A stretch of DNA of 64,000 bases from an uncultured Lachnospiraceae bacterium (GTDB taxonomy: Bacteria > Bacillota > Clostridia > Lachnospirales > Lachnospiraceae). The DNA lies in NCBI GenBank assembly GCA_902776305.1, contig CACYPS010000017.1, forward strand, positions 27,427 through 91,426. Reading direction: 5' to 3'. Of the stretch, positions 1 through 64,000 are shown one piece after another. A program made the position numbers and the translations under genes. The stretch's first letter is position 1, and every line of letters starts with the position of its first letter. Under the pieces are notes generated by a model. The model was not told where the DNA came from. It searched no databases and saw nothing but the letters and a program-made list of their open reading frames with translations.

Positions 1-105
1 ATCTCATCACAGCTCTCGGATGCGATCGTATTTTCCGTACTTATCATAGTTCTTCTTGTAAAACCTACCGGACTCTTCGGCAAGGTCATTCAGGAAAAGG
101 TCTGA
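1..105 (+). CDS. livH: Branched-chain amino acid ABC transporter permease LivH, C-terminal end (partial)
   Basis: The gene is cut by the left edge; only the last 34 codons are visible, ending in TGA at 103-105. The fragment is a hydrophobic helix followed by a KPTGLFGK motif, which is typical of the C-terminus of LivH-type permeases. It lies 13 bp before livM, followed by livG and livF, which is the standard LivHMGF order. LivH would form the membrane channel with LivM for leucine, isoleucine and valine import. The identification rests on the short motif plus the operon. Confidence 0.85.
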   Translation: MSSQLSDAIVFSVLIIVLLVKPTGLFGKVIQEKV

Positions 106-118
106 GGAGGTGTCCGGT

Positions 119-1204
119 ATGAAACAAAAATTCTCCATGATGGATGCAACCTCCAGAGACGACTTCAAGACGTACGGAGGTCTTATCCTCGTATTCATTA
201 TCGTATCGATCCTGTCTGTGGCAGGAATGCTGAACAGTCAGATGACCGGTCTTCTGGTCCCGCTGTGTGTCTATGCGATCATGGCGATTTCGCTGAACCT
301 GGTCGTCGGCATTTTAGGCGAGCTGTCCATCGGACATGCGGGCTTTATGTGCGTGGGAGCATTTGCAAGTGCATTTTTCTCGAAAGTTACAGTGGGATCA
401 ATGCCTGACCTTCTCAGATTTATCATCGCCATCATTATCGGCGGAATAGTGGCGGGAATCTTCGGTTTCCTGATCGGCATTCCGGTACTTCGTCTGCGAG
501 GCGACTATCTGGCAATCGTCACGCTTGCTTTCGGTGAGATCATCAAGAATATCATCAATGTTCTCTATGTCGGCAGGGATGCAAATGGTTTCCATTTCTC
601 CATCACGAGCGCAAACGATCTCGGTATGGATCTGACTACCGGTGAAATCATAATCAACGGTCCTCAGGGAATTACGGGAACACCTAAGGATTCGACATTT
701 GCGATTGCTTTTATCGTACTTATGATTTCTCTGATCGTCGTTCTGAACCTGATTCATTCGAGGGACGGACGTGCAATCATGTCTGTTCGAGACAATGCGA
801 TCGCTGCGGAATCTGTCGGTATCAACATCACAAAGTACAAGCTTATCGCTTTTACGATTTCCGCCGTCATCGCGGGATTTGCCGGTGCACTCTATGCGCA
901 CAATCTGGCGACCCTCATCGCAACGCCTGCAAGATTCGGATACAACATGTCGATCATGTTCCTCGTATTCGTTGTTCTCGGCGGTATAGGAAGCACACGC
1001 GGTTCCATCATTGCGGCTGTTGTACTTACCCTGATCCCGGAGGTTCTCCGCTTCATGGCAAATTACCGTATGCTGATTTACTCCATCGTTCTGATCGTTA
1101 TCATGCTGATCAACTGGAGTCCGGCAGTCAAGGGATGGCTTGACAGGCACGTATACAGCAAGATCCCGTTTCTTAAGAAAATAAGAGCAAAGGAGGGCAA
1201 TTAA
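119..1204 (+). CDS. livM: Branched-chain amino acid ABC transporter permease LivM
   Basis: A polytopic membrane protein of 361 aa with eight or more hydrophobic segments. The loop at about residues 216-236 (GRAIMSVRDNAIAAESVG) is the conserved cytoplasmic coupling region that contacts the ATPases in LivM permeases. It should pair with LivH to form the inner-membrane channel for branched-chain amino acids. An in-frame GTG exists at 110, but the GAGGAGG at 104-110 is correctly spaced (8 nt) only for the ATG at 119, so that start was chosen. livG follows after 2 bp, indicating one operon. No periplasmic-type binding protein is visible in the window; it probably lies upstream of livH. Confidence 0.93.
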   Translation: MKQKFSMMDATSRDDFKTYGGLILVFIIVSILSVAGMLNSQMTGLLVPLCVYAIMAISLNLVVGILGELSIGHAGFMCVGAFASAFFSKVTVGSMPDLLRFIIAIIIGGIVAGIFGFLIGIPVLRLRGDYLAIVTLAFGEIIKNIINVLYVGRDANGFHFSITSANDLGMDLTTGEIIINGPQGITGTPKDSTFAIAFIVLMISLIVVLNLIHSRDGRAIMSVRDNAIAAESVGINITKYKLIAFTISAVIAGFAGALYAHNLATLIATPARFGYNMSIMFLVFVVLGGIGSTRGSIIAAVVLTLIPEVLRFMANYRMLIYSIVLIVIMLINWSPAVKGWLDRHVYSKIPFLKKIRAKEGN

Positions 1205-1206
1205 GG

Positions 1207-1971
1207 ATGGCACTCCTCGAAATAAATAACCTCGGTATTCAGTTCGGCGGTCTGCGGGCTGTCGACGATTTCAAGCTCACAATAGAAAAAGGTGAACTTT
1301 ACGGTCTGATCGGTCCGAACGGTGCAGGTAAGACGACAGTCTTTAATCTTCTTACCGGAGAGTATAAGCCGAATGAAGGAGTTATCAAACTGGACGGGCA
1401 GGACATTACAGGAAAGCGTCCGATCGATATCAACAGGGCAGGCATTGCCCGAACATTCCAGAACATCAGACTTTTCAAGAAGCTTACCGTTCTGGACAAT
1501 GTAAAAGTAGGTCTTCACAATCAGTATCATTACTCAACAGCCGTATCCATTCTTCGTCTGCCCAAGTACTATCAGATAGAGAAGGCGATGAATGAGAGGG
1601 CGATGGAGCTTCTGAAGGTTTTCGGTCTTGATACGGATGCGGATAAGATCCTCGCTTCCAATCTTCCGTACGGACAGCAGAGAAAACTGGAGATTGCACG
1701 TGCGCTGGCTACGAACCCGAAGCTCTTGCTTCTCGATGAGCCGGCTGCGGGCATGAACCCGAATGAGACGCAGGAGCTCATGGATACGATAAAGTACATC
1801 CAGAAGAATTTTGATATGACGATCCTTCTGATAGAGCACGATATGAAGCTCGTTTCCGGTATCTGTGAGAAGCTGACAGTCCTGAACTTCGGTCGTATCC
1901 TGACACAGGGCGATACGAAGACAGTTCTGGCGAATCCGGAAGTCATTAAGGCGTATCTCGGGGATGATTAA
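1207..1971 (+). CDS. livG: Branched-chain amino acid ABC transporter ATP-binding protein LivG
   Basis: An ABC ATPase of 254 aa, the usual LivG length. Walker A (GPNGAGKT) is at residues 36-43, the family's divergent signature region (LPYGQQRKLEIARAL) begins near 153, and Walker B (LLLLDEP) is at about 173-179, followed by an EHD switch region. It hydrolyses ATP to drive import through LivHM. It starts 2 bp after livM and is followed 12 bp later by livF, so the genes are presumably cotranscribed and possibly translationally coupled. Confidence 0.95.
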   Translation: MALLEINNLGIQFGGLRAVDDFKLTIEKGELYGLIGPNGAGKTTVFNLLTGEYKPNEGVIKLDGQDITGKRPIDINRAGIARTFQNIRLFKKLTVLDNVKVGLHNQYHYSTAVSILRLPKYYQIEKAMNERAMELLKVFGLDTDADKILASNLPYGQQRKLEIARALATNPKLLLLDEPAAGMNPNETQELMDTIKYIQKNFDMTILLIEHDMKLVSGICEKLTVLNFGRILTQGDTKTVLANPEVIKAYLGDD

Positions 1972-1983
1972 GGAGGTTAGGAA

Positions 1984-2694
1984 ATGGCAATGCTTAAAGT
2001 CACGGATCTCCGCGTCAATTACGGCGTAATCCCGGCGCTGAAGGGGATCTCATTTGAAGTCAACCAGGGAGAGGTCATTGCGCTGATCGGTGCAAATGGT
2101 GCCGGCAAGACCACGACCCTGCATACCGTAACGGGGCTTATTACAGCTGCTTCAGGCAAAATAGAATTTGAAGGCAAAGATATCACGCATACACCGCCTC
2201 ACAAAATCGTGGCCATGGGTATGGCGCACGTTCCGGAAGGACGCCGTGTTTTTCCTGATATGACCGTTTATCAGAATCTTATGCTGGGTGCATATACTCG
2301 GAACGATCCTGCCGAGAAAGCCGCGTCCCTCGCGTGGGTGTACGAGTGCTTCCCGCGCCTTAAGGAGCGTGCAAAGCAGATGGCCGGTACGCTCTCAGGC
2401 GGTGAGCAGCAGATGCTGGCCATGGGCCGTGCTCTGATGTCACATCCTAAGATCATCCTGATGGATGAGCCGTCCATGGGTCTGTCACCGATCTATGTAA
2501 ATGAGATTTTTACCATCATTGAGACCGTTTCCTCTCAGGGAACAACAGTCCTGCTCGTTGAGCAGAACGCTAAAAAAGCACTCTCCATTGCTGACCGTGC
2601 GTACGTTCTGGAGACCGGAAGCATAACAACAACAGGCGTTGCGGATGACCTGCTTCACGACGATGCGATCCGCAAGGCATATCTCGGAGAGTAA
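1984..2694 (+). CDS. livF: Branched-chain amino acid ABC transporter ATP-binding protein LivF
   Basis: The second ABC ATPase of the importer, 236 aa. It shows Walker A (GANGAGKT, residues 36-43), a canonical LSGGEQQ signature (137-143) and Walker B (IILMDEP, 157-163). The VPEGRRVF stretch near residue 83 is characteristic of LivF. A GGAGG just upstream supports the start. It is the last gene of the liv operon; an inverted repeat follows immediately. Confidence 0.95.
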   Translation: MAMLKVTDLRVNYGVIPALKGISFEVNQGEVIALIGANGAGKTTTLHTVTGLITAASGKIEFEGKDITHTPPHKIVAMGMAHVPEGRRVFPDMTVYQNLMLGAYTRNDPAEKAASLAWVYECFPRLKERAKQMAGTLSGGEQQMLAMGRALMSHPKIILMDEPSMGLSPIYVNEIFTIIETVSSQGTTVLLVEQNAKKALSIADRAYVLETGSITTTGVADDLLHDDAIRKAYLGE

Positions 2695-2697
2695 AAG

Positions 2698-2731
2698 GGT
2701 TCTGAAATATGCAGATATCTGCGTGAGAACC
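2698..2731 (+). other. Nested inverted repeat after livF
   Basis: Outer arms GGTTCT/AGAACC (2698-2703, 2726-2731) enclose a perfect 12-bp palindrome, GCAGATATCTGC (2711-2722). It sits in the 65-bp gap between livF and the next gene. No T-run follows, so it is more likely an mRNA-stability or processing hairpin, or a protein site, than an intrinsic terminator. Confidence 0.45.
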
Positions 2732-2759
2732 TATTTGACCGGAAATAGAGGAGAAAGCA

Positions 2760-3398
2760 ATGAATAAGAAAATCGTTATAGCAATCAGCCGCGAATACGG
2801 AGCCGGCGGAAAAACGATTGGTGAAATGCTCTCGGAAGATCTGGGAATTCATTATTATGATAAGGAACTCCTGAAACTTGCTTCGGAGGAATCCGGAATC
2901 AACGAGGCGCTTTTCAACAAGGCGGATACAAAATTCACAGGTTCCAATCTTCTTCATAAGATTATGAAATCAATTTACAAGGGTGAACTGCTCAGCCCGG
3001 AAGACAATGATTTCACGTCCAAGGAAAATCTTTTTAACTATCAGGCAAAAGTCATTCAGAATCTCGCCGATGCAGAGTCCTGCATTATTGTCGGCCGCTG
3101 CGCGGACTTTATCCTGAAGGATTATGACAATGTTATTCGCATATTCCTTCATGCACCGGAATCGTTCCGCCTTGAACAGGCTGCTCTGAGAATGAGTCTG
3201 CCGCCTGACAAGCTGCAGAAATGGGTGGAGAAAGAAAATGCTTCCCGCGCCGAGTACTATAAGTACTACACCGGCCGCGAGTGGACGGACGTGCGTCATT
3301 TTGATCTGAGTCTGGATACATCAAGAATCGGATTTGAAAAATGTGCTGAGCTGATCAAAGGATATATGAAGCTAAAGTTTGAAGGCCTGGAATTCTGA
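2760..3398 (+). CDS. Cytidylate kinase-like family protein
   Basis: A 212-aa protein with a P-loop-like N-terminus (ISREYGAGGKTIGEML, about residues 8-23) followed by a YYDKELL element. This pattern is typical of the cytidylate-kinase-like family, which is common in Clostridia and often encoded away from true cmk. The fold predicts a nucleoside-monophosphate kinase, but the substrate is unknown and the family is distinct from housekeeping CMP kinase. A GGAGAAAGCA ribosome site precedes the ATG. It ends at a bidirectional terminator shared with thiT. Confidence 0.75.
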   Translation: MNKKIVIAISREYGAGGKTIGEMLSEDLGIHYYDKELLKLASEESGINEALFNKADTKFTGSNLLHKIMKSIYKGELLSPEDNDFTSKENLFNYQAKVIQNLADAESCIIVGRCADFILKDYDNVIRIFLHAPESFRLEQAALRMSLPPDKLQKWVEKENASRAEYYKYYTGREWTDVRHFDLSLDTSRIGFEKCAELIKGYMKLKFEGLEF

Positions 3399-3427
3399 TT
3401 CATAAGTAAATAATTATCGAAAAAGAA

Positions 3428-3471
3428 AAGGCTCTGAGCTGCCGAAATATGCAGCGTCAGAGCCTTTTGTG
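3428..3471. terminator. Bidirectional intrinsic terminator
   Basis: Arms GGCTCTGA and TCAGAGCC, extended by CTGC/GCAG, form a long hairpin at about 3431-3465. TTTTGT lies on the right and AAAAAGAAAA on the left, so it can end transcripts from both strands. It separates the cytidylate-kinase-like gene from the convergent thiT. Confidence 0.88.
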
Positions 3472-3527
3472 CTGGTTATGTCTACACGATATTAAAAGTT
3501 TGCTGAGATAAACGTTTTATAGTTGCT

Positions 3528-4169
3528 TTAAGCTGTCGCCTGTAATTTCACAGTCATCATGGCTTTTCTGACCGCCGGGACTGCGAGGAGAATCAATGTA
3601 AGAAGACCTTCCGCACAGAGATAGAAGCCATTATAGCTGATGGAATAAACAAGCGGATTCATTCCCTCAGGTGCGTACATACCGAAGAATATGACGCCCG
3701 AAAGGACAGCGAAAAAGAAGCGGCCGAGGACTGCGCAAATGTATCCGATCAGCAGACCGTTCTTCTTGTCAGAGAAGAAACCGGAAATTCCGAGAGCACC
3801 GAATGCGAGCGGGTAGTCCACAAGCATCTGCGGCAGAGAGACGATGTACGGACCTAAGATCAAACGAAGAAGCCCGTAAGTTACGCCTGCCAGAAGTCCG
3901 ACGACCGGACCGTACCAGTAGCCGATCAGAACTACGAAAAGCATGGAAAATAAGGTGATGGAGCCTCCGGTCGGCAACCTGAAGAGTTTGATCTGACTGC
4001 ACACAACTGCGAGTGCGAGCGCCATGGAACAGTAAGCGAGCTGCTTTGCTCCGATCTTTTTGCGGCCGCCTGCAAAAACAGATATGACAATCAGTAAAAG
4101 GAATACGGCTACAGCAACTAACGTGTAGCCGGCGGCGGTGAGTCCGCCGTCTTGCGTGACAAAAAACAT
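3528..4169 (-). CDS. thiT: Thiamine ECF transporter substrate-binding component ThiT
   Basis: A 213-aa protein with about six transmembrane segments. The stretch DYPLAFGALG near the middle matches the ThiT family, in which this region contributes to thiamine binding. ThiT is the S component of an energy-coupling factor transporter; the EcfA/A'/T module it needs is not in this window. The 5' leader is a TPP riboswitch whose 3' end contains the gene's ribosome-binding site, so thiamine uptake should be shut down when TPP is plentiful. The gene stands alone between two terminator or leader elements. Confidence 0.92.
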   Translation of the reverse strand: MFFVTQDGGLTAAGYTLVAVAVFLLLIVISVFAGGRKKIGAKQLAYCSMALALAVVCSQIKLFRLPTGGSITLFSMLFVVLIGYWYGPVVGLLAGVTYGLLRLILGPYIVSLPQMLVDYPLAFGALGISGFFSDKKNGLLIGYICAVLGRFFFAVLSGVIFFGMYAPEGMNPLVYSISYNGFYLCAEGLLTLILLAVPAVRKAMMTVKLQATA

Positions 4170-4175
4170 ATAGAT

Positions 4176-4256
4176 GCCTCCTTACGCCGGTATTATCCGG
4201 ATCAAGTAATAGGGGTCGTGCAGATGCACTCTCAGCCTGATGCGCCCCCAGCAACA
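4176..4256 (-). promoter_or_regulatory. TPP riboswitch (thi-box) upstream of thiT
   Basis: Read on the minus strand, the conserved thi-box blocks occur in order: GGGGGCGC, GGCTGAGAGTG, GACCC, CTTGATCCGGATAATACC and GCGTAAGGA. These are the P2/J2-3/P3 and P4/P5 signatures of the TPP aptamer. The terminal GTAAGGAGG also carries the Shine-Dalgarno of thiT, which starts 7 bp further on (ATG at 4167-4169). No separate terminator hairpin fits in between, so control is inferred to be translational, by sequestration of the ribosome site. Confidence 0.93.
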
Positions 4257-4410
4257 TAATAACTATAGTGCAGTTGCGGCACTACGTCAAGGAACCTCTT
4301 GCATGTATTTCAGGAAAGACATTCTGAAAGAAGTTGATGGAGGTGTGGGTGGAGCAATGCAAAAAGGTCGGAGGAATATGAATAACAATCGGTGTATTAT
4401 CACGATTTCT

Positions 4411-4497
4411 GGGGTTGAGGATCGCAGCCGCACATTAAGGAAGGTGCTTCGCACCATGCGTGGCGCGGCAAGAACGACGAGGTGTTCTTGATTAGTG
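4411..4497 (+). repeat. REP-like dispersed element, copy A
   Basis: One of three related elements (see also 9038-9132 and 63463-63552). Shared blocks are GGATCGCAG, GGAAGGTGCTTCGCACCATGCG (a GGTGC/GCACC mini-hairpin) and a terminal dyad, here CAAGAACGACGAGGTGTTCTTG with one imperfect pair. It lies in an intergenic region between the thiT riboswitch and the candidate ncRNA. The rest of 4260-4640 holds no convincing gene; a reading frame at 4240-4491 runs through the riboswitch and the repeat and is not credible. Confidence 0.75.
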
Positions 4498-4646
4498 AGT
4501 GTAGAGAAGCGGAGAAAGTAATGAGAGCAGAAAATGATAGAGAATTCAGACAAATAAATGGAAAATGCATATTTTAGACCGAATAGTACGTGCCGACATG
4601 AATATTACGAATATTAAAATTAAAATAGAAAAATGATAAAAAACTG

Positions 4647-4675
4647 TTGACAAAAACCAGAACTAAATGTAAAAT
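4647..4675 (+). promoter_or_regulatory. Sigma-70-type promoter for the candidate ncRNA
   Basis: A perfect -35 TTGACA (4647-4652), a 17-bp spacer and a -10 TAAAAT (4670-4675), in a very A-rich setting. The predicted start is near 4682. No protein-coding gene follows directly. Confidence 0.75.
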
Positions 4676-4682
4676 AACATCA

Positions 4683-5320
4683 TCAACAAAAACAAATTAC
4701 AAAAATTCAACAAAGGAGGACAGTCCATTGGAAGTTTAAGTTCTTGGTAATTCCTTTTCATCTTAAGAAAAGTCCAGTTCTATCAGATTTAAAAATCAAA
4801 GATCATTCTTATGAGGAAGGATCTTCACAAGGAGCCAGGAGTTCCTAAAAGGTTTTTATAACAGAAGTACATGGATACTCTTTTAAGAATTGAATTCCAG
4901 AAAATTTTTTAGTTTCTCAATAAAAAATCAAGTTTTTCAGATTTAGTAGTAAGTTTAAATACAGAATATGTATTAACCATTACGTCCAACATTCCGAATC
5001 CTGAGTGATTAATAACAACATTACCTAAACCTAAGAATAAAACCAAAACCTGTTTAAGATTTGAGAAGAAACTAACGGCTGATCAAGATAATCTGGAGGA
5101 CAATCCAATGAACGGTTGACGTCCTTATGGACTTAATCAATAAAGGTACCTTAAATAAGCGAGAGGAGGTTATACAGTGAAACTTCTAAATATTCATTAA
5201 TGGGGCTATCCGAATGGCAGTTGATCAAAGAAAGCATTTGGATAGCCCTTAAAATTTGCCTATTTTTATATTTGTTTATTCATGGTGTCAGGCATATCGT
5301 ATTGCCTGATTTATTTTTGT
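4683..5320 (+). ncRNA. Candidate large structured non-coding RNA, class not identified
   Basis: About 640 nt of A+T-rich sequence lies between a consensus promoter and an intrinsic terminator, with no ORF of 60 codons on either strand until the 3' end. Local hairpins include CTTTTC/GAAAAG (4754-4772), AAGATC/GATCTT (4799-4825), AATACA/TGTATT near 4960, GTCC/GGAC (5121-5132) and GGGCTATCC/GGATAGCCC (5203-5248). CATTGGA near the 5' end (4726-4732) is complementary to TCCAATG near the 3' end (5104-5110), a possible closing helix. Three GGAGG motifs each precede a start codon leading to micro-ORFs of 3, 3 and 7 codons. Size and setting recall large RNA classes such as ROOL or OLE, but I cannot assign it. 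Alternatively it is a leader for a small hydrophobic protein (ATG at 5200) or a decayed region. Confidence 0.5.
5288..5320 (+). terminator. Intrinsic terminator of the candidate ncRNA
   Basis: TCAGGCA (5288-5294) pairs with TGCCTGA (5303-5309), followed by TTTATTTTTGTG. An upstream hairpin (GGGCTATCCGAATG with CATTTGGATAGCCC, 5203-5248) may add to structure at the 3' end. Confidence 0.7.
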
Positions 5321-5536
5321 GTCTTAAAATAAAGGAAGATGATGATCTCCGTCGACACAGGCAACCGATGATCTATATGCAAAGCAGCAGTGTGCCATGC
5401 GTAAAGGACTGCAGCACAAGAGCATTGCATGGGAATGGAGGTTCATCAGGCCGGGAAAACCAAATTTCTTAGAGGGAGATGACCCCGCCCATAGAGGCGG
5501 CGGACTCCGGATCAGTCTCATTGGAGGATTAAAATT
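5321..5536 (+). other. Structured-looking leader upstream of the HAD gene
   Basis: No gene is visible. The last 60 bp before the Shine-Dalgarno can fold: GAGATGA and TCAGTCTC flank a CCGCC/GGCGG hairpin (about 5475-5521), followed by TTGGAGG and the ATG at 5537. I do not recognise a known riboswitch. No clear promoter was found. Confidence 0.3.
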
Positions 5537-6331
5537 ATGATCAGATTGATTGCAAGTGACATCGACGGAACACTGGTAAGGGAAAGCTCACATCACATTA
5601 ACCCTGAATATTTTGACGTGATCCGTGCGCTCAAGGCGAAGGGCATTCGTTTCTGTGCATGCAGCGGTAGACAGTATAAGAGTATTTACGAACTGTTCAA
5701 GCCGGTGGCAGATGACATCTATTTTATCGCGGAAAACGGCAGTCTCCTGCGCACGAAGAACGAGATTTTGTTCCAGTGGGCTATAGAGGAGAAGTACATC
5801 TATCCACTCATCTCCGATATCCGCCGCGAAACGGATGTCGACATTACAGTCAGCAAGGCTGAATGCGCGTATACGGAGTGCGGCACACATAAGAATCCGT
5901 ATGTCTATCTGAGAGATGCGTACAAATACGCTGTCGAAGATATCTACAGCCTCGATTATTTAAGCAAGGTCGGCGTTTTGAAGTTCTCCCTGTACCATCC
6001 GAAGGATGCCGAAAAGAGTTGTGAGTGGCTTTTCAAGTCTTTTTGGAATGATAAGTTCAAAATTGTCTGCTCAGGTGCCAATTGGGTAGATATGTGTGCC
6101 ATGAACGCCGGTAAAGGTGAGGCTTACGCTCTCCTTCAGGAGTATCTGGATATTCCGAAAGAGGAGACCATATATTTCGGAGATAATATGAACGACCTGA
6201 CGGCATTTGAAGAGACGGGAACGAGTTATACCGTTGCAAATGCAAGGTCGGAAGTGCAGCATGAGGCCGATATTGTTGCCGCATCTTATAAACAGGACGG
6301 CGTGCTTAAGGTGTTGAAGAGTTTTCTTTGA
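5537..6331 (+). CDS. HAD superfamily hydrolase, Cof-type phosphatase
   Basis: A 264-aa protein of the Cof/YbiV-like HAD subfamily with a C2B-type cap. Motif I DIDGT is at residues 8-12 (D8 nucleophile, D10 acid/base), motif II Ser in CACSGR near 43, the motif III Lys in KGEA near 193, and motif IV GDNMND at 215-220. Such enzymes dephosphorylate sugar phosphates or cofactors; the substrate cannot be told from sequence. A GGAGG ribosome site precedes the ATG. It stands alone between two long leaders. Confidence 0.88.
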   Translation: MIRLIASDIDGTLVRESSHHINPEYFDVIRALKAKGIRFCACSGRQYKSIYELFKPVADDIYFIAENGSLLRTKNEILFQWAIEEKYIYPLISDIRRETDVDITVSKAECAYTECGTHKNPYVYLRDAYKYAVEDIYSLDYLSKVGVLKFSLYHPKDAEKSCEWLFKSFWNDKFKIVCSGANWVDMCAMNAGKGEAYALLQEYLDIPKEETIYFGDNMNDLTAFEETGTSYTVANARSEVQHEADIVAASYKQDGVLKVLKSFL

Positions 6332-6526
6332 CATTTTCAGTTCACATACGAGGCTGTAAGCTTGTGCCATGCTGTATCTGAGAAGTTATCGAGAGAGCGA
6401 AGGTTGCATTTTCCGGCAGAATGGTCTACAATCTACGGATAGTACACCTGAGCGAAAAACAGGTGTCAGAGCGGATAGCCGCAAAATATAATAACGCCGC
6501 ACCGTGCGGCACACTGGAGAATAAAA
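6332..6526 (+). other. asnS leader with inverted repeats
   Basis: A 195-bp gap with two clear hairpins: ACACCTG/CAGGTGT (about 6446-6468) and GCCGCA/TGCGGC close to the start codon (about 6496-6510). I looked for T-box features because asnS follows, but the conserved T-box core (AGGGTGGNACCGCG) and a downstream terminator are absent. The weak ribosome site CTGGAG precedes the ATG. Confidence 0.35.
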
Positions 6527-7921
6527 ATGGAAAAGCTAGTTACAGTCAGAGAGTTATTCAAAGAGACCGAGAAGTATATTGACACGACCGTCAAGGTGGG
6601 CGGCTGGGTACGCTCCATCCGCGGATCGAAGGCGTTTGGTTTCATGGTCCTGAGCGACGGTTCCTTCTACAACACATTACAGATCGTCTTCCACGACAAG
6701 ATGGACAATTTCACGGAAGTCAGCAAGCTGAATGTAGGTTCCGCGGTTATCGTTACAGGCACCCTGGTTGCCACACCTGAGGCAAAGCAGCCGTTCGAGA
6801 TCCAGGCGGATACTGTCGAGATCGAAGGAGCATCCACACCGGATTACCCGATGCAGAAGAAGCGCCATACGCTTGATTATCTGCGCACGATGCCGCATCT
6901 TCGTCCGCGCACGAACACGTTCCAGGCAGTCTTCCGCGTACGCTCCCTGATTGCATACGCAATCCATAAGTTCTTTATGGAGCGCGACTTCGTATATGTA
7001 CATACTCCGATCATCACGGCGTCTGACGCTGAAGGTGCCGGCGAGATGTTCCAGGTAACGACACTGCCGCTCGACAAGCTCCCGATGACGGAGGACGGCC
7101 AGATCGATTACAGCAAGGATTTCTTTGGCAAGATGACCAACATGACGGTCTCCGGTCAGCTGAACGTGGAGCCGTTTGCGATGTCATTCCGCAACGTGTA
7201 CACATTCGGACCGACATTCCGTGCCGAGAATTCCAATACCGCGCGCCATGCAGCGGAGTTCTGGATGATTGAGCCGGAGATGGCATTTGCAGATCTTGAA
7301 GATAACATGGAAGTCGCGGAAGCGATGATCAAGTATATCATCAACTATGTCCTTGAGAATGCTCCGGAAGAGATGGCTTTCTTCAATCAGTTCATCGACA
7401 AGGGTCTCATTGATCGCCTGAAGGGTGTAGCGAGCGCTGAATTCGGTCATGTGACTTACACGGAAGCAATCGATATTCTTCTGAAGTCCGGCAAGCAGTT
7501 CGACTACCCGGTCAAGTGGGGCGTCGACCTTCAGACTGAGCACGAGCGCTACCTGACAGAGGAGGTCTTTAAGAGACCGGTCTTTGTCACAGATTATCCG
7601 AAGGAAATCAAGGCTTTCTACATGAAGCTCAATCCGGACGGAAAGACCGTTGCGGCTATGGACTGCCTTGTTCCGGGTATCGGAGAGATCATCGGCGGTT
7701 CTCAGCGTGAGGAGGACTATGACAAGCTCATCGGCCGTATGAAGGAACTCGATATGGATCTCAAGCAGTATCAGTTCTATCTTGACCTTCGCAAATACGG
7801 CACAGTCAGACATTCCGGATTCGGCCTCGGCTTTGAGCGCTGCGTTATGTATCTGACAGGTATGGCAAATATCAGAGATGTGCTGCCGTATCCGAGAACG
7901 GTGAAGAATTGCGAGCAGTAA
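6527..7921 (+). CDS. asnS: Asparagine-tRNA ligase
   Basis: A 464-aa class IIb aminoacyl-tRNA synthetase that charges tRNA-Asn. The N-terminal OB-fold anticodon-binding domain occupies about residues 1-110 ([18 protein letters not shown]). The class II catalytic domain contains motif 2 ([19 protein letters not shown]) and motif 3 ([15 protein letters not shown], 431-445). The length is normal for bacterial AsnRS. It is monocistronic, with a 195-bp leader and a strong terminator downstream. Confidence 0.97.
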
Positions 7922-8021
7922 AATAGAAGAGTAAAAATGGGATATTCAAGTCTCGTTCTCGAGACGTGGCGCGGACTTAAGGTCAGCGTCAGTTGATATC
8001 TGTTATCACAGAAATAAAAAG

Positions 8022-8060
8022 ACGGTGCCTTCCGATTTAATGCGGAAGACACCGTTTTTT
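8022..8060. terminator. Bidirectional intrinsic terminator after asnS
   Basis: ACGGTG-CTTCCG pairs with CGGAAG-CACCGT around an 8-nt loop, with T6 on the right and AAATAAAAA on the left. It serves asnS and the convergent minus-strand regulator operon. Confidence 0.88.
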
Positions 8061-8125
8061 AGTGCAAGATATATGATGCTTGTAAACTGTTTGCCCCGAT
8101 GCTAAGTCACTTCGCAAATTGGAGC

Positions 8126-8320
8126 TTATTCAATCCAGAACAATTCATCCAAAGTTTTATCCAGTGCCTTACAGATCGCAATGCACAGATTTATTGTGGG
8201 ATTGTAATCCCCCTTTTCTATCGCGCTGATTGTCTGTCTGGAAACATCGCACATTTTGGCAAGCTGTTCCTGGGACAGGTCTTTTGCCGCGCGAGCGGAC
8301 TTCATTTTCAGATTTTTCAT
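8126..8320 (-). CDS. Small Xre/Cro-type helix-turn-helix regulator
   Basis: A 64-aa protein that is essentially one HTH_3 domain: residues about 14-36 read DLSQEQLAKMCDVSRQTISAIE, the classic helix 2-turn-helix 3 pattern. The first possible start lies upstream inside the neighbouring gene; the ATG at 8320 was chosen because it follows GGTGGCGGA and overlaps the stop of the upstream membrane gene as ATGA. The pairing of a tiny Xre regulator with a small membrane protein is common in Firmicutes; it probably autoregulates via the dyad at 8908-8925. Confidence 0.9.
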   Translation of the reverse strand: MKNLKMKSARAAKDLSQEQLAKMCDVSRQTISAIEKGDYNPTINLCIAICKALDKTLDELFWIE

Positions 8321-8832
8321 TCCGCCACCTCGCTTCCCATGCTGGCTTTCTTTATGGCCAGAGCTATGAGGATTATTACAAAGCTGAGACCGCATATGAA
8401 GCTTGCTCCGCTTGCAAACGTGATGACTCCGTTTTCAAAGAGTGATCCGTCCAAAATCCGAAGGATACCCATGCCTGTATTTAACAGTCCGATAAATGCA
8501 CAGAGAGCGATGTAGTAGGTTCCGTTCTGGCCAATCTGGAAAAAGGCACCTTTGAAAATGCAGTATACGACAGATGTCACGATGCCGATCATCATAACAA
8601 CGAAGATGGCAAATGAAGGTGAAACAAACGTTATCAGATTCGAGTCGAGAACCATAAGCAATACAAGCAGGAGTGCAATCGTTACGAAATAGCCGAGTCT
8701 GTATCCGTCAGCGCGGATCTTTAACTGCATTTCGTCGTAGTGCTGCTTTTTCCCGGCTCGCCTCATTGAGGACCAGATTGCGATAGCTAAGAAGAGAACT
8801 GCGAATAATCCTATATAAAAACCGCCAGACAT
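8317..8832 (-). CDS. Integral membrane protein paired with an Xre regulator
   Basis: A 171-aa protein with a hydrophobic N-terminal segment followed by four more predicted membrane helices. The YDEMQLKIRADGYRLGYF stretch after the first helix is typical of small membrane proteins encoded next to Xre regulators in Clostridia; no function is known to me. It overlaps the regulator by 4 bp (ATGA), implying translational coupling. A GGAGG lies 9 bp before the start. Confidence 0.75.
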   Translation of the reverse strand: MSGGFYIGLFAVLFLAIAIWSSMRRAGKKQHYDEMQLKIRADGYRLGYFVTIALLLVLLMVLDSNLITFVSPSFAIFVVMMIGIVTSVVYCIFKGAFFQIGQNGTYYIALCAFIGLLNTGMGILRILDGSLFENGVITFASGASFICGLSFVIILIALAIKKASMGSEVAE

Positions 8833-8894
8833 AATGATTACCTCCGTGATGTAAGGTTGAAAGAAATATCTTTGCTGTGATTATAATGTAAACT

Positions 8895-8925
8895 ATTTTG
8901 AATTAAATGTCAAGTATATTTGACA
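8895..8925 (-). promoter_or_regulatory. Promoter and candidate operator of the Xre/membrane-protein operon
   Basis: On the minus strand a TTGACA (8908-8913) serves as -35 and forms half of a perfect dyad TGTCAA-N6-TTGACA (8908-8925). The best -10 is a TACATT/TATAAT-rich stretch 17-22 bp further on (about 8883-8890). The dyad overlapping the -35 is a natural binding site for the Xre protein of the operon. Confidence 0.55.
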
Positions 8926-9037
8926 AAAAGCAAGTAATAAATGAATAATTCATATCATGTTCAGAGATTGAGAAAGGGATTAATTCTACAGCAACGTAAC
9001 TATTTGGAGAGAGACTATAATAGCTGATATGAAAAAA

Positions 9038-9132
9038 GCCTCCGGCGGATCGCAGACATGCGTAGTGGAAGGCACTTTCGCGCCGCGGAGGTCGCGTCAA
9101 GAACGCCGAGGCGTTCTTGAATTTGTATAGTG
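9038..9132 (+). repeat. REP-like dispersed element, copy B
   Basis: Shares TCCGGCGGAT-CGCAG with copy C and has the best terminal palindrome: CAAGAACGCC and GGCGTTCTTG arms around GA (9098-9119). An outer GCCTCCGGCGG pairs imperfectly with CCGCGGAGG, giving a second nested hairpin. It lies in the divergent gap between the Xre operon and the CYTH gene. Confidence 0.8.
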
Positions 9133-9196
9133 CTTATAAGATAATAAGATATAAATTGGTTGTGGAATAAATCTGGTGATTACGGAGTATTACAAA

Positions 9197-9754
9197 ATGA
9201 TAGAAGTCGAAGTGAAGCTTAAGATAGATAACAGGAACAGCGTCGAGGAGCAGCTCAAGGATCAGGGCTTTTGCTTGCATAAAAGAGTAAAAGAGACGGA
9301 CACCTATTTTGATGGCGGCTTATACGGCATCAAAAAGAGTGGTCAGGCTCTGCGAGTCAGGAAAACCGTGGATTTTATGACAGGTGCCGAAAAGTCGGAA
9401 TTGAATTTTAAGGGAGCAAAAATAGATACAGTATCTATGGCAAGACAGGAGCTTGAAACTGAGGTTATAGATGGCGAAGTTGTTACGAAAATACTTGAGG
9501 CCATAGGATTCCATAAGGCAGAGCCCCGCGTTATTAAGGAGAGATGGATGATGTCATGCGGTGACGTGCATGCTTGCCTTGATGAGGTAGAAGGGCTGGG
9601 ATCATTCCTGGAGTTGGAAATCATGGTGGAGGATGAGGGAAACAGACCTGAGGCTCTTGTAAGGATTGAAGAGATTTTGAAAATCATGGGCTATACGATG
9701 AAAGATACAACCAGAGTTTCCTATATGGGACAGCTGCAGGGAAGGAATTTCTGA
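9197..9754 (+). CDS. CYTH-domain protein (class IV adenylate cyclase / triphosphatase-like)
   Basis: A 185-aa protein that opens with MIEVEVKLKI, the EXEXK signature of the CYTH tunnel fold, and carries the expected later basic and acidic strands (ALRVRK, SELNFKGAK, FLELEIMVE). CYTH proteins hydrolyse or cyclise triphosphates; the CyaB-like group includes adenylate cyclases and inorganic or thiamine triphosphatases, and the sequence does not decide between them. A GTG at 9176 is in frame, but GGAG 9 bp before the ATG at 9197 decides the start. Confidence 0.88.
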   Translation: MIEVEVKLKIDNRNSVEEQLKDQGFCLHKRVKETDTYFDGGLYGIKKSGQALRVRKTVDFMTGAEKSELNFKGAKIDTVSMARQELETEVIDGEVVTKILEAIGFHKAEPRVIKERWMMSCGDVHACLDEVEGLGSFLELEIMVEDEGNRPEALVRIEEILKIMGYTMKDTTRVSYMGQLQGRNF

Positions 9755-9802
9755 CAAATAATTTGAGGATGTTTTTTGCATGAAGCGCCAATAGTGGAAC
9801 TG

Positions 9803-9850
9803 ACTTGCATATTAACTTGCATATTAACTTACGTATTAGCTTACATATGT
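9803..9850 (+). repeat. 12-bp tandem repeat, about four units
   Basis: Units read ACTTGCATATTA twice exactly, then ACTTACGTATTA and GCTTACATATGT. They lie in the 324-bp gap between the CYTH gene and rmuC, which otherwise holds only the terminator at 9943-9984. Confidence 0.8.
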
Positions 9851-9942
9851 TCAGTTTTGCAAGCCATTGATTAACTTATTTAACTCGTGCATATACACAT
9901 ACGTAGCAGGATTTCTGAGTAAGTATACTACTTTACAAGCAA

Positions 9943-9984
9943 GAACGGATGTTCTATAATAGTAGAATATCCGTTCGGTTTTTA
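9943..9984 (+). terminator. Intrinsic terminator before rmuC
   Basis: GAACGGAT-TTCTA pairs with TAGAA-ATCCGTTC around a 6-nt loop, followed by GGTTTTTAT. It lies 190 bp after the CYTH gene and 95 bp before rmuC. Confidence 0.85.
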
Positions 9985-10078
9985 TCACGATTACTGCGGA
10001 TAGATTACTTGAGGACTATTTACTGAGAAATAGTTGAGAGGCGAGTGGTAGACTGGGTTTATAGAGAGGAAGATAATT

Positions 10079-11350
10079 ATGACAACATGGCAATTTTTAC
10101 TATTGGCGGGACTGCTCGTAGCAATCGTTGTTTTGCTGGCTCTTGTGCTTTTAAGGGGTGGAGACAACAACGGCAATAAGAACTCAGATGATTTTGAAGA
10201 ATTGCAGGACGAGCTCGTACGCCTCGCCGAGCAGGTCGAATCTACCGCAAAAACGAACGCTGAGTTCAATACACAGCTGCGTGCAGAAATCTCCGGCAGT
10301 CTCAGAGACGGCAGACAGGAGCAGCGTGAGCAGCTCTTTTCCTCGTCTAAGTTACAGACCGAAACACTGATCAACATGAAAGACAGCATCGTCTCGACTC
10401 TTTCCGATAGCATGGATCGTCTCCAGGCATCCAACGAAGCAAGGCTTGACCGTATCCAGGGCGTTGTAGATGAGAAGCTTGATAAGACTTTGAATGAGCG
10501 GTTGGATGCGAATTTCAAGGCAGTGGGAGATCAGCTCGGCCAGCTTTACAAGACGCTCGGAGAGCTGCAGAACCTGTCAAATGGAGTGACCGATCTCAGC
10601 CGCACCCTCTCCAACGTCAAGACACGTGGCGTCTGGGGCGAGGTCCAGCTCGGTCGTATTCTGGAGCAGACGATGACCCGCAGTCAATATGAGACGAATG
10701 TGGCTACACGCCGCAACTCCGATGACCGCGTGGAGTTTGCCATCAAGTTCCCTGCTCATGACGGCACGGACGAAACCGTGTACCTGCCAATAGATGCGAA
10801 ATTTCCTTCGGATATTTACAATAAGATAGTGGATGCGTCTGAATCCGGTGACGCAAAAAGAATGTCGGCAGTCACGGCAGAGCTCCGCCAGCGGATTCTG
10901 ACTGAGGCGCGGACGATTCGGGATAAGTACCTGAATCCGCCGCACACTACGAACTATGCGGTCATGTTTCTGCCGACAGAAGGCCTGTACGCGGAAGTGC
11001 TGCGTATAGACGGACTGACAGAAAAATGCCAGTCCATGGGCATAATAGTAGCCGGACCGACAACGATTACTGCGATTCTCAACTCGCTTCAGGCAGGTTT
11101 CCGTAATATCGCGTTATCTAAGAAATCAGTAGAGGTGATGAAGCTGTTGGAAGCGGTCAAGGCACAATTTGTCCGTATGGACGAGGAGGTCACGCGCACA
11201 CAGAAGAAGCTGCATGAGGCGCAGGCTGCCAATGACCAACTCCATCATCGTACCCGCATTATTCAGAAGAGGATGCGTAATATTGCGGAGATGGAGGTGC
11301 CGGAGGCGGAGGCGTTGCTTGAGATAGAGGAGACTCAGAGTAATACTTAA
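10079..11350 (+). CDS. rmuC: DNA recombination protein RmuC
   Basis: A 423-aa protein. An N-terminal membrane anchor (about residues 5-24, LLLAGLLVAIVVLLALVLL) is followed by a long coiled-coil (about 35-170) and the RmuC nuclease-like domain, beginning near residue 180 with TRGVWGEVQLGRILEQ. RmuC limits inversions at short inverted repeats in E. coli and is thought to act as a nuclease. AGAGAGGA precedes the ATG. The accessory island with an IS element, pseudogenes and a CRISPR array starts just downstream. Confidence 0.93.
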   Translation: MTTWQFLLLAGLLVAIVVLLALVLLRGGDNNGNKNSDDFEELQDELVRLAEQVESTAKTNAEFNTQLRAEISGSLRDGRQEQREQLFSSSKLQTETLINMKDSIVSTLSDSMDRLQASNEARLDRIQGVVDEKLDKTLNERLDANFKAVGDQLGQLYKTLGELQNLSNGVTDLSRTLSNVKTRGVWGEVQLGRILEQTMTRSQYETNVATRRNSDDRVEFAIKFPAHDGTDETVYLPIDAKFPSDIYNKIVDASESGDAKRMSAVTAELRQRILTEARTIRDKYLNPPHTTNYAVMFLPTEGLYAEVLRIDGLTEKCQSMGIIVAGPTTITAILNSLQAGFRNIALSKKSVEVMKLLEAVKAQFVRMDEEVTRTQKKLHEAQAANDQLHHRTRIIQKRMRNIAEMEVPEAEALLEIEETQSNT

Positions 11351-11474
11351 ATTCGTCAGAAATCACGATAACACAGAATAAAAATAGCAACATTTCACTG
11401 CGGTGATAAATATTTACGCATCAAATTCAGGATACCGAATAATTATTGAAATATAAGGGGGAGATATCTATAAT

Positions 11475-13129
11475 CCTGAATTATTCATGACGTATGGGAC
11501 ATGCCCTTGAAACGTCGATTTGTTACACAACAATACCACTATCCACGTTCGGCTCTCAGCAGGACGGCATTTGTCCACATAAATGGGCACAATACTCCCG
11601 TTGAGTTCTGAAAGCGGCATATGGTATTGTCAAGGTTCATTGTTCTGCTGTCAGACATTCCCGGAATTCATCCTTATAGGGACAGCTGCTGCAGAACCTG
11701 AAACTTCGGTATCTGGCTGACCGTATTACCCTTGCGGCAATTTTGATCAGTTTCAGGCGGAAAGTCTCGATCTGCATTTTCTGAAAATGCTTCGGAAGCA
11801 CCAGCCGTTTGAACCAGTTGAACAGGTTATACGCCAGCATGCAGATCATCAGGCGGCCTGCATTCACCAGCATGGCATGGCTGCTCATACAGGAGAAATC
11901 AAAACCGTTCTTGGACTCCTTGATATAGTTCTCCATGCGGCCGCGGTTTCAGTAAAACCTGATGACATCTCCCGGCGAAAGGTCCATGTTTGTTACGATA
12001 AATGTGTACATGTAAGTCATCTGGTCTGTGGGCTTCTCCACTTTACAGACGACACGCCGGGCATATTTCCATGAGCTGGCCTTATACATGAATTCGCCAT
12101 AACAGACAGCATAGTCAACCTTGTTGTCTTTGGTCAGTTCATCCAGATCAGCTTCGACATATGACGCAGAAGATCTTAAGTTGCTGTTCATCTTAAGACG
12201 GATGGCATAACTGCAGCCATGGGTCTCCGCGAGATCATAGATCTCCTGAGCGGCAAAGCCGCTGTCTCCCCGCAGGGAGATCATAACATCGGGATACTGT
12301 TCAAGGAACTCATTCAGCAGAGGCTCGAGAAACAGATGCGCATCACTGCTGCAGTATTTCGTCCCCTTACGGAGCTCCGCCTTGAGAAGGTCACCTGTCA
12401 GACCGTCAAAGCACAACAATGGGTGGAATTCGTGGCTTTGATAATGATAGTTGAATCCTTCACCTTCCTGATGGCCATAAGTCTTCAGGAGCGTGGAGTC
12501 CAGATCCAGGAGGATGTTTTCCGGAGGCCGGATCCCATAGATCTTATGACGGAGAATGCGGAAGATCTTCTCGAACTGGAGCAGGGAATCCTCATCCAGA
12601 CGATTGAAAAAACGCGATATCGTGGGCTGGGAAGCAAGGGCGTCCTTGCCCAGGACCGCGCAGAACACAGGATCTGTGGTAAGCTCATCCGCATCGTTGT
12701 CATTGAAGTATCCGGCAAGGATCTGATAAATCCTTTGCATTAGATTCTTGTCATCAGTATGGATCCGGAATACAGCAGGATCATTGGTTTGGAAGTTGTC
12801 ACGGATAACCTTTTCGAAACCGATGCGATTCGCGAATTCCTTCAGAAGGAACAAGCCTCCGTCGGAAGAAAGTTCGCCGCCATTGAAGTTATATTTGAAT
12901 TGCTTATTGAAACTGAAAGAGGTGTCATTTACAATAGACATAGGGATCTCTCCTTTATGTTTTGGTTTTGATTCGACACCTTAATCTTAACATAGCTGAG
13001 ATCCTTTTTCTATGTTAAGTGTAAGCAGCGCAATATCTTCACTTGGCAGGTGAATGCAGTATGTAATTGTAAACACAGTAACAATGCGGGTTTTCCCGCA
13101 GTCACCGGAAAGCCAGTGAATTATTCAGG
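11475..13129 (-). mobile_element. IS1380-family insertion sequence, 1,655 bp
   Basis: The ends are inverted copies of CCTGAATTATTCA (11475-11487 and 13117-13129), 13 bp perfect; IS1380-family ends begin with CC. The size and the single transposase fit that family. The flanks (TAAT on the left, TTAA on the right) do not give a clear target duplication, so an old insertion or rearranged flanks are possible. A perfect CTTAACATAG/CTATGTTAAG inverted repeat (12986-12995, 13010-13019) upstream of the transposase could block incoming transcription. About 145 bp of the left end (11475-11636) is non-coding. Confidence 0.88.
11637..12941 (-). pseudogene. IS1380-family transposase, interrupted by a nonsense codon
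   Basis: The gene would encode 433 aa plus one internal stop. The first 330 aa carry the DDE-type core (LDLDSTLLKTYGHQEG, ISLRGDSGF) and end at TGA (11949-11951). The same frame then continues without interruption as NRGRMENYIKESKNGFDF, the conserved C-terminal glutamate-containing region of IS1380 transposases, to 11637. A single base change (for example CGA to TGA) explains it; no frameshift is needed. The C-terminal catalytic part is therefore lost and the element is probably immobile unless helped in trans. Confidence 0.9.
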
Positions 13130-13302
13130 TTAAGTTAACTCAAGTATTGAATAATATGTTATTAATAAAAAGAGCAGAAGTATTACTCATACAAATGGAG
13201 ACAGGTCCTGCTGACTAGTTATAGCGAAAAGAGTCTTGTCTGTACTTTAGTAGAGATTGTTTTGAGGTCATCTGTTAATAATAAGGTGGTAAAAGGATAG
13301 TT

Positions 13303-14207
13303 ATGTGTTTTATTGATAAAATAAAGAAATTAAGATTATCTTTGAGACAAATAAAACACTTGCAGAATGAGGTAAAATAGTTGAATGCAAGGATAAGCAA
13401 CGTTGAACAGCGCCTTCTTGCACACAACGACAAATACAGTTTAATTATCATTCGTTGCTTCCTCCGGAACAATATTCGGAGGAATTGAAGGAATGGTATT
13501 TCAGTCGTACAGGAAACCGGTTAAATCTTGATAATCCAAAAACATATAATGAGAAAATTCAGTGGTTTAAACTATATGGTGTTACTCCTCAAATAAGAGA
13601 TTTGTGCGATAAATATCGCGTCAGAAGTTATGTTGCTTCTAAAATAGGGGAGGAATATCTCGTACCACTCATTGGTAAGTGGAAATATCCAGAAGAAATA
13701 GATTTTTCTGTATTACCTGAAAAGTTCGTAATTAAAGCGAATCATGGCTGTAAATATAATTATATAGTAACTGACAAATCCAAAGTTGACATTGAGGATT
13801 TCTGCCATAAAGCGAACAAGTGGCTTCAACAGGATTATGCTTTCTATTCCGGATTTGAAATGCAATACCATGGTATTGACAGATGCCTTATTGGTGAGGC
13901 GTATCTCGAGAACCAAGCAGGTGAACTTTATGATTACAAAGTGTGGTGTTTTAATGGACGTGCTGAGTTCATAGAAGTGATTAAAGGAAGAGGTGAAAAA
14001 CTGACTATAGACTTTTATGATCGGGAATGGAGGTTACAGTCTTTTACACACGGATACCCGAATAATGATATACCTTGTCCATGCCCAGACAATTTAGATG
14101 AAATGATAGCAAAAGCAGAGGTGCTTGCAGCTGATTTTCCACATGTCAGAGTAGATTTTTACCGTTGTAATGACGGAAAATTGTATCGATTGATCTATTT
14201 AGATTAA
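13303..14207 (+). pseudogene. TupA-like ATP-grasp protein, decayed
   Basis: The readable part (13455-14207, about 250 aa) contains NPKTYNEKIQWFKLY, EKFVIKANHGCKYNYIV and DYKVWCFNGRAEFIEV, the hallmarks of the TupA-like ATP-grasp family linked to surface polysaccharide or teichuronopeptide synthesis. The natural start is probably the ATG at 13303 after AAAGGATAG, but that frame has an amber codon at 13378-13380 and must shift by one base near 13440 to join the body. The end also looks cut: after VDFYRCNDGKLYR, where family members continue with FGELTF, the frame closes in IYLD. Two or three independent lesions make function unlikely. Base composition is A+T-rich compared with the core genes. 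Confidence 0.85.
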
Positions 14208-14473
14208 TAGAGAGTTACTGTTTTTTTTCTATTGTGACTTTACATGCTTCTGCTCAAAACTGGTATACTATTAATCCAGCTGGATCTGAGTCGCAGATAT
14301 TCAACCTTAGATGATAGCAAAAATAGAATTACAATTTCAGCCTGATTTCCTTCCTGACAGATGTTTTCCATTACGTATGCAGGTTCATTCAGCCCGATAA
14401 ACGTGTAGAACTTGTTAACCTGTTCACTTGGTATTTCATGTCCATCTTAATCTACAATGGAAGGTGTCTAAAT
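14208..14473. other. Intergenic region with a possible minus-strand gene remnant
   Basis: On the minus strand from 14448 to about 14241 there is an open frame with no start codon, about 68 codons, whose first part reads DGHEIPSEQVNKFYTFIGL and then NEPAYVMENICQEGNQ. It looks more like protein than random sequence but I do not recognise it. No promoter for the downstream gene is obvious. Confidence 0.3.
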
Positions 14474-16435
14474 ATGGATAAATCTGAATTTTTTTGTTCA
14501 CTAATGAATAAACTGGGAAAGGGGAAAGATGTGAAGTTAGGATTATATAGTATAAAACAGTTTCAACTAATCGGTAGCGATTTCATAATGGCTCTTTTTA
14601 CTGCCCTGAGTCTTTTGATGACAATGAACACTCCTTTACTGGAACCATGGCAGAGTACGGGCAAAGTAACGGAGATATTTTGGAATTTTAAAAGAAGTCT
14701 TTCATGTAAAGGAAGCATTATATTTATCGTTTGGATTCTTTTATTCATTATATACAGAAATGTACACAATAAATACCAGCAAAGTGTTTATTACCCCGTA
14801 CTGATAATTAATATAATATTGTCTGTAATCTGGCTCATGGCGGAAGGATATAGAATTGATAATTCATTAAACACATTGACATGTTCTGCGGGACAATGTG
14901 TTAAATCAATTATTTATTATTTAGGAACTTTTTGGGGGCTGGATGTAATATCCTCGTTGCTGTTCTTTGGGTTATCTAAATGCAAACATAGGAAAAATAG
15001 TATAGAGGGATGCCTTGATAAGGCCGTACTAATATATAATGGGCAGCCATTTATCATTGGAGTTGTGATAGTTCTTATGACGTGGTTGCCTCATATCCTT
15101 GTCGCATATCCTGGGTATTTTTGCTATGATGCTTTTGAACAGCTTTCTCAGTATTTCGGATATCGAGGCTGGAACTCTCATCATCCTCCGTTCTCCACAT
15201 TTATTATGGGTCGTATAACTGAACTGGGTCTATTGATAAATGATTATTTGGGCACATATTTATTTATATTGTTTCAGGCTGTCGTTGCAGCAATGGTGAT
15301 TTCATATGGATTCTGTTTATTAAAAAAAATGAAAACATCTTATTGGATAAGGAGCGTTTATGTATTAAGTGTGATATTTGTACCATATTATGCAAACTAT
15401 GTATGTGTGTTCCTAAAGGACAGTTTGTATTCTTATAGTTTTCTTCTTGTTATTATTGAACTCATATATTTGTTGATTGATAAAAGTGAGATTGCATTAA
15501 CAAAAAAAAGGCATTTATTATTATGGACTATTGGTTTCTCTGGGTTATTATTATTTAGAAATAATGGAATATATGTAGGATTGCCTCTTTTTTTGGCTCT
15601 GATTCTTAATGTAATATACAAATTATTAAGAAAGCAGATAGACAGTAATATCGCTATAAGAAGTATTGTGGTCTTCACCTTGCCTTTTATAATCTCTGTG
15701 GTTATTGGAACTGCCCTTAATTCACACTATAGTATTCAAAAAGGCAGTATTAGAGAAACCCTGTCACTTCCGATGCAGCAGACGGCAAGATATATTAAAG
15801 AATACGGGGCGGAAGTTACTGAAGAAGAGAGGGGCATAATTCAGAACGTTCTTCCGTATGAAGATTTGGATGAATTGTACGATGCTCGTATATCGGATCC
15901 TGTTAAGGAGAAGTTTAAACTGAATCCAACACGGAAAGAGTTGATTGATTACTTGACTGTTTGGGTGAAACAGTTTTTTAAGCATCCAATGGTATACATT
16001 AATGCTACGCTGAATCAGAACTATTATTGTTTTTATCCATTTGTCTCAAATGATACATGCTATGTTAATACAGTTACTCGAGAATATACCTGGCCAGAGT
16101 ATAATGAGGTTAAGTCTGCATTAAAGTTTAAACCATTTGAGCTATTAGATCCGTGGAAAGACAGAATATATGCTTTTTATCAAATGTGTTTTGAAATACC
16201 AGGGTTAAATCTTCTATCGCATCCAGCATTTTACAATATTCTTTTGTTATGGTTATGCATATTCTCTATAAGAAAGAAGCTGTATTCTGTTCTGTTGACA
16301 GCGATACCACTCCTTCTTAGTGTAATGATTATAATACTCTCACCGGTCATACAGGGAAGTCCGAGGTATGCGTTTCCAATAATCTATGCTTTACCTTATA
16401 TTCTTTCTTACTATGTGTACGCAAGCGATGAATAA
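14474..16435 (+). CDS. Large polytopic membrane protein, DUF6020-like
   Basis: A 653-aa protein with about 12-14 hydrophobic segments. A conserved-looking loop reads YPGYFCYDAFEQLSQYFG then HHPPFSTFIMG (about residues 215-255), as in DUF6020 and related glycosyltransferase-C-like membrane proteins, where such loops carry acidic or His residues. A role in cell-surface polysaccharide assembly is inferred from this resemblance and from the neighbouring TupA-like and ugd remnants. An upstream in-frame ATG at 14438 lacks a ribosome site; GGAAGG 9 bp before the ATG at 14474 decides the start. The gene is clearly A+T-rich, suggesting horizontal acquisition. Confidence 0.75.
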   Translation: MDKSEFFCSLMNKLGKGKDVKLGLYSIKQFQLIGSDFIMALFTALSLLMTMNTPLLEPWQSTGKVTEIFWNFKRSLSCKGSIIFIVWILLFIIYRNVHNKYQQSVYYPVLIINIILSVIWLMAEGYRIDNSLNTLTCSAGQCVKSIIYYLGTFWGLDVISSLLFFGLSKCKHRKNSIEGCLDKAVLIYNGQPFIIGVVIVLMTWLPHILVAYPGYFCYDAFEQLSQYFGYRGWNSHHPPFSTFIMGRITELGLLINDYLGTYLFILFQAVVAAMVISYGFCLLKKMKTSYWIRSVYVLSVIFVPYYANYVCVFLKDSLYSYSFLLVIIELIYLLIDKSEIALTKKRHLLLWTIGFSGLLLFRNNGIYVGLPLFLALILNVIYKLLRKQIDSNIAIRSIVVFTLPFIISVVIGTALNSHYSIQKGSIRETLSLPMQQTARYIKEYGAEVTEEERGIIQNVLPYEDLDELYDARISDPVKEKFKLNPTRKELIDYLTVWVKQFFKHPMVYINATLNQNYYCFYPFVSNDTCYVNTVTREYTWPEYNEVKSALKFKPFELLDPWKDRIYAFYQMCFEIPGLNLLSHPAFYNILLLWLCIFSIRKKLYSVLLTAIPLLLSVMIIILSPVIQGSPRYAFPIIYALPYILSYYVYASDE

Positions 16436-16466
16436 CTAACCGTCCAAGAACAGTGGCAACTGGAAC

Positions 16467-16507
16467 AAGGGAGCCCCGGTCTTATACCGGAAACTTCCCT
16501 CTTTTAT
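16467..16507 (+). terminator. Intrinsic terminator of the DUF6020-like gene
   Basis: AGGGA and TCCCT arms enclose a CCGGT/ACCGG stem, followed by CTTTTAT. The rest of the gap to 16793 holds no gene; one segment resembles an anti-repeat (see 16596-16622). Confidence 0.7.
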
Positions 16508-16595
16508 AAAAGGACTCAACTGCATCAGCTAATCTATGCTTGTGACGAATCTTTGTTATCGTTGCTGTCAAGAACTGAATATTATAGTCGAAAAC

Positions 16596-16622
16596 GCTTG
16601 ATATAAACCTTATTTCCATGTT
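16596..16622 (+). ncRNA. Possible degenerate tracrRNA anti-repeat
   Basis: The segment starts with GCTTGATA, identical to the complement of the CRISPR repeat's 3' end, and after 13 nt has CATG, where the complement of the repeat has CATG after 14 nt; CTTA between them is also shared. A T-run follows directly. The rest does not match well and no downstream tracr hairpins or terminator are convincing, so chance is a real alternative. Confidence 0.2.
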
Positions 16623-16793
16623 TTTTTCTTATGGGGACTTTTTTGCGGGATTTAAAGTATCGAGTTACTGTTTTGGAAGAAAGTTACGTTTATAGTCACA
16701 TGTTGGATGAAAACATGAACGCTGTAACTATCGAAAAACCGCAATTTTTAACCGCTTTCACCGTGTATCGGAGAATAATTCAGGATTTGAATT

Positions 16794-16994
16794 ATGAAAG
16801 AGGAGGATAATCAGTTTATTATGAATATTTTAACGGATGAGAATAAGAGGGTGCAAACAGGAATGCATCGAATAGTCGTAGCCGGCACCGGTTACGTCGG
16901 TCTCTCGCTCGCTGTTCTGCTTTCTCAATATAATCAGGTGACTGCCGTTGATATCATTCCGGAAAAAGTGAAAAAGCTGAACAACTATATTTGA
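16794..16994 (+). pseudogene. UDP-glucose/nucleotide-sugar dehydrogenase fragment (N-terminus only)
   Basis: The 66-codon frame contains the Rossmann start of UDP-glucose 6-dehydrogenases: [20 protein letters not shown] followed by [20 protein letters not shown] (about residues 24-63). Intact enzymes have about 390-450 aa. The frame runs straight into the first CRISPR repeat and stops at TGA inside it (16992-16994), so the remaining 85 % is missing. The initiating ATG may be at 16794, 16821 or 16863; AGAGGAGG lies at 16799-16806, favouring 16821. The fragment shows a recombination joint exactly at the array. Confidence 0.85.
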
Positions 16995-17470
16995 GAACCA
17001 TGTAAGTTTTAAAGGGTATCAAGCTGACGATGTTGTACTTGTACATGTACTGCTGTTTGAGAACCATGTAAGTTTTAAAGGGTATCAAGCGGATCTGATG
17101 CAGTCTATGACATCATCAAGTTTGAGAACCATGTAAGTTTTAAAGGGTATCAAGCCGATATCAATCCGAACGATACCGAAGCCAGTTTGAGAACCATGTA
17201 AGTTTTAAAGGGTATTAAGCTGAATGTCCAGAATATCCACGAGACATATAGTTTGAGAACCATGTAAGTATAAAGGGTATCAAGCTGGCAAACGCTAACG
17301 GAGATCCTCTTAATGGTTTGAGAACCATGTAAGTTTTAAAAGGTATCAAGCTGGTACAACGGATATGTTGAGATGGGGGCAGTTTGAGGACCATGTAAGT
17401 TTTAAAAGGGCATCAATCTGCCCGTGCTCGTGTCGTTTGAGAACTATGTTAGTTTTGAAGGGGATTAATC
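16989..17470 (+). CRISPR. Orphan CRISPR array, type II-like repeats, eight copies
   Basis: The repeat is 36 bp, beginning GTTTGAGAACCATG and ending GGGTATCAAGC, with partial end dyad as in type II repeats. Copies start at 16989, 17055, 17120, 17185, 17251, 17316, 17382 and 17435. Copies 1-4 are nearly identical (copy 1 lacks only the first G; copy 4 has one change). Copy 5 is 35 bp, copy 6 has one change, copy 7 is 37 bp with several changes and copy 8 is strongly degenerate. Spacers are 29-30 bp, all different, except the last, which is 16 bp. Decay at the right end suggests the leader was on the left, but the left flank is a ugd fragment, not a leader. No cas gene is in the window. Confidence 0.93.
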
Positions 17471-17508
17471 CGGGAAGGGCTTCTTCAAACGTCAGAAATG
17501 AGGTCACC

Positions 17509-20500
17509 ATGTCCCTACACATCTACACCGGCAGCAGCGGCTCCGGTAAAAGCCACCTAATCTATACGCAAATCATCAGGCAGTCCATGGAACATCCCAC
17601 AGATCGCTTCTTGGTCATTGTGCCTGAGCAATACTCGATGCAGACACAGAAGGAACTTGTCCGTCTGCACCCAAGGCACGGCATTCTGAATATCGACGTG
17701 CTTTCTTTTGCGCGCCTTGCTTACCGAGTCTTCGCGGAAGTGGGGGAGAGATCTCAACTGCTTGAGGAGATCGGCAAGAGCTTCGTGCTGCAGAAAATCG
17801 CCCTGGATCACAAGGAAGACATGTCTGTCCTGGGAACCAATCTGTCCAAGCCCGGCAATATCGCGGAGATGAAGTCCATGATTTCCGAGCTCCTGCTCTA
17901 TGGCATCTGCGCCGATATGCTGTCTCAAAACTCAGAAAAACAGCAAGGTACATCTCTCCTCGACCGCAAGCTCCACGACATACAGGTTGTCTACAACGCC
18001 TTTGAGTCCTATCTTGCGAATCGATATATGACTGCGGAGGAAGTTCCGGATGTCCTTGCGCGCGTTGCCGGGAAATCGGAGATTCTTCGTGATGCAATCA
18101 TAGTCTTTGACGGTTTTACCGGTTTCACGCCCGTACAGCTGAAGCTCATCGAAGAACTCATGCCCATCTGCCGTGATATGTATGTCACGGTCACCATGGA
18201 TCCGTCGGAGGATGCCTTTGGCAAATACCGTAAGACGGATCTCTTCAGCATGAGCCATGAGACGACGAGTGCGCTCTATGCCATCGCTCGTAAGACACAT
18301 GTGACAGTGGAGCCTGTCGTATATGTTTCTGCATCTGAAAGTAGCCGTTTTGCCACATCCCCGTCCCTCGCTTTCCTTGAACAGAATCTGTTCCGCAGGC
18401 ATCGCAAAGTCTGGAATGCGGGACAGAGCAATTCAAAAAGCGCCGCGGATAGCGATACTGCATCAAAATTCTCAGATGTGTCTGATTCCATTGCATCATT
18501 AGGTAGAGAGGGCACCGGTTCACTCGACATATCCATCTTCGCAGCCCGAAATCCTCTCGCTGAGGTGCAACATGCTGCCCAGTGCATAGCACGCATGGTC
18601 CGGGAGGAGGGGCTGAGATACCGGGACTTCGCCATCATAACCGGAGATCTGGCTACATACGATGATTATGTGAGACAGGTATTCGGCGAGGTCGATATAC
18701 CGTATTTCCTGGATGTAAAACGCTCTCTGATCCACAATACTTTCGTGGAATATGTCCGCGCAGCCGTTGAGGCATGCTCGGAGGACTATTCGTACGACAG
18801 TATATTCCGCATGCTGAAAACCGGTATGTCCGGCATTCCTGTAGCGGACATAGATCGTCTCGAAAATCATGTCCTGGCACTCGGGATCCGCGGTAAGAGA
18901 AGATGGCGCGAGAAGTGGGTCAATCACTCACGCAACGAAAATCCGGAATATATCCCGGAACTTGACGAAATCCGCAAGCAGGTGTGCGCGTTGCTCGATC
19001 CGATGGCGGATGCATTTGCGAAGAGGGGCAGCACTGTCAGAGACAAGACTGCAGCGCTTTTCGAGTTTTGCCAGCGCAGCGGCTGTGAGGTGAGACTCGC
19101 CGCAGATGCGGAGCGATTTGCAGAGGCGGGCAGACAGGATCTGACACGGGAGTATAAGCAGGTATATGCGCGCGTGATGGGATTTTTGGACAAGCTTGTA
19201 CAGGTTCTTGGAGATGAAAAGATATCCATGCGTGATTACCGCGCAGTCCTCGAGGCGGGATTTGCCGAGGAAAAAATCGGTATCATCCCACCCGGCACCG
19301 ATCAGGTCATGGTCGGCGATATGGAGCGCAGCCGCCTCTCCGATATCAAAGTATTATTCTTCCTCGGCGTGAACGAGGGCATGGTCCCGAAGAGCGAAAG
19401 CGCGGGCGGAATTCTGACCGAAATCGAACGCGAGCAGCTCCGTGAGCGCGACATTCGGCTGAAACCGACTCCGCGTGAAAATATCGCAATCGGAAGATTT
19501 TATATATATCTGGCTCTTACAAAGCCCTCACAGAAGCTGATTCTGTCCTATGCGGCGGCTACGTCACGGGGTGAGGTCATGAGACCGTCGTATCTGATTG
19601 CGACGATAAGGCAGCTGTTTCCGGGCCTTGATGTGCAGACTGAGTCAGATGATCTTATAGATCATATCGAGCGTCCGGAAAATGGACTTTCACTTCTCAC
19701 AGATTCCCTTGCCAGGCTTAAGGATCAGCCTCCTGCTCCGGCATTTGTGGAACTCTTTTCGTGGTATCACAGTCAGAAAGAGTATCGACAGCAGGCTGAA
19801 AATCTGCTCGTGGCAGCAACTGCCCGCAAGCCGCAGGATCAGATCGGCAAGGCTGCAGCGCGTGTTCTTTACGGCACGCGGCTGACTAATTCGGCGTCGA
19901 GGCTTGAGAGGTTCTCGGCGTGTGCATTTGCACACTACCTCCAATACGGTTTGCGCCTGAAAGACCGCGAGGAGTTCGAATTCTCCGGTATGGATCTGGG
20001 CAATGTGATACACAGTGCGCTCGAATTGTTCGGCAGGCAGGTTCGTGAAATGCAGGATGCAAATGGCACTCCGCTCTCATGGGCCACCATTGACGACGCG
20101 CAGCGCGACAGTCTTGCCCGAAAATGCGTCATGGACGCCGCACAGGTCTACAATCCTGTCCTTCTGCATGATTCGGCACGCAACGAGTATCAGATCAAGC
20201 GCATGCAGAGACTCATGACGACTTCCGTGTGGGCTCTTCAGAATCAGCTTGCGAGAGGTGATTTCAATCCGACGGAGTTCGAGGTCGATTTCCGGGATGT
20301 CACGGACCTGTCCACGGTCAACCTGCATCTGCCGGACGGAGCGAAAATGATGCTCACCGGACGCATTGACCGTCTGGATACCTGCAGGATCGACGGTAAG
20401 ACGTATGTTAAGATTATTGACTATAAGACGGGCGGGATGTCATTCGACATGACGGCAGTCTATTACGGATTGCAGCTCCAGCTCGTAGTTTATCTGAACG

Positions 20501-21027
20501 CGGCGCTGGAGATGTACGAGCGGGATGGTGCAGTGGCGGAGCCGGCCGGAATCTTCTATTATCAGATCAATGATCCGATAGAAGATTTTGAGGCGGGAGA
20601 TACGGTCGAGACCATCCGGCAGAGGGTGCTCAGGGACATGAAAGCTTCCGGTATCGTTTCCGATGATCCTGCGGCAGTTGGGCATCTGGATAAGACTCTC
20701 GGACCGGGGAATCAGAAATCGGATGTCATACCGGTCGAGCTGAAGAAGGACGGAAGTTTCTCCGCGCGATCTAAAACGGTGAGCAGTGACGGATTCCGTC
20801 TGATTTCTGCATATGTCAATAATAAGATCCGCGATATTGGAGCCTGCATCCTCGAAGGTGATGTGGATATCAATCCCTACGTATATAAGAACCGTACGGC
20901 CTGCGATTTTTGTCCGTACAGGCCGGTCTGCGGATTTGACCGCAAGATTCGCGGTTACGTGTTCCGAAGCCTTGTGACAATGAAGGACGAGGACGTCCTA
21001 CAGAAGATGGAAGAGGAACGGCAGTAA
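17509..21027 (+). CDS. addB: ATP-dependent helicase/nuclease subunit B AddB
   Basis: A 1172-aa protein, full length for AddB. The N-terminal Walker A is GSSGSGKS (residues 8-15). The C-terminal RecB-type nuclease motif IIDYKTGG is near residue 971, and the four iron-sulfur cysteines are C805, C1132, C1135 and C1141, matching the AddB [4Fe-4S] arrangement. With AddA it resects double-strand breaks until Chi sites. The frame is open upstream into the CRISPR array, but the ATG at 17509 begins the conserved MSLHIYTGSSG sequence and has a modest GAGGT site. It is located just 38 bp after the last repeat; addA follows after 147 bp. Confidence 0.97.
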   Translation: MSLHIYTGSSGSGKSHLIYTQIIRQSMEHPTDRFLVIVPEQYSMQTQKELVRLHPRHGILNIDVLSFARLAYRVFAEVGERSQLLEEIGKSFVLQKIALDHKEDMSVLGTNLSKPGNIAEMKSMISELLLYGICADMLSQNSEKQQGTSLLDRKLHDIQVVYNAFESYLANRYMTAEEVPDVLARVAGKSEILRDAIIVFDGFTGFTPVQLKLIEELMPICRDMYVTVTMDPSEDAFGKYRKTDLFSMSHETTSALYAIARKTHVTVEPVVYVSASESSRFATSPSLAFLEQNLFRRHRKVWNAGQSNSKSAADSDTASKFSDVSDSIASLGREGTGSLDISIFAARNPLAEVQHAAQCIARMVREEGLRYRDFAIITGDLATYDDYVRQVFGEVDIPYFLDVKRSLIHNTFVEYVRAAVEACSEDYSYDSIFRMLKTGMSGIPVADIDRLENHVLALGIRGKRRWREKWVNHSRNENPEYIPELDEIRKQVCALLDPMADAFAKRGSTVRDKTAALFEFCQRSGCEVRLAADAERFAEAGRQDLTREYKQVYARVMGFLDKLVQVLGDEKISMRDYRAVLEAGFAEEKIGIIPPGTDQVMVGDMERSRLSDIKVLFFLGVNEGMVPKSESAGGILTEIEREQLRERDIRLKPTPRENIAIGRFYIYLALTKPSQKLILSYAAATSRGEVMRPSYLIATIRQLFPGLDVQTESDDLIDHIERPENGLSLLTDSLARLKDQPPAPAFVELFSWYHSQKEYRQQAENLLVAATARKPQDQIGKAAARVLYGTRLTNSASRLERFSACAFAHYLQYGLRLKDREEFEFSGMDLGNVIHSALELFGRQVREMQDANGTPLSWATIDDAQRDSLARKCVMDAAQVYNPVLLHDSARNEYQIKRMQRLMTTSVWALQNQLARGDFNPTEFEVDFRDVTDLSTVNLHLPDGAKMMLTGRIDRLDTCRIDGKTYVKIIDYKTGGMSFDMTAVYYGLQLQLVVYLNAALEMYERDGAVAEPAGIFYYQINDPIEDFEAGDTVETIRQRVLRDMKASGIVSDDPAAVGHLDKTLGPGNQKSDVIPVELKKDGSFSARSKTVSSDGFRLISAYVNNKIRDIGACILEGDVDINPYVYKNRTACDFCPYRPVCGFDRKIRGYVFRSLVTMKDEDVLQKMEEERQ

Positions 21028-21174
21028 CGAGCAACGAAAAAAGTACAGCAGCCGATTGAATAATATCAGGAAGAAATCGTAAGGGCTAAAAAGCAACGGC
21101 AGTAATGAACAGAGTGCATCAGCCCTGTAATCCCGGAAAAGAATCCCTTAAGACAGAATAGGAGCAATAAACAG
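21028..21174 (+). other. addB-addA spacer with an imperfect internal duplication
   Basis: A motif beginning CGGCAGTAAC-GAGCAACG near the addB stop recurs as CGGCAGTAAT-GAACAGAG about 70 bp later, each followed by (A/T)CAGC. Nothing coding is seen. AATAGGAGC provides the addA ribosome site. Confidence 0.4.
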
Positions 21175-24100
21175 ATGCAATGGACACCAGACCAGCAGAA
21201 GGTAATAGATAAGAGGGACGACAACATCCTTGTCAGCGCCTCCGCAGGCAGCGGCAAGACTGCTGTACTTGTTGCGCGCATCCTTGCATATATCATGGAC
21301 CCGAAAGAGCCTGTGGACATCGATCGGCTATTGATAGTCACGTTCACCAAGGCAGCGGCCGGTGAAATGCGGGAGAGGATCGGCAAAGCGATCACGGATG
21401 CCCTGGCGGAGGATCCGGATAATGAGCACTTGCATCGCCAGTCTTCCCTGATCCACAACGCGCAGATCACGACCATAGACGGATTCTGCTCATATATTGT
21501 GAGAGCATACTGCCATACAACGGACCTTGAGCCGGGATTCCGTGTGGCCGATGAGGGAGAAGTGAAACTCCTGCGCGCGGATGTGATGCAGGAGATCATA
21601 GAGGAACTCCATGGACAGGAGGACGAAGAGTCAAGGTCGAAATTTGAGGATTTCATCGAGAGTTTTGCTACCGGCAAAACGGACAGAGTGGTGGAAGATG
21701 TCATTATAAAGGTTTTCGAGGCAGCAGAGAGCCAGCCGTGGCCGGATGTGTGGCTGGAGATGTGCCGTGCGAACAACGCCGCCGATGATTATGAGACAAT
21801 GGAACAGACAGCCTGGATGCAGGCCTACATGCGGGACGCTGACCTGCTTATTCGGGAGGGCCTTGCGTGGGCTGAGCAGAATATGGCACTTTGTGACAGC
21901 CCGGACGGACCGTCTGCCTATCTTCCGGTGGCACAGGATGACCTCAGGTTCTTTGAGGAGCTGTCTGCACTCGAAAGCTACGCGGAGAGAGTCGACTATG
22001 TTCGCGCTTATCTTTCGGGTAAACTGCCCAGGTTGTCGACTAAAAAGCCGGCTCCCGGGGAGGATCCTGCGCTCAGGGATGTGTTCAAGGCGAACCGCGC
22101 GGAAGCCAAGGCAATCAAAGATGATCTGGCAGAAAATGTTTACAGTTATACGCCGGACGAAGTCATGCGCGCCATGTCTGAAAATGCCCCGATTCTCGAC
22201 ACACTCATCGACGTCGTCCGGTATTTCAGTCTTCGCTACGCTAAGAAGAAGCGCGAGCGCAAGGTCGTGGATTTCGCGGATCTCGAGCATTTTGCGCTGC
22301 AGATCCTGCGGAATGAGGACGGCAGCCGCCGGGAACCCGCCAGAGAGCTCGCGAAGCGGTTCCGGGAAGTTATGTGCGACGAGTACCAGGACAGTAATTA
22401 TCTGCAGGAAGCGATCCTTACGGCGGTCAGCCGGATAGAGGACGGTCAGAACAATTACTTCTGCGTAGGTGACGTCAAACAGAGTATTTACGGTTTCCGC
22501 CATGCGAGACCGGATCTCTTTATGCGGAAGTTCCATGATTATACGCCGTATTCGGCAGATAAATCTTCTGAAGATGAAGACACGGACGTTCGAACGCAGG
22601 GCAAATACGCACGCAAGGCATCGGGCGGAGATAGTGCAGAAATCCGTCTTACCGGTACCCGCATCGACCTTCGACAGAACTTCCGGAGCCGGCACGAGGT
22701 GCTCGACTCCGCAAACGGTCTCTTTGAACAGCTTATGATCCCCGGCGTGGGAGGAGTAGCTTACGATCATGAGGCAGCTCTTGTCGTCGGCGCTTCGTAT
22801 CCGGAGTTCCAACACGGAGAGTTCAACACGGAGATCCTGCTCACCATGACACATGAAGAAGACACGGAAGGGAATTCTATCCTTGAAGATGAGTCGTCCG
22901 GAGCGGCAAGGGAGCTCGAAGCCCGCACAATTGCCGACCGGATCAGTCATCTGGTCAGACATGAGCAGATTTATGATATGAAGAGCGGACAGATGCGCGG
23001 TATTGAATACCGTGATATCGTCATTCTTCTCCGAACGATGAGCGGGTGGGCGGATATATTTGTAAATATTCTCGAACAACAGGGCATTCCGGCATACTCG
23101 ACAGCCAAGGGCGGATATTTCTCAGCAACCGAAGTCGTCACCATACTGAACTATCTGGCGATTCTCGATAACCCCGAGCAGGATGTTCCGTATGCGTCTA
23201 TATTGCGTTCACCGATCGTCGGCCTGACTGCTGAGGAGCTTGCGATGGTGCGGTGCGTGAACGGGACTCCGTCCTCCGGGAATAAGGAGGCGTGGTATCT
23301 GTCGCTGGCAGAATGCACGCGCAGATATGCTGCGGGTCAGGCGGAGCGGACGAATTATGCATTGCGGGACAAGCTTTCCGCTTTTCTCTCTTTTTATGAT
23401 GCAATGCGCGATAGTGTGTCATACACACCAATTCACGAACTGATTTGGAATATTCTCACGGAGACCGGATATCTTCACTATGCTTCGGCGCTTCCGGGAG
23501 GAGCGCAGCGCGCGGCCAATCTGCGCATGCTGACCGAGAAGGCGATCGCTTACGAGGAGACCAGTTATGTGGGACTTTTCAACTTCATACGATATATTAA
23601 GAACCTCCAGAAATATGATGTGGATGACGGCGAAGTCAGCGTGCTCGGTGAGAATGAAAATGTTGTTCGAATCGTCAGTATCCATAAGAGCAAGGGTCTG
23701 GAGTATCCTGTTGTGTTTGTTGCGGGGAACAGCAAAGCCTTCAACAGGAAAGATCTCTACGCGTCGCTTCTGATCGATCAGGAGTACGGACTTGCCTCGG
23801 ATTATGTGGATTTCCGGTCGAGAGTCCGCGTTCCTACTATTAAGAAAGCAGCGGTGAAGCGCAAACTGTTACGCGAAAATGTCGGTGAGGAGATGCGCGT
23901 TCTGTACGTTGCGCTGACACGTGCTAAGCAGAAACTTATTCTGTCCGGCACGATCAAGGATGAGGAGACGTACGAAAAGCTTAAAAATATGCAGGCGCCG
24001 CTCAGAGATGTGCAGTTTCCGGAGAATTATCTGTTGAACTCGCGAAATCCTATGGTCTTTTTCATTCCGGCTGTGGAGAGGATGATTGCCAGGGCGGATG

Positions 24101-25104
24101 CAGCAAAGCCCTGCCCGGTCACGGTTATGTTCGTGAAACCTTCGGACCTTACGATTGAGGAAATCAAAGAGGAATCACGCTTCGGTGAAACAATAAGGCT
24201 CCTCGGTTCTACGAATGGACGGAAAGTCTATGATTCTGCTGCACGGGAGATTATTGAGGAGCGGTTCTCCTATGTGTATCCGTATGAGGGGAGAGGAGCA
24301 GTACCTGCCAAGGTATCGGTCTCAGAATTAAAACACGGCCAGTTTACCGATGAGGAGGCTGAGGAGCAGTTTCCGGAGCCGGAGATTGTTCCGTACATTC
24401 CTGAGTTTATGCGGCAAATATCACATGAGGATGAGAAATCTATGCCGAATGTCGATTCCGGAATGTCAGCTTCGTCAGAGGACCTTTCTGTCAGTGTCGA
24501 TAGCACAGCTGTCATGCGAGGCACGGCCTACCATCGCGTTATGGAGCTTCTGGACTATGAGAGAATAAGAGCCGTGAGAAAAAATGCAGGCATGGCAGGG
24601 GGTGCCGGGACAAGCGGTGTGTCGGGTAACAGCGCCAAAGAAAGTATATCTGCCGCACTTATGTCCGAACTTGATACCCAGGTAAAAAGCTTCGTCCGGT
24701 CGGGACGCATCCTGCAGGAAGAGGCAGCTCTGGTCAACCTTCGGGATATTCTGACATTTGTCCTGAGTGGGCTGGGCGAGAGGATGGAGGCGGCATTTGC
24801 AGAGAAAAAACTGTACCGGGAGCAGCCCTTCACACTCGGCGTGTGTGCTTCGGAGATCAATTCGGATTACCCGGAGGATGAGCCGATTCTTGTTCAGGGC
24901 ATTATCGACGCTTTCTTCTACGAGGGGGATTCCATCGTACTGGTCGATTATAAGACGGATCGGGTGCGGAACCTTGATGAGCTCCGGAAGAGGTATCAGA
25001 TTCAACTTGATTCCTATGAGGAGGCGTTGTCGCGTGTGACGGGATATCCGGTAAGTCGGAAGATTATCTGGTCGTTTGCAAAAGGGAGAGAGCTGGTTCT
25101 GTGA
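21175..25104 (+). CDS. addA: ATP-dependent helicase/nuclease subunit A AddA
   Basis: A 1309-aa UvrD/Rep-type superfamily 1 helicase with a C-terminal nuclease. Walker A ASAGSGKT lies at residues 22-29, a Walker B-like DEYQDSN near 402 is the SF1 motif II, VALTRAKQKL near 918 is motif VI, and the nuclease motif VDYKTDR is near 1259. It provides the 3'-5' helicase and one nuclease of AddAB. Two low-complexity Ser/Gly/Glu-rich inserts (about 465-490 and 1135-1165) make it somewhat longer than B. subtilis AddA. It is transcribed with addB. Confidence 0.97.
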   Translation: MQWTPDQQKVIDKRDDNILVSASAGSGKTAVLVARILAYIMDPKEPVDIDRLLIVTFTKAAAGEMRERIGKAITDALAEDPDNEHLHRQSSLIHNAQITTIDGFCSYIVRAYCHTTDLEPGFRVADEGEVKLLRADVMQEIIEELHGQEDEESRSKFEDFIESFATGKTDRVVEDVIIKVFEAAESQPWPDVWLEMCRANNAADDYETMEQTAWMQAYMRDADLLIREGLAWAEQNMALCDSPDGPSAYLPVAQDDLRFFEELSALESYAERVDYVRAYLSGKLPRLSTKKPAPGEDPALRDVFKANRAEAKAIKDDLAENVYSYTPDEVMRAMSENAPILDTLIDVVRYFSLRYAKKKRERKVVDFADLEHFALQILRNEDGSRREPARELAKRFREVMCDEYQDSNYLQEAILTAVSRIEDGQNNYFCVGDVKQSIYGFRHARPDLFMRKFHDYTPYSADKSSEDEDTDVRTQGKYARKASGGDSAEIRLTGTRIDLRQNFRSRHEVLDSANGLFEQLMIPGVGGVAYDHEAALVVGASYPEFQHGEFNTEILLTMTHEEDTEGNSILEDESSGAARELEARTIADRISHLVRHEQIYDMKSGQMRGIEYRDIVILLRTMSGWADIFVNILEQQGIPAYSTAKGGYFSATEVVTILNYLAILDNPEQDVPYASILRSPIVGLTAEELAMVRCVNGTPSSGNKEAWYLSLAECTRRYAAGQAERTNYALRDKLSAFLSFYDAMRDSVSYTPIHELIWNILTETGYLHYASALPGGAQRAANLRMLTEKAIAYEETSYVGLFNFIRYIKNLQKYDVDDGEVSVLGENENVVRIVSIHKSKGLEYPVVFVAGNSKAFNRKDLYASLLIDQEYGLASDYVDFRSRVRVPTIKKAAVKRKLLRENVGEEMRVLYVALTRAKQKLILSGTIKDEETYEKLKNMQAPLRDVQFPENYLLNSRNPMVFFIPAVERMIARADAAKPCPVTVMFVKPSDLTIEEIKEESRFGETIRLLGSTNGRKVYDSAAREIIEERFSYVYPYEGRGAVPAKVSVSELKHGQFTDEEAEEQFPEPEIVPYIPEFMRQISHEDEKSMPNVDSGMSASSEDLSVSVDSTAVMRGTAYHRVMELLDYERIRAVRKNAGMAGGAGTSGVSGNSAKESISAALMSELDTQVKSFVRSGRILQEEAALVNLRDILTFVLSGLGERMEAAFAEKKLYREQPFTLGVCASEINSDYPEDEPILVQGIIDAFFYEGDSIVLVDYKTDRVRNLDELRKRYQIQLDSYEEALSRVTGYPVSRKIIWSFAKGRELVL

Positions 25105-25146
25105 AGCAGTGCAATTCTTTGATTTAACGTGCTGAAATGAAAAAAC

Positions 25147-25176
25147 TTGTCAATTTATGTAAAAACGGTATATACT
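25147..25176 (+). promoter_or_regulatory. Promoter upstream of the sortase gene
   Basis: TTGTCA (25147-25152), 18-bp spacer, TATACT (25171-25176). The sortase start lies 64 bp further on. Confidence 0.6.
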
Positions 25177-25239
25177 GATTGGTACGTAATTAGTATTATT
25201 TTCCATAGATTTAAAGTGTAGTTTTAGGGAGCTTGCAGA

Positions 25240-25926
25240 ATGGATAATAAACCAAAGAAACGAAAAGGCGGATTCCTGATAACGTTAGGATTGCTTACGA
25301 TTATCGCCGCACTCGGACTGGTCGGTTACAATGTCTGGGATGCGAAGCGTGCGGAAGATGCCAGCAAAGAAATAGTGGATCAACTGGATGCGATTCTCCC
25401 GGCTGAGAGAACGCTTCCCGAAGAGCCCATGATCGAGGAGGCCCCGACCCGCGAGGAAGAGGCGCAGGAGGAGGAAAAAAAGTATCCGCCGATGCCGGTC
25501 GTGGAGATCGATGGGTACTATTATATCGGTGAGCTTGATATTCCCGATCTTGGCCTGCATCTGCCGGTCATGGCAGAATGGGATATGGACAGACTCAAGA
25601 TTTCTCCATGCCATTACAGCGGTTCCTACTATTCGAACGACCTGGTCGTCCTGGCGCATAACTATGCGCGGCATTTCAGCCTGATCAAGTGGATCGATAT
25701 CGGGGCGGAGATTTATTTTACAAATGTTGAAGGCGTCGTATATCAATACCAGGTCTCGAACCGTGTCACGCTCGAGCCGGCACAGGTGTCCGAGATGATA
25801 CGGAATCAGAACAACACCAAGGGCGAGGAAGCTGAGACCGCCGAGGACTGGGACCTTACACTGTTTACCTGTAATACAGGCGGTTCCACGAGATGCGCGG
25901 TGAGATGTGTGCGGACAGACGGGTAA
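25240..25926 (+). CDS. Sortase family protein
   Basis: A 228-aa protein with a Lys-rich N-terminus, a signal-anchor helix (about residues 11-31), an acidic linker and a sortase barrel. The catalytic triad is visible as H140 in AHNYARHF, C211 in LFTCNTGG and R218 in STRCAVR. Sortases join surface proteins to the cell wall at LPXTG-like signals or build pili. No obvious LPXTG substrate is encoded nearby, so it is probably a class B/D-like orphan housekeeping sortase; the class is not certain. TC-to-R spacing is short, as usual. Confidence 0.82.
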   Translation: MDNKPKKRKGGFLITLGLLTIIAALGLVGYNVWDAKRAEDASKEIVDQLDAILPAERTLPEEPMIEEAPTREEEAQEEEKKYPPMPVVEIDGYYYIGELDIPDLGLHLPVMAEWDMDRLKISPCHYSGSYYSNDLVVLAHNYARHFSLIKWIDIGAEIYFTNVEGVVYQYQVSNRVTLEPAQVSEMIRNQNNTKGEEAETAEDWDLTLFTCNTGGSTRCAVRCVRTDG

Positions 25927-26017
25927 AACGTGCAGGCAGGGGCAAATCCGGCTCGCGGGATCCAGTTTGGCATACATAGCCGAATAGCGGGACCGATTAC
26001 GAAAGAAGGTTCTGTAC

Positions 26018-26046
26018 TTGCAACATCGTTCAAATTTTAGTATAGT
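26018..26046 (+). promoter_or_regulatory. Promoter of prfB
   Basis: TTGCAA (26018-26023), 17-bp spacer, TATAGT (26041-26046). The roughly 95-nt leader holds two short hairpins, CCGCC/GGCGG and CTCCTC/GAGGAG, before the GAGGGTGAG ribosome site. Confidence 0.6.
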
Positions 26047-26145
26047 ACAGTGGATATATATAAATCACGCTTCCGCCTTACGTCGGGGCGGCAGTGTACA
26101 CCTCCTCCGTAGAGGAGCGGTCTTAACGAAAGAGGGTGAGACTAA

Positions 26146-27295
26146 ATGGTAGAGTTAGATCCGATCAGATACGAACTGAATTCCTACGACGAACCTTTAG
26201 TTGAAATGAGGGATTCACTTTAACCTCGCTATCAAAGAAATGCGAATTCAGGAACTAAACAGAGAAATGGAAGATCCTCATCTTTGGGATAATCCGGATG
26301 AGGCACAGAAGAAAACCAAACTGCTTGCCAGTCTGAAAGCTGATGTGAACGGATACGATGAATTGGTCGCTGCGCGCGATGATATCCGTGACATGATCGA
26401 GATGGCTGACGAGGAACCGGATCCGGCGCTTGTTCCGGAAGTACAGGAAATGTTCGATGCGTTCAAGGCTAAGTTCGAGAAGATCCGCATGAAGACACTC
26501 CTTTCCGGCGAATATGATAACTGCAACGCTATTATCACGCTGCATGCAGGTACCGGCGGAACAGAAGCGATGGACTGGACAAATATGCTTTACCGCATGT
26601 ACACGAGATGGTGCGAAGCTCATGGGTATACCTATGAAGTGCTGGATATACTCGAGGGCGATGAAGCGGGTCTCAAATCCGTCACATTCCAGGTCAACGG
26701 AGAGAATGCTTACGGCATGCTGAAATCCGAGCACGGTGTTCACAGGCTTGTGCGTATTTCCCCGTTCAATGCCAACGGCAAGCGACAGACGTCCTTCTCC
26801 GCATGCGAAGTCATGCCGGACATCGAGGAGGATCTCGATATTGAAATCGATCCGAAGGATATCCGCATCGATACCTATCGTTCATCCGGTGCGGGCGGTC
26901 AGCATATCAATAAGACAAGTTCTGCTATAAGAATTACGCATTTCCCGACAGGAATCGTCGTGACATGCCAGAATGAGCGGTCCCAGTTCCAGAATAAGGA
27001 CAAGGCTTTCCAGGAACTGAAGATCAAGCTCTTCATGCTCAAGAAGCAGCAGAATGCGGACAAGCTTGACGATATCCGCGGAAAGGTGACTGAGATTGCA
27101 TGGGGCAATCAGATCCGTTCTTATTTCCTTCAGCCGTATCAGCTGATCAAGGATCTGAGGACAAATGAAGAGCAGACCAACGCTCAGAAAGTCCTCGACG
27201 GAGATATTGACCCGTTCATCAATGCTTTCCTCAAATGGGAAGCGCTTGGCGGCAGAGCCAGAGAAGCAGCCGCAGATGCCACGGCAATTCGGTAA
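26146..27295 (+). CDS. prfB: Peptide chain release factor 2, with programmed +1 frameshift
   Basis: RF2 terminates translation at UGA and UAA. Codons 1-25 (starting MVELDPIRYELNSYDEPLVE) end at CTT followed by an in-frame TAA at 26221-26223; after a +1 shift the frame continues with NLAIKEMRIQEL to 27295, giving 382 aa. The anticodon-like SPF is at residues 205-207 and the peptidyl-hydrolysis GGQ at 250-252. An alternative start at the ATG 26240 would lose the N-terminal domain and ignore the recoding signal, so it is not preferred. Frameshifting provides autoregulation by RF2 level. Confidence 0.95.
26207..26224 (+). promoter_or_regulatory. prfB programmed frameshift site (CTT TAA C)
   Basis: A Shine-Dalgarno-like GAGGG lies 5 nt before the slippery CTT, followed by TAA and C. 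This matches the prfB recoding element, except that the stop is UAA where UGA is the usual choice. Confidence 0.88.
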
Positions 27296-27307
27296 TTTGC
27301 TTCTCCA

Positions 27308-27377
27308 GGGTCAGGCGACAATGCTTGCATGGTCATCTGACCCGCCAATCAAAGTTTGAAAGTTTACTTTCAAACTT
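27308..27377 (+). promoter_or_regulatory. Two inverted repeats between prfB and hom
   Basis: GGGTCAG/CTGACCC (27308-27314 and 27337-27343) is followed by a perfect 11-bp dyad, AAGTTTGAAAG and CTTTCAAACTT around TTTA (27352-27377). No long T-run follows, so neither is a standard terminator. The second dyad ends 26 bp before the hom start codon and may be an operator or an mRNA hairpin near the ribosome site. Confidence 0.5.
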
Positions 27378-27403
27378 AAGAATAAATAAGGCAGGGTAAC
27401 AAA

Positions 27404-28606
27404 ATGATTAATGTTGCGATTTTAGGGTATGGTACAGTAGGAGCAGGTGTTTACCGCGTTCTCAATATGAACAGGGAAACTATTGCCAGACGGACAGGCG
27501 AGGAGATCTATGTTAAGTATGTTCTCGATCTGCGCGAGTTCCCGGGCGATCCGACTCAGGAAGTCCTGACACATGACTACAATGACATCCTGAGCGATCC
27601 GGAGGTCAAGATTGTCGTGGAGACAATGGGAGGTCTTCGCCCTGCATACATGTTTACCAAGCAGGCTCTCGAAGCCGGTAAGAGCGTATGCACATCCAAC
27701 AAGGAGCTGGTTGCGGAGCATGGACTGGAGCTGCGCGATGTAGCGAAAGCCAACAACGTCAACTATCTCTTTGAGGCAAGCTGCGGCGGCGGAATTCCGA
27801 TCATCCATGCACTTGACAATGCCCTTACAGCGGACGAGATTGATGCCATGACCGGTATCCTGAACGGAACGACGAACTACATTTTGACACAGATGGCTGT
27901 CGAAAATGAAGACTTCGCCGAGGCCCTCAAGGGTGCGCAGAAGAACGGATATGCCGAGCTGCATCCGGAAGCTGACATCGAAGGATGGGATGCATGCCGT
28001 AAAATCGCAATCCTTTCATCCCTCGCATACGGAAAATACATCTCTTATAAAAATGTATATACCGAGGGAATTACCAATATTGATACACTGGACATTGCCT
28101 ATGCAAAAGCTCTCGGGCTGAAAATCAAGCTGCTCGCTGCCAGCAAGCGTACAGAGAGCGGAACGTGGGCGATGGTCGCTCCGAGACTCGTGGACAAGAG
28201 CAATATGCTCTACCACGTGGAGGGCGTTCTGAACGCAGTATATGTACACGGCAATGCACTCGGCGATTGTATCCTTTACGGCAGCGGTGCGGGAAGCCTT
28301 CCGACGGCGAGCGCTGTGGCGGGTGATGTCATCTCCGCAGCACGCAATCATGGCAGGCCGCTTCCCTCCGACTGGTCTGACGAGGTACTGGAGCTTCTTC
28401 CGATCGACGAAGTCCGCAATACATTCTTTGTGCGCTTCTCCGGCAGTGAGGAGGAAGCGGAGGCTGCATTCAGTACGATTGACGCGGTCCGTATTCCTGA
28501 AGCTGAAGGCGAGTTCGGATTCTTTACGGCTGAGCTCAGCGAAAAGGAATTCCGTGAGATGGCGGACAAGAGCGGTAAGGTCATCAAGGCGATCCGCAGA
28601 GCGTGA
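27404..28606 (+). CDS. hom: Homoserine dehydrogenase
   Basis: A 400-aa monofunctional enzyme that reduces aspartate semialdehyde to homoserine in threonine and methionine synthesis. The NAD(P)-binding start AILGYGTVGAGVYR is at about residues 4-17, the signature GILNGTTNYILTQM near 146-160, and the catalytic EADIEGWDACRKIAIL region near 187-203. A C-terminal ACT-type domain (about 325-400) suggests feedback control by threonine. The aspartokinase gene lysC follows 360 bp later behind its own promoter, so the two pathway genes are neighbours but separately controlled. Confidence 0.95.
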   Translation: MINVAILGYGTVGAGVYRVLNMNRETIARRTGEEIYVKYVLDLREFPGDPTQEVLTHDYNDILSDPEVKIVVETMGGLRPAYMFTKQALEAGKSVCTSNKELVAEHGLELRDVAKANNVNYLFEASCGGGIPIIHALDNALTADEIDAMTGILNGTTNYILTQMAVENEDFAEALKGAQKNGYAELHPEADIEGWDACRKIAILSSLAYGKYISYKNVYTEGITNIDTLDIAYAKALGLKIKLLAASKRTESGTWAMVAPRLVDKSNMLYHVEGVLNAVYVHGNALGDCILYGSGAGSLPTASAVAGDVISAARNHGRPLPSDWSDEVLELLPIDEVRNTFFVRFSGSEEEAEAAFSTIDAVRIPEAEGEFGFFTAELSEKEFREMADKSGKVIKAIRRA

Positions 28607-28714
28607 TACGATAGTACGAAAGGCGCGGCTTTGAGCATGATGTAAAGTGTTCGCTGCTTTTAAAGAGTCGGGAGCATGCCGTAAGGGCGTGCCCGGCCTG
28701 TAAATCTGAATAGT

Positions 28715-28768
28715 GACAGCCGAAGATGGCGATGTATTAACACATCTGCCTAACTTCGGCTGTTTTTC
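28715..28768 (+). terminator. Intrinsic terminator of hom
   Basis: ACAGCCGAAG pairs with CTTCGGCTGT, with inner GC and GT pairs, followed by TTTTCATTTT. Downstream, TTTTCCTCGGAAAA and TTTTCCTCGAAAAT form an imperfect direct repeat of about 30 bp before the lysC promoter. Confidence 0.9.
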
Positions 28769-28858
28769 ATTTTCCTCGGAAAAACCCGGTTTTGCATTAT
28801 CAGGGATACACCGTTTTCCTCGAAAATACTCAGTTTTTCACATAGTTGTCACAAATAT

Positions 28859-28887
28859 TTGCAAATCTGCAATCCTTGTATTATAAT
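28859..28887 (+). promoter_or_regulatory. Promoter of lysC
   Basis: TTGCAA (28859-28864), 17-bp spacer, TATAAT (28882-28887). The leader is only about 75 nt, too short for a lysine riboswitch, and shows none of its motifs. Confidence 0.75.
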
Positions 28888-28970
28888 CGCATTGTTTACA
28901 GACTCTTGGTACCGGATCGTGATTCGGAAGGAGCATTTGCTCGTAGAGAGAGACAACCGGAGGACAAAAA

Positions 28971-30179
28971 ATGCTTATTGTTAAGAAGTTCGGCGGCACA
29001 TCAGTGGGATCGCCCGAACGAATTATGAATGTTGCAATCCGTTGTGTAGAGGATTTTAAGAAAGGTCACGATGTGGTCGTTGTCCTTTCCGCAATGGGAA
29101 AGACTACAGATGAATTGATCGAGCTGGCTCACAAGGTCAACCCAAAGCCACCCAAGAGGGAGCTCGATATGCTGATGACGACCGGTGAGCAGATTTCGGT
29201 CGCAATGATGGCCATGGCGATGGATTCACTTGGAGTCCGTGCCGTATCCCTCAATGCATATCAGGTTGCAATGCATACGACAAGTCGTTACGGCAATGCC
29301 CGTTTAAAGAGAATAGACAGCGACAGAATCAGACATGAACTGGAAGATCACAAGATCGTCATAGTGACAGGCTTCCAGGGCATTAACAAGTATGATGATT
29401 ATACGACACTCGGCCGCGGAGGATCGGATACGACAGCGGTTGCCCTTGCAGCGGCACTGCATGCTGATGCCTGTGAAATCTATACGGATGTTGACGGTGT
29501 TTATACATGCGATCCGAGAATAGTGAAAAGTGCAAGAAAGCTCAAGGAAATCACATATGATGAGATGCTTGAGCTCGCGACGCTCGGTGCCGGTGTGCTT
29601 CACAACCGTTCTGTGGAGATGGCCAAGAAATATGGTGTCACGCTTGTAGTAAGATCCAGCCTGAATTATTCGGAAGGCACACTTGTTAAGGAGGATACAA
29701 AAGTGGAGAGAATGTTGATCAGCGGTGTTGCTGTAGATAAAAATGCAGATCGTATTTCCGTAATCGGTCTCAAGGATCAGCCGGGTGTTGCATTCCGACT
29801 CTTTGATGTTCTCGCGAAAGCCAACGTCAATGTCGATATGATCCTTCAGTCTATCGGCCGTGACGGCACAAAGGATATTTCTTTTACGTGCGATGACGGA
29901 GCAATCGATGACGCGATCAAGGCACTTGAGGCAAATAAAGAGCGTCTCGGCTATAAGAGCCTCGATACACTTGAAGATGTCGCCAAAGTCTCCATCGTCG
30001 GCGCCGGCATGATGTCTCATCCGGGCGTAGCTGCTAAAATGTTCGAGGCTCTCTACAACGCAGGCATCAACATCAACATGATTTCTACATCTGAAATTCG
30101 TGTTACGGTCCTGATCAGAGAGAAGGAAGCCGAGAGAGCAGCGGAGGCAATTCACGATCTGTTCGACCTGGGAGACTGA
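28971..30179 (+). CDS. lysC: Aspartate kinase
   Basis: A 402-aa aspartokinase that commits aspartate to lysine, threonine and methionine. The N-terminal VKKFGGTSVGS signature is at residues 3-13, followed by the kinase core (LGRGGSDTTAVALAAAL, about 144-160) and two C-terminal ACT domains (from about 265) for allosteric control. The GGAGGACAAAAA site supports the start. The gene is monocistronic between its own promoter and a terminator about 210 bp downstream. Confidence 0.96.
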   Translation: MLIVKKFGGTSVGSPERIMNVAIRCVEDFKKGHDVVVVLSAMGKTTDELIELAHKVNPKPPKRELDMLMTTGEQISVAMMAMAMDSLGVRAVSLNAYQVAMHTTSRYGNARLKRIDSDRIRHELEDHKIVIVTGFQGINKYDDYTTLGRGGSDTTAVALAAALHADACEIYTDVDGVYTCDPRIVKSARKLKEITYDEMLELATLGAGVLHNRSVEMAKKYGVTLVVRSSLNYSEGTLVKEDTKVERMLISGVAVDKNADRISVIGLKDQPGVAFRLFDVLAKANVNVDMILQSIGRDGTKDISFTCDDGAIDDAIKALEANKERLGYKSLDTLEDVAKVSIVGAGMMSHPGVAAKMFEALYNAGININMISTSEIRVTVLIREKEAERAAEAIHDLFDLGD

Positions 30180-30387
30180 TGTACACAATTTGTTAACAAA
30201 CTAGAGGTATTGGCGGGGTCTAACTGTTACAAATCGTTCATTTTTTATTGGGAATATGGACATACAGAGTTCATAAAGAGACTTTAATATATAGCATGTA
30301 AAGCAAGAGATGACTTGTACAAAGAGCCAATTACCTTTTTCTTTTTCATTATCCGTCGGGAGACGGAACTCCTTCCCTTTATAAATT

Positions 30388-30425
30388 AAGAGGCCGCACT
30401 GCCATGCGGCTTCTTATTTTTTTTG
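30388..30425 (+). terminator. Intrinsic terminator downstream of lysC
   Basis: AAGA-GCCGCA pairs with TGCGGC-TCTT around CTGCCA, followed by ATTTTTTTT. The 208 bp between lysC and this hairpin contain a CCGTC/GACGG mini-hairpin (about 30353-30366) but no gene; a short RNA ending here cannot be excluded. Confidence 0.88.
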
Positions 30426-30500
30426 CGTTGCAGGAAATTTTAATGAACCTGACAAGAGGGTCTAATGCGGACATAACGCACTCTGCCGGGTTTGTGCTAT

Positions 30501-30535
30501 AAAAAAAGGAGACGGATGAAACATCCGTCTCCTTT
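30501..30535 (-). terminator. Intrinsic terminator of the ferredoxin gene
   Basis: GGAGACGGATG and CATCCGTCTCC, perfect 11-bp arms around AAA, with seven T on the minus strand. It begins about 20 bp after the ferredoxin stop codon. Confidence 0.92.
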
Positions 30536-30556
30536 AGGCAGTTCTGATCGTGTTTA

Positions 30557-30727
30557 TCAGCCTTCAGAAATAGCTTCTGTCGGACATACGCCAGCGCATG
30601 TTCCGCAGTCAAGGCATGCATCTGCATCGATTACATAATGATCTTCACCCATAGAAATAGCGCCTACCGGGCACTCAGCTTCACATGTTCCGCAGCTTAC
30701 GCAGTCATCAGAAATTACATATGCCAT
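30557..30727 (-). CDS. 2[4Fe-4S] ferredoxin
   Basis: A 56-aa clostridial-type ferredoxin. Two CXXCXXCXXXCP clusters are complete: C9, C12, C15, C19 and C38, C41, C44, C48, with the expected internal duplication. It carries low-potential electrons for anaerobic metabolism. An in-frame ATG five codons upstream exists, but GGAGG with 8-nt spacing points to the ATG at 30727. A possible minus-strand promoter is TTGAAT (30799-30804), 18 bp, TACAAT (30775-30780). It is a single-gene unit with its own terminator. Confidence 0.96.
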   Translation of the reverse strand: MAYVISDDCVSCGTCEAECPVGAISMGEDHYVIDADACLDCGTCAGVCPTEAISEG

Positions 30728-30961
30728 AGTATATACCTCCATTAATAAAATACATAAGTATTCTTGTTGTGTTTATTGTAAGACCCAGTCGCAAGGTTAT
30801 TCAAGACAAACCGTAAACAATATTTGTGCAATTTGCAATACAGTTAGTTAGAGTCGAGTAACAACTGAAATTTCAGGCAACAATCTGCATTTGCAATAAA
30901 TATACAGATATTTTACTTCTAACCGAAGATATGTAGCCGACCATTCGGGGCAAATATCACA

Positions 30962-30991
30962 TTTACATTGTGAGGGAGAATAGGTTATACT
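30962..30991 (+). promoter_or_regulatory. Promoter of mecA
   Basis: TTTACA (30962-30967), 18-bp spacer, TATACT (30986-30991), about 85 bp before the mecA start. The rest of the divergent ferredoxin-mecA gap shows no gene. Confidence 0.6.
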
Positions 30992-31076
30992 TTATATACG
31001 GAGAACATTAACTGTCATCGGGCTGTATACCGAATACGTATGAACGTTCGGATATCAGCCGGGAAAGTGTGGCGTT

Positions 31077-31847
31077 ATGAAGATAGAGAAAATCAGTGAC
31101 AACCAGATTCGCTGCACTCTGACTGCAGCTGATCTTGAAGAAAGAAAGATAAAACTCTCTGAACTGGTCTACGGTGGTGAGAAAGCCCGCAGCTTATTCA
31201 GAGATATGATGATAGAGGCATACCGAAAATTCGGCTTTCTGGCTGATAATATTCCGCTCATGATAGAAGCCGTGCCGATGAGTTCAGAGGGGCTGGTCCT
31301 GCTCATCACCAAAGTGGAAGATCCGGAAGAGCTTGATACACGCTTTTCCCGGTTCACTATGCCCAGAGAAGCCGGAAAAGGCGACAGGGAGCTGACCGGG
31401 GCGGATGATATCCTTGACACCATCCACAGAATTTATGAGTCGAAGGTAAAGGAATCTAAGCGCAATAAGAATAAGGAACAGGACAGCGAGAAGATGTCAG
31501 GCGCCGATACTGTGCGTGACGAAGGCGAAGGCGAAGGAGATAAGAAAGTCGATGTCGTCAGCTGCTATCAGTTCCCGGATATGGACACCGTCATCTCGAC
31601 GGCGGGTGCGCTCGGCGGGTTCTATACGGGACCGAATACTCTCTACAAAATCAGAAAGAGCGGCAAGTTCCAGCTGGTCGTACATCAGGGAGAGCATTCC
31701 GCCGAGGATTTCAACCGCCTGTGCAACATACTGTACGAATACGGAGAAAAACGTCCTTACTCTGCAGCGCAGGAAGCGTATCTGGCAGAGCATGAGGAAC
31801 TTATTATTCGTGATGAGGCGCTCCAGAAGCTGGCAATGCTCCTGTAA
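31077..31847 (+). CDS. mecA: Adaptor protein MecA-like
   Basis: A 256-aa protein whose N-terminus MKIEKISDNQIRCTLTAADL matches the substrate-binding domain of MecA, the adaptor that hands proteins to the ClpCP protease and restrains competence in Bacillus. The C-terminal part (about 160-256) has the ClpC-binding-domain pattern (FPDMDTVISTA, LYKIRKSGKFQLVVHQGEHS). The middle (about 110-160) is a charged, variable linker. Its targets here are unknown. Confidence 0.85.
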   Translation: MKIEKISDNQIRCTLTAADLEERKIKLSELVYGGEKARSLFRDMMIEAYRKFGFLADNIPLMIEAVPMSSEGLVLLITKVEDPEELDTRFSRFTMPREAGKGDRELTGADDILDTIHRIYESKVKESKRNKNKEQDSEKMSGADTVRDEGEGEGDKKVDVVSCYQFPDMDTVISTAGALGGFYTGPNTLYKIRKSGKFQLVVHQGEHSAEDFNRLCNILYEYGEKRPYSAAQEAYLAEHEELIIRDEALQKLAMLL

Positions 31848-31924
31848 TACGAGTATCACATTGCGTGCGTATCATAGACTCGCGTAAAGAGTATTGCACA
31901 ACGAGTATTTCGCGATAATAATAG

Positions 31925-32004
31925 AAAGGGCTGCTCCGTCAACAGTTCCCGCAAGCACCGCTCGGTGCACCGCTGTGGAAATGTTGACGGAACAGCCCTT
32001 TTTA
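31925..32004. terminator. Long bidirectional terminator hairpin
   Basis: AAAGGGCTG-TCCGTCAACA pairs with TGTTGACGGA-CAGCCCTTT (20 bp, one mismatch). A second inner hairpin GCACCG/CGGTGC closes the tip. T-runs or A-runs flank both sides. It separates convergent mecA and the DUF1858 gene; its size is unusual for a terminator. Confidence 0.85.
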
Positions 32005-32040
32005 TGACATAGGAAACTACGTCAGCCGTTCCATTCAGAA

Positions 32041-32274
32041 TCAAAGGTAAACATTCTCGTTCGTCTCTTCCGGATGTGCCTCGATATACTCGTTCAGCTC
32101 TTTCAGAACGATTTCCGGATCAATTCCGTGAACCCATGCAGCTTCCTCGACTGTCTCACCCTGAGAAGCGGGGCATCCGAGACAATGCATTCCCATTCCG
32201 AAGAATACCGGTGCAACATTCATGTTGATCGCGAGAACTTCGCCGATCGTCATATCCTTGGTGATCTTTGCCAT
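32041..32274 (-). CDS. DUF1858 domain protein
   Basis: A 77-aa protein. [16 protein letters not shown], then [14 protein letters not shown] with C31 and C34, is the DUF1858 pattern, a small CXXC domain also called the hybrid-cluster-protein-associated redox disulfide domain. A role in redox or metal chemistry is suggested, not shown. The longer frame (to 32352) is rejected because GGAGG lies 8 bp before the ATG at 32274. Confidence 0.9.
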
Positions 32275-32474
32275 TTCATTATCCTCCATACCTAAACTAC
32301 CCAGCTGCTGTTTCGCAGCGTGTCGAGCAATATCATATAGTATAAATGTCATCTCTATACGGTGTTGATATTTTAACTTGAAATATTGCGAAATGCAAGA
32401 GGGACATTATCGAAAGGGGTAATTAGGTACATCAGTCGGATAAACGAAAAGAGCATTTGCCTGACAGCCAAAAG

Positions 32475-32519
32475 AGCCGCCCGGTTGTGCAGGTCAGAGA
32501 CTATTATAAGGCCGGGCGG
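32475..32519 (-). terminator. Hairpin terminator of the small hypothetical gene
   Basis: GCCGCCCGG and CCGGGCGGC, 9-bp arms with a 27-nt loop; on the minus strand it is followed by TCTTTTGG. Termination efficiency is doubtful because the T-run is short. Confidence 0.6.
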
Positions 32520-32569
32520 CATTTCGTATGGATGATATTATGTTTTAAAAAGGAGATGACATTCGGAGA

Positions 32570-32809
32570 TCAGTTATCCGAGTCACCAAGTGCTATTCTT
32601 GTAAAACTGATTCGCATCACCTTCCCTTCCTGATCATATATGGGGTCCCGCATGTAAGTCGCGTTCGTGTCGTAAGCTATTTTCTCAGCCAGAAACTTTG
32701 GACTGACTTCCACGCCGTCGGGATAATAAAAACGGCAGCCTTCCTCTTTAAGATGTCTGAACTCTTTGAAATAAGCTTTATAACGCTTGCGGACTGACTC
32801 TTTGGACAT
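32570..32809 (-). CDS. Small conserved-looking hypothetical protein
   Basis: A 79-aa basic, soluble protein without membrane segments or Cys motifs. It reads like a folded alpha/beta protein: a Lys/Arg/Tyr-rich helix (KRYKAYFKEFRHLKEEG), then FYYPDGVEVSPKFLAEKIAY. I do not recognise the family. CCGGAG lies 9 bp before the ATG and a hairpin follows the stop, so it appears to be a real single-gene unit. The 312-bp gap upstream of it also contains the promoter of the next gene. Confidence 0.6.
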   Translation of the reverse strand: MSKESVRKRYKAYFKEFRHLKEEGCRFYYPDGVEVSPKFLAEKIAYDTNATYMRDPIYDQEGKVMRISFTRIALGDSDN

Positions 32810-33052
32810 AGTTTTCGTGCTCCGGTTTCGTGAGAAAAGTGTTGAAAAAACATGAATTGATTGGTTGCGGTGGGCAAAGGAATATTGCCCGGGAGGATCC
32901 TCTGTAGTCTCATTATGTATTTTTAGATTTGAATGTCAACAGTTTGCCTGAAAGTCCGTAATCCGGGATAACGAATTCTTAAAAGTCCCGAAATTTGTAT
33001 CATTTGAATGTTTTCGGGCGGGTCTTCTTTATTTATCTTTTAATATCGACGA

Positions 33053-33081
33053 TTTACGAAACAGAAGATTGGTGATAAAAT
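33053..33081 (+). promoter_or_regulatory. Promoter of the GH18 gene
   Basis: TTTACG (33053-33058), 17-bp spacer, TAAAAT (33076-33081), giving a leader of about 35 nt. Confidence 0.6.
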
Positions 33082-33121
33082 GTTCAAGACTATAGGCAAG
33101 AAATGATAAAAGAGAGTTAAT

Positions 33122-34804
33122 ATGGAGAAAAATAAAACACCGGTAGTTTTTGTTTTAATTTTGGCCGGCGTTGTAGCTGTATTCGGTATCGTTGCATTTG
33201 CCATCGGGCGTGTGACGCCGACCAAAGAACGCATGGATCTGAAAAGCTATTATAATATCACTTCCGACGATGAAGTCGCGATCATAACGGATGACGGAGT
33301 CGAGGAAGTGAACGGCAGGATCATCGACGGGGAGATCTTCCTCCCGTACGATGAAGTATCAAATGACATCTCAGGGAGCATTTTTTACGACGATGTTGCA
33401 GGCACGATGATCGTAACGACGCCGACAGAGAAGATGCGTTTTGATGCTGCCAATGAAATACGGGTAGTTGATGATGTCAGATATGTGGCTCTCGGACTTG
33501 TGTATGATTATGCAAATGCAGAAATTACGCAGCTCGAAGACCCCGCCAGAGTCGTTATAAAGACCCGCTTTAAGTGCAACGCCGAGACCGCAGTCAGTGA
33601 CGCATATGTGCGATACCGCGCGGGCATCAAGAGCAAAGTCCTGACGGAAGTTAAGAAAGGCACGCAGGTAAAAGTAATTGATGTAAAAGCGGACGGCAGC
33701 GCCGACAGTCGCAAGGTCGATGGCTGGACAATGATTCAGACAGACGACGGCTTCCTGGGATACGTCGAGGATAAGTATCTTGACGGCAAGGTGTTTGTAA
33801 AGGAAGATGAGCCTGTCGTCAAGACGGGTGAATATACACATATTCTTCGTGATGACAAAATAAATCTTGTTTATCATCAGGTTACTTCGCAGGCGTCAAA
33901 TGATGCCCTTATGCAGAGTCTTACAAATGTGACAGGTATAAACGTCATAGCGCCGACCTGGTTCTTCCTTGACTCTACAGCAGGAGACCAGACCGCCATT
34001 GCCGCCGCGAGTTATGTGCAGACCGCTCACAGCCTCGGGCTGCAGGTCTGGGCGGTGATGAACGATTTCGACGGAAAGGTCAATTCGCCGTCTGATACCA
34101 TGGCGGCACTTTCGTCTGATGCAGTGAGAGAAAAGCTCGTTGCCGATACGATCGCCATGACGCTCGCGTCCGGTGCGGACGGTATTAATATTGACTATGA
34201 AAATGTATCCGAAGAGTGCGCTCCGTATTTCCTCCAGTTCGTGAGGGAAATGTCCATAGGATGCCGGAATTCCGGACTCATCCTTTCTATATGCGATTAT
34301 GTACCGGCTTATACAAAATACCTGAATCGCAGGGAGCAGGCCCGCGTCGCGGATTATGTCATCTGTATGTGCTATGATGAGCACCGTCCGGGCTCTCCTG
34401 AAGCCGGTTCGGTCTCTTCAATTTCGTTCGTAAAAGACGGAATAAAAGATACGCTTGATGAAGTTCCTCCGGAACAGACCATAGTTGCCATTCCTTTCTT
34501 TACCAGACTCTGGATGACGACCAGTGAGGAAGCCCCGGCCAGCAACGTATTCGGCATGGGCGATGCGTGGAACTGGGTTACGGAAACCGGTCTGGAAGTC
34601 AACTGGGATAACGAAGCTGCCCAGAATTATGTGGAGATGCAGGACGACGTCACGTATTACCAGATGTGGCTCGAAGATGCAGCCTCCGTCGAGGAGAAGG
34701 TAAAGCTTATCGGGGAAAATGGCTGTGCAGGCGTCGCGGAGTGGAAACTCGGACTTGAGACATCGGATGTCTGGGCGGTTATTGCCGACAATCTGGCCGG
34801 ATGA
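33122..34804 (+). CDS. Membrane-anchored glycoside hydrolase family 18 protein with SH3-like domain
   Basis: A 560-aa protein. An N-terminal signal anchor (about residues 8-28) is followed by a copper-amine-oxidase-like N-domain region, an SH3b-like wall-binding domain (about 150-222) and a GH18 barrel (about 235-558). The catalytic motif is D353-G-I-N-I-D358-Y-E360, with E360 as the acid; the Tyr after the fold core (MCYDEH) is also typical. Relatives include spore or vegetative peptidoglycan N-acetylglucosaminidases (YaaH/YdhD-like), so a role outside the membrane on cell-wall glycans is likely. tsaC follows 18 bp later. Confidence 0.87.
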   Translation: MEKNKTPVVFVLILAGVVAVFGIVAFAIGRVTPTKERMDLKSYYNITSDDEVAIITDDGVEEVNGRIIDGEIFLPYDEVSNDISGSIFYDDVAGTMIVTTPTEKMRFDAANEIRVVDDVRYVALGLVYDYANAEITQLEDPARVVIKTRFKCNAETAVSDAYVRYRAGIKSKVLTEVKKGTQVKVIDVKADGSADSRKVDGWTMIQTDDGFLGYVEDKYLDGKVFVKEDEPVVKTGEYTHILRDDKINLVYHQVTSQASNDALMQSLTNVTGINVIAPTWFFLDSTAGDQTAIAAASYVQTAHSLGLQVWAVMNDFDGKVNSPSDTMAALSSDAVREKLVADTIAMTLASGADGINIDYENVSEECAPYFLQFVREMSIGCRNSGLILSICDYVPAYTKYLNRREQARVADYVICMCYDEHRPGSPEAGSVSSISFVKDGIKDTLDEVPPEQTIVAIPFFTRLWMTTSEEAPASNVFGMGDAWNWVTETGLEVNWDNEAAQNYVEMQDDVTYYQMWLEDAASVEEKVKLIGENGCAGVAEWKLGLETSDVWAVIADNLAG

Positions 34805-34822
34805 AGAGGAATCAGATAGTAT

Positions 34823-35878
34823 ATGGAGACAGAATATATAAAACTTGATTCGGCTTCGCCTGATCCGGAGGTGATCGGGCGGGCGGGAGATATCCTGAAA
34901 CGAGGGGGGCTTGTCGCATTTCCCACCGAAACCGTCTACGGACTGGGCGGTGATGCGCTGAATACCGAAGCGGCAAGAAAGATTTACGAAGCCAAGGGGC
35001 GGCCCTCCAACAATCCGCTGATAGTGCATATTGCCGATATGGAGCATCTTGAGGCAATCGCGGCTGAGATTCCGGAGAAAGCAAGAAAGCTTGCTGCGGT
35101 CTGGTGGCCGGGACCGCTGACAATGATATTCAATAAGAAGGATATTGTGCCGGATGCCACGAGCGGTGGTCTGCCCACCGTTGCTGTCCGTATGCCGAAC
35201 CATCCCATAGCGCTGGAACTGATCCGCGCTGCGGGGGGATATATTGCGGCGCCGTCGGCCAATACGTCCGGCAGACCGTCTCCTACGATCGCGGAACATG
35301 TTCGCGAAGATCTCGACGGAAAAATTGATATGATACTTGACGGCGGAGAGGTGAGAATAGGTCTGGAATCGACAATCGTTGATTTTACGGATGAGATTCC
35401 GATGCTGCTTCGCCCCGGGTATATTAATATGGAAAAGCTGGAGGAAATACTCGGCGAGGTTCTGATCGATCCGGCGATTCTTGATGAAAATGCAAGCAGG
35501 AATATCCGGCCGAAAGCACCGGGTATGATGTACCGCCACTATGCACCAAAAGCACAGCTTACAATCGTGGAGGGCGGTGAAAAAGAGGTAGTCGACAGGA
35601 TCCTTGAGCTTGCCGCACAATCCAGCCGGGAAGGAAAGTCTGTCGGGATCATTGCCGCTGACGAGACGGCGGAGTTCTATAAAGACTACGATGTGAAGAA
35701 CATCGGCAGCAGGGAGACCGACAAGGAGATTGCAAGGCGGCTCTTCCGGGTACTGAGAGAGTTCGATGATGAGGGGACGGACGTCATTCTCTCCGAATCT
35801 TTCGAGACGCCGAGGATGGGGCAGGCTATTATGAACCGGCTTCTGAAAGCGGCGGGACACCGGGTCATATGCGTGTGA
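34823..35878 (+). CDS. tsaC: L-threonylcarbamoyladenylate synthase (Sua5 type)
   Basis: A 351-aa enzyme that makes threonylcarbamoyl-AMP for the t6A37 modification of ANN-decoding tRNAs. The YrdC/Sua5 catalytic domain (about residues 12-205) contains GGLVAFPTETVYGLGGDAL and PSANTSGRPSPT; a linker with GMMYRHYAPKA leads to the Sua5 C-terminal domain (to 351), so it is the long form rather than short TsaC. It follows the GH18 gene by 18 bp and is probably cotranscribed. Confidence 0.95.
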   Translation: METEYIKLDSASPDPEVIGRAGDILKRGGLVAFPTETVYGLGGDALNTEAARKIYEAKGRPSNNPLIVHIADMEHLEAIAAEIPEKARKLAAVWWPGPLTMIFNKKDIVPDATSGGLPTVAVRMPNHPIALELIRAAGGYIAAPSANTSGRPSPTIAEHVREDLDGKIDMILDGGEVRIGLESTIVDFTDEIPMLLRPGYINMEKLEEILGEVLIDPAILDENASRNIRPKAPGMMYRHYAPKAQLTIVEGGEKEVVDRILELAAQSSREGKSVGIIAADETAEFYKDYDVKNIGSRETDKEIARRLFRVLREFDDEGTDVILSESFETPRMGQAIMNRLLKAAGHRVICV

Positions 35879-36112
35879 ATTCGCACGTTCCGGGAATATC
35901 ATTTTTGTATGGAAAGAAGAAGCGGTGCGTTGTATGGCTGTATGTGCGCATACATTTGCATAAAAGATAAAAGCTTTCTTCTGGAAATAAATATTCGAAC
36001 TTCCGCCTTGCGTGAGAAGTTTCGGTAAATCATTGCAACTTGAATTAGGCGTAAGAAAAGCACAAAAGAAACGCCAGGGACTGAAAGCATAAGCTTTCTG
36101 AGAGGAGGAAAC

Positions 36113-36742
36113 ATGGGCAAGGTATTTATTATGGATCATCCGTTGATTCAGCATAAGATCGGAATTATTCGCAACATTGAGACGGGCACAAAACAGTTTC
36201 GAGAGCTGATTTCGGAGATCGCTACGCTCGAGTGCTTTGAGGCGACAAGAGACCTCGAACTGGAAGATTATCCGGTCACTACCCCGATGGGAGATACGGT
36301 CTGCAAGAAGATCGCGGGAAAGAAGCTCGCAATTATCCCGATCCTCCGCGCCGGTCTCGGCATGGTCTCAGGTATGGAAACACTTCTTCCGGCGGCAAAA
36401 ATCGGTCACATCGGTCTCTATCGTGATCATGAGACCCTGGAGCCGGTAGAATATTACTGCAAGCTCCCGGCCGATATCGAGGACAGAGATGTATTCGTGG
36501 TCGACCCGATGCTCGCAACGGGCGGATCCGCCAACGATGCGATCGCACAGCTGAAGAAGCATGGCTGTACACGTATCCGCTTCCTGTGCATCATAGCTGC
36601 GCCGGAAGGCGTGAAGGCTCTGACAGAGGCACATCCGGATGTTGATGTTTACATCGGAGCGCTCGATGATCATCTCAACGAGATCGGTTATATCGTTCCG
36701 GGTCTCGGCGACGCCGGCGATCGCATTTTCGGTACAAAGTAA
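36113..36742 (+). CDS. upp: Uracil phosphoribosyltransferase
   Basis: A 209-aa salvage enzyme converting uracil and PRPP to UMP. The PRPP-binding loop [12 protein letters not shown] begins near residue 129, and the uracil-binding [17 protein letters not shown] sits at the C-terminus, both diagnostic. GAGAGGAGG precedes the start. The 234-bp gap before it has no gene or clear promoter. It starts a pyrimidine pair with the dCMP deaminase gene 28 bp downstream. Confidence 0.97.
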
Positions 36743-36770
36743 AACACATTGCAAGAGCAAGGGGGATTGT

Positions 36771-37259
36771 ATGAGCGAAAAGAGACAGGATTATCTGACG
36801 TGGGATGAGTATTTTATGGGCGTTGCATTCCTGAGCGGCATGCGCTCAAAAGATCCGAACACGCAGGTCGGCGCATGTATCGTCAGTGACGACAACAAGA
36901 TCCTTTCCATGGGTTACAACGGGTTCCCGAAAGGGTGCTCGGACGATGATTTTCCGTGGAACCGGGACGGTGACGATCCGCTCAAGAACAAATATTTTTA
37001 CTCGACACACAGTGAGCTGAATGCTATTCTGAATTATCGGGGAGGCAGTCTCGAAGGAGCGAAAATCTATGTTTCTTTGTTCCCCTGTAATGAGTGCGCG
37101 AAAGCGATTATACAGGCAGGCATTCGAACAGTCATTTATGATTGTGACAAATACGCGGATACACCGTCTGTCATCGCCTCCAAGAGGATGTTCGATGCGG
37201 CAGGCGTTCGCTATTATAAGTACAACCGCTCCAATCGCGAGATGAAAATCAATCTGTAA
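36771..37259 (+). CDS. dCMP deaminase family protein
   Basis: A 162-aa zinc-dependent deaminase. The HSE motif (H80-S-E82) and PCNEC (C106, C109) form the zinc site and catalytic Glu; the preceding GYNGFPKGC is typical of deoxycytidylate deaminases. It would produce dUMP for thymidylate synthesis. The frame is open 44 codons upstream into upp, but GGGGGATTGT places the start at the ATG 36771. Confidence 0.93.
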   Translation: MSEKRQDYLTWDEYFMGVAFLSGMRSKDPNTQVGACIVSDDNKILSMGYNGFPKGCSDDDFPWNRDGDDPLKNKYFYSTHSELNAILNYRGGSLEGAKIYVSLFPCNECAKAIIQAGIRTVIYDCDKYADTPSVIASKRMFDAAGVRYYKYNRSNREMKINL

Positions 37260-37289
37260 AGAAAACTTAGTAGGAAGAGGAAAGAACAA

Positions 37290-38738
37290 ATGGCACAGGA
37301 TAAGAAACTTGTTGAATCAATCACATCCCGGGAAGTAGATTTTGCCCAGTGGTATACGGATGTCGTCAAGAAGGCGGAACTCACCGGATATACATCTGTA
37401 AAAGGCTGCATGGTATTTAAACCGGCAGGCTATGCAATCTGGGAAAACATCCGAGCAGAACTTGACCGCAGATTTAAGGAAACAGGCGTTGAAAATGTCT
37501 ACCTGCCGATGTTCATTCCGGAAGGCCTTCTTGAGAAGGAAAAGGATCACGTTGAAGGGTTCGCACCGGAAGTCGCATGGGTCACACACGGCGGTCTGAA
37601 CGAACTGCAGGAGCGCATGTGTGTACGCCCGACATCCGAGACACTTTTCTGTGATCTCTATAATAAGGATATCCAGTCTTACCGTGATCTTCCGAAGCTC
37701 TACAATCAGTGGTGTTCTGTAGTTCGCTGGGAGAAGACGACCCGTCCGTTCCTCCGTTCCCGCGAGTTCCTGTGGCAGGAAGGCCATACTGCCCATGCGA
37801 CCGCTGAGGAAGCGCAGGAGAGGACAGAGCAGATGCTGAATCTTTACGCGGATTTCCTGGAGGATTTCCTCGCTATCCCTGTCGTCCGCGGACGGAAGAC
37901 GGATAAGGAAAAATTCGCCGGTGCTGAAGCCACCTATACGGTCGAGGCTCTTATGCACGACGGCAAAGCTCTTCAGTCCGGTACGAGCCATAACTTTGGT
38001 GACGGATTTGCAAAGGCTTTCGACATTCAGTTCACAGATAAAGATAATAAGCTGAAGTATGTCCATCAGACATCATGGGGTATGACAACCCGTCTGATCG
38101 GCGCTGTCATCATGGTTCACGGCGACGATTCAGGTCTCGTCCTTCCTCCGAAGGTCGCTCCGACACAGTGCGTCGTTATTCCTATCCGCCAGAAGGCCGA
38201 TGGAGTTATGGATAAGGCCGCCGAGATCCGCGATATGCTGAAAGCGGCAGGTATCCGTACGAAGATCGACGACACGGATCGTTCACCGGGCTATAAGTTC
38301 GCAGAGCAGGAGATGCGCGGATTCCCGATGCGTGTTGAGATCGGACCAAAGGATATCGAGCGCGGCGAGTGTGTTCTTGTGCGCCGCGATACCCGCGAAA
38401 AGGTCCAGGTCAAAATTGAGGATGTGGCAGAAGAATCCGCAAAATTGCTTGAGACGATCCAGAAGGATATGTTCGAGCGGGCGCTTGCATTCCGCAAAGA
38501 GCATACATACGAAGCATTTACTTATGACGAGTTCAAGAAGACCGCGGATGAGAAGCCGGGATTCATCAAGGCTTACTGGTGCGGTGATGTAGCGTGCGAA
38601 GAGCAGATCAAGGCGGATACGACCTGCACATCAAGGTGCATGCCGCTTAGTGACGAGGCGGAGGCTCCGGAGGATGCTACCTGCATCTGCTGCGGCAAGA
38701 AGGCTCGCAAACTTGTATACTGGGGCAAGGCTTATTAA
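37290..38738 (+). CDS. proS: Proline-tRNA ligase, archaeal/eukaryal-type (ProS type 3)
   Basis: A 482-aa class II synthetase that lacks the large bacterial insertion domain and has the C-terminal zinc-binding-like extension (CTSRCMPL then CICCGKKA), the marks of ProS type 3. Motif 2 lies at about [22 protein letters not shown] (residues 148-169), and the TXE-like PTSET at about 114. The type is common in Clostridia, Thermus and archaea. GGAAAGAACAA gives a moderate ribosome site. It follows the deaminase by 30 bp. Confidence 0.96.
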
Positions 38739-38871
38739 TCTCTGACGCAGAATTCTCGTGACTTTAGATGTGAGATGAATGCGCAAAATGAAACTTATCT
38801 TTGACATGGGATACAAAATTAGCCCCCATGCCTTGGAATTCGGCACCAATATAAAACATGATAATCTGGCA

Positions 38872-38906
38872 GAAACGGGCTGTTCGGGTTTGCGACAGCC
38901 TGTTTC
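38872..38906 (+). terminator. Hairpin between proS and cca
   Basis: GAAAC-GGCTGT pairs with ACAGCC-GTTTC with one mismatch around an 11-nt loop, then CCTGTTT. It is about 130 bp after proS. A short frame over this gap (38779-38985) is not convincing as a gene. Confidence 0.5.
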
Positions 38907-38981
38907 CCTGTTTAATGGGAAATTTTGTGAGCTTTTGAAAATACCGGTTTTGAAGATGCCGGTAAAAGATGGGGTGCAGCC

Positions 38982-40154
38982 GTGAAACTCAGATTGCCTG
39001 AACAAGTAAAGGCTATAATTGAAAAACTGGAAGAAAACGGGTATGAGGCCTTCGCTGTCGGAGGATGTGTGCGTGACACGATTCTTGCAAGGCAGCCGCG
39101 GAAATGGGATATATCCACATCCGCACTCCCGGAACAGGTGAAAGCGGTGTTCCCCCGGTCGGCTGATACGAAACACAGGCGCGGATCTGTGACAGTCTTT
39201 ATCGGAGAAGACAGATATGAGGTCACGACCTACAGGATCGACGCGGGATATGAGGAAAGCCCCGATCTTTTGCAAGTCGCGTTCACGCCGAATATCGCAG
39301 ATGACCTGATGAGGCGGGATTTTACGATCAACGCTATGGCATATAATGACAGAAGCGGTCTGATCGATCCGTACGGCGGTATGAAGGATCTTCAGAAAAA
39401 AGTGATCCGCTGTGTAAAGGACGCCGATGAAGAGTTCAATGAGGATGCTTTGCGTATCATAAGGGCAATCCGATACGCTGCATGCCTTAATTTCAAGATC
39501 GAGGAGAAGACATGGCATTCCATGCCATCCCACACCGGAAAGCTCAGCGGGGTCAGTGCCGGGCGTTTGCAGAAGGAGATTGTGCAGCTTCTTGTATCGC
39601 CGCATCCGGAGCTGTGGGGCGATCTGTATCAACTCGGAATCACGGCCGTTATCATGCCCGAATTTGACCGCTGTATGGAAACTCCTCAGGAGACGCCGCA
39701 TCATTTTTATAATGTAGGGGAGCATACGCTCCGGGTCCTGGCAGCCGTTCCGGCAGAGAAAGTCATACGCCTGGCAGCCCTCATGCATGATTTCGGCAAG
39801 CCGGAAGTGAGATTTCGGGACAGTCTCGGAAAGGATCACTTTAACGGTCATGATAAGAGAGGAGCCGAAATCGCCTGCGAAATCATGAAAAGGCTTGAGT
39901 TCGATACGGATACGACCGAGAAGGTCGTGAGACTGATCACATACCATGATTATCGTCCGGAGCTGACGCCGAAAGCAGTCGGGAGAGCGGTCCGGAAAAT
40001 CGGAGAGGATCTGTTTCCGGCATATCTGCAGCTGCAGTGGGCGGATTGCCATGCACAGAGTCTCTATAAGAGGGAAGAGAAGACGGAGAGGATACTCGGC
40101 GTTGCTCGGATCTATGAGGAACTGCAGCGGACAGAAGGAAAGAACAACCGGTAA
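38982..40154 (+). CDS. cca: CCA tRNA nucleotidyltransferase
   Basis: A 390-aa class II poly(A)/CCA polymerase head with an HD domain. The GGCVRD turn (residues 27-32) and WDIST acidic stretch (41-45) belong to the nucleotidyltransferase site, [15 protein letters not shown] (about 107-121) is the next signature, and [10 protein letters not shown] (about 267-276) is the HD motif. It builds or repairs the CCA end. The start is GTG, preceded by GGGGTG; no upstream ATG fits. It forms a tight pair with trmL, 13 bp away. Confidence 0.94.
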
Positions 40155-40167
40155 ATAGGGAGTGACT

Positions 40168-40659
40168 ATGGCGGGAATTATACTTCATGAGCCGGAGATA
40201 CCGGCCAATACGGGAAATATCGGCAGGACTTGCGTTGCTACCGGCACATCTCTTCATCTGATCGACCCTCTGGGATTCCAGCTGACCCAGAAGGCTCTGA
40301 AGCGTGCCGGTATGGATTACTGGGCAAGACTTGAGGTCTACAGATATATGAATTACGAAGATTTTCTGGAAAAAAATCCCGGAGCACGCATCTGGTATGC
40401 TACAACGAAAGCGAGGAGGAGTTACTCGGAGGCAGATTTCAGATCCGATGATTTTATTATGTTCGGCAAGGAGAGCGCGGGAATTCCGGAGGAGATCCTC
40501 GTCGAAAATGAGGAGAGGTGTATCAGAATTCCGATGCTCCCGGGTGAGAGATCGCTCAATCTTTCCAATTCCGCTTCAATCATACTTTATGAGTTATTGA
40601 GGCAGAATGATTTCTGCGGACTTGAGACAGAAGGAGCTCTTCATCGCCTTCACTGGTGA
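40168..40659 (+). CDS. trmL: tRNA (cytidine/uridine-2'-O-)-methyltransferase TrmL
   Basis: A 163-aa SPOUT methyltransferase for ribose methylation at wobble position 34. The trefoil-knot signatures are IPANTGNIGRTC (near residue 11), FGKESAGIPEEIL (near 99) and SLNLSNSASIILYE (near 130). An in-frame GTG two codons upstream is possible; AGGGAG spacing favours the ATG at 40168. Confidence 0.95.
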   Translation: MAGIILHEPEIPANTGNIGRTCVATGTSLHLIDPLGFQLTQKALKRAGMDYWARLEVYRYMNYEDFLEKNPGARIWYATTKARRSYSEADFRSDDFIMFGKESAGIPEEILVENEERCIRIPMLPGERSLNLSNSASIILYELLRQNDFCGLETEGALHRLHW

Positions 40660-40705
40660 TAAAAGATCGCAAATGCGTGTTTGTGGTCGAAATAGATGCA
40701 TTTTC

Positions 40706-40734
40706 TTGACAAGGACATATAAAAGAGATATAAA
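40706..40734 (+). promoter_or_regulatory. Promoter of the HU gene
   Basis: TTGACA (40706-40711), 17-bp spacer, TATAAA (40729-40734), close to consensus as expected for an abundant protein. Confidence 0.8.
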
Positions 40735-40796
40735 TTTAATTAAGCTCTGGCTGAGAGTATGACTAAAAAGATAATGGTTTGGTAAGGAGGACTATC

Positions 40797-41078
40797 ATGA
40801 ACAAGACTGATTTGATTGCAGAAATTGCTAAAGAGACCGGTCTTACAAAGAAGGATGCCGGAAGTGCAGTCAATGCATTTGTCGACATCGTTTCAGAAGA
40901 ACTGAAAAAAGGCGGCAAAGTCCAGCTTGTTGGTTTCGGCACATTCGAGATTTCTGAAAGAGCTGCTCGCGAAGGCAGAAATCCTCAGACAGGTGAGGCG
41001 ATGGAAATCCACTCCTCAAAAACACCGAAATTTAAAGCCGGTAAAGCTTTAAAAGATTTTGTCAATGACAAGAAATAA
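40797..41078 (+). CDS. hup: DNA-binding protein HU
   Basis: A 93-aa histone-like protein. [11 protein letters not shown] opens the helical dimer core, and [20 protein letters not shown] (about residues 46-65) is the beta-arm signature with the DNA-intercalating NP near its tip. The upstream in-frame start is rejected because AAGGAGG lies 8 bp before the ATG at 40797. It has its own strong promoter and a terminator directly after it. Confidence 0.97.
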
Positions 41079-41090
41079 ATCGGCAGGACA

Positions 41091-41121
41091 GAAGCTGTTG
41101 CGAAAAGCGACAGCTTTTTTT
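41091..41121 (+). terminator. Intrinsic terminator of the HU gene
   Basis: AAGCTGT-GC pairs with GC-ACAGCTT around GAAAA, with seven T. The rqcP ribosome site ACGGGAGG follows at once, so read-through probably feeds rqcP. Confidence 0.88.
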
Positions 41122-41137
41122 CACGGGAGGAATAAAT

Positions 41138-41377
41138 ATGAGACTTGATAAATATCTGAAAGTTTCACGTCTGATCAAGAGACGTACGATTGCAAATGAA
41201 GCCTGCGACGCCGGTCGCGTCCTGGTCAACGGTAAGGTCGCGAAGGCCTCACAGGATGTGAAGGTCGGTGACCGGATCGACATACGGTTCGGTGAAAAGG
41301 AAGTAAGTGTCGAAGTGCAGGCCATCATGGACACGACAAAAAAGGAGAACGCCGCGGAAATGTACCGCTATATCTGA
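41138..41377 (+). CDS. rqcP: RNA-binding S4-domain protein RqcP
   Basis: A 79-aa protein that is essentially one S4 domain: [17 protein letters not shown], then [21 protein letters not shown]. This is the Hsp15/YlmH-like RqcP family that binds 50S-peptidyl-tRNA complexes with RqcH during alanine tailing in ribosome quality control. It lies between HU and the divIC-like gene, a common Firmicutes order. Confidence 0.93.
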
Positions 41378-41456
41378 GCCGCCGGACATGCGGGGACTTT
41401 ACTTTGAACCGAACGCGGTGTAAAATTAATAAAAAGGTGAAATAAGGGGAGTATCT

Positions 41457-41777
41457 ATGGGTAATAAGAGGCGGAGACGCGGTCGGTCCGCCCGGAGAAC
41501 CAATCGCACGGCGATGAAACTGATTACGATCATCGTGTGCATTCTGTTCGCAGTGCTTCTGATACAGGAAATCAACCTGAGGCAGCGCATCCGTTACAAC
41601 GACGAGACTCGCGAGCAGCTGACTGAGCAGATCCGGGATGAAGAGAAGCGTAAAGAGAGCATTCTGGCTCAAAAAGAATACATGGAAACGGACGATTATA
41701 TCAGAGAGATCGCCAGGGATTATCTTGGACTGGTTGATGAGGATGATATCATCCTGAAAGAAAGAAACGAGCCGTGA
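41457..41777 (+). CDS. Septum formation initiator family protein (DivIC/FtsB-like)
   Basis: A 106-aa bitopic protein: Arg-rich cytoplasmic N-terminus (residues 1-20), one membrane helix (about 21-39), and an extracytoplasmic coiled-coil (about 42-78) ending in REIARDYLGLVDEDDIIL, the conserved DivIC/FtsB tail. It would belong to the FtsL-DivIB-DivIC division complex. The order rqcP-divIC-tilS-hpt-ftsH is conserved in many Firmicutes. Confidence 0.92.
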   Translation: MGNKRRRRGRSARRTNRTAMKLITIIVCILFAVLLIQEINLRQRIRYNDETREQLTEQIRDEEKRKESILAQKEYMETDDYIREIARDYLGLVDEDDIILKERNEP

Positions 41778-41829
41778 CACAGTGACTGCTGTTGTCATGG
41801 CTTTTTCCTTGTTTAGAACGGAGAAGACT

Positions 41830-43326
41830 ATGCTGCCTGAGAAAGTGAAAAAACTGATAAACGAATATGATATGATCAAGGACGGTGACAGGATCGTTGC
41901 CGGCGTCTCGGGAGGCGCGGATTCCGTATGCCTCTTTCATGTTCTGCGCCTGCTGCGCGAGGAAATCGTCTTCTCACTGTGCGTTGTACATGTCCATCAT
42001 ATGATCCGGGGGGAGGAAGCGGACAGGGATGAGGCATTTGTCAGGAACCTGTGTCGGGAATACAATGTTCCCTGTGTTGTCAGAAAGATAGATGTTCCGG
42101 CATTTGCCGATGAGAACGGGATGTCTGTCGAGGAGGCGGGCAGGGTAGTACGAAGGAATGAATTTGCCCGGATCGCATCGGAAAAGGCCGGGAGCAGGAT
42201 CGCGCTTGCGCATCACATGAATGACGTCGCGGAGACGGTTCTGTTTAATATGGCAAGAGGGAGCGGTATCGCGGGACTTGTCTCGCTCCGACCTTCCAGG
42301 GGCGAATATATCAGACCGCTGTTAGGACTGGAGCGCCGGGAGATAGAAGAGTGGCTTCATGAAAACGGGTTCTCCTATTGCAATGATTCTACAAATGCAG
42401 ACAGCACATATTCCCGCAACCGCATCCGGCATAGCATCCTGCCGGAGCTGACGGATCATGTGAATGCGCAGACTGTGCGTCATATCTGCGATATATCCGA
42501 GGAGGCGGGACTCATTGAAGAGCTGCTCGATGAGTATGCTGACAGGTGCTGCGCGAAGTATGTACGGGAAGGCATAAGCGGAGAGATTGTTATAGGAAGA
42601 GACCTGTTCAAAGAAGAGAAGGCTGTCATTGCCGGCAGGGTCGTCAGGATGGCCATCGGATTACTGGCGGGAACGGTGAAGGACATCGGAAGGGTACACA
42701 TCCGGTCTATATGCGAGCTGTCGGTGAAGGAGAACGGGAAGATGGTAAGCCTGCCTTACGGAATGTGCGCGGAGTCTGTTTACGGAGATGTGCACATTCG
42801 GCTTAAGGGGACAGAGGGGACGTCTGCGAAAAATACGGAAGATTTGATTCTGCAGGATGAGACCGCCGTTAATCGGGAATCCGGTGAGCGCGCTGAGTCG
42901 GGAAGCAGCCGGGATGGGGGGTCTGATTGCGTGATAATTCTTCCTGAAACCGGAAAAAAAGCAGAATTCGGAAAATATATCGTCAGCTCCTTCCTCTCCG
43001 ACGCCAAAGGAATCGGCATGGACATCGGAAAAACCGAAAATATGTATACGAAAAAGTTTGATTATGATAAAATAAATGGTATTCTTAAAATTCGATATAG
43101 AATGGCGGGAGATTACCTCGTCATAAACCCCGATGGAAGAAGAAAAAGCCTGTCCGACTATTTTACGGACAGAAAGGTTCCGAGGAACGAGAGGGACAGG
43201 ATCCCTCTGCTGACATGCGGAGCAGAGGTCCTGTGGGTCATAGGCTTAAGAAGCGGGGAATCGTGTCGAATTGATACAAAGACGAAAACGGTTCTGACCG
43301 TGAGCGTCGAACAATACGGAGGATGA
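41830..43326 (+). CDS. tilS: tRNA(Ile)-lysidine synthetase
   Basis: A 498-aa N-type ATP pyrophosphatase. The PP-loop SGGADS is at residues 27-32, HVHHMIRGEEADRDE near 56-70 is the TilS signature, and the C-terminal substrate-binding domain ends in RKVPRNERDRIPLL and VIGLRSGE. It converts C34 of tRNA-Ile(CAU) to lysidine. The region at about residues 335-375 is a low-complexity charged insert. The frame is open from 41782, but GGAGA before the ATG at 41830 fits best. hpt starts 1 bp after its stop. Confidence 0.94.
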   Translation: MLPEKVKKLINEYDMIKDGDRIVAGVSGGADSVCLFHVLRLLREEIVFSLCVVHVHHMIRGEEADRDEAFVRNLCREYNVPCVVRKIDVPAFADENGMSVEEAGRVVRRNEFARIASEKAGSRIALAHHMNDVAETVLFNMARGSGIAGLVSLRPSRGEYIRPLLGLERREIEEWLHENGFSYCNDSTNADSTYSRNRIRHSILPELTDHVNAQTVRHICDISEEAGLIEELLDEYADRCCAKYVREGISGEIVIGRDLFKEEKAVIAGRVVRMAIGLLAGTVKDIGRVHIRSICELSVKENGKMVSLPYGMCAESVYGDVHIRLKGTEGTSAKNTEDLILQDETAVNRESGERAESGSSRDGGSDCVIILPETGKKAEFGKYIVSSFLSDAKGIGMDIGKTENMYTKKFDYDKINGILKIRYRMAGDYLVINPDGRRKSLSDYFTDRKVPRNERDRIPLLTCGAEVLWVIGLRSGESCRIDTKTKTVLTVSVEQYGG

Positions 43327-43327
43327 T

Positions 43328-43861
43328 ATGGCTGAAAGAATTATTACAATGATACCGGAAGAGAAAATCGAGCAGAGAGTACGTGAGATCGGAAAAGAAA
43401 TCAGCAGGGATTATATGGGAAAGTCCGTGCATATGATCTGCGTTCTGAAGGGCGGAGTGTATTTCATGACAGACCTGTCCAAGAGAATTGATCCATCTAT
43501 TCCTGTATCAATGGGTTTCATGTCTGTTTCAAGTTACGGTGACGGAACTTCGTCGTCCGGTATCGTAAAGATCGAAAAGGACCTGAATGAATCGATCGAA
43601 GGCAAGGACGTTCTCATTGTTGAGGATATAATCGACTCCGGAAGAACACTCTCGTATCTTATTAAGATCCTCAGCGCGAGAAAGCCGGCGTCTCTCAGAC
43701 TGTGCACGCTCCTTGACAAGCCGGACAGAAGGGTCACGGATGTAAAAGTCGATTACTGCGCATTTGAGATTGAAGATAAATTCGTTGTCGGATGCGGTAT
43801 GGATTACAAGCAGAGATACAGAAACCTCCCGTATATCGGGGAAGTGGTTCTTGAAGAATAA
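43328..43861 (+). CDS. hpt: Hypoxanthine phosphoribosyltransferase
   Basis: A 177-aa purine-salvage enzyme. [12 protein letters not shown] (about residues 38-49) and the PRPP loop [14 protein letters not shown] (about 97-110) are diagnostic, as is the C-terminal [20 protein letters not shown] lies inside the end of tilS, which supports translational coupling. It is located between tilS and ftsH, as in Bacillus. Confidence 0.97.
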
Positions 43862-43893
43862 ATTTCGGTGCTATCGCTCGAAAGGGGAAAAAG

Positions 43894-45741
43894 GTGACGC
43901 AACAGAGACCATCGAGTAGTATAATCATCTACTTAATAATAATTGTAGCTATGGTGTCCGGCTATTATTTCTTTGCCGGACGTATGCAGCGGAGTGAGGC
44001 CTATACGTATAAGCAGTTCGCGGAGGCACTCGAGGAAAAGAAAGTAGACAGTGTCAATATCAAACCGAATGCACAGGGCTCCGCCGGCAGAATCGTCGTC
44101 TTCATGAAAGACGGGAGTTCCAGACAACTCTATGTGACGGATGTCGCCAAGGTTGATGAGACATTAAAAGGATACGAGGGCGTGGAAGTGGTCGTCGATG
44201 ATATTCCATCTGACAGCTCTCTCATGAATTCTATTCTGCTGATCGTGGTAGCCGCGGCGATATTCCTCATATTCTTCACGCTGATGAACAGACAGGGCGG
44301 CGGGACCAACGCACAGATGATGAATTTCGGAAAGAGTCGTGCACGCTTATCCGCTCCCTCAGACCAGACTATCACGTTCCGTGATGTTGCGGGACTGGAA
44401 GAGGAAAAGCAGGATCTGGAGGAAATAGTAGATTTCCTGCGTGATCCGGCCAAATATACATCCGTCGGGGCGCGTATACCGAAGGGCGTTATTCTTGTAG
44501 GACCTCCCGGTACCGGAAAAACATTGATCGCGAAAGCGGTCGCTGGTGAAGCCGGTGTTCCTTTCTTTTCGATTTCAGGATCGGATTTCGTGGAAATGTT
44601 CGTCGGCGTCGGCGCATCCCGCGTGAGAGATCTCTTTGAGGATGCCAAGAAAAATCATCCGTGTATCGTATTTATCGATGAGATCGATGCAGTTGCGAGA
44701 CGCAGAGGTGCCGGTCTCGGCGGCGGTCATGATGAACGTGAGCAGACACTGAATCAGCTCCTCGTGGAGATGGACGGATTCGGAGTCAATGAAGGCATTA
44801 TCGTACTGGCCGCAACGAACAGGGTGGATATACTGGATCCGGCTATTTTGAGACCCGGCCGTTTTGACAGAAAGGTAGCAGTGGGTCTTCCGGACGTCCG
44901 CGGACGTGAAGAGATACTCCGCGTGCATGCCCGCAATAAGCCGCTCGGCGACGATGTGGATCTGGAGCAGATCGCTCAGACTACGGCCGGTTTTTCCGGT
45001 GCCGATCTGGAGAACCTTCTGAACGAGGCCGCGATTTATGCTGCCAAGGAGAACAGGAATTATATAATCCAGAATGATATCCGCCAGGCATTTGTCAAAG
45101 TGGGAATCGGTGCTGAGAAGCGCAGTAAAGTCATGTCTCAGAAAGACAAGGAGATTACTGCATATCATGAGTCGGGCCATGCTATTTTATTCCATGTGCT
45201 TCCGCACGTAGGTCCGGTCTACTCGGTTTCCATTATTCCTACCGGTATGGGTGCGGCCGGTTACACGATGCCGCTGCCGTCGAAGGATGAGATCTTTAAT
45301 ACAAGAGGGCGCATGCTGGAGAACATTATTGTCGATCTCGGCGGCCGTGTGGCGGAAGAGCTGGTATTTGACGACATCACCACCGGGGCGTCTCAGGATA
45401 TCAAGCAGGCTACGGAACTTGCCCGTTCGATGGTGACCAAGTATGGTATGTCCGCAAAGATGGGACTTGTAGCATATGATGACGATTCCGGCGAGGTCTT
45501 CATCGGACGTGATTATGAGAAGACAAGAAGCTACAGTGAGAGGACCGCTGATGAGATCGATGAGGAAGTGAAATCAATCATCGATCAGTGTTACGGAGAA
45601 GCCAGAAGGATAATTAACGAATACAGATATGTGCTTGATCGGTCGGCGAAGCTTCTTCTGGAGAAGGAGAAGATCGGAAGAGCCGAATTTGAGGCACTGT
45701 TCGAAAAAGGAGTTGTTCCAGATGGGGATTCAACAATCTGA
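43894..45741 (+). CDS. ftsH: ATP-dependent zinc metalloprotease FtsH
   Basis: A 615-aa membrane protease. There are two membrane helices (about residues 9-26 and 110-131), an AAA domain with Walker A GPPGTGKT (203-210) and pore FVEMFVGVG, and a peptidase domain with HESGH (425-429) and the third zinc ligand region. It degrades misfolded membrane proteins and regulators. The start is GTG after AAAGGGG; no suitable ATG is nearby. Its last 20 bp overlap the next gene, an unusual pairing with a glycosidase. Confidence 0.97.
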
Positions 45742-47851
45742 GGTATCAAGACGCATTCGATATGTGGAATACATGCGTCCGATGTTCGTGAAGAGAGCGG
45801 TTTTCAGCGATGAGAGCAAGTACTATAGAAAACCTGTTCAGCCGGAGGCGGGAGAGGACTGCACGATCCGCATTCGAACTCTGAAAAACAACGCCGATGA
45901 AGTTTATTTTATCAGCGGCTCAAAACGTATGTTGATGACGCTGGCTGAGACTTCCGGGGCATTTGATTATTACGAGATAACGATCAGCCTGACCGATGAG
46001 GTCGTAAGGTATTATTTTGAACTGCGGTTTGAATCGATTGTCTGTTACTACAATAAGCAGGGAATCACCAGAGATCTTTCCGACAGGAACTGTTTCAGGA
46101 TTGTTCCGGGGTTCAAAACGCCGGAGTGGGCACATGGTGCAGTGATGTACCAGATCTATACGGATCGTTTCTACAACGGCGATAAGAGCAATGATGTTCA
46201 GACGAGAGAGTATGTTTATCTGAAGGAATACGCACAGGCGGTAACTGACTGGAACCGTCCGCCCGAAAACATGGATGTCAGGAACTTCTACGGGGGCGAT
46301 CTCGAAGGGGTTCGCCAGAAGCTTGACTACCTGCAGGATCTGGGCGTTGAGGCTATATATTTAAACCCGATTTTTGTGTCTCCTTCCAATCATAAGTATG
46401 ATAGTCAGGACTACGATCATATAGATCCGCATCTCGGCAGGATCGTGAAGGACGGCGGCGACACGCTTATGTGGGAGGATCGAAATAACAGCAACGCCAC
46501 AAGCTATATAATCCGAACGACGGCACCGGAGAATCTGGAAGCTTCCGATAAACTGCTTGAAGAGCTCTGCGAGGAGATTCATTCCAGAGGAATGAAGATC
46601 ATTCTGGACGGTGTATTCAATCATTGCGGTTCTTTTAACAAATGGCTTGATCGCGAGCGCATATATGAAGGACAGAAGGGCTATGAAGTCGGGGCGTATG
46701 TCAGCAGAGAAAGCCCGTATCACTCTTTCTTCAAATTTAATAATGAACATGCATGGCCTTACAATGAATTCTATGACGGATGGTGGGGACATGAGACTCT
46801 TCCGAAATTAAATTATGAGGAGAGTCCGGAACTGTTCGATTATATCATGCGTATCGGCAAGAAGTGGGTATCACCTCCGTACAATGTGGACGGATGGCGT
46901 CTCGATGTGGCCGCGGATCTCGGACATTCGCTGGAATATAACCATTATTTCTGGCGGGAATTCAGAAAAGCTGTGAAGGAAGCGAATCCGCAGGCTATTA
47001 TTTTAGCCGAGCATTATGGAGAGGCGGGTGAGTGGCTTCTCGGCGATCAGTGGGATACCGTGATGAATTACGACGCTTTCATGGAACCGGTCTCCTGGTT
47101 CCTGACCGGAATGGAGAAGCACAGCGATGAATTCCGTAAGGATCTGCTCGGCAACGGGGAATCCTTTGAGAGCGCCATGCGTTACCATCTTGCCAGTTTC
47201 ATGGGACCGTCAGCGCTCTGTGCGATGAATGAGCTGGACAACCATGATCACTCGAGGTTCCTGACCAGGACGAATCACCTGGTAGGCAGAGTAGCGCAGC
47301 ATGGCAGCGAAGCCGCCGGACAGAATATCGATCCGTCCGTCATGAGAGAAGCGGTCATCATCCAGATGACATTTGTCGGAGCACCGACACTTTACTACGG
47401 AGATGAGGCAGGCGTAGTCGGATTTACGGACCCGGACAACAGAAGGACCTACCCCTGGGGGCATGAGGATCGTGAGATGCTCGAATTCTACAGGGCTGCC
47501 ATTCATATGCACAACAGATATGATACACTCAGGCAGGGTTCCCTGAAATTCCTCGGATGCGGTTACCAGTACATTTCATATGGACGGTTTTCTGATAAAG
47601 AGCAGTTCGTTGTCGTCGCGAATTCCGGCGATGAGGAGATTCCGATTGAGCTCCCGGTCTGGGAGACAGGCATCACCAGAAACGTAAATACAGACATGGT
47701 CGAACTTCTGGTGACCGATGCTGACGGGTTCTCGACAGAACCGAAAAAACGACTTGTTACGGGTGGTATCCTGACTTTGGATCTAAGACCGCATGAAGCT
47801 GTTGTGCTTTATCACAAGGGCTCCGGAGAATCGGAGTCGGAATCAGATTGA
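45722..47851 (+). CDS. Glycoside hydrolase family 13 (neopullulanase/cyclomaltodextrinase-like)
   Basis: A 709-aa enzyme. An N-terminal beta-sandwich (about residues 1-130, CBM34-like) precedes the alpha-amylase barrel. Catalytic residues are visible as D395 (WRLDVA), E430 (LAEHYGE) and D509 (NHDHS); GVFNHCG is region I. No signal peptide is present, so it should act on imported maltodextrins or pullulan fragments in the cytoplasm. AAAAGGAG inside ftsH sets the ATG at 45722, overlapping ftsH by 20 bp and implying coupled translation. Confidence 0.93.
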
Positions 47852-47911
47852 AACAGCGGAACACAAGATCACGAACTAATTCGTGAAGCCTGCAAAACGG
47901 AGGGCAAATGG

Positions 47912-49120
47912 ATGAATAAGAAAATAATTTCACTGGTCATGGTTGCGGTTCTCGGACTTTGTGGCTGTGGCTCCGGAGGAAAGAAAACCGGTTCCGGTCA
48001 GAGCTCCGGTGACAGCGCACCTGTTACTTCTTCGACAGTCGAAAGCGCCGGACTCGACAGTTTTATTGAGCTTGCCAACTACAAAGGGCTCGAACTGACA
48101 AGAAAAGTTTCGGATGTTACGGAGGATCAGCTTTTCGACGCGATCGATGAGGATCTTAATCATTACAGAATCGATGTTCCGGACATGGAAATCGACAATC
48201 TTTTCTGGGTCACAATGGACTTTGAGGGGAAGATCGACGGGGAAGATTTTGTCGGAAGCAGCGATTCCAATTACGAACTCAAGCTGGGACAGGGAACCTT
48301 CCTGGAAGAATTTGAGAAACAGCTGATCGGACATAAGAAAGGTGATCACGTCAAGATCAATGTTACATTCCCGGATGATTATGAGAATAAAGATATCGCG
48401 GGAAAGAAAGCGGAGTATGATGTGGATATCACCCGCGTATCTGTTGCGCTCGGTGAGCCGACTGAGGATTGGACACGGATGTATTTTTCGGAGACTGTCG
48501 ATGAATACATGGAGGGCAAGAGACAGGAGGTAGCCACGAATAATGAGAAGCAGGCTGATGACCAGCTTCGCACGGATGGATGGTATCAGGTTTTTGATAA
48601 CTCTACAGTGCTTCAGTATCCGGAAGATATGCTTGCTACCTGGACGAAATACTGCGAGGACACGTACGCAAGATATGCGAAGAGTTATAATCTCTCCTAT
48701 GAGGATTTCCTGACAGAGTATGGCGCTTCGGAGACAAGTATCGCCAATAACGCGAAAGATTTTGCCAAGACTTATCTTGTAGCTTCCGCGATCCTTGAGA
48801 ACGAGGGAATCCTTCCGGCCAGCGAGCAGTACAATACAAGAAAGAATGAACTTCTCGCAGGATCCGGATATGCATCCGAGGAGGCTGCCGTAGCGGCGGG
48901 AATATCCCAGGAGAACATTGATATGACAGTGAGATATTATCTTGCTACAGATATCATTCTGGAGAATTCAACTATCGCGAACGACGGAAATACGAGCGGC
49001 GAAGAGGCTGCAGAGGCAGTTCCCGAAGAGGCAGTTCCCGAAGAGGAAGCTCCGGCGGAGGAACCTGCAGCAGAAGAAGAGCAGGTCGAGGAAACATCCG
49101 AGGAGTATGTTGAAGAGTAA
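47912..49120 (+). CDS. Lipoprotein with FKBP-type isomerase and trigger-factor-like regions
   Basis: A 402-aa secreted protein. The signal peptide ends at lipobox LCGC, with C19 lipidated; a Ser/Gly-rich linker follows. An FKBP-type domain (about residues 90-175: FEGKIDGEDFVGSSDSNYELKLG and FPDDYENKDIAGKKAEYDV) leads into a helical region resembling the trigger factor C-domain. The last 45 residues are a Glu/Pro/Ala-rich acidic tail with a near-repeat EEAVPEEAVPEE. It may be an extracellular folding factor, functionally akin to PrsA. A nearby ATG at 47908 is out of frame and closes at once. Confidence 0.87.
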   Translation: MNKKIISLVMVAVLGLCGCGSGGKKTGSGQSSGDSAPVTSSTVESAGLDSFIELANYKGLELTRKVSDVTEDQLFDAIDEDLNHYRIDVPDMEIDNLFWVTMDFEGKIDGEDFVGSSDSNYELKLGQGTFLEEFEKQLIGHKKGDHVKINVTFPDDYENKDIAGKKAEYDVDITRVSVALGEPTEDWTRMYFSETVDEYMEGKRQEVATNNEKQADDQLRTDGWYQVFDNSTVLQYPEDMLATWTKYCEDTYARYAKSYNLSYEDFLTEYGASETSIANNAKDFAKTYLVASAILENEGILPASEQYNTRKNELLAGSGYASEEAAVAAGISQENIDMTVRYYLATDIILENSTIANDGNTSGEEAAEAVPEEAVPEEEAPAEEPAAEEEQVEETSEEYVEE

Positions 49121-49235
49121 CTTAAGGTGGATTTTTGACAGTAGGGAGACTTGAGCAGAAACTCAACAGTGAAAATAGAATAGCGACAGCGCTCGCCGCA
49201 GAATAGGTGAGTGCGTACTGCTGTAGCGAAAACAA

Positions 49236-49290
49236 AAAAGCTGAGTATGATGATCGGCAAATGCCGTGAAATCATACTCAGCTTTTTTTG
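49236..49290. terminator. Intrinsic terminator after the lipoprotein gene
   Basis: AAAGCTGAGTATGAT pairs with ATCATACTCAGCTTT, with an inner GGC/GCC, then seven T. A-rich sequence on the left allows use from both strands. Confidence 0.93.
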
Positions 49291-49325
49291 TCGCAGGTTT
49301 TTTGCGAGGAGTCGATGTAGTTGTG

Positions 49326-49354
49326 TTGACTTATTGTGCCTTACACATTATAAT
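49326..49354 (+). promoter_or_regulatory. Promoter of the padR operon
   Basis: TTGACT (49326-49331), 17-bp spacer, TATAAT (49349-49354), giving a leader of about 120 nt. Confidence 0.75.
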
Positions 49355-49414
49355 ATTTTTGGCATTAAAAGTAACAGCAGTACAATATAAGTATTCGTTT
49401 AATGTGTGACACAA

Positions 49415-49447
49415 GGTATCGTTTCAGACAGGATACCAGTATACTGG
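49415..49447. promoter_or_regulatory. Palindromic sites in the padR leader
   Basis: A dyad GGTATC-N11-GATACC (49415-49437) abuts a perfect 12-bp palindrome CCAGTATACTGG (49436-49447), about 35 bp before the padR start. They could be PadR operators. Confidence 0.45.
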
Positions 49448-49479
49448 GGAGTGTACTTGTCATAGAAAAGGGGAGAAAA

Positions 49480-49812
49480 ATGGGAAGGGAGACTGTGGAA
49501 AGTTCTCTGGTAATGGAGATGCGCAGGGGGACAATAGTACTTGTCGTGCTGTATTGTCTCGATGAACCTGTATATGGATACAGTCTGGTCGAAGAACTTG
49601 CCCGCAAGGGAATTCCGGTCGAGGCCAACACCCTTTATCCGCTTTTACGCAGGCTTTCTTCCCAGGGACTCCTCGACAATCAATGGGATACGAGCAACTC
49701 CAAACCGCGCAAGTATTATGTGATTACCGAGAAGGGAAAGCAGCTGCGGCAGGATCTTAAGAAGCAGTGGAGTATTATGTCACATGCTGTTGATGCCATT
49801 GTAGGTTTTTGA
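49480..49812 (+). CDS. PadR family transcriptional regulator
   Basis: A 110-aa winged-helix protein: RRGTIVLVVLYCLDEPVYGYSL, then ANTLYPLLRRLSSQGLL and RKYYVITEKGKQL, the PadR signatures. The short C-terminus fits the PadR-s2 group. The start follows GGGGAG. It precedes a HAAS-domain membrane protein by 14 bp, the classic pairing in which the PadR protein represses its own operon and the membrane protein senses an envelope signal. Confidence 0.95.
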   Translation: MGRETVESSLVMEMRRGTIVLVVLYCLDEPVYGYSLVEELARKGIPVEANTLYPLLRRLSSQGLLDNQWDTSNSKPRKYYVITEKGKQLRQDLKKQWSIMSHAVDAIVGF

Positions 49813-49826
49813 CGGGGGGATGAATT

Positions 49827-50321
49827 GTGGTAGGTAGAATAATTGACCAATATGTTGACGCGGTAACGCAGCAGCTTCCGATCGGAGTGAGAAAAAGCGT
49901 TGAGCGTAAATTGAAAGATACAATATATGACAAGCTTGATGAGTACACGAACGGACAGCGGGCTGTGAGCAGAGACGTGCGTGCGGTTCTCAGGGAAATG
50001 GGAAGCCCGGATGAGATCGCGAACGCATACTACGAGGAAGCGGCAAGAAGAAAGAAGAGGACGAAAAAGGAGAGCGACCAGAATATGGAAGATGCCTCCA
50101 ATGTGATATTCGGCGTCTCGGTTATGCTGGTTATCTTGGGCATGATACTTCTGATCGCAGGTGTAACAAGCAATGTGTTCCCGATTCTTCTCGGAGCTGT
50201 CTTGGCTTTGTCGGTGATGCTCTCGAAGATGTTCGGTCCGACTATCGAACAGCTCGATGCGAGCAACAAAAAGCTCAAAAAGAGAAAGGCTTCTTACGGG
50301 GACGATGATGAAATGCTTTGA
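49827..50321 (+). CDS. HAAS-domain membrane protein (PadR partner)
   Basis: A 164-aa protein. The N-terminal helical domain (about residues 1-75: VTQQLPIGVRKSVERKLKD, VLREMGSPDEIANAYYEE) is the HAAS domain often encoded next to padR. Two adjacent membrane helices (about 95-113 and 117-134) and a basic-acidic tail follow. The start is GTG after GGGGGATGAATT. It probably carries out envelope signalling together with the regulator; the stimulus is unknown. Confidence 0.88.
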   Translation: MVGRIIDQYVDAVTQQLPIGVRKSVERKLKDTIYDKLDEYTNGQRAVSRDVRAVLREMGSPDEIANAYYEEAARRKKRTKKESDQNMEDASNVIFGVSVMLVILGMILLIAGVTSNVFPILLGAVLALSVMLSKMFGPTIEQLDASNKKLKKRKASYGDDDEML

Positions 50322-50336
50322 ACAGATAAAGGCATC

Positions 50337-50388
50337 TTGACAAAGAAAAAAAACGTGAGAAAATAGACTCCAACAGAAAGGAGTCTAT
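50337..50388 (+). promoter_or_regulatory. Promoter and palindromic operator/hairpin at the CobW gene
   Basis: TTGACA (50337-50342), 17-bp spacer and AAAATA (50360-50365) overlap a perfect dyad, AAATAGACTCC and GGAGTCTATTT around an 8-nt centre (50360-50388). The right arm holds the AAAGGAG ribosome site. The dyad could be a repressor operator; read as RNA it is a hairpin with a T-run directly in front of the start codon, so it could also terminate transcription or mask the ribosome site. Confidence 0.65.
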
Positions 50389-50393
50389 TTTTT

Positions 50394-51776
50394 ATGGCAA
50401 ACAATACAGTGAAAATAGCATTGATCACCGGTTATCTCGGTGCAGGCAAGACAACACTCTTAAATCACATTCTCAGTAACGATGAAGGAATTCGCGCAGC
50501 TGTTATCGTAAATGATATCGGTGAAGTAAACGTAGATGCGGATCTCATTGAAAAGGGCGGCGTTGTTACACAGGAAAACAGCAACCTTGTTCCGCTTACG
50601 AACGGTTGTATCTGCTGTACACTCAGAGACGATCTGGCAGCACAGCTTGGCGAGCTCGCTGCGACCGGAAAGTATGACTACATTATTATTGAAGCTTCCG
50701 GTATCTGTGAACCGATTCCGATCGCTCAGACAATCGCGGACATCTGCGAGGAGAGCACCGAAGACGGTATGCCGATGGTTCTCGACAATATTATTGCGGT
50801 GGTTGACTGTGCCCGCATGCATGATGAGTTCGAAGACGGACGCAGCCTGCTCAAGGATACGTATGAGGAAGAGGATATCGAGAATCTTCTTATTCAGCAG
50901 CTTGAGTTCTGCAACACAGTTCTCATGAATAAGGTGGACACGGTCGATGAGTATCAGCTGGGTGAACTCAAGGCGATTATCAGAAGCCTGCAGACCAATG
51001 CTGTCATCATCGAGGCTAACTATGCCAAGGTCGCTATCTCCGATGTCCTGAATACAGGACGTTTTGATCTTGAGAAATCTATGGAGTCCGCCGGATGGAT
51101 TGAAGCAATCCAGCAGGAAAATGATGATGACGATGAGCACGAGCATCATCACGATGACGATGATGACGACGATGAGCATGAGCACCATCATCACGACGAC
51201 GATGATGAGCTTGAGCACCATCATCATGATGACGATGATGACGACGATGAGCATGAGCACCATCATCACGATGACGATGATGATGACGATGAGCATGAGC
51301 ATCATCATCACGACGACGATGATGAGAAGGAAGAGAAGCACCATAAGGGCGGACATCATCACCATCATCACCACCATCATCATAATGCAGATGCTTCCTA
51401 TCAGGTTGAGGAGTATGGCATCGGATCATTTGTGTACTTCAGACGCCGTCCGTTCGATCGCAACAAGATCATCGCACTTGCCGAGAAATGGCCGAGAGCA
51501 ATCATCCGCTGCAAGGGTATGATCTGGTATAAAGAAGAGCCGGATATGTCCTACATCTTTGAACAGGCTGGTCATATGATTCAGGAAATGCAGAGCGGAC
51601 GATTCCTCGCATCTGCAGACCAGGCGTCTATCGATCGTGTTCTTGAGAAGTATCCGCAGGTCCGCAAGATGTGGGATCCGGTATACGGTGACCGCATGCA
51701 GAAACTTGTTTTCATCGGACAGAACATGGATCGCAAGGAAATCGAAGAGCAGCTGGATGCGTGCCTTGTAGATTGA
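50394..51776 (+). CDS. CobW/ZNG1-type GTPase metallochaperone with His/Asp-rich loop
   Basis: A 460-aa G3E GTPase of the COG0523 family. The P-loop GYLGAGKTT is at residues 13-21, the metal-binding CXCC (C72-I-C74-C75) follows, NKVD near 179-182 is the G4 motif, and the CobW C-terminal domain spans about 340-445. Between them (about 243-332) is an extraordinary metal-binding insert with about 35 His and many Asp/Glu. Such proteins deliver zinc or another metal to client enzymes; which metal is not decided by the sequence. It is monocistronic. Confidence 0.93.
   Translation: MANNTVKIALITGYLGAGKTTLLNHILSNDEGIRAAVIVNDIGEVNVDADLIEKGGVVTQENSNLVPLTNGCICCTLRDDLAAQLGELAATGKYDYIIIEASGICEPIPIAQTIADICEESTEDGMPMVLDNIIAVVDCARMHDEFEDGRSLLKDTYEEEDIENLLIQQLEFCNTVLMNKVDTVDEYQLGELKAIIRSLQTNAVIIEANYAKVAISDVLNTGRFDLEKSMESAGWIEAIQQENDDDDEHEHHHDDDDDDDEHEHHHHDDDDELEHHHHDDDDDDDEHEHHHHDDDDDDDEHEHHHHDDDDEKEEKHHKGGHHHHHHHHHHNADASYQVEEYGIGSFVYFRRRPFDRNKIIALAEKWPRAIIRCKGMIWYKEEPDMSYIFEQAGHMIQEMQSGRFLASADQASIDRVLEKYPQVRKMWDPVYGDRMQKLVFIGQNMDRKEIEEQLDACLVD
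51121..51384 (+). repeat. Tandem repeats coding the His/Asp tract
   Basis: The insert is built from repeated units of up to 42 bp encoding DDDDDDDEHEHHHH (three full copies) and shorter variants, then a run of ten His codons (51355-51384). Both strands and several frames stay open here because of the GAT/GAC/CAT/CAC pattern. Copy number is likely to vary between strains. Confidence 0.9.
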
Positions 51777-51861
51777 GTTCGAAGTGATTCGGAGCAAAAG
51801 GTGTCGGCGGGAGCCGGTCCGAATTCCGCTCCGGATCTATGAACAGTACCAAAAAATGTGG

Positions 51862-51908
51862 AAATAAAAAAGTGCCGTGCATTGAATATGCACGGCACAA
51901 TTGTTTAA
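51862..51908. terminator. Bidirectional terminator between the CobW gene and carD
   Basis: GTGCCGTGCAT and ATGCACGGCAC, perfect 11-bp arms (51872-51898). AATAAAAAA on the left gives a T-run for the minus-strand carD transcript; AATTGTTT lies on the right. Confidence 0.9.
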
Positions 51909-51960
51909 ACAGGAGATATGCGCGCTGCAGGGCAGCGGTCTATAACGATAAAATATTGCG

Positions 51961-52494
51961 TCAGGATGTCATCTGTAATTCGGGATCGCGATCCTTGATT
52001 CTTTCTGCGATAAAAGGCCCGACTTCAGACGGCTTGAGATTGAGGACATAGCCGAACTCACCGAAGAGAATTCTCTCGGCTTCTTTGAATATCCGTTCAT
52101 CAGCACTGTGAAATTTCTTGCCGGTGCGCAGTTTCTCCGCGTGTTTGTTGCGGAGGGTACGGATCAGGCAGAGCATTTCATGGTGATCGCAACGGGAGAC
52201 GATTGAAGAAAAAGCAGCCATACGCTCTTTGTCATTTTCAACCCATACCGATTCACACTCAGGAATCGAATCGATCAACTCGAGCACCTCATCGCGGGTC
52301 AGCAGCTCACGCATTTTTGCGGGGCCGTTGTCCGTTGGGATGTAAATTTTGGTTCCGGTGTTGTACACGGGTACCAGTATATAATACTGACGGGTACCCA
52401 GACTTGACAGGTCACGTTCGATGATGCCGGTGACTTTACATACGCCTTCGGGGATGTGCATTACAGCTTCGTTTACTTCTATTGTATTTGTCAT
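51961..52494 (-). CDS. CarD family transcriptional regulator
   Basis: A 177-aa CarD/CdnL-like protein. The N-terminal RNA-polymerase-interacting domain begins VNEAVMHIPEGVCKVTGI and holds YYILVPVYNTGTKIYIP (about residues 37-53). The helical C-terminal half (about 75-165) would contact DNA at promoters. Such proteins stabilise open complexes, often at rRNA promoters. In the divergent 198-bp gap, possible minus-strand promoters are weak. The gene ends at the bidirectional terminator. Confidence 0.92.
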   Translation of the reverse strand: MTNTIEVNEAVMHIPEGVCKVTGIIERDLSSLGTRQYYILVPVYNTGTKIYIPTDNGPAKMRELLTRDEVLELIDSIPECESVWVENDKERMAAFSSIVSRCDHHEMLCLIRTLRNKHAEKLRTGKKFHSADERIFKEAERILFGEFGYVLNLKPSEVGPFIAERIKDRDPELQMTS

Positions 52495-52655
52495 AACTTA
52501 TTCGGCGCTCCGGATATTTGCGCCCCTCTCCGGATCAGATTAATATTCCACGCTATTATTTTATCACAAATGGTTTTTTCTCGTAAGTTCGTAAAAATTA
52601 ACGTAAATTTTACAAAAAAACTGAAAATGATGTTGAAAGTAACTATTATTACCCG

Positions 52656-52684
52656 TTGATTTTATTCGAAGCATCAGGTATAAT
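52656..52684 (+). promoter_or_regulatory. Promoter of tadA, very close to the start codon
   Basis: TTGATT (52656-52661), 17-bp spacer, TATAAT (52679-52684). The tadA ATG begins only 8 nt after the -10 box, so the transcript is predicted to start at or next to the ATG. Confidence 0.7.
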
Positions 52685-52692
52685 ACTCGGGT

Positions 52693-53205
52693 ATGGAAAC
52701 GGACGAGAAGTTTATGCGCGAGGCGCTCAGACAGGCAAAGAAGGCCTATCGGCTTATGGAAGTGCCGATCGGCTGTGTCATTGTACACGACGGTGAAATC
52801 ATCGCACGGGGATACAACAGACGTAATACCGATAAGAGCACTCTGTCGCATGCAGAACTCAATGCCATCCGAAAAGCAGCGAAAAAGCTGGGCGATTGGA
52901 GAATTGAGGAATGTACGATGTATGTAACTCTCGAGCCGTGTCCGATGTGTGCCGGAGCGATTGTTCAGGCACGGATTCCCCGATGTGTGATCGGTTGTAT
53001 GAATCCCAAGGCCGGATGTGCGGGATCGGTCATGAACCTGCTGCAGACGGACGGCTTCAACCATCAGGTAGATCTCACGACGGGTGTTCTGGAAGAGGAG
53101 TGCAGTGATATGCTGAAACAGTTCTTCCGGGAACTCAGAGTGCGGGACGCGGAACGCAAACGCCAGCGTGCCGAGGAACTTGCGGAGAAGATCAGATTCT
53201 CGTAA
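52693..53205 (+). CDS. tadA: tRNA-specific adenosine(34) deaminase TadA
   Basis: A 170-aa deaminase that converts A34 to inosine in tRNA-Arg(ACG). The zinc site is H53-A-E55 and PCPMC (C83, C86). The N-terminus METDEKFMREALRQAKKAY matches the family, so the first ATG is likely right although no Shine-Dalgarno precedes it; translation may be leaderless. The C-terminal 25 residues are strongly basic and acidic helix. tRNA-Ser follows 42 bp downstream with a shared terminator. Confidence 0.94.
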   Translation: METDEKFMREALRQAKKAYRLMEVPIGCVIVHDGEIIARGYNRRNTDKSTLSHAELNAIRKAAKKLGDWRIEECTMYVTLEPCPMCAGAIVQARIPRCVIGCMNPKAGCAGSVMNLLQTDGFNHQVDLTTGVLEEECSDMLKQFFRELRVRDAERKRQRAEELAEKIRFS

Positions 53206-53247
53206 TTTCCTGAGAGAATATCCGCATCGGGATATCAATTATAATAC

Positions 53248-53335
53248 GGAGAAGTATCGAAGTGGTCATAACGAGCCGCACTCGAAATGCGGTCATCGGG
53301 TAACCGGTGCATGGGTTCGAATCCCATCTTCTCCG
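53248..53335 (+). tRNA. tRNA-Ser (anticodon CGA)
   Basis: An 88-nt type II tRNA. The acceptor stem is GGAGAAG/CTTCTCC with discriminator G. The anticodon arm CCGCA-CTCGAAA-TGCGG gives anticodon CGA (codon UCG). There is a long variable arm, and the T arm reads ATGGG-TTCGAAT-CCCAT. CCA is not encoded, which fits the presence of cca in the window. A TATAAT-like stretch 2 bp upstream is too close to serve as its -10 box; read-through from tadA is likely. Confidence 0.97.
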
Positions 53336-53336
53336 C

Positions 53337-53368
53337 TCGGGGACATCGAAAGATGTCCCCGTTTTTTT
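53337..53368 (+). terminator. Intrinsic terminator after tRNA-Ser
   Basis: GGGGACATC and GATGTCCCC around GAAA, followed by GTTTTTTTG. Confidence 0.95.
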
Positions 53369-53522
53369 GTCGTATAGGAAATTCGTGTTATAGGGTACTT
53401 CTGTATTTGTTGTATCTGTAAATGTTTCAATATGTTTACATTTCCGAAAACCACTTGAAGAAGGATTCCCGCTGTGATAGCTTAAAACAGAAAGATAATT
53501 ATTATGGGAGAAATATTGCATC

Positions 53523-55091
53523 ATGGATTTTCATTTCTTATCCGGGAGGGTGAGGTTAATTGCAGAGCGGCTTGGAATCGCATTTCTTATTCTGATTCTC
53601 ATAGCATCGCCTGTTTCGGTGTATGCGGAAGCCGGGACAGAAACACCCGCTGAGGTAACAACGGACGCAGCCGCCGCTGCGGCAACACCGACCCCGCCCG
53701 TGAGGGATCCTCTTACGAACCATCTGACGAACTGGCCGCAGATGTCGGAAATCAATGAGGATTCCGCTATTCTTATGGATGCGGACAACGGTGCTATCCT
53801 GTATTCGCTGGATCGGGATGTTCAGAGGATTCCCGCTTCAATTACCAAGATCATGACTTGCCTGTTGGTCATCGAGAACACGCAGATGGACGAAGTTGTC
53901 ACCATGACAGAGGCAGGAATGGCGGAAGCCTATGGCGGGAGCTCCAATATCAGCCCGATTCTCGGAGAACAATTCACGGTCGAGCAGTGTCTCTACATGC
54001 TGATGCTGAAATCTGCAAATGACATTGCCGCTCAGCTCGCTGAATATGTCGGGGGTAGTGTCGAGGCGTTTGTTCAGATGATGAATGACCGCTGTGCGAT
54101 AATAGGGACGACAGGCACACATTTTAATAACCCCAATGGTTTGCCCGGCGACAATCATTATACGACTGCTATGGATATGGCTCTCATTATGCAGGAGTGC
54201 CTTAAAAATGAGACGTTCAGACAGATTATTTCCACGCCGGTATATACAGTGCCGCCGACGAATCTCACACCGACGGAGAGGACTTACGAGAACCATTGCA
54301 AGCTGATCATAGAATCTGATACGGAACACTATTACCCTTATTGTATCGGCGGTAAGACGGGCTATACGGATCTCGCATGGAGAACATTTGTGACAGCGGC
54401 CGAGAAGGACGGACGAACGCTGATCTGTGTCACGCTGCACGGACCGGACAAGTCGGACTTCATAGATCATAAGAACCTGTTCGAATACGGCTTCAACAAC
54501 TTCTACACAGACCCGTGCGAGATGGAAGCCGAGAAGGGCTGGGAAATCAGCGGTGGAGTCACAGTGCCGGTAGGATTCGATGTCAAAACGCTTACGAGAC
54601 AGGAGACTACTCTCGGTGACGGAAGCATCCGCATAGATTATAAATATGAAGATAATCCTGTCGGATACGTGCTGAAGACCAAGGCAGTTGAGCAGAAGGC
54701 GACCGAGACTGAGACGTCTTCTGTTACCCAGTCGACCGAACAGACAGATATCAGTTCTCCCGAGGCGATTTCGGGGACGAAGACACCGACAGACATAAAT
54801 GAGGTTCACAGAAGTGACGGCCATACTTTGACTGTGCTGATCGTCATACTTCTCGTTCTTGTCGTGCTGCTCGCAGCCGTGTTGTACATGCTGCATAGGA
54901 ACCATCAGAAGCAGCTTGCGCATGAGGAGGAGCTGAGAAGGAAGAGGGAAGCACGTAAGAAGAGGGCTGCAAGAAGAAGACGCTCGCAATCGTCGACCGG
55001 ATCCGATGAGCGGAGAAGACCGGGCGAGATGAGAAATCCCGGACGAAGAACAGGACCTTCCGGAAGGAACAGAAAAGACAGGTACACGTGA
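53523..55091 (+). CDS. D-alanyl-D-alanine carboxypeptidase (DacA family)
   Basis: A 522-aa penicillin-binding protein of the S11 family. A signal peptide (about residues 1-34, cleavage near VYAEA) is followed by an Ala/Thr/Pro linker and the catalytic domain with S106-I-T-K109, S164-A-N166 and K278-T-G280. A regulatory beta domain follows. After a Ser/Thr-rich spacer there is a membrane helix (about 438-460) and a very basic tail rich in Arg. The C-terminal anchor replaces the usual amphipathic helix. It trims peptidoglycan stem peptides. Confidence 0.93.
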   Translation: MDFHFLSGRVRLIAERLGIAFLILILIASPVSVYAEAGTETPAEVTTDAAAAAATPTPPVRDPLTNHLTNWPQMSEINEDSAILMDADNGAILYSLDRDVQRIPASITKIMTCLLVIENTQMDEVVTMTEAGMAEAYGGSSNISPILGEQFTVEQCLYMLMLKSANDIAAQLAEYVGGSVEAFVQMMNDRCAIIGTTGTHFNNPNGLPGDNHYTTAMDMALIMQECLKNETFRQIISTPVYTVPPTNLTPTERTYENHCKLIIESDTEHYYPYCIGGKTGYTDLAWRTFVTAAEKDGRTLICVTLHGPDKSDFIDHKNLFEYGFNNFYTDPCEMEAEKGWEISGGVTVPVGFDVKTLTRQETTLGDGSIRIDYKYEDNPVGYVLKTKAVEQKATETETSSVTQSTEQTDISSPEAISGTKTPTDINEVHRSDGHTLTVLIVILLVLVVLLAAVLYMLHRNHQKQLAHEEELRRKREARKKRAARRRRSQSSTGSDERRRPGEMRNPGRRTGPSGRNRKDRYT

Positions 55092-55155
55092 TAAGAACCT
55101 GAAATAGAAACTGTCATCTGACGGCAAAGAGCCCGGTGACAGTATGAATTGTAAA

Positions 55156-55210
55156 AAAGAACTGCATATACCGGTTGCATATATAAATACCGGTGTATGC
55201 AGTTCTTTCT
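55156..55210. terminator. Bidirectional terminator after the carboxypeptidase gene
   Basis: AAGAACTGCATA-ACCGGT pairs with ACCGGT-TATGCAGTTCTT around a 13-nt loop, with a T-run on the right and AAAAAA on the left. Between it and the SRP RNA (55211-55330) lies an imperfect duplication containing GCGCTCCG twice; no gene is seen. Confidence 0.88.
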
Positions 55211-55331
55211 ATGTCAGACATAATGCGCTCAGTTACACAATGCTCCACCGGAGCGCTGTTACGCACGCTTAGTCGCGCGAGGATGCAAGCGGAGCGCGTA
55301 ATACTCATCTTTATCATTCAGAAAAAAATAT

Positions 55332-55598
55332 CCGTGCACCTCACTCTGAATCGGCCCCCACAGACGGAACCTCCCCAGTTAACTCGGCCCAGGCACCCTT
55401 ACGACACACGAGAGCTCCCGCTTAGTGCTGCTGTGTTCCCACCCTGACACGGTTCACGGGTTCCCGTTGCATAAGACCCAAACGTCAACGCCACTTAGAG
55501 AGGGCAGCTCCATAAAGACAAACCCTCGGATCGGCATCACCCCTGCTGTAGCGGACTGCAGGTTACAGGGCCCCGCTAATGCCCCGGTTGCACGGATA
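55332..55598 (-). ncRNA. ffs: Signal recognition particle RNA, large bacterial type
   Basis: About 267 nt on the minus strand. The ends CCGTGCA and TGCACGG pair. The domain IV tip GTCAGGGTGGGAACACAGCAGCA carries the GGAA loop and the asymmetric loop bases (written here as GTCAGG, GGGAAC, AGCAGCA). Alu-domain blocks such as GTGGCGTTGACGTTTGGGT and GGGTGCCTGGGCCGAG match the Bacillus scRNA. A T-run (ATATTTTTTTC) follows the 3' end. It works with Ffh in protein export. Placement next to dnaX-ybaB-recR is conserved in Firmicutes, although here it is on the opposite strand. Confidence 0.95.
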
Positions 55599-55603
55599 GG
55601 AAG

Positions 55604-55632
55604 AGTATATCCGAAAAACGATGAATTGTCAA
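55604..55632 (-). promoter_or_regulatory. Consensus promoter of the SRP RNA
   Basis: On the minus strand TTGACA (55627-55632), exactly 17 bp, TATACT (55604-55609). The predicted start is near 55597, coinciding with the RNA 5' end. Confidence 0.9.
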
Positions 55633-55783
55633 ACATGAATAAGGGGAGTATAATAAAAATAGCTGTTTTGCGCGAAAGCTCCGGCCGGAACGCAGGACAT
55701 CCGTGACAGAAATCTGCAGTAAAAAAAGCTCTGCAGATCATAATCAGCCTGAAATTATACTAAAGAAAAGAGAGGGTCCAAGT

Positions 55784-56863
55784 ATGAAGAGAATTGGTTT
55801 GCTGACCAGCGGCGGCGATTGCCAGGCACTTAATGCTACGATGCGCGGTGTTGTTAAGGGTCTTACGAATAATCTCGATGAAGTTGAGATTTACGGTTTC
55901 ATCGAAGGTTATAAGGGTATGATTTACGGAAATTACCGTCTCCTGACATCGGAAGATTTCTCCGGTATCCTTACACGCGGCGGCACGATCATCGGGTCAT
56001 CCAGACAGCCGTTCAAGCTGATGCGTGTACCGGATGAGAACGGTCTTGACAAAGTAGCTGCAATGAAGCAGAACTATTACAAGCTTCGCCTCGATTGTGT
56101 TGTTATCCTCGGCGGAAACGGAACACAGAAGACAGCGAACCTCCTTCGTGAAGAAGGCCTCAACGTAATCCATCTTCCGAAGACCATCGACAATGATATC
56201 TGGGGAACAGACCTTACATTCGGATATCAGTCCGCAATCGACATCGCAACCACAGCGATCGACCAGATCCATACGACAGCTTCCTCCCATGGACGAGTCT
56301 TTATCGTTGAAGTTATGGGACACAAGGTCGGCTGGCTGACCCTGAGCGCAGGTCTTGCATCCGGTGCTGACGTCATCCTTCTTCCGGAGATTCCGTATGA
56401 TCTTGACAAAGTCTGCGAAGCTATTAAGAAGCGTCACAGCCGCGGCAAGAAGTTCACGATCCTTGCGGTCGCCGAAGGTGCTATCTCCAAGGAAATGGCA
56501 GAACTTAAGAAGAAAGATCGCAAGAAAGCTATGGAAAAGATGCTTGAGAAGTATCCGTCCGTTTCCTACAATCTTGCTGCTGACATCACAGAGAGAACAG
56601 GCTCCGAAGTACGTGTAACAGTTCCGGGACATGTACAGCGCGGCGGTTCTCCGGATCCGTTTGATCGTGTTCTCTCCACAAAGCTCGGCGCTTACGCCGC
56701 AAAGCTTATTGTTGATGACGAATACGGATACATGGTCGCAACAGTTAATAACCAGATCGTTAAAGTGCCGCTTGAAGCAAGTGCAGGTCAGCTGAAGAGT
56801 GTAGACCCGCATGATCAGACGGTAGAGCTTGCCAAGTATATCGGCATCAGTTTCGGAGATTAA
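55784..56863 (+). CDS. pfkA: 6-phosphofructokinase (clostridial group, GGNGT variant)
   Basis: A 359-aa phosphofructokinase. The start MKRIGLLTSGGDCQALNATM is longer-branched than classic PfkA (GGDAPGMNA). The phosphoryl-donor motif reads GGNGT where ATP-dependent E. coli PfkA has GGDGS; the catalytic PKTIDNDIWGTD is intact, and MGHKVGWLTLSAG and GHVQRGGSP follow. It phosphorylates fructose-6-phosphate; whether ATP or pyrophosphate is used cannot be decided by eye. The longer frame from 55703 is rejected because AGAGAGGG precedes the ATG at 55784. dnaX begins 3 bp after its stop. Confidence 0.92.
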   Translation: MKRIGLLTSGGDCQALNATMRGVVKGLTNNLDEVEIYGFIEGYKGMIYGNYRLLTSEDFSGILTRGGTIIGSSRQPFKLMRVPDENGLDKVAAMKQNYYKLRLDCVVILGGNGTQKTANLLREEGLNVIHLPKTIDNDIWGTDLTFGYQSAIDIATTAIDQIHTTASSHGRVFIVEVMGHKVGWLTLSAGLASGADVILLPEIPYDLDKVCEAIKKRHSRGKKFTILAVAEGAISKEMAELKKKDRKKAMEKMLEKYPSVSYNLAADITERTGSEVRVTVPGHVQRGGSPDPFDRVLSTKLGAYAAKLIVDDEYGYMVATVNNQIVKVPLEASAGQLKSVDPHDQTVELAKYIGISFGD

Positions 56864-56866
56864 TTT

Positions 56867-58537
56867 ATGTCATACGTTGCTCTATATCGCAAAGCCCGCC
56901 CCAGGACCTTCGATGAGGTGAAGGGCCAGGACCACATTGTGACTACGTTAAAGAATCAGGTCAGGACGGGAAGGCTGCAGCATGCATATCTCTTCTGCGG
57001 TACGAGAGGAACGGGAAAGACGTCGATTGCCAAGATTATGGCGAAGGTCGTCAACTGTGAACATCCGGTAGACGGAAATCCATGCAATGAATGTGCTTCC
57101 TGCCGCGCAATCGCGGCAGGAACTTCCATGAATGTTATCGAGATCGACGCTGCTTCCAACAACGGCGTCGATAACATTCGTGAGATCGTGGAGGAAGTCC
57201 GCTATCGACCGACACAGGGAAACTACAAAGTGTACATCATCGATGAGGTTCACATGCTGTCTACGGGTGCATTCAATGCGCTTCTGAAAACACTTGAGGA
57301 ACCTCCTTCTTATGTCATTTTTATTCTTGCGACGACCGAATCGGGAAAAATACCGACAACGATCCTTTCCCGGTGTCAGCGTTATGATTTCAGAAGGATT
57401 TCTATCGATACGCTGATAGAGAGAATGAAATATCTCACCGAACAGGAAGGCGTTTCCTGTGAGGAGAGAGCGCTGAGATTTGTCGCAAGACAGGCGGACG
57501 GCTCTATGAGAGATGCACTGTCCCTGCTTGATCAGTGCATGGCCTTTTATATGGGCGAGGAGCTGACCTATGAAAAGGCACTTGACGCGCTCGGTGCTGT
57601 GGATACGGATGTTTACGGTGAACTTCTCGGCGAGATCGTGAGGGGCGATGCGGGACGAAGCATTCTGATATTTGAAAGACTCATGGAGAGAGGACGCGAA
57701 GTCGGACAGTTCGTCAGCGATTTCATCTGGTATCTGCGAAATCTGCTGCTCGTGGAAGCTTCCGATGATGCTTCCGAGTTGATCGATATTTCATCCGAGC
57801 AAATGAACACGCTCCTCTCCTACGCAGGCATGACTACGCCGGAAACCATTATGCGCTATATCCGCGTGCTCTCGGAACTTCAGAACTCTATGCGATTTGC
57901 CGGAAATCGCCGGGTATTGACGGAAATAGCGATCGTAAAACTCTGCCGTCCGCAGATGGAGAGGACCGATGATGCGGTTCTTGACCGGATGCGGATGCTG
58001 GAAAGCAAATTTGAGGCTCTCGAAGAGGGGGGTTTTGTGCAAATGCAACGAGATACCCCGAAGAGTTCAACAAATAGCTTGACAGAATCTGTCGGCACGG
58101 GATATGATTCGTCGGTAGAGGATTCAGCACCGCCTCCCAATGCGGCTCCGGAGGAGCTGCGGAAAATCAGGAGTGAATGGGCGACTGTGATGGATCACGT
58201 ACCTTCCGGTCCGTTAAAGGTCATGTTAAAGCATGTGATACCTATGTACAATGCAGTTGATCAGGACGGCAAGCTGTACCTGACGATCCATGATAACCTT
58301 GATGCCAAAACATCATATGATTATATAACACGCACCCCAGAACAGCTCCGGAGATTTGTCGGAGAACTTGAAAAGGTAGTTGAACGCCTCTATGGCAGGC
58401 ATGTCGATATCGAGATCACCCCGCCCGGGAAGAAAGATAAGGATCTGTATTCCATATCGGTAGACAGTATATTGGATAACCGATCACTGATCGGAATGCC
58501 GCCTGAGACGGATGAGGGAGATTTCCCCGATGAGTGA
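56867..58537 (+). CDS. dnaX: DNA polymerase III subunit gamma/tau
   Basis: A 556-aa clamp-loader ATPase. Walker A GTRGTGKT is at residues 45-52, the zinc cysteines C64, C73, C76 and C79 follow, DEVHML near 125 is Walker B, and SRC near 168 is the arginine finger. The C-terminal third is variable. It loads the sliding clamp. The sequence has no obvious A-run that would suggest programmed gamma/tau frameshifting. It is cotranscribed with pfkA by proximity. Confidence 0.96.
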   Translation: MSYVALYRKARPRTFDEVKGQDHIVTTLKNQVRTGRLQHAYLFCGTRGTGKTSIAKIMAKVVNCEHPVDGNPCNECASCRAIAAGTSMNVIEIDAASNNGVDNIREIVEEVRYRPTQGNYKVYIIDEVHMLSTGAFNALLKTLEEPPSYVIFILATTESGKIPTTILSRCQRYDFRRISIDTLIERMKYLTEQEGVSCEERALRFVARQADGSMRDALSLLDQCMAFYMGEELTYEKALDALGAVDTDVYGELLGEIVRGDAGRSILIFERLMERGREVGQFVSDFIWYLRNLLLVEASDDASELIDISSEQMNTLLSYAGMTTPETIMRYIRVLSELQNSMRFAGNRRVLTEIAIVKLCRPQMERTDDAVLDRMRMLESKFEALEEGGFVQMQRDTPKSSTNSLTESVGTGYDSSVEDSAPPPNAAPEELRKIRSEWATVMDHVPSGPLKVMLKHVIPMYNAVDQDGKLYLTIHDNLDAKTSYDYITRTPEQLRRFVGELEKVVERLYGRHVDIEITPPGKKDKDLYSISVDSILDNRSLIGMPPETDEGDFPDE

Positions 58538-58579
58538 TTTCCCTTCGACATGTTGAATGATAGATGACTGTAAGTGGTT

Positions 58580-58611
58580 GCATTACCCGCACATATCATC
58601 GTGCGGAATGC
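58580..58611 (+). other. Hairpin between dnaX and ybaB
   Basis: GCATT-CCGCAC pairs with GTGCGG-AATGC around ATATCATC with a 2-nt bulge. There is no T-run, so it may be an mRNA processing or stability element in the operon. Confidence 0.5.
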
Positions 58612-58643
58612 TTGAATAGTGCTTTTGCAGAAGGAGGAAAAAG

Positions 58644-58994
58644 GTGGCCAAAAGAGGTGGCTTCGGCGGCGGAATGCCGGGAAACATGAATAACCTGATG
58701 AAACAGGCTCAGAAGATGCAGCGCCAGATGGAAGAACAACAGAAAGCCCTGCAGGAGAAAGAGTTCGAGGCAACGGCAGGCGGCGGCGTCGTATCTGTTA
58801 CTGCTAACGGTAAGAAGGAAATTGTTAAGCTGACAATTGATCCGGAAGTTGTCGATCCGGATGACGTTGAAACGCTCGAGGATCTTGTGGTTGCTGCCCT
58901 CAACGAAGTGTTCAAGAAGATCGATGCAGAACAGGCGAACGTTTACGGTAAGATGACCGGCGGCATGGGAGGCCTCGGCGGTGGACTATTTTAG
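58644..58994 (+). CDS. Nucleoid-associated protein YbaB/EbfC
   Basis: A 116-aa protein. The Gly/Met-rich N-terminus leads into a helix ([19 protein letters not shown]), and the core ends [27 protein letters not shown], the YbaB signature. It is a DNA-binding dimer found between dnaX and recR in most bacteria. The start is GTG after AAGGAGG. The end overlaps recR by 14 bp. Confidence 0.95.
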
Positions 58995-59577
58995 TGGTTA
59001 CATCAGCAATTTGATCGAACAGCTTTCTTCACTTCCCGGTATCGGAACGAAGACTGCGCAGCGGCTTGCGTTCTATATCGTAAGTCAGCCGGAAGATAAG
59101 GCAAGGCACCTTGCCGAAAGTATTCTGGAGGCGAGGAAAAATGTTCGCTATTGCAAAGAGTGCTGTACGCTTACGGACGCGGAGAAATGTCCGATCTGCA
59201 GCAATCCACGGCGTGACAAACATACCATAATGGTGGTGGAAACGCCTCGCGACCTTGCTGCTTATGAGAAGACCGGTAAGTATGAGGGAGTCTATCATGT
59301 ACTGCATGGGGCGATTTCCCCGATGCTCGGCATTGGCCCGGATGATATCAGACTTAAAGAGCTCATGACGAGACTTGCCGGAGATGTAAACGAGGTCATA
59401 ATCGCAACTAACTCTTCTCTTGAGGGGGAGACAACTGCGATGTATATCAGCAAACTTATCAAACCAACAGGGATTAAGGTGACCAGAATCGCCAGCGGTG
59501 TTCCTGTCGGAGGAGACCTTGAGAACATAGATGAAGTAACTCTGCTCAGAGCACTTGAAGGGAGAACACAATTATGA
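58981..59577 (+). CDS. recR: Recombination protein RecR
   Basis: A 198-aa RecFOR-pathway protein. The helix-hairpin-helix [16 protein letters not shown] (about residues 16-31), the Cys4 zinc finger ([19 protein letters not shown], about 57-75) and the Toprim domain (about 80-175) are all present. The start is GTG, overlapping ybaB. Its TGA overlaps the ATG of the next gene (ATGA). Confidence 0.97.
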
Positions 59578-60410
59578 ACAAAAAAGAGCTGCAGATCGTT
59601 GCCAATGAAGTACGTAAAGGTATAATCGTTGGTGTTTACAACGCAAAATCCGGTCATCCGGGCGGATCTCTTTCCGCGACGGAATGTCTGGTTTATCTGT
59701 ACTTCAAAGAACTGAATGTTGATCCGCAGAATCCGGATATGGAAAATCGCGACAGATTTGTTCTTTCCAAGGGACATGCGGCTCCGGGTCTTTATGCAAC
59801 ATTAGCGGCAAAAGGCTATTTTCCGATGAAGGAGATGGAGAATCTGCGCCATATCGGTTCTATGCTTCAGGGACATCCGACTATTGGCGTTCCGGGCGTT
59901 GATATGTCAACAGGTTCGCTCGGCCAGGGAGTTTCCGCGGCTGTCGGAATGGCACTCGGCGCAAGAGTGGACGGAAAATCATACAGGACCTATGCTCTCT
60001 TAGGTGACGGAGAACTTGAAGAAGGTCAGGTATGGGAGGCAGCTATGCTGGCCGGAAACAGAAAGCTGGATAACCTCTGTCTAATCGTTGACAATAATAA
60101 TCTTCAGATCGACGGTACTCTTGAGGAAGTAAATTCACCGTATCCGATCGGTAAGAAATTCGCAGCATTCGGCTTCCATGTTATAGAGGTAGCTGACGGA
60201 AACGATTTTGATCAGCTCGATGCTGCGTTCGGGGAAGCTCGCAACACGAAGGGAATGCCTTCCGTCATCGTTATGAAGACACTCAAGGGCAAGGGCGTTT
60301 CTTACATGGAAAATGCTGTCGGCTGGCATGGACAGGCACCGAAGGCAGATTTGTATAAAGTTGCTATGGACGAGCTCACTAAGGCGGGAGATGAATTATG
60401 TCAGAAATAA
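59574..60410 (+). CDS. Transketolase, N-terminal subunit
   Basis: A 278-aa protein corresponding to the thiamine-diphosphate-binding half of transketolase. SGHPGGSLSATE (about residues 25-36), the TPP motif GDGELEEGQVWEA (about 144-156) with DNNNLQIDG (about 173-181) are diagnostic. With the C-terminal subunit encoded next, it makes a split transketolase, a common form in Clostridia. It overlaps recR by 4 bp and its partner by 13 bp, so production is tightly coupled. Confidence 0.95.
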   Translation: MNKKELQIVANEVRKGIIVGVYNAKSGHPGGSLSATECLVYLYFKELNVDPQNPDMENRDRFVLSKGHAAPGLYATLAAKGYFPMKEMENLRHIGSMLQGHPTIGVPGVDMSTGSLGQGVSAAVGMALGARVDGKSYRTYALLGDGELEEGQVWEAAMLAGNRKLDNLCLIVDNNNLQIDGTLEEVNSPYPIGKKFAAFGFHVIEVADGNDFDQLDAAFGEARNTKGMPSVIVMKTLKGKGVSYMENAVGWHGQAPKADLYKVAMDELTKAGDELCQK

Positions 60411-61339
60411 AGAAAATTGCTACACGCGTCAGCTATGGTAATGCACTCGCGGAACTCGGTGAAATTCATAAGGATATCTGTGTACTTGATGCGGATCTTG
60501 CCGCTTCTACACAGACTGCCATTTTCGGAAAACGCTTCCCGGATCGTTTCTTCGATGTGGGCATCCAGGAAGGCAATATGGTCGGTGTCGCTGCAGGTCT
60601 CGCAACAACAGGAAAGACTGTATTCTGCAGTTCCTTTGCTATGTTCGCGACAGGTCGTGCATACGAAATCATTCGCAACTCGGTAGCTTATCCGAGACTC
60701 AATGTCAAGATCTGTGCTTCTCACGCAGGTGTATCTGTAGGTGAAGACGGAGCAACGCATCAGTGCATCGAAGACATTGCCCTTATGAGAGTTCTTCCGC
60801 ATATGCTGGTTATTCAGCCTGCCGATGACATTGAGGCACGTCAGGCGGTAAAGGCCGCTTATGATTATCATGGCCCGGTCTATCTCAGACTTGCCCGTCT
60901 CGCTTCTCCGGTCTTCAACTCTGAGGACTATAAGTTTGAATTGGGCAAGGGCGTTACTCTGCGCGACGGCTCCGATGTGACACTGGTTGCAACGGGCTTA
61001 CCGGTCACCGCAGCAATGGAAGCTGCCGATATGCTTGCCGGATGCGGAATCAGCGCACGTGTCATAAATATGCATACAATCAAGCCGATTGATCAGGAGA
61101 TTCTCCTTAAGGCTGCCCGTGAGACGGGAAAGATCGTTACTATCGAAGAACACTCCGTGATCGGAGGACTTGGCGGTGTTGTATGTGAGTCTATCACAGA
61201 GAAGTGCCCGGTTCCGGTTTGCAGAATCGGTATACAGGATCAGTTTGGAGTTTCAGGGCCGGCGCTCGACCTCTATAAGCTGTACGGACTTGACGCTGAA
61301 GGTATCTTCAAACGCGTAAAGGAATTCGTGGAGGCGTAA
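60398..61339 (+). CDS. Transketolase, C-terminal subunit
   Basis: A 313-aa protein with the pyrimidine-binding and C-terminal domains of transketolase. VGIQEGNMVGVAAGLATTGK (about residues 51-70) holds the catalytic Glu, and SHAGVSVGEDGATHQ (about 108-122) and EEHSVIGGLGG (about 249-259) are typical of this half. It cannot act without the upstream subunit; the genes overlap by 13 bp. Confidence 0.95.
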   Translation: MSEIKKIATRVSYGNALAELGEIHKDICVLDADLAASTQTAIFGKRFPDRFFDVGIQEGNMVGVAAGLATTGKTVFCSSFAMFATGRAYEIIRNSVAYPRLNVKICASHAGVSVGEDGATHQCIEDIALMRVLPHMLVIQPADDIEARQAVKAAYDYHGPVYLRLARLASPVFNSEDYKFELGKGVTLRDGSDVTLVATGLPVTAAMEAADMLAGCGISARVINMHTIKPIDQEILLKAARETGKIVTIEEHSVIGGLGGVVCESITEKCPVPVCRIGIQDQFGVSGPALDLYKLYGLDAEGIFKRVKEFVEA

Positions 61340-61424
61340 TGCAGTAAGTCCCGGGGATGAGGAACGGATTTTTTGCGATACTGTGGTTTCGTGAAAATCC
61401 GGTGCTGACCATGTGGAAAATACT

Positions 61425-62642
61425 ATGCGGAAACTTTTTAAGAAGATAACTGAATGGATCGTTCATATTCCGGATGCATTTAGAAAGTCTGAAACAGAGG
61501 ATGAATTCGGAATCAGACTGCGAAAGCACAAAAGGGCCATGTATATACGCACGGCCCTTCTTGTCGTGCTCGGAATAGCTCTCATTTTTGTTCTGATTAA
61601 TATTTATACACACTGGACGTTCCGGTCGTATGAGGTGATCGAGTCGGAGGATGTGTTCGACAGTGTATCCGGGTATGTGGCAATCAATGATCGGATCCTG
61701 CGATATTCTCCGGATGGAGCGGTGCTGCTGAAATCAGATATGGAGGAAGAAATATGGAACGAATCCTTCAATATGACGCAGCCGACACTCGAGGCCTCTT
61801 CTGAAGCAATCCTGATTTACGACAAACGAGGAACAGACATCCATGTATATAATATGGAGCAGAAACTCGGAAACTTCATTACGAACAGCCCAATTCTGTT
61901 TGCCCGTGTTTCGGCGAACGGAAATGTACTGGCGGCTGTGGAAGACGGTGAGGGGACACAGATCATATACTACAACAGTAAGGGGGAGGAGATAGCGGCA
62001 ATATCGCCTTCACCGACGAAGTACGGATACCCTCTGTCTATGGCAGTGTCGGAAGACGGAAATATGGTCGCGGTTTCCTATGTGATGACCGATAACGGAG
62101 TCATAGGCTCCCGCCTGGCTTTCTACAATTTCGGCTCGGCCGGAAGTGACAAGGAAGACCATCTGATGGCTGCTGAAGAGTTTTCGGAGACACTGATTCC
62201 GGACGTGCGCTATTTCGGCGGAACCGAACTGATTGCCTTTACGGACAGCGGTTTTATGGTATACAAAGGTTCGGGTACTCCGAAGCGAAAAGAGGATGTG
62301 AAAATCGGCAGGGATATTGTTTCCTTCTTCTGTGATGAATCAAGGCTGGCATTCATATTCCGATGTGACGAGGTGGGACATCGTTATACGATGGATGTCT
62401 ACAACCACGGTGGAAAGCTTTTGAATACGGAGTATGTCGATATCATTTATGATAAAGGACATTTCAGCAATAAAGAGCTTATTTTCTGTAACAGTAATGA
62501 GATGGCGGTATATACCCGGAACGGTCAGCTTCGCTTCAGCGGTCCGCTCAATGAGGGAACTCTGTCCGATGTGATCAAAATCGGCAGGAACAAATATTTT
62601 GCCGTGACCGACACTAAGGCGGAAATGATCAAGCTCAAGTAA
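61425..62642 (+). CDS. DUF5711-like membrane-anchored protein
   Basis: A 405-aa protein. A basic cytoplasmic N-terminus (about 1-38) is followed by one membrane helix (about 39-58) and a beta-rich extracytoplasmic domain that looks like a propeller: repeated strands such as YVAINDRILRYSPDG, GNVLAAVEDGEG and GNMVAVSYVMTDNG. This matches the DUF5711 family of Clostridia; function is unknown. An in-frame GTG at 61413 is possible; neither start has a strong ribosome site. It precedes a CvpA-like gene, which suggests an envelope role. Confidence 0.78.
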   Translation: MRKLFKKITEWIVHIPDAFRKSETEDEFGIRLRKHKRAMYIRTALLVVLGIALIFVLINIYTHWTFRSYEVIESEDVFDSVSGYVAINDRILRYSPDGAVLLKSDMEEEIWNESFNMTQPTLEASSEAILIYDKRGTDIHVYNMEQKLGNFITNSPILFARVSANGNVLAAVEDGEGTQIIYYNSKGEEIAAISPSPTKYGYPLSMAVSEDGNMVAVSYVMTDNGVIGSRLAFYNFGSAGSDKEDHLMAAEEFSETLIPDVRYFGGTELIAFTDSGFMVYKGSGTPKRKEDVKIGRDIVSFFCDESRLAFIFRCDEVGHRYTMDVYNHGGKLLNTEYVDIIYDKGHFSNKELIFCNSNEMAVYTRNGQLRFSGPLNEGTLSDVIKIGRNKYFAVTDTKAEMIKLK

Positions 62643-62705
62643 AGGGATGTGCGTTCTTGAATGAGAGCAAAGCGCCATTTGCCGCACAGAGATGAGGAGT
62701 GTGCT

Positions 62706-63425
62706 ATGAATACAATGAACACATTGAATATGAACACACTGACGATAGTTGCGCTTGCCTATTGGGCGCTTGCCGCGCTGTGGGCGGGATTCCGGGGAAT
62801 GATAAGGACGGTCCTGGCGTTTCTGGTCATTGTTCTCACTGTCTTTGTCACGTATACGGCGACACCGGTCGTTTACCAGTCACTCCACGGATCGGCAAAT
62901 GTTAATAATTATCTTCAAAAGCAGTCAGGCACAGTCATTGAAAACATTGCTGATGGGATCGCTTCGGGAACAGACAGCACCGGATGGCTGGATATCCTGC
63001 CTCTGCCTGAAGAGGCTCAGCAGATCATTTCACTCGGTGACAATTCGCTCATAGCTGATATGCTGACAAGGGATCCGATCAAGAGTACGCTTGCGATCCA
63101 GCTCGCAAATATCATCACGCGTATTCTCGCAACAATACTGACAGCTGTTTCGGTATTCATTATTCTTACTATTATAAGGTTCATTATGCTAAGAATAGCT
63201 GATTTGCCGGGAATCAGCGCCCTGGACCATTTGCTCGGCTTTATGATAGGGCTCATTAAGGGGATCGTTGTTATATGGATAGGCCTTCTAATTATCAGGT
63301 TGGTTGCACTGACCGGGAACGGAACGGGGCTGGTGCGGCAGGTCAATGAGAGTGAGATACTTAGCGTGCTTGATTCTTTTAATATGGTGAGAAGATTAAT
63401 CATGTCCCTGATTTCAGGGCTGTGA
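62706..63425 (+). CDS. CvpA-like membrane protein
   Basis: A 239-aa protein with four hydrophobic segments. The N-terminal WALAALWAGFRGMIRTVLAFL resembles the glycine-containing start of CvpA/colicin V production family proteins (GFxxGxxR). The ISALDHLLGFMIGLIKGIVVIW stretch matches the family's C-terminal half. A longer frame from 62661 is rejected because GAGGAG lies 4 bp before the ATG at 62706. The exact role of CvpA proteins is unclear; envelope homeostasis is the best guess. Confidence 0.8.
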   Translation: MNTMNTLNMNTLTIVALAYWALAALWAGFRGMIRTVLAFLVIVLTVFVTYTATPVVYQSLHGSANVNNYLQKQSGTVIENIADGIASGTDSTGWLDILPLPEEAQQIISLGDNSLIADMLTRDPIKSTLAIQLANIITRILATILTAVSVFIILTIIRFIMLRIADLPGISALDHLLGFMIGLIKGIVVIWIGLLIIRLVALTGNGTGLVRQVNESEILSVLDSFNMVRRLIMSLISGL

Positions 63426-63462
63426 ATTGTGCGTGGGATTTAGGAACAATAGAAACATTACA

Positions 63463-63552
63463 AGTCTCCGGCGGATTGCAGCTGCGCATTATAGAAGGTG
63501 CTTCGCACCATGCGCGCTCGGCAGGAACGCCGAGGCATTCTCGATATAGTGC
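63463..63552 (+). repeat. REP-like dispersed element, copy C
   Basis: Contains TCTCCGGCGGATTGCAG, then AGAAGGTGCTTCGCACCATGCG and a terminal dyad of GGAACGCCGAGGCATTC type, slightly decayed. It follows the CvpA-like gene by about 40 bp. Confidence 0.8.
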
Positions 63553-63563
63553 GGCTTTACAAG

Positions 63564-63653
63564 CAACAGTCGAAGTAATATGGCACCGCAGAGCAACAAT
63601 CGAAGTAATACGGCGCCGCAAGACAACAATCGAAATAAAACGGCACCGCAAAG
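63564..63653 (+). repeat. 30-bp tandem repeat, three units
   Basis: Units start at 63564, 63594 and 63624, each CAACA(G/A)TCGAA-(G/A)TAA and ending GGC(A/G)CCGCA plus two bases. A frame stays open across it (63422-63664), but this follows from the repeat length being a multiple of three; no ribosome site is present. Confidence 0.88.
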
Positions 63654-63737
63654 CAGTGATATAGATACACCATCGCTGTTTTGCGGTGTTGTTTTAGCGC
63701 AGAAAAGTATCTTCTGTGTATAAATTCAGAACTATTT

Positions 63738-63793
63738 AAAATGTAAAAAAAATAAAAAAAGTTCTTGACAATAATTAAAGTGGATGGTATTCT
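63738..63793 (+). promoter_or_regulatory. Strong promoter with UP-like element, probably of an rRNA operon
   Basis: An A-rich UP-like tract (63738-63764) precedes TTGACA (63765-63770), 17-bp spacer and TATTCT (63788-63793). Confidence 0.85.
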
Positions 63794-63799
63794 TTAGAA

Positions 63800-64000
63800 G
63801 TTCCGCGCGAGAACAGCGCGAACGAGAACATTGATAACTGAACAGCGTAACACATCAAGACTCGAAAATTCTTTACAGTTTCGTAAAACGGAACAAACCA
63901 AAACAGTAATGTAAGGAAACGGGACAGAAACTAACTTTTTAGTCAGTTTAGGAGCTGTCCGGAAATGATCTGAGCAGTTCGTGCAGGATGTCCGGCCGGA
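63800..64000 (+). other. Probable rRNA operon leader (16S gene beyond the window)
   Basis: GAACATTGATAACTGAACAG (about 63825-63844) is the typical sequence found ahead of 16S genes in Firmicutes, with a boxA-like segment. A CGCGCG/AGCGCG hairpin lies near the 5' end. Neither the mature 16S start nor a coding frame is reached by 64000, so the rRNA gene itself is inferred. Confidence 0.7.

Follow-up and report, generated by a model that had tools for sequence, protein, structure and literature searches.

The locus described here raises the question of what is conserved, and to what end, in a transcription unit that appears to hold no gene. It is situated in a 64,000-nucleotide stretch of DNA from an uncultured Lachnospiraceae bacterium (assembly GCA_902776305.1, contig CACYPS010000017.1, positions 27,427 to 91,426; the whole stretch is referred to as the window), for which the initial annotation had described an A+T-rich region between a promoter and a terminator and had proposed a large structured RNA. 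Long A+T-rich gene-less transcription units are known, namely OLE, ROOL and GOLLD. On re-examination, the observation of the locus was confirmed and its interpretation was partly supported.

The unit in the window

Of 11 promoter-like sites scored in positions 3500-7000, the promoter of the unit (Table 1) ranked first (11 of 12 matches), with 5.6 such sites expected there from shuffled sequences. The A+T-rich character of what follows was also borne out, with a G+C fraction of 0.25-0.36 in 200-nt intervals within 4500-5299 as against 0.37-0.55 in the flanking intervals. The description of the region as being without an ORF of 60 codons holds for ORFs lying wholly inside 4680-5320, of which there are none, but a 90-codon ORF (5200-5472, +) begins inside it and exits; this ORF crosses both hairpins of the unit and we take it to be a chance ORF. 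A terminator-like hairpin was found as described (5287-5310, followed by TTATTTTTGT), being weak on its own because six such sites were found by the scan where 3.3 are expected. The stretch as a whole folds better than its own shuffles (z -4.3, 20 shuffles only), and the minigene stretch is single-copy in the 4.08-Mb genome.

Matches to Rfam in the window at the gathering score were a TPP riboswitch at 4162-4259 (-), the large SRP RNA and a tRNA, with no others. The TPP riboswitch lies upstream of a gene at 3528-4169 (-) that we take to be thiT-like and that is divergent from the minigene unit; by protein clustering, a thiT-like gene within two genes of the unit was also found at L014, L055, L065, L092 and the near-identical L100. 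Downstream of the unit a co-directional gene is situated at 5537. Elsewhere in the window, a transposase-like gene (11637-12941, -), presumably of an IS1380-like family, is apparently broken into two ORFs of 330 and 99 codons.

Table 1. Coordinates of the features of the unit in the window
Feature	Position	Strand	Basis and remarks
Sigma-A-type promoter, TTGACA-17-TAAAAT	4647..4675	+	Promoter scan; window copy is among the 63/76 units with an 11-12/12 match promoter
Predicted transcript	4682..5320	+	About 640 nt, or about 570 nt if ending at the first hairpin; start inferred from promoter, end from hairpins
Minigene A1, GGAGG and GUCCA leader, TTG GAA GTT TAA (M-E-V-stop)	4715..4739	+	Start 4728-4730, stop 4737-4739
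Minigene A2, GGAGG and AUCCA leader, ATG AAC GGT TGA (M-N-G-stop)	5095..5119	+	Start 5108-5110, stop 5117-5119
Minigene C, GGAGG, GTG AAA CTT CTA AAT ATT CAT TAA (MKLLNIH)	5165..5200	+	Start 5177-5179, stop 5198-5200
15-bp hairpin, GGGGCTATCCGAATG/CATTTGGATAGCCCT	5202..5249	+	Begins one base past the stop of minigene C; covaries at 12/12 pairs in 46 relatives
Second hairpin and T-run, probable final terminator of the window copy	5287..5320	+	Terminator scan

Three minigenes, which had been missed in the initial annotation, were identified in the unit. The spacers from leader to start are GGAGG-acagtcca-TTG for A1, GGAGG-acaatcca-ATG for A2 and GGAGG-ttataca-GTG for C, the leader motif found across the family of units being GGAGG-N3-GUCCR. 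Searching the genome of the window with the pattern GGAGG-N4-WCC-R-NTG gave 10 occurrences, two of them inside the unit, compared to 5 in a reversed control. The 7-bp complementarity of CATTGGA and TCCAATG, previously noted as possibly joining the 5' and 3' parts of the RNA, does exist but is not evidence for a closing helix; as its halves (GGAGGACAGTCCATTGGA at 4715 and GGAGGACAATCCAATG at 5095) lie in the leaders and starts of A1 and A2, it is mainly a by-product of the repeated motif. In L042, the nearest diverged copy, both three-codon minigenes retain their start, stop and length while their residues change, with M-E-V of A1 becoming M-A-T (TTG GCA ACA TAA) and M-N-G of A2 becoming M-N-R. 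The hairpin behind minigene C is a probable terminator and perhaps a leaky one, the TAAAATTTGCC that follows it being a poor T-run in the window copy.

Relatives of the unit and their distribution

By DNA search, a match was found for 14 of the 42 genus genomes and for 18 of 299 family genomes, some of the weak family matches (e.g. L029-L033, L035, L036) being due to chance on reading. A collection of species genomes was then scanned for a conserved 20-mer, giving at least 118 stretches, which were mostly titled with Lachnospiraceae, Eubacterium or other Clostridia names. The pattern was exact and covered GAGGTTATA.AGTGA..CTT, the Shine-Dalgarno site included, so that conservation of its letters and of M-K/R-L among these matches is by construction; the evidence that is independent of the pattern is that of ORF length, stop, hairpin, upstream minigenes and the matches found by model alone. 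Together with the earlier loci these stretches numbered 153, or 125 distinct sites after removal of 28 duplicates, and 116 of these 125 distinct sites among the matches listed, the window copy included, form units. The nine sites dropped (L039, L045, L057, L088, L112, L137, L148, L149, L157) had a long ORF and/or no hairpin; one of these, L157, was the only match on a viral contig and has an ORF of 51 codons. A phage or plasmid origin was rejected, with no match having been found in phages or plasmids. Listed carriers include Eubacterium ramulus ATCC 29099 (locus L102) and Faecalicatena contorta ET52 (locus L060), both cultured, as well as [Eubacterium] cellulosolvens, Clostridium fessum and Parablautia.

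A covariance model (R1), built from an alignment of 81 sequences, matched at 40 bits or more in 35 of 397 family genomes, these matches not being individually read. Within the genus, the unit was found in 17 of 42 genomes and in 9 of the 18 that are nearly complete. It is thus dispensable, given this patchy occurrence in both genus and family, and it seems to have been gained or lost often in the genus. Outside the family, where seven loci were read, a convincing unit was found in two genomes of one genus (L188/L218, L219), in which an M-R-I or M-R-K minigene precedes a 10-codon ORF (MKLDFKSEQK or MKLDLKSEQK) and a hairpin. The others read (L189, L190, L192, L193, L222) are not units, L189 having a five-codon ORF before a hairpin without a Shine-Dalgarno site, and most R1 matches outside the family look like the result of chance. 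One family member that was read, L221, has no unit. Two tandem units each were observed in L105 (1171-1998, -) and L107 (4936-5515, +), 746 and 494 nt apart respectively, and some genomes have two or more copies, e.g. L101 and L114 from one assembly.

These relatives uphold the proposal of a self-contained transcription unit that has a promoter and a terminator but no gene. Among the matches listed, 63 of 76 tested units have a promoter with 11-12 of 12 matches ahead of their first minigene, compared to 0.6 of 76 for shuffled sequences, with an exact TTGACA in 70 of the 76 and a median distance of 56.5 nt from the -10 box to the leader (40 of the 116 were left out of this test, having no minigene by regular expression or less than 120 nt before it). 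For the 63 listed units with a clear promoter, with up to 700 nt upstream examined, the distance from the -10 box to the end of the hairpin is 152-596 nt (median 256), and the window copy, at 574 nt, is among the longest. The next gene is on the same strand in 62 of the 116 listed units and on the opposite strand in 45, with none in nine, and no clear link in orientation between the unit and the next gene was observed. Clustering of 382 neighbouring proteins identified no family that recurs beyond local synteny, an example of the latter being thiT and asnS (presumed gene names) around the window copy and its nearest kin.

Final minigene, upstream minigenes and leaders

The length of the final GTG ORF is narrowly set among the matches listed, being seven codons in 94 of 116 units and eight in 22, and in all 116 listed units a hairpin of 9-18 bp begins 22-28 nt past the start codon. 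The same arrangement was found where the 20-mer had played no part in selection, as 17 of 20 weaker covariance-model matches that were fetched hold a final ORF of 7-8 codons and the hairpin, with three being without a unit. Other codons are used in these, as in ATG AAA TTA CTG GAA ATT CAT TAA (MKLLEIH), GTG AAA CTC CAG ATT GAC AGG TAA (MKLQIDR) and ATG AAG ATT CAG ATC ATT CAT TAA (MKIQIIH). In L211 and L200 the final peptide is MILKEPF (ATG ATT TTG AAA GAA CCG TTT TAA and GTG ATT TTA AAA GAA CCG TTT TAA, respectively, the Shine-Dalgarno site of L200 being unusually distant from the start), and in two members of the genus, L250 and L251, it is MENRFIS and MHNKFIC. Judged from these sequences, the final peptide is often conserved and yet entirely replaceable, while length, stop and hairpin persist. 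Which stop is used varies at the same place, with TAA, TAG and TGA in 96, 25 and 19 of 140 final ORFs that were preselected for 7-8 codons, Leu or Ile at codon 3 and a hairpin.

The terminal hairpin was examined in an alignment of 46 sequences, consisting of 27 divergent modules (from 26 loci, all of those tried) and 19 of the 81 sequences of R1. Changes on both sides were found at 12 of 12 pairs, and the covariation score was 0.762, compared to 0.306 for shuffled and at most 0.152 for slid alignments. Pairing was found in 98.0% of cells, a figure that is partly selected, because the scripts used to cut the modules sought a hairpin; the covariation is less affected. At least five T residues within an 8-nt interval follow the hairpin in 85 of 112 units among the matches listed, in keeping with a terminator. 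A general back-up terminator behind it was rejected, as only 21 of the 112 listed units have a further terminator-like site there. Many of the loops share one of two sequences despite differing stems (GACGAGAAA in L066, L102 and L131; GTAAAGAA in L117 and L028), and the loop may be selected for itself. A hairpin sequestering the Shine-Dalgarno site (AGGUU/AACUU), predicted by RNAalifold, was rejected because the later-found ATG/TTA members, compared by eye, do not keep it.

Upstream of the final ORF, up to 300 nt was scanned in 113 listed units, 3 of the 116 having less than 60 usable nt and being left out. This identified 123 Shine-Dalgarno-start sites with proper spacing, 120 of which stop within seven codons (four of them start-stop), including 99 with a stop within three codons and 19 of exactly six, with three extending beyond seven; a length of two codons was found at 55 of the 123. 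Shuffled sequences gave 5.3 short ORFs from 23.1 sites per replicate, and the reverse strand two from five. Among the 99 short minigenes, TAA, TAG and TGA (58, 26 and 15) alternate at one place, and the encoded peptides are M-K, M-A, M-G-R, M-R, M-G, M-Y and others, so that the last sense codon varies among copies (Lys, Ala, Arg, Gly, Tyr and others). The six-codon minigene is mostly MKGRDP-like and was found by a separate regular expression in 19 of the 116 listed units. L127 and L135 have eight consecutive M-Y minigenes, and L118 has six of three codons. Using a regular expression for leaders with CC, up to 700 nt upstream, at least one minigene of 1-3 codons was found in 81 of the 116 listed units and none in 35, only four of which have less than 200 nt of upstream sequence.

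In L078, L099, L122, L187 and others, an AATCTCT..AAAGAGTTTACATAGATGTAAC-like stretch occurs before the six-codon minigene, approximately 60-200 nt upstream of the last minigene, and often includes a small inverted repeat that contains a start-stop ATG-TAA. Its AATCTC is often complementary to a GAGATT near the next Shine-Dalgarno site. Pairing of this AAUCUC with the Shine-Dalgarno site of the six-codon minigene was spotted by eye and rejected, not being predicted by RNAalifold.

Base use in the leaders was determined for 89 distinct leaders of 1-3-codon minigenes chosen without requiring CC. The start is mostly preceded by UCCA, with C at -3 in 100% and at -2 in 99%, T at -4 in 89% and A at -1 in 82%; G was found at -5 in 87%. 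Pairing with the 16S rRNA tail UGGAUCACCUCC is possible for GGAGG as well as for GUCCR, and the predicted duplex with the leader is -14.9 kcal/mol compared to -12.2 kcal/mol for shuffled linkers, being 2.7 better on average and better in 83 of 89, where the tail sequence used for these energies is the one we presume. The last 17 bases of the tail (TGGATCACCTCCTTTCT) were found in three of eight family genomes searched, one of which (G196) is a carrier, and were not found in the window's own assembly. An extended complementarity to the 16S tail is thus a predicted property of the leaders of 1-3-codon minigenes; the CC at -3/-2 could also serve another binder.

A further 30 leader-like elements (GGAGG..CCR) have no start codon. 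Five of these end six-codon minigenes, with the stop directly after UCCR. In the other 25, AAA, ACA, AAG, AUC or CCA replaces the start codon; the frame of the would-be start reaches a stop within 12 nt in 18 of them, compared to seven and one for the other frames. Start-less copies of the leader (approximately GGAGGTAYRGWCC-R, then AAA, ACA, AAG or ATC and one or two codons) that keep the in-frame stop were observed in L184, L186, L187, L198, L199, L202, L204, L206, L208, L210, L212 and L213.

Possible function of the minigene array

On the sequences compared, the conserved content of the unit is a set of translation signals, namely a Shine-Dalgarno site, a start and a stop within 1-8 codons, and explanations of the unit differ in how they account for it. 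A large ornate structured RNA of the OLE, ROOL or GOLLD kind is highly improbable. The size, A+T content, fold z-score of -4.3, promoter and terminator would suit it, and the unit shares with these RNAs that it is A+T-rich and gene-less, but it matches no model, has no shared fold that could be found and has conserved tiny ORFs. Searches with cmscan of the window at the gathering score and of 4260-5540 at E up to 10 gave no match to ROOL, OLE, GOLLD or another relevant family (one snoRNA match being due to chance), 18 relatives gave no family match, and this candidate was rejected. Length (152-596 nt) and spacers vary between copies, and conservation follows codons. By eye, the stretches that separate the tiny ORFs differ strongly from genus to genus, and an alignment of 16 sequences (units with the six-codon minigene or the stretch preceding it) shares only the last hairpin and a weak Shine-Dalgarno hairpin. 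The search for homologues with covarying helices that had been recommended did find relatives, the terminal hairpin being the only strongly covarying helix found. Some local structure between the minigenes may still be present. Compensatory changes in local helices of the two nearest diverged copies (effectively two sequences), together with the better folding of the window copy relative to its shuffles, would favour a base-pairing sRNA or other RNA that has its working part between the minigenes and in which the minigenes load ribosomes as protection from RNase; with so little of the inter-minigene sequence shared, this is judged to be quite unlikely. Attenuator leader peptides are likewise encoded by a short ORF beside a terminator hairpin, and ribosomes on the last minigene might control read-through into a downstream gene. 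Although stop codon and terminator-like hairpin abut and the window copy is followed by the co-directional gene at 5537, only 62 of 107 next genes among the matches listed are co-directional, the other 45 being on the opposite strand, no consistent gene or recurrent family is found downstream, and the window copy has its further terminator-like site at 5287. An attenuator was rejected for its unfixed orientation and the lack of a recurrent downstream gene family, and there is very little likelihood of this role.

Two explanations would instead place the function in the products of translation. The final 7-8-residue product (MKLLNIH and its kin) may be a signal or modified peptide, with the upstream minigenes tuning its translation. 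MKL..IH recurs with synonymous codons, Leu3 being encoded by CTT, TTA, TTG, CTC, CTA and CTG, and mccA likewise has seven codons, a strong Shine-Dalgarno site and a terminator immediately after it (PMC6495379). Against this, some copies have wholly different peptides (MENRFIS, MHNKFIC, MILKEPF), residues 4-8 vary, the terminal Asn needed by microcin C occurs in one of 116 listed units, and no neighbouring family recurs beyond local synteny by protein clustering, leaving a peptide gene unlikely. Improbable too is a conditional growth inhibitor, acting as a dormancy or defence RNA, in which the minigenes, in the manner of toxic minigenes, would deplete the cell's tRNAs through the release of peptidyl-tRNAs. 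The features reported to raise minigene toxicity (a strong Shine-Dalgarno site, a length of two codons and UAA; PMC8708949) are common here, with 55 of 123 sites being of two codons and 58 of 99 short ones ending in TAA. The last sense codon differs between copies, however, so that no single tRNA would be targeted; the two-codon minigene of axe-txe proved non-toxic (PMC8708949), and protein clustering identified no recurrent neighbour.

The explanation we favour, to which about even credence is given, is that of a ribosome-trap RNA, in which the minigene array would hold ribosomes in reiterative start-stop cycles. The architecture of the unit is well supported, as its length limits, stops, promoter, hairpin covariation and complementarity emerge from the comparison of sequences; we infer that the unit is transcribed and translated, and that holding of ribosomes is its physiological role. 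The RNA of the window copy would be a string of minigenes, with two ORFs of three codons and one of seven codons whose stop abuts the terminator hairpin, and in those of relatives as many as eight minigenes of 1-3 codons, at times together with a six-codon minigene, would precede a final minigene of 7-8 codons (or of 10, in one other family). Each strong Shine-Dalgarno site would catch a 30S subunit, the site being extended in the 1-3-codon type by GUCCR, which may pair with UGGAU of the 16S rRNA 3' end. The ribosome would terminate and, remaining tethered because the ORF is so short, would restart on the same site (reiterative translation), so that several ribosomes could be held per RNA. At the last minigene a ribosome would be held against the hairpin, and this, by analogy with mccA, may promote termination and shield the 3' end. 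The RNA would probably serve to reduce or buffer the cell's capacity for translation in certain conditions, or as a competitor of other mRNAs.

Reiterative translation, in which the ribosome does not dissociate, is possible for ORFs of 2-8 codons; approximately 71 rounds in vitro are reported for the seven-codon mccA, 30 for 11 codons and six for 15, and a ribosome bound to mccA induces termination at the hairpin that follows (PMC6495379). The ORF lengths of the unit (1-3, 6 and 7-8 codons) fall almost wholly within this range of 2-8 codons. Several observations stand against a trap. By regular expression, 35 of 116 listed units have no minigene of 1-3 codons; the start-less elements with an in-frame stop (18 of 25) are not explained by simple reiterative initiation; the partly conserved final heptapeptide (MKL..IH) would be needless for a pure trap; and the distribution is patchy (17 of 42 genus genomes). 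The known reiteration data are in vitro and concern one ORF and not an array.

The start-less elements are included in a further form of the ribosome trap, which is put forward as a tentative possibility, namely a dedicated trap RNA that would be the ribosome's counterpart of 6S RNA. Its docking sites, some of them start-less with an in-frame stop, would pair with the whole 16S 3' tail (CCUCC and UGGAU), and its ORFs of 1-8 codons would keep ribosomes cycling, removing a share of them from use. 6S RNA sequesters RNA polymerase, and the analogy is one of function only, as an RNA decoy for a core machine whose proposed target here is the ribosome.

Minigenes consisting of a Shine-Dalgarno site and an ORF of 2-3 codons are known from the bar minigenes of phage lambda. 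The axe-txe minigene mg2 is likewise a Shine-Dalgarno site followed by so short an ORF, but it is a gene-leader minigene acting in cis (PMC8708949), whereas the arrays described here are gene-less. With mccA the unit has in common its final ORF (seven codons in 94 of 116 listed units, eight in 22), a strong Shine-Dalgarno site (which was part of the search pattern), a hairpin terminator directly behind the stop and what would be a short monocistronic RNA (PMC6495379). Microcin C precursors, however, end in Asn and sit beside mccB, whereas the unit has no neighbour that recurs beyond local synteny by protein clustering, has extra minigenes and can change its peptide completely; with Asn in only one of 116 listed units the C-terminal residue is wrong, and a microcin C precursor was rejected. 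No paper on MKLLNIH or MKGRDP was found in the open-licence literature, and a stand-alone minigene-array RNA had no match in Rfam 15 and nothing similar in the open-licence literature searched. Single minigenes, mccA and minigene toxicity are thus already known; we rate the stand-alone array as a new architecture with a proposed mechanism.

To our knowledge, the ORFs of the unit are shorter than any small-protein limit. Because these ORFs are tiny and the sole shared helix is terminator-like, gene finders and searches for structured RNAs would tend to miss such units. Units in which nothing but an array of start-to-stop minigenes is conserved would represent a novel class of RNA that lies between coding and non-coding, with occurrences in Lachnospiraceae-type gut bacteria and, in at least one case, another family of the same taxonomic class. 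If the proposed mechanism is true, reiterative translation of minigenes, until now a laboratory oddity, would be a natural device, and these bacteria would possess an RNA that lowers the number of free ribosomes without any protein factor.
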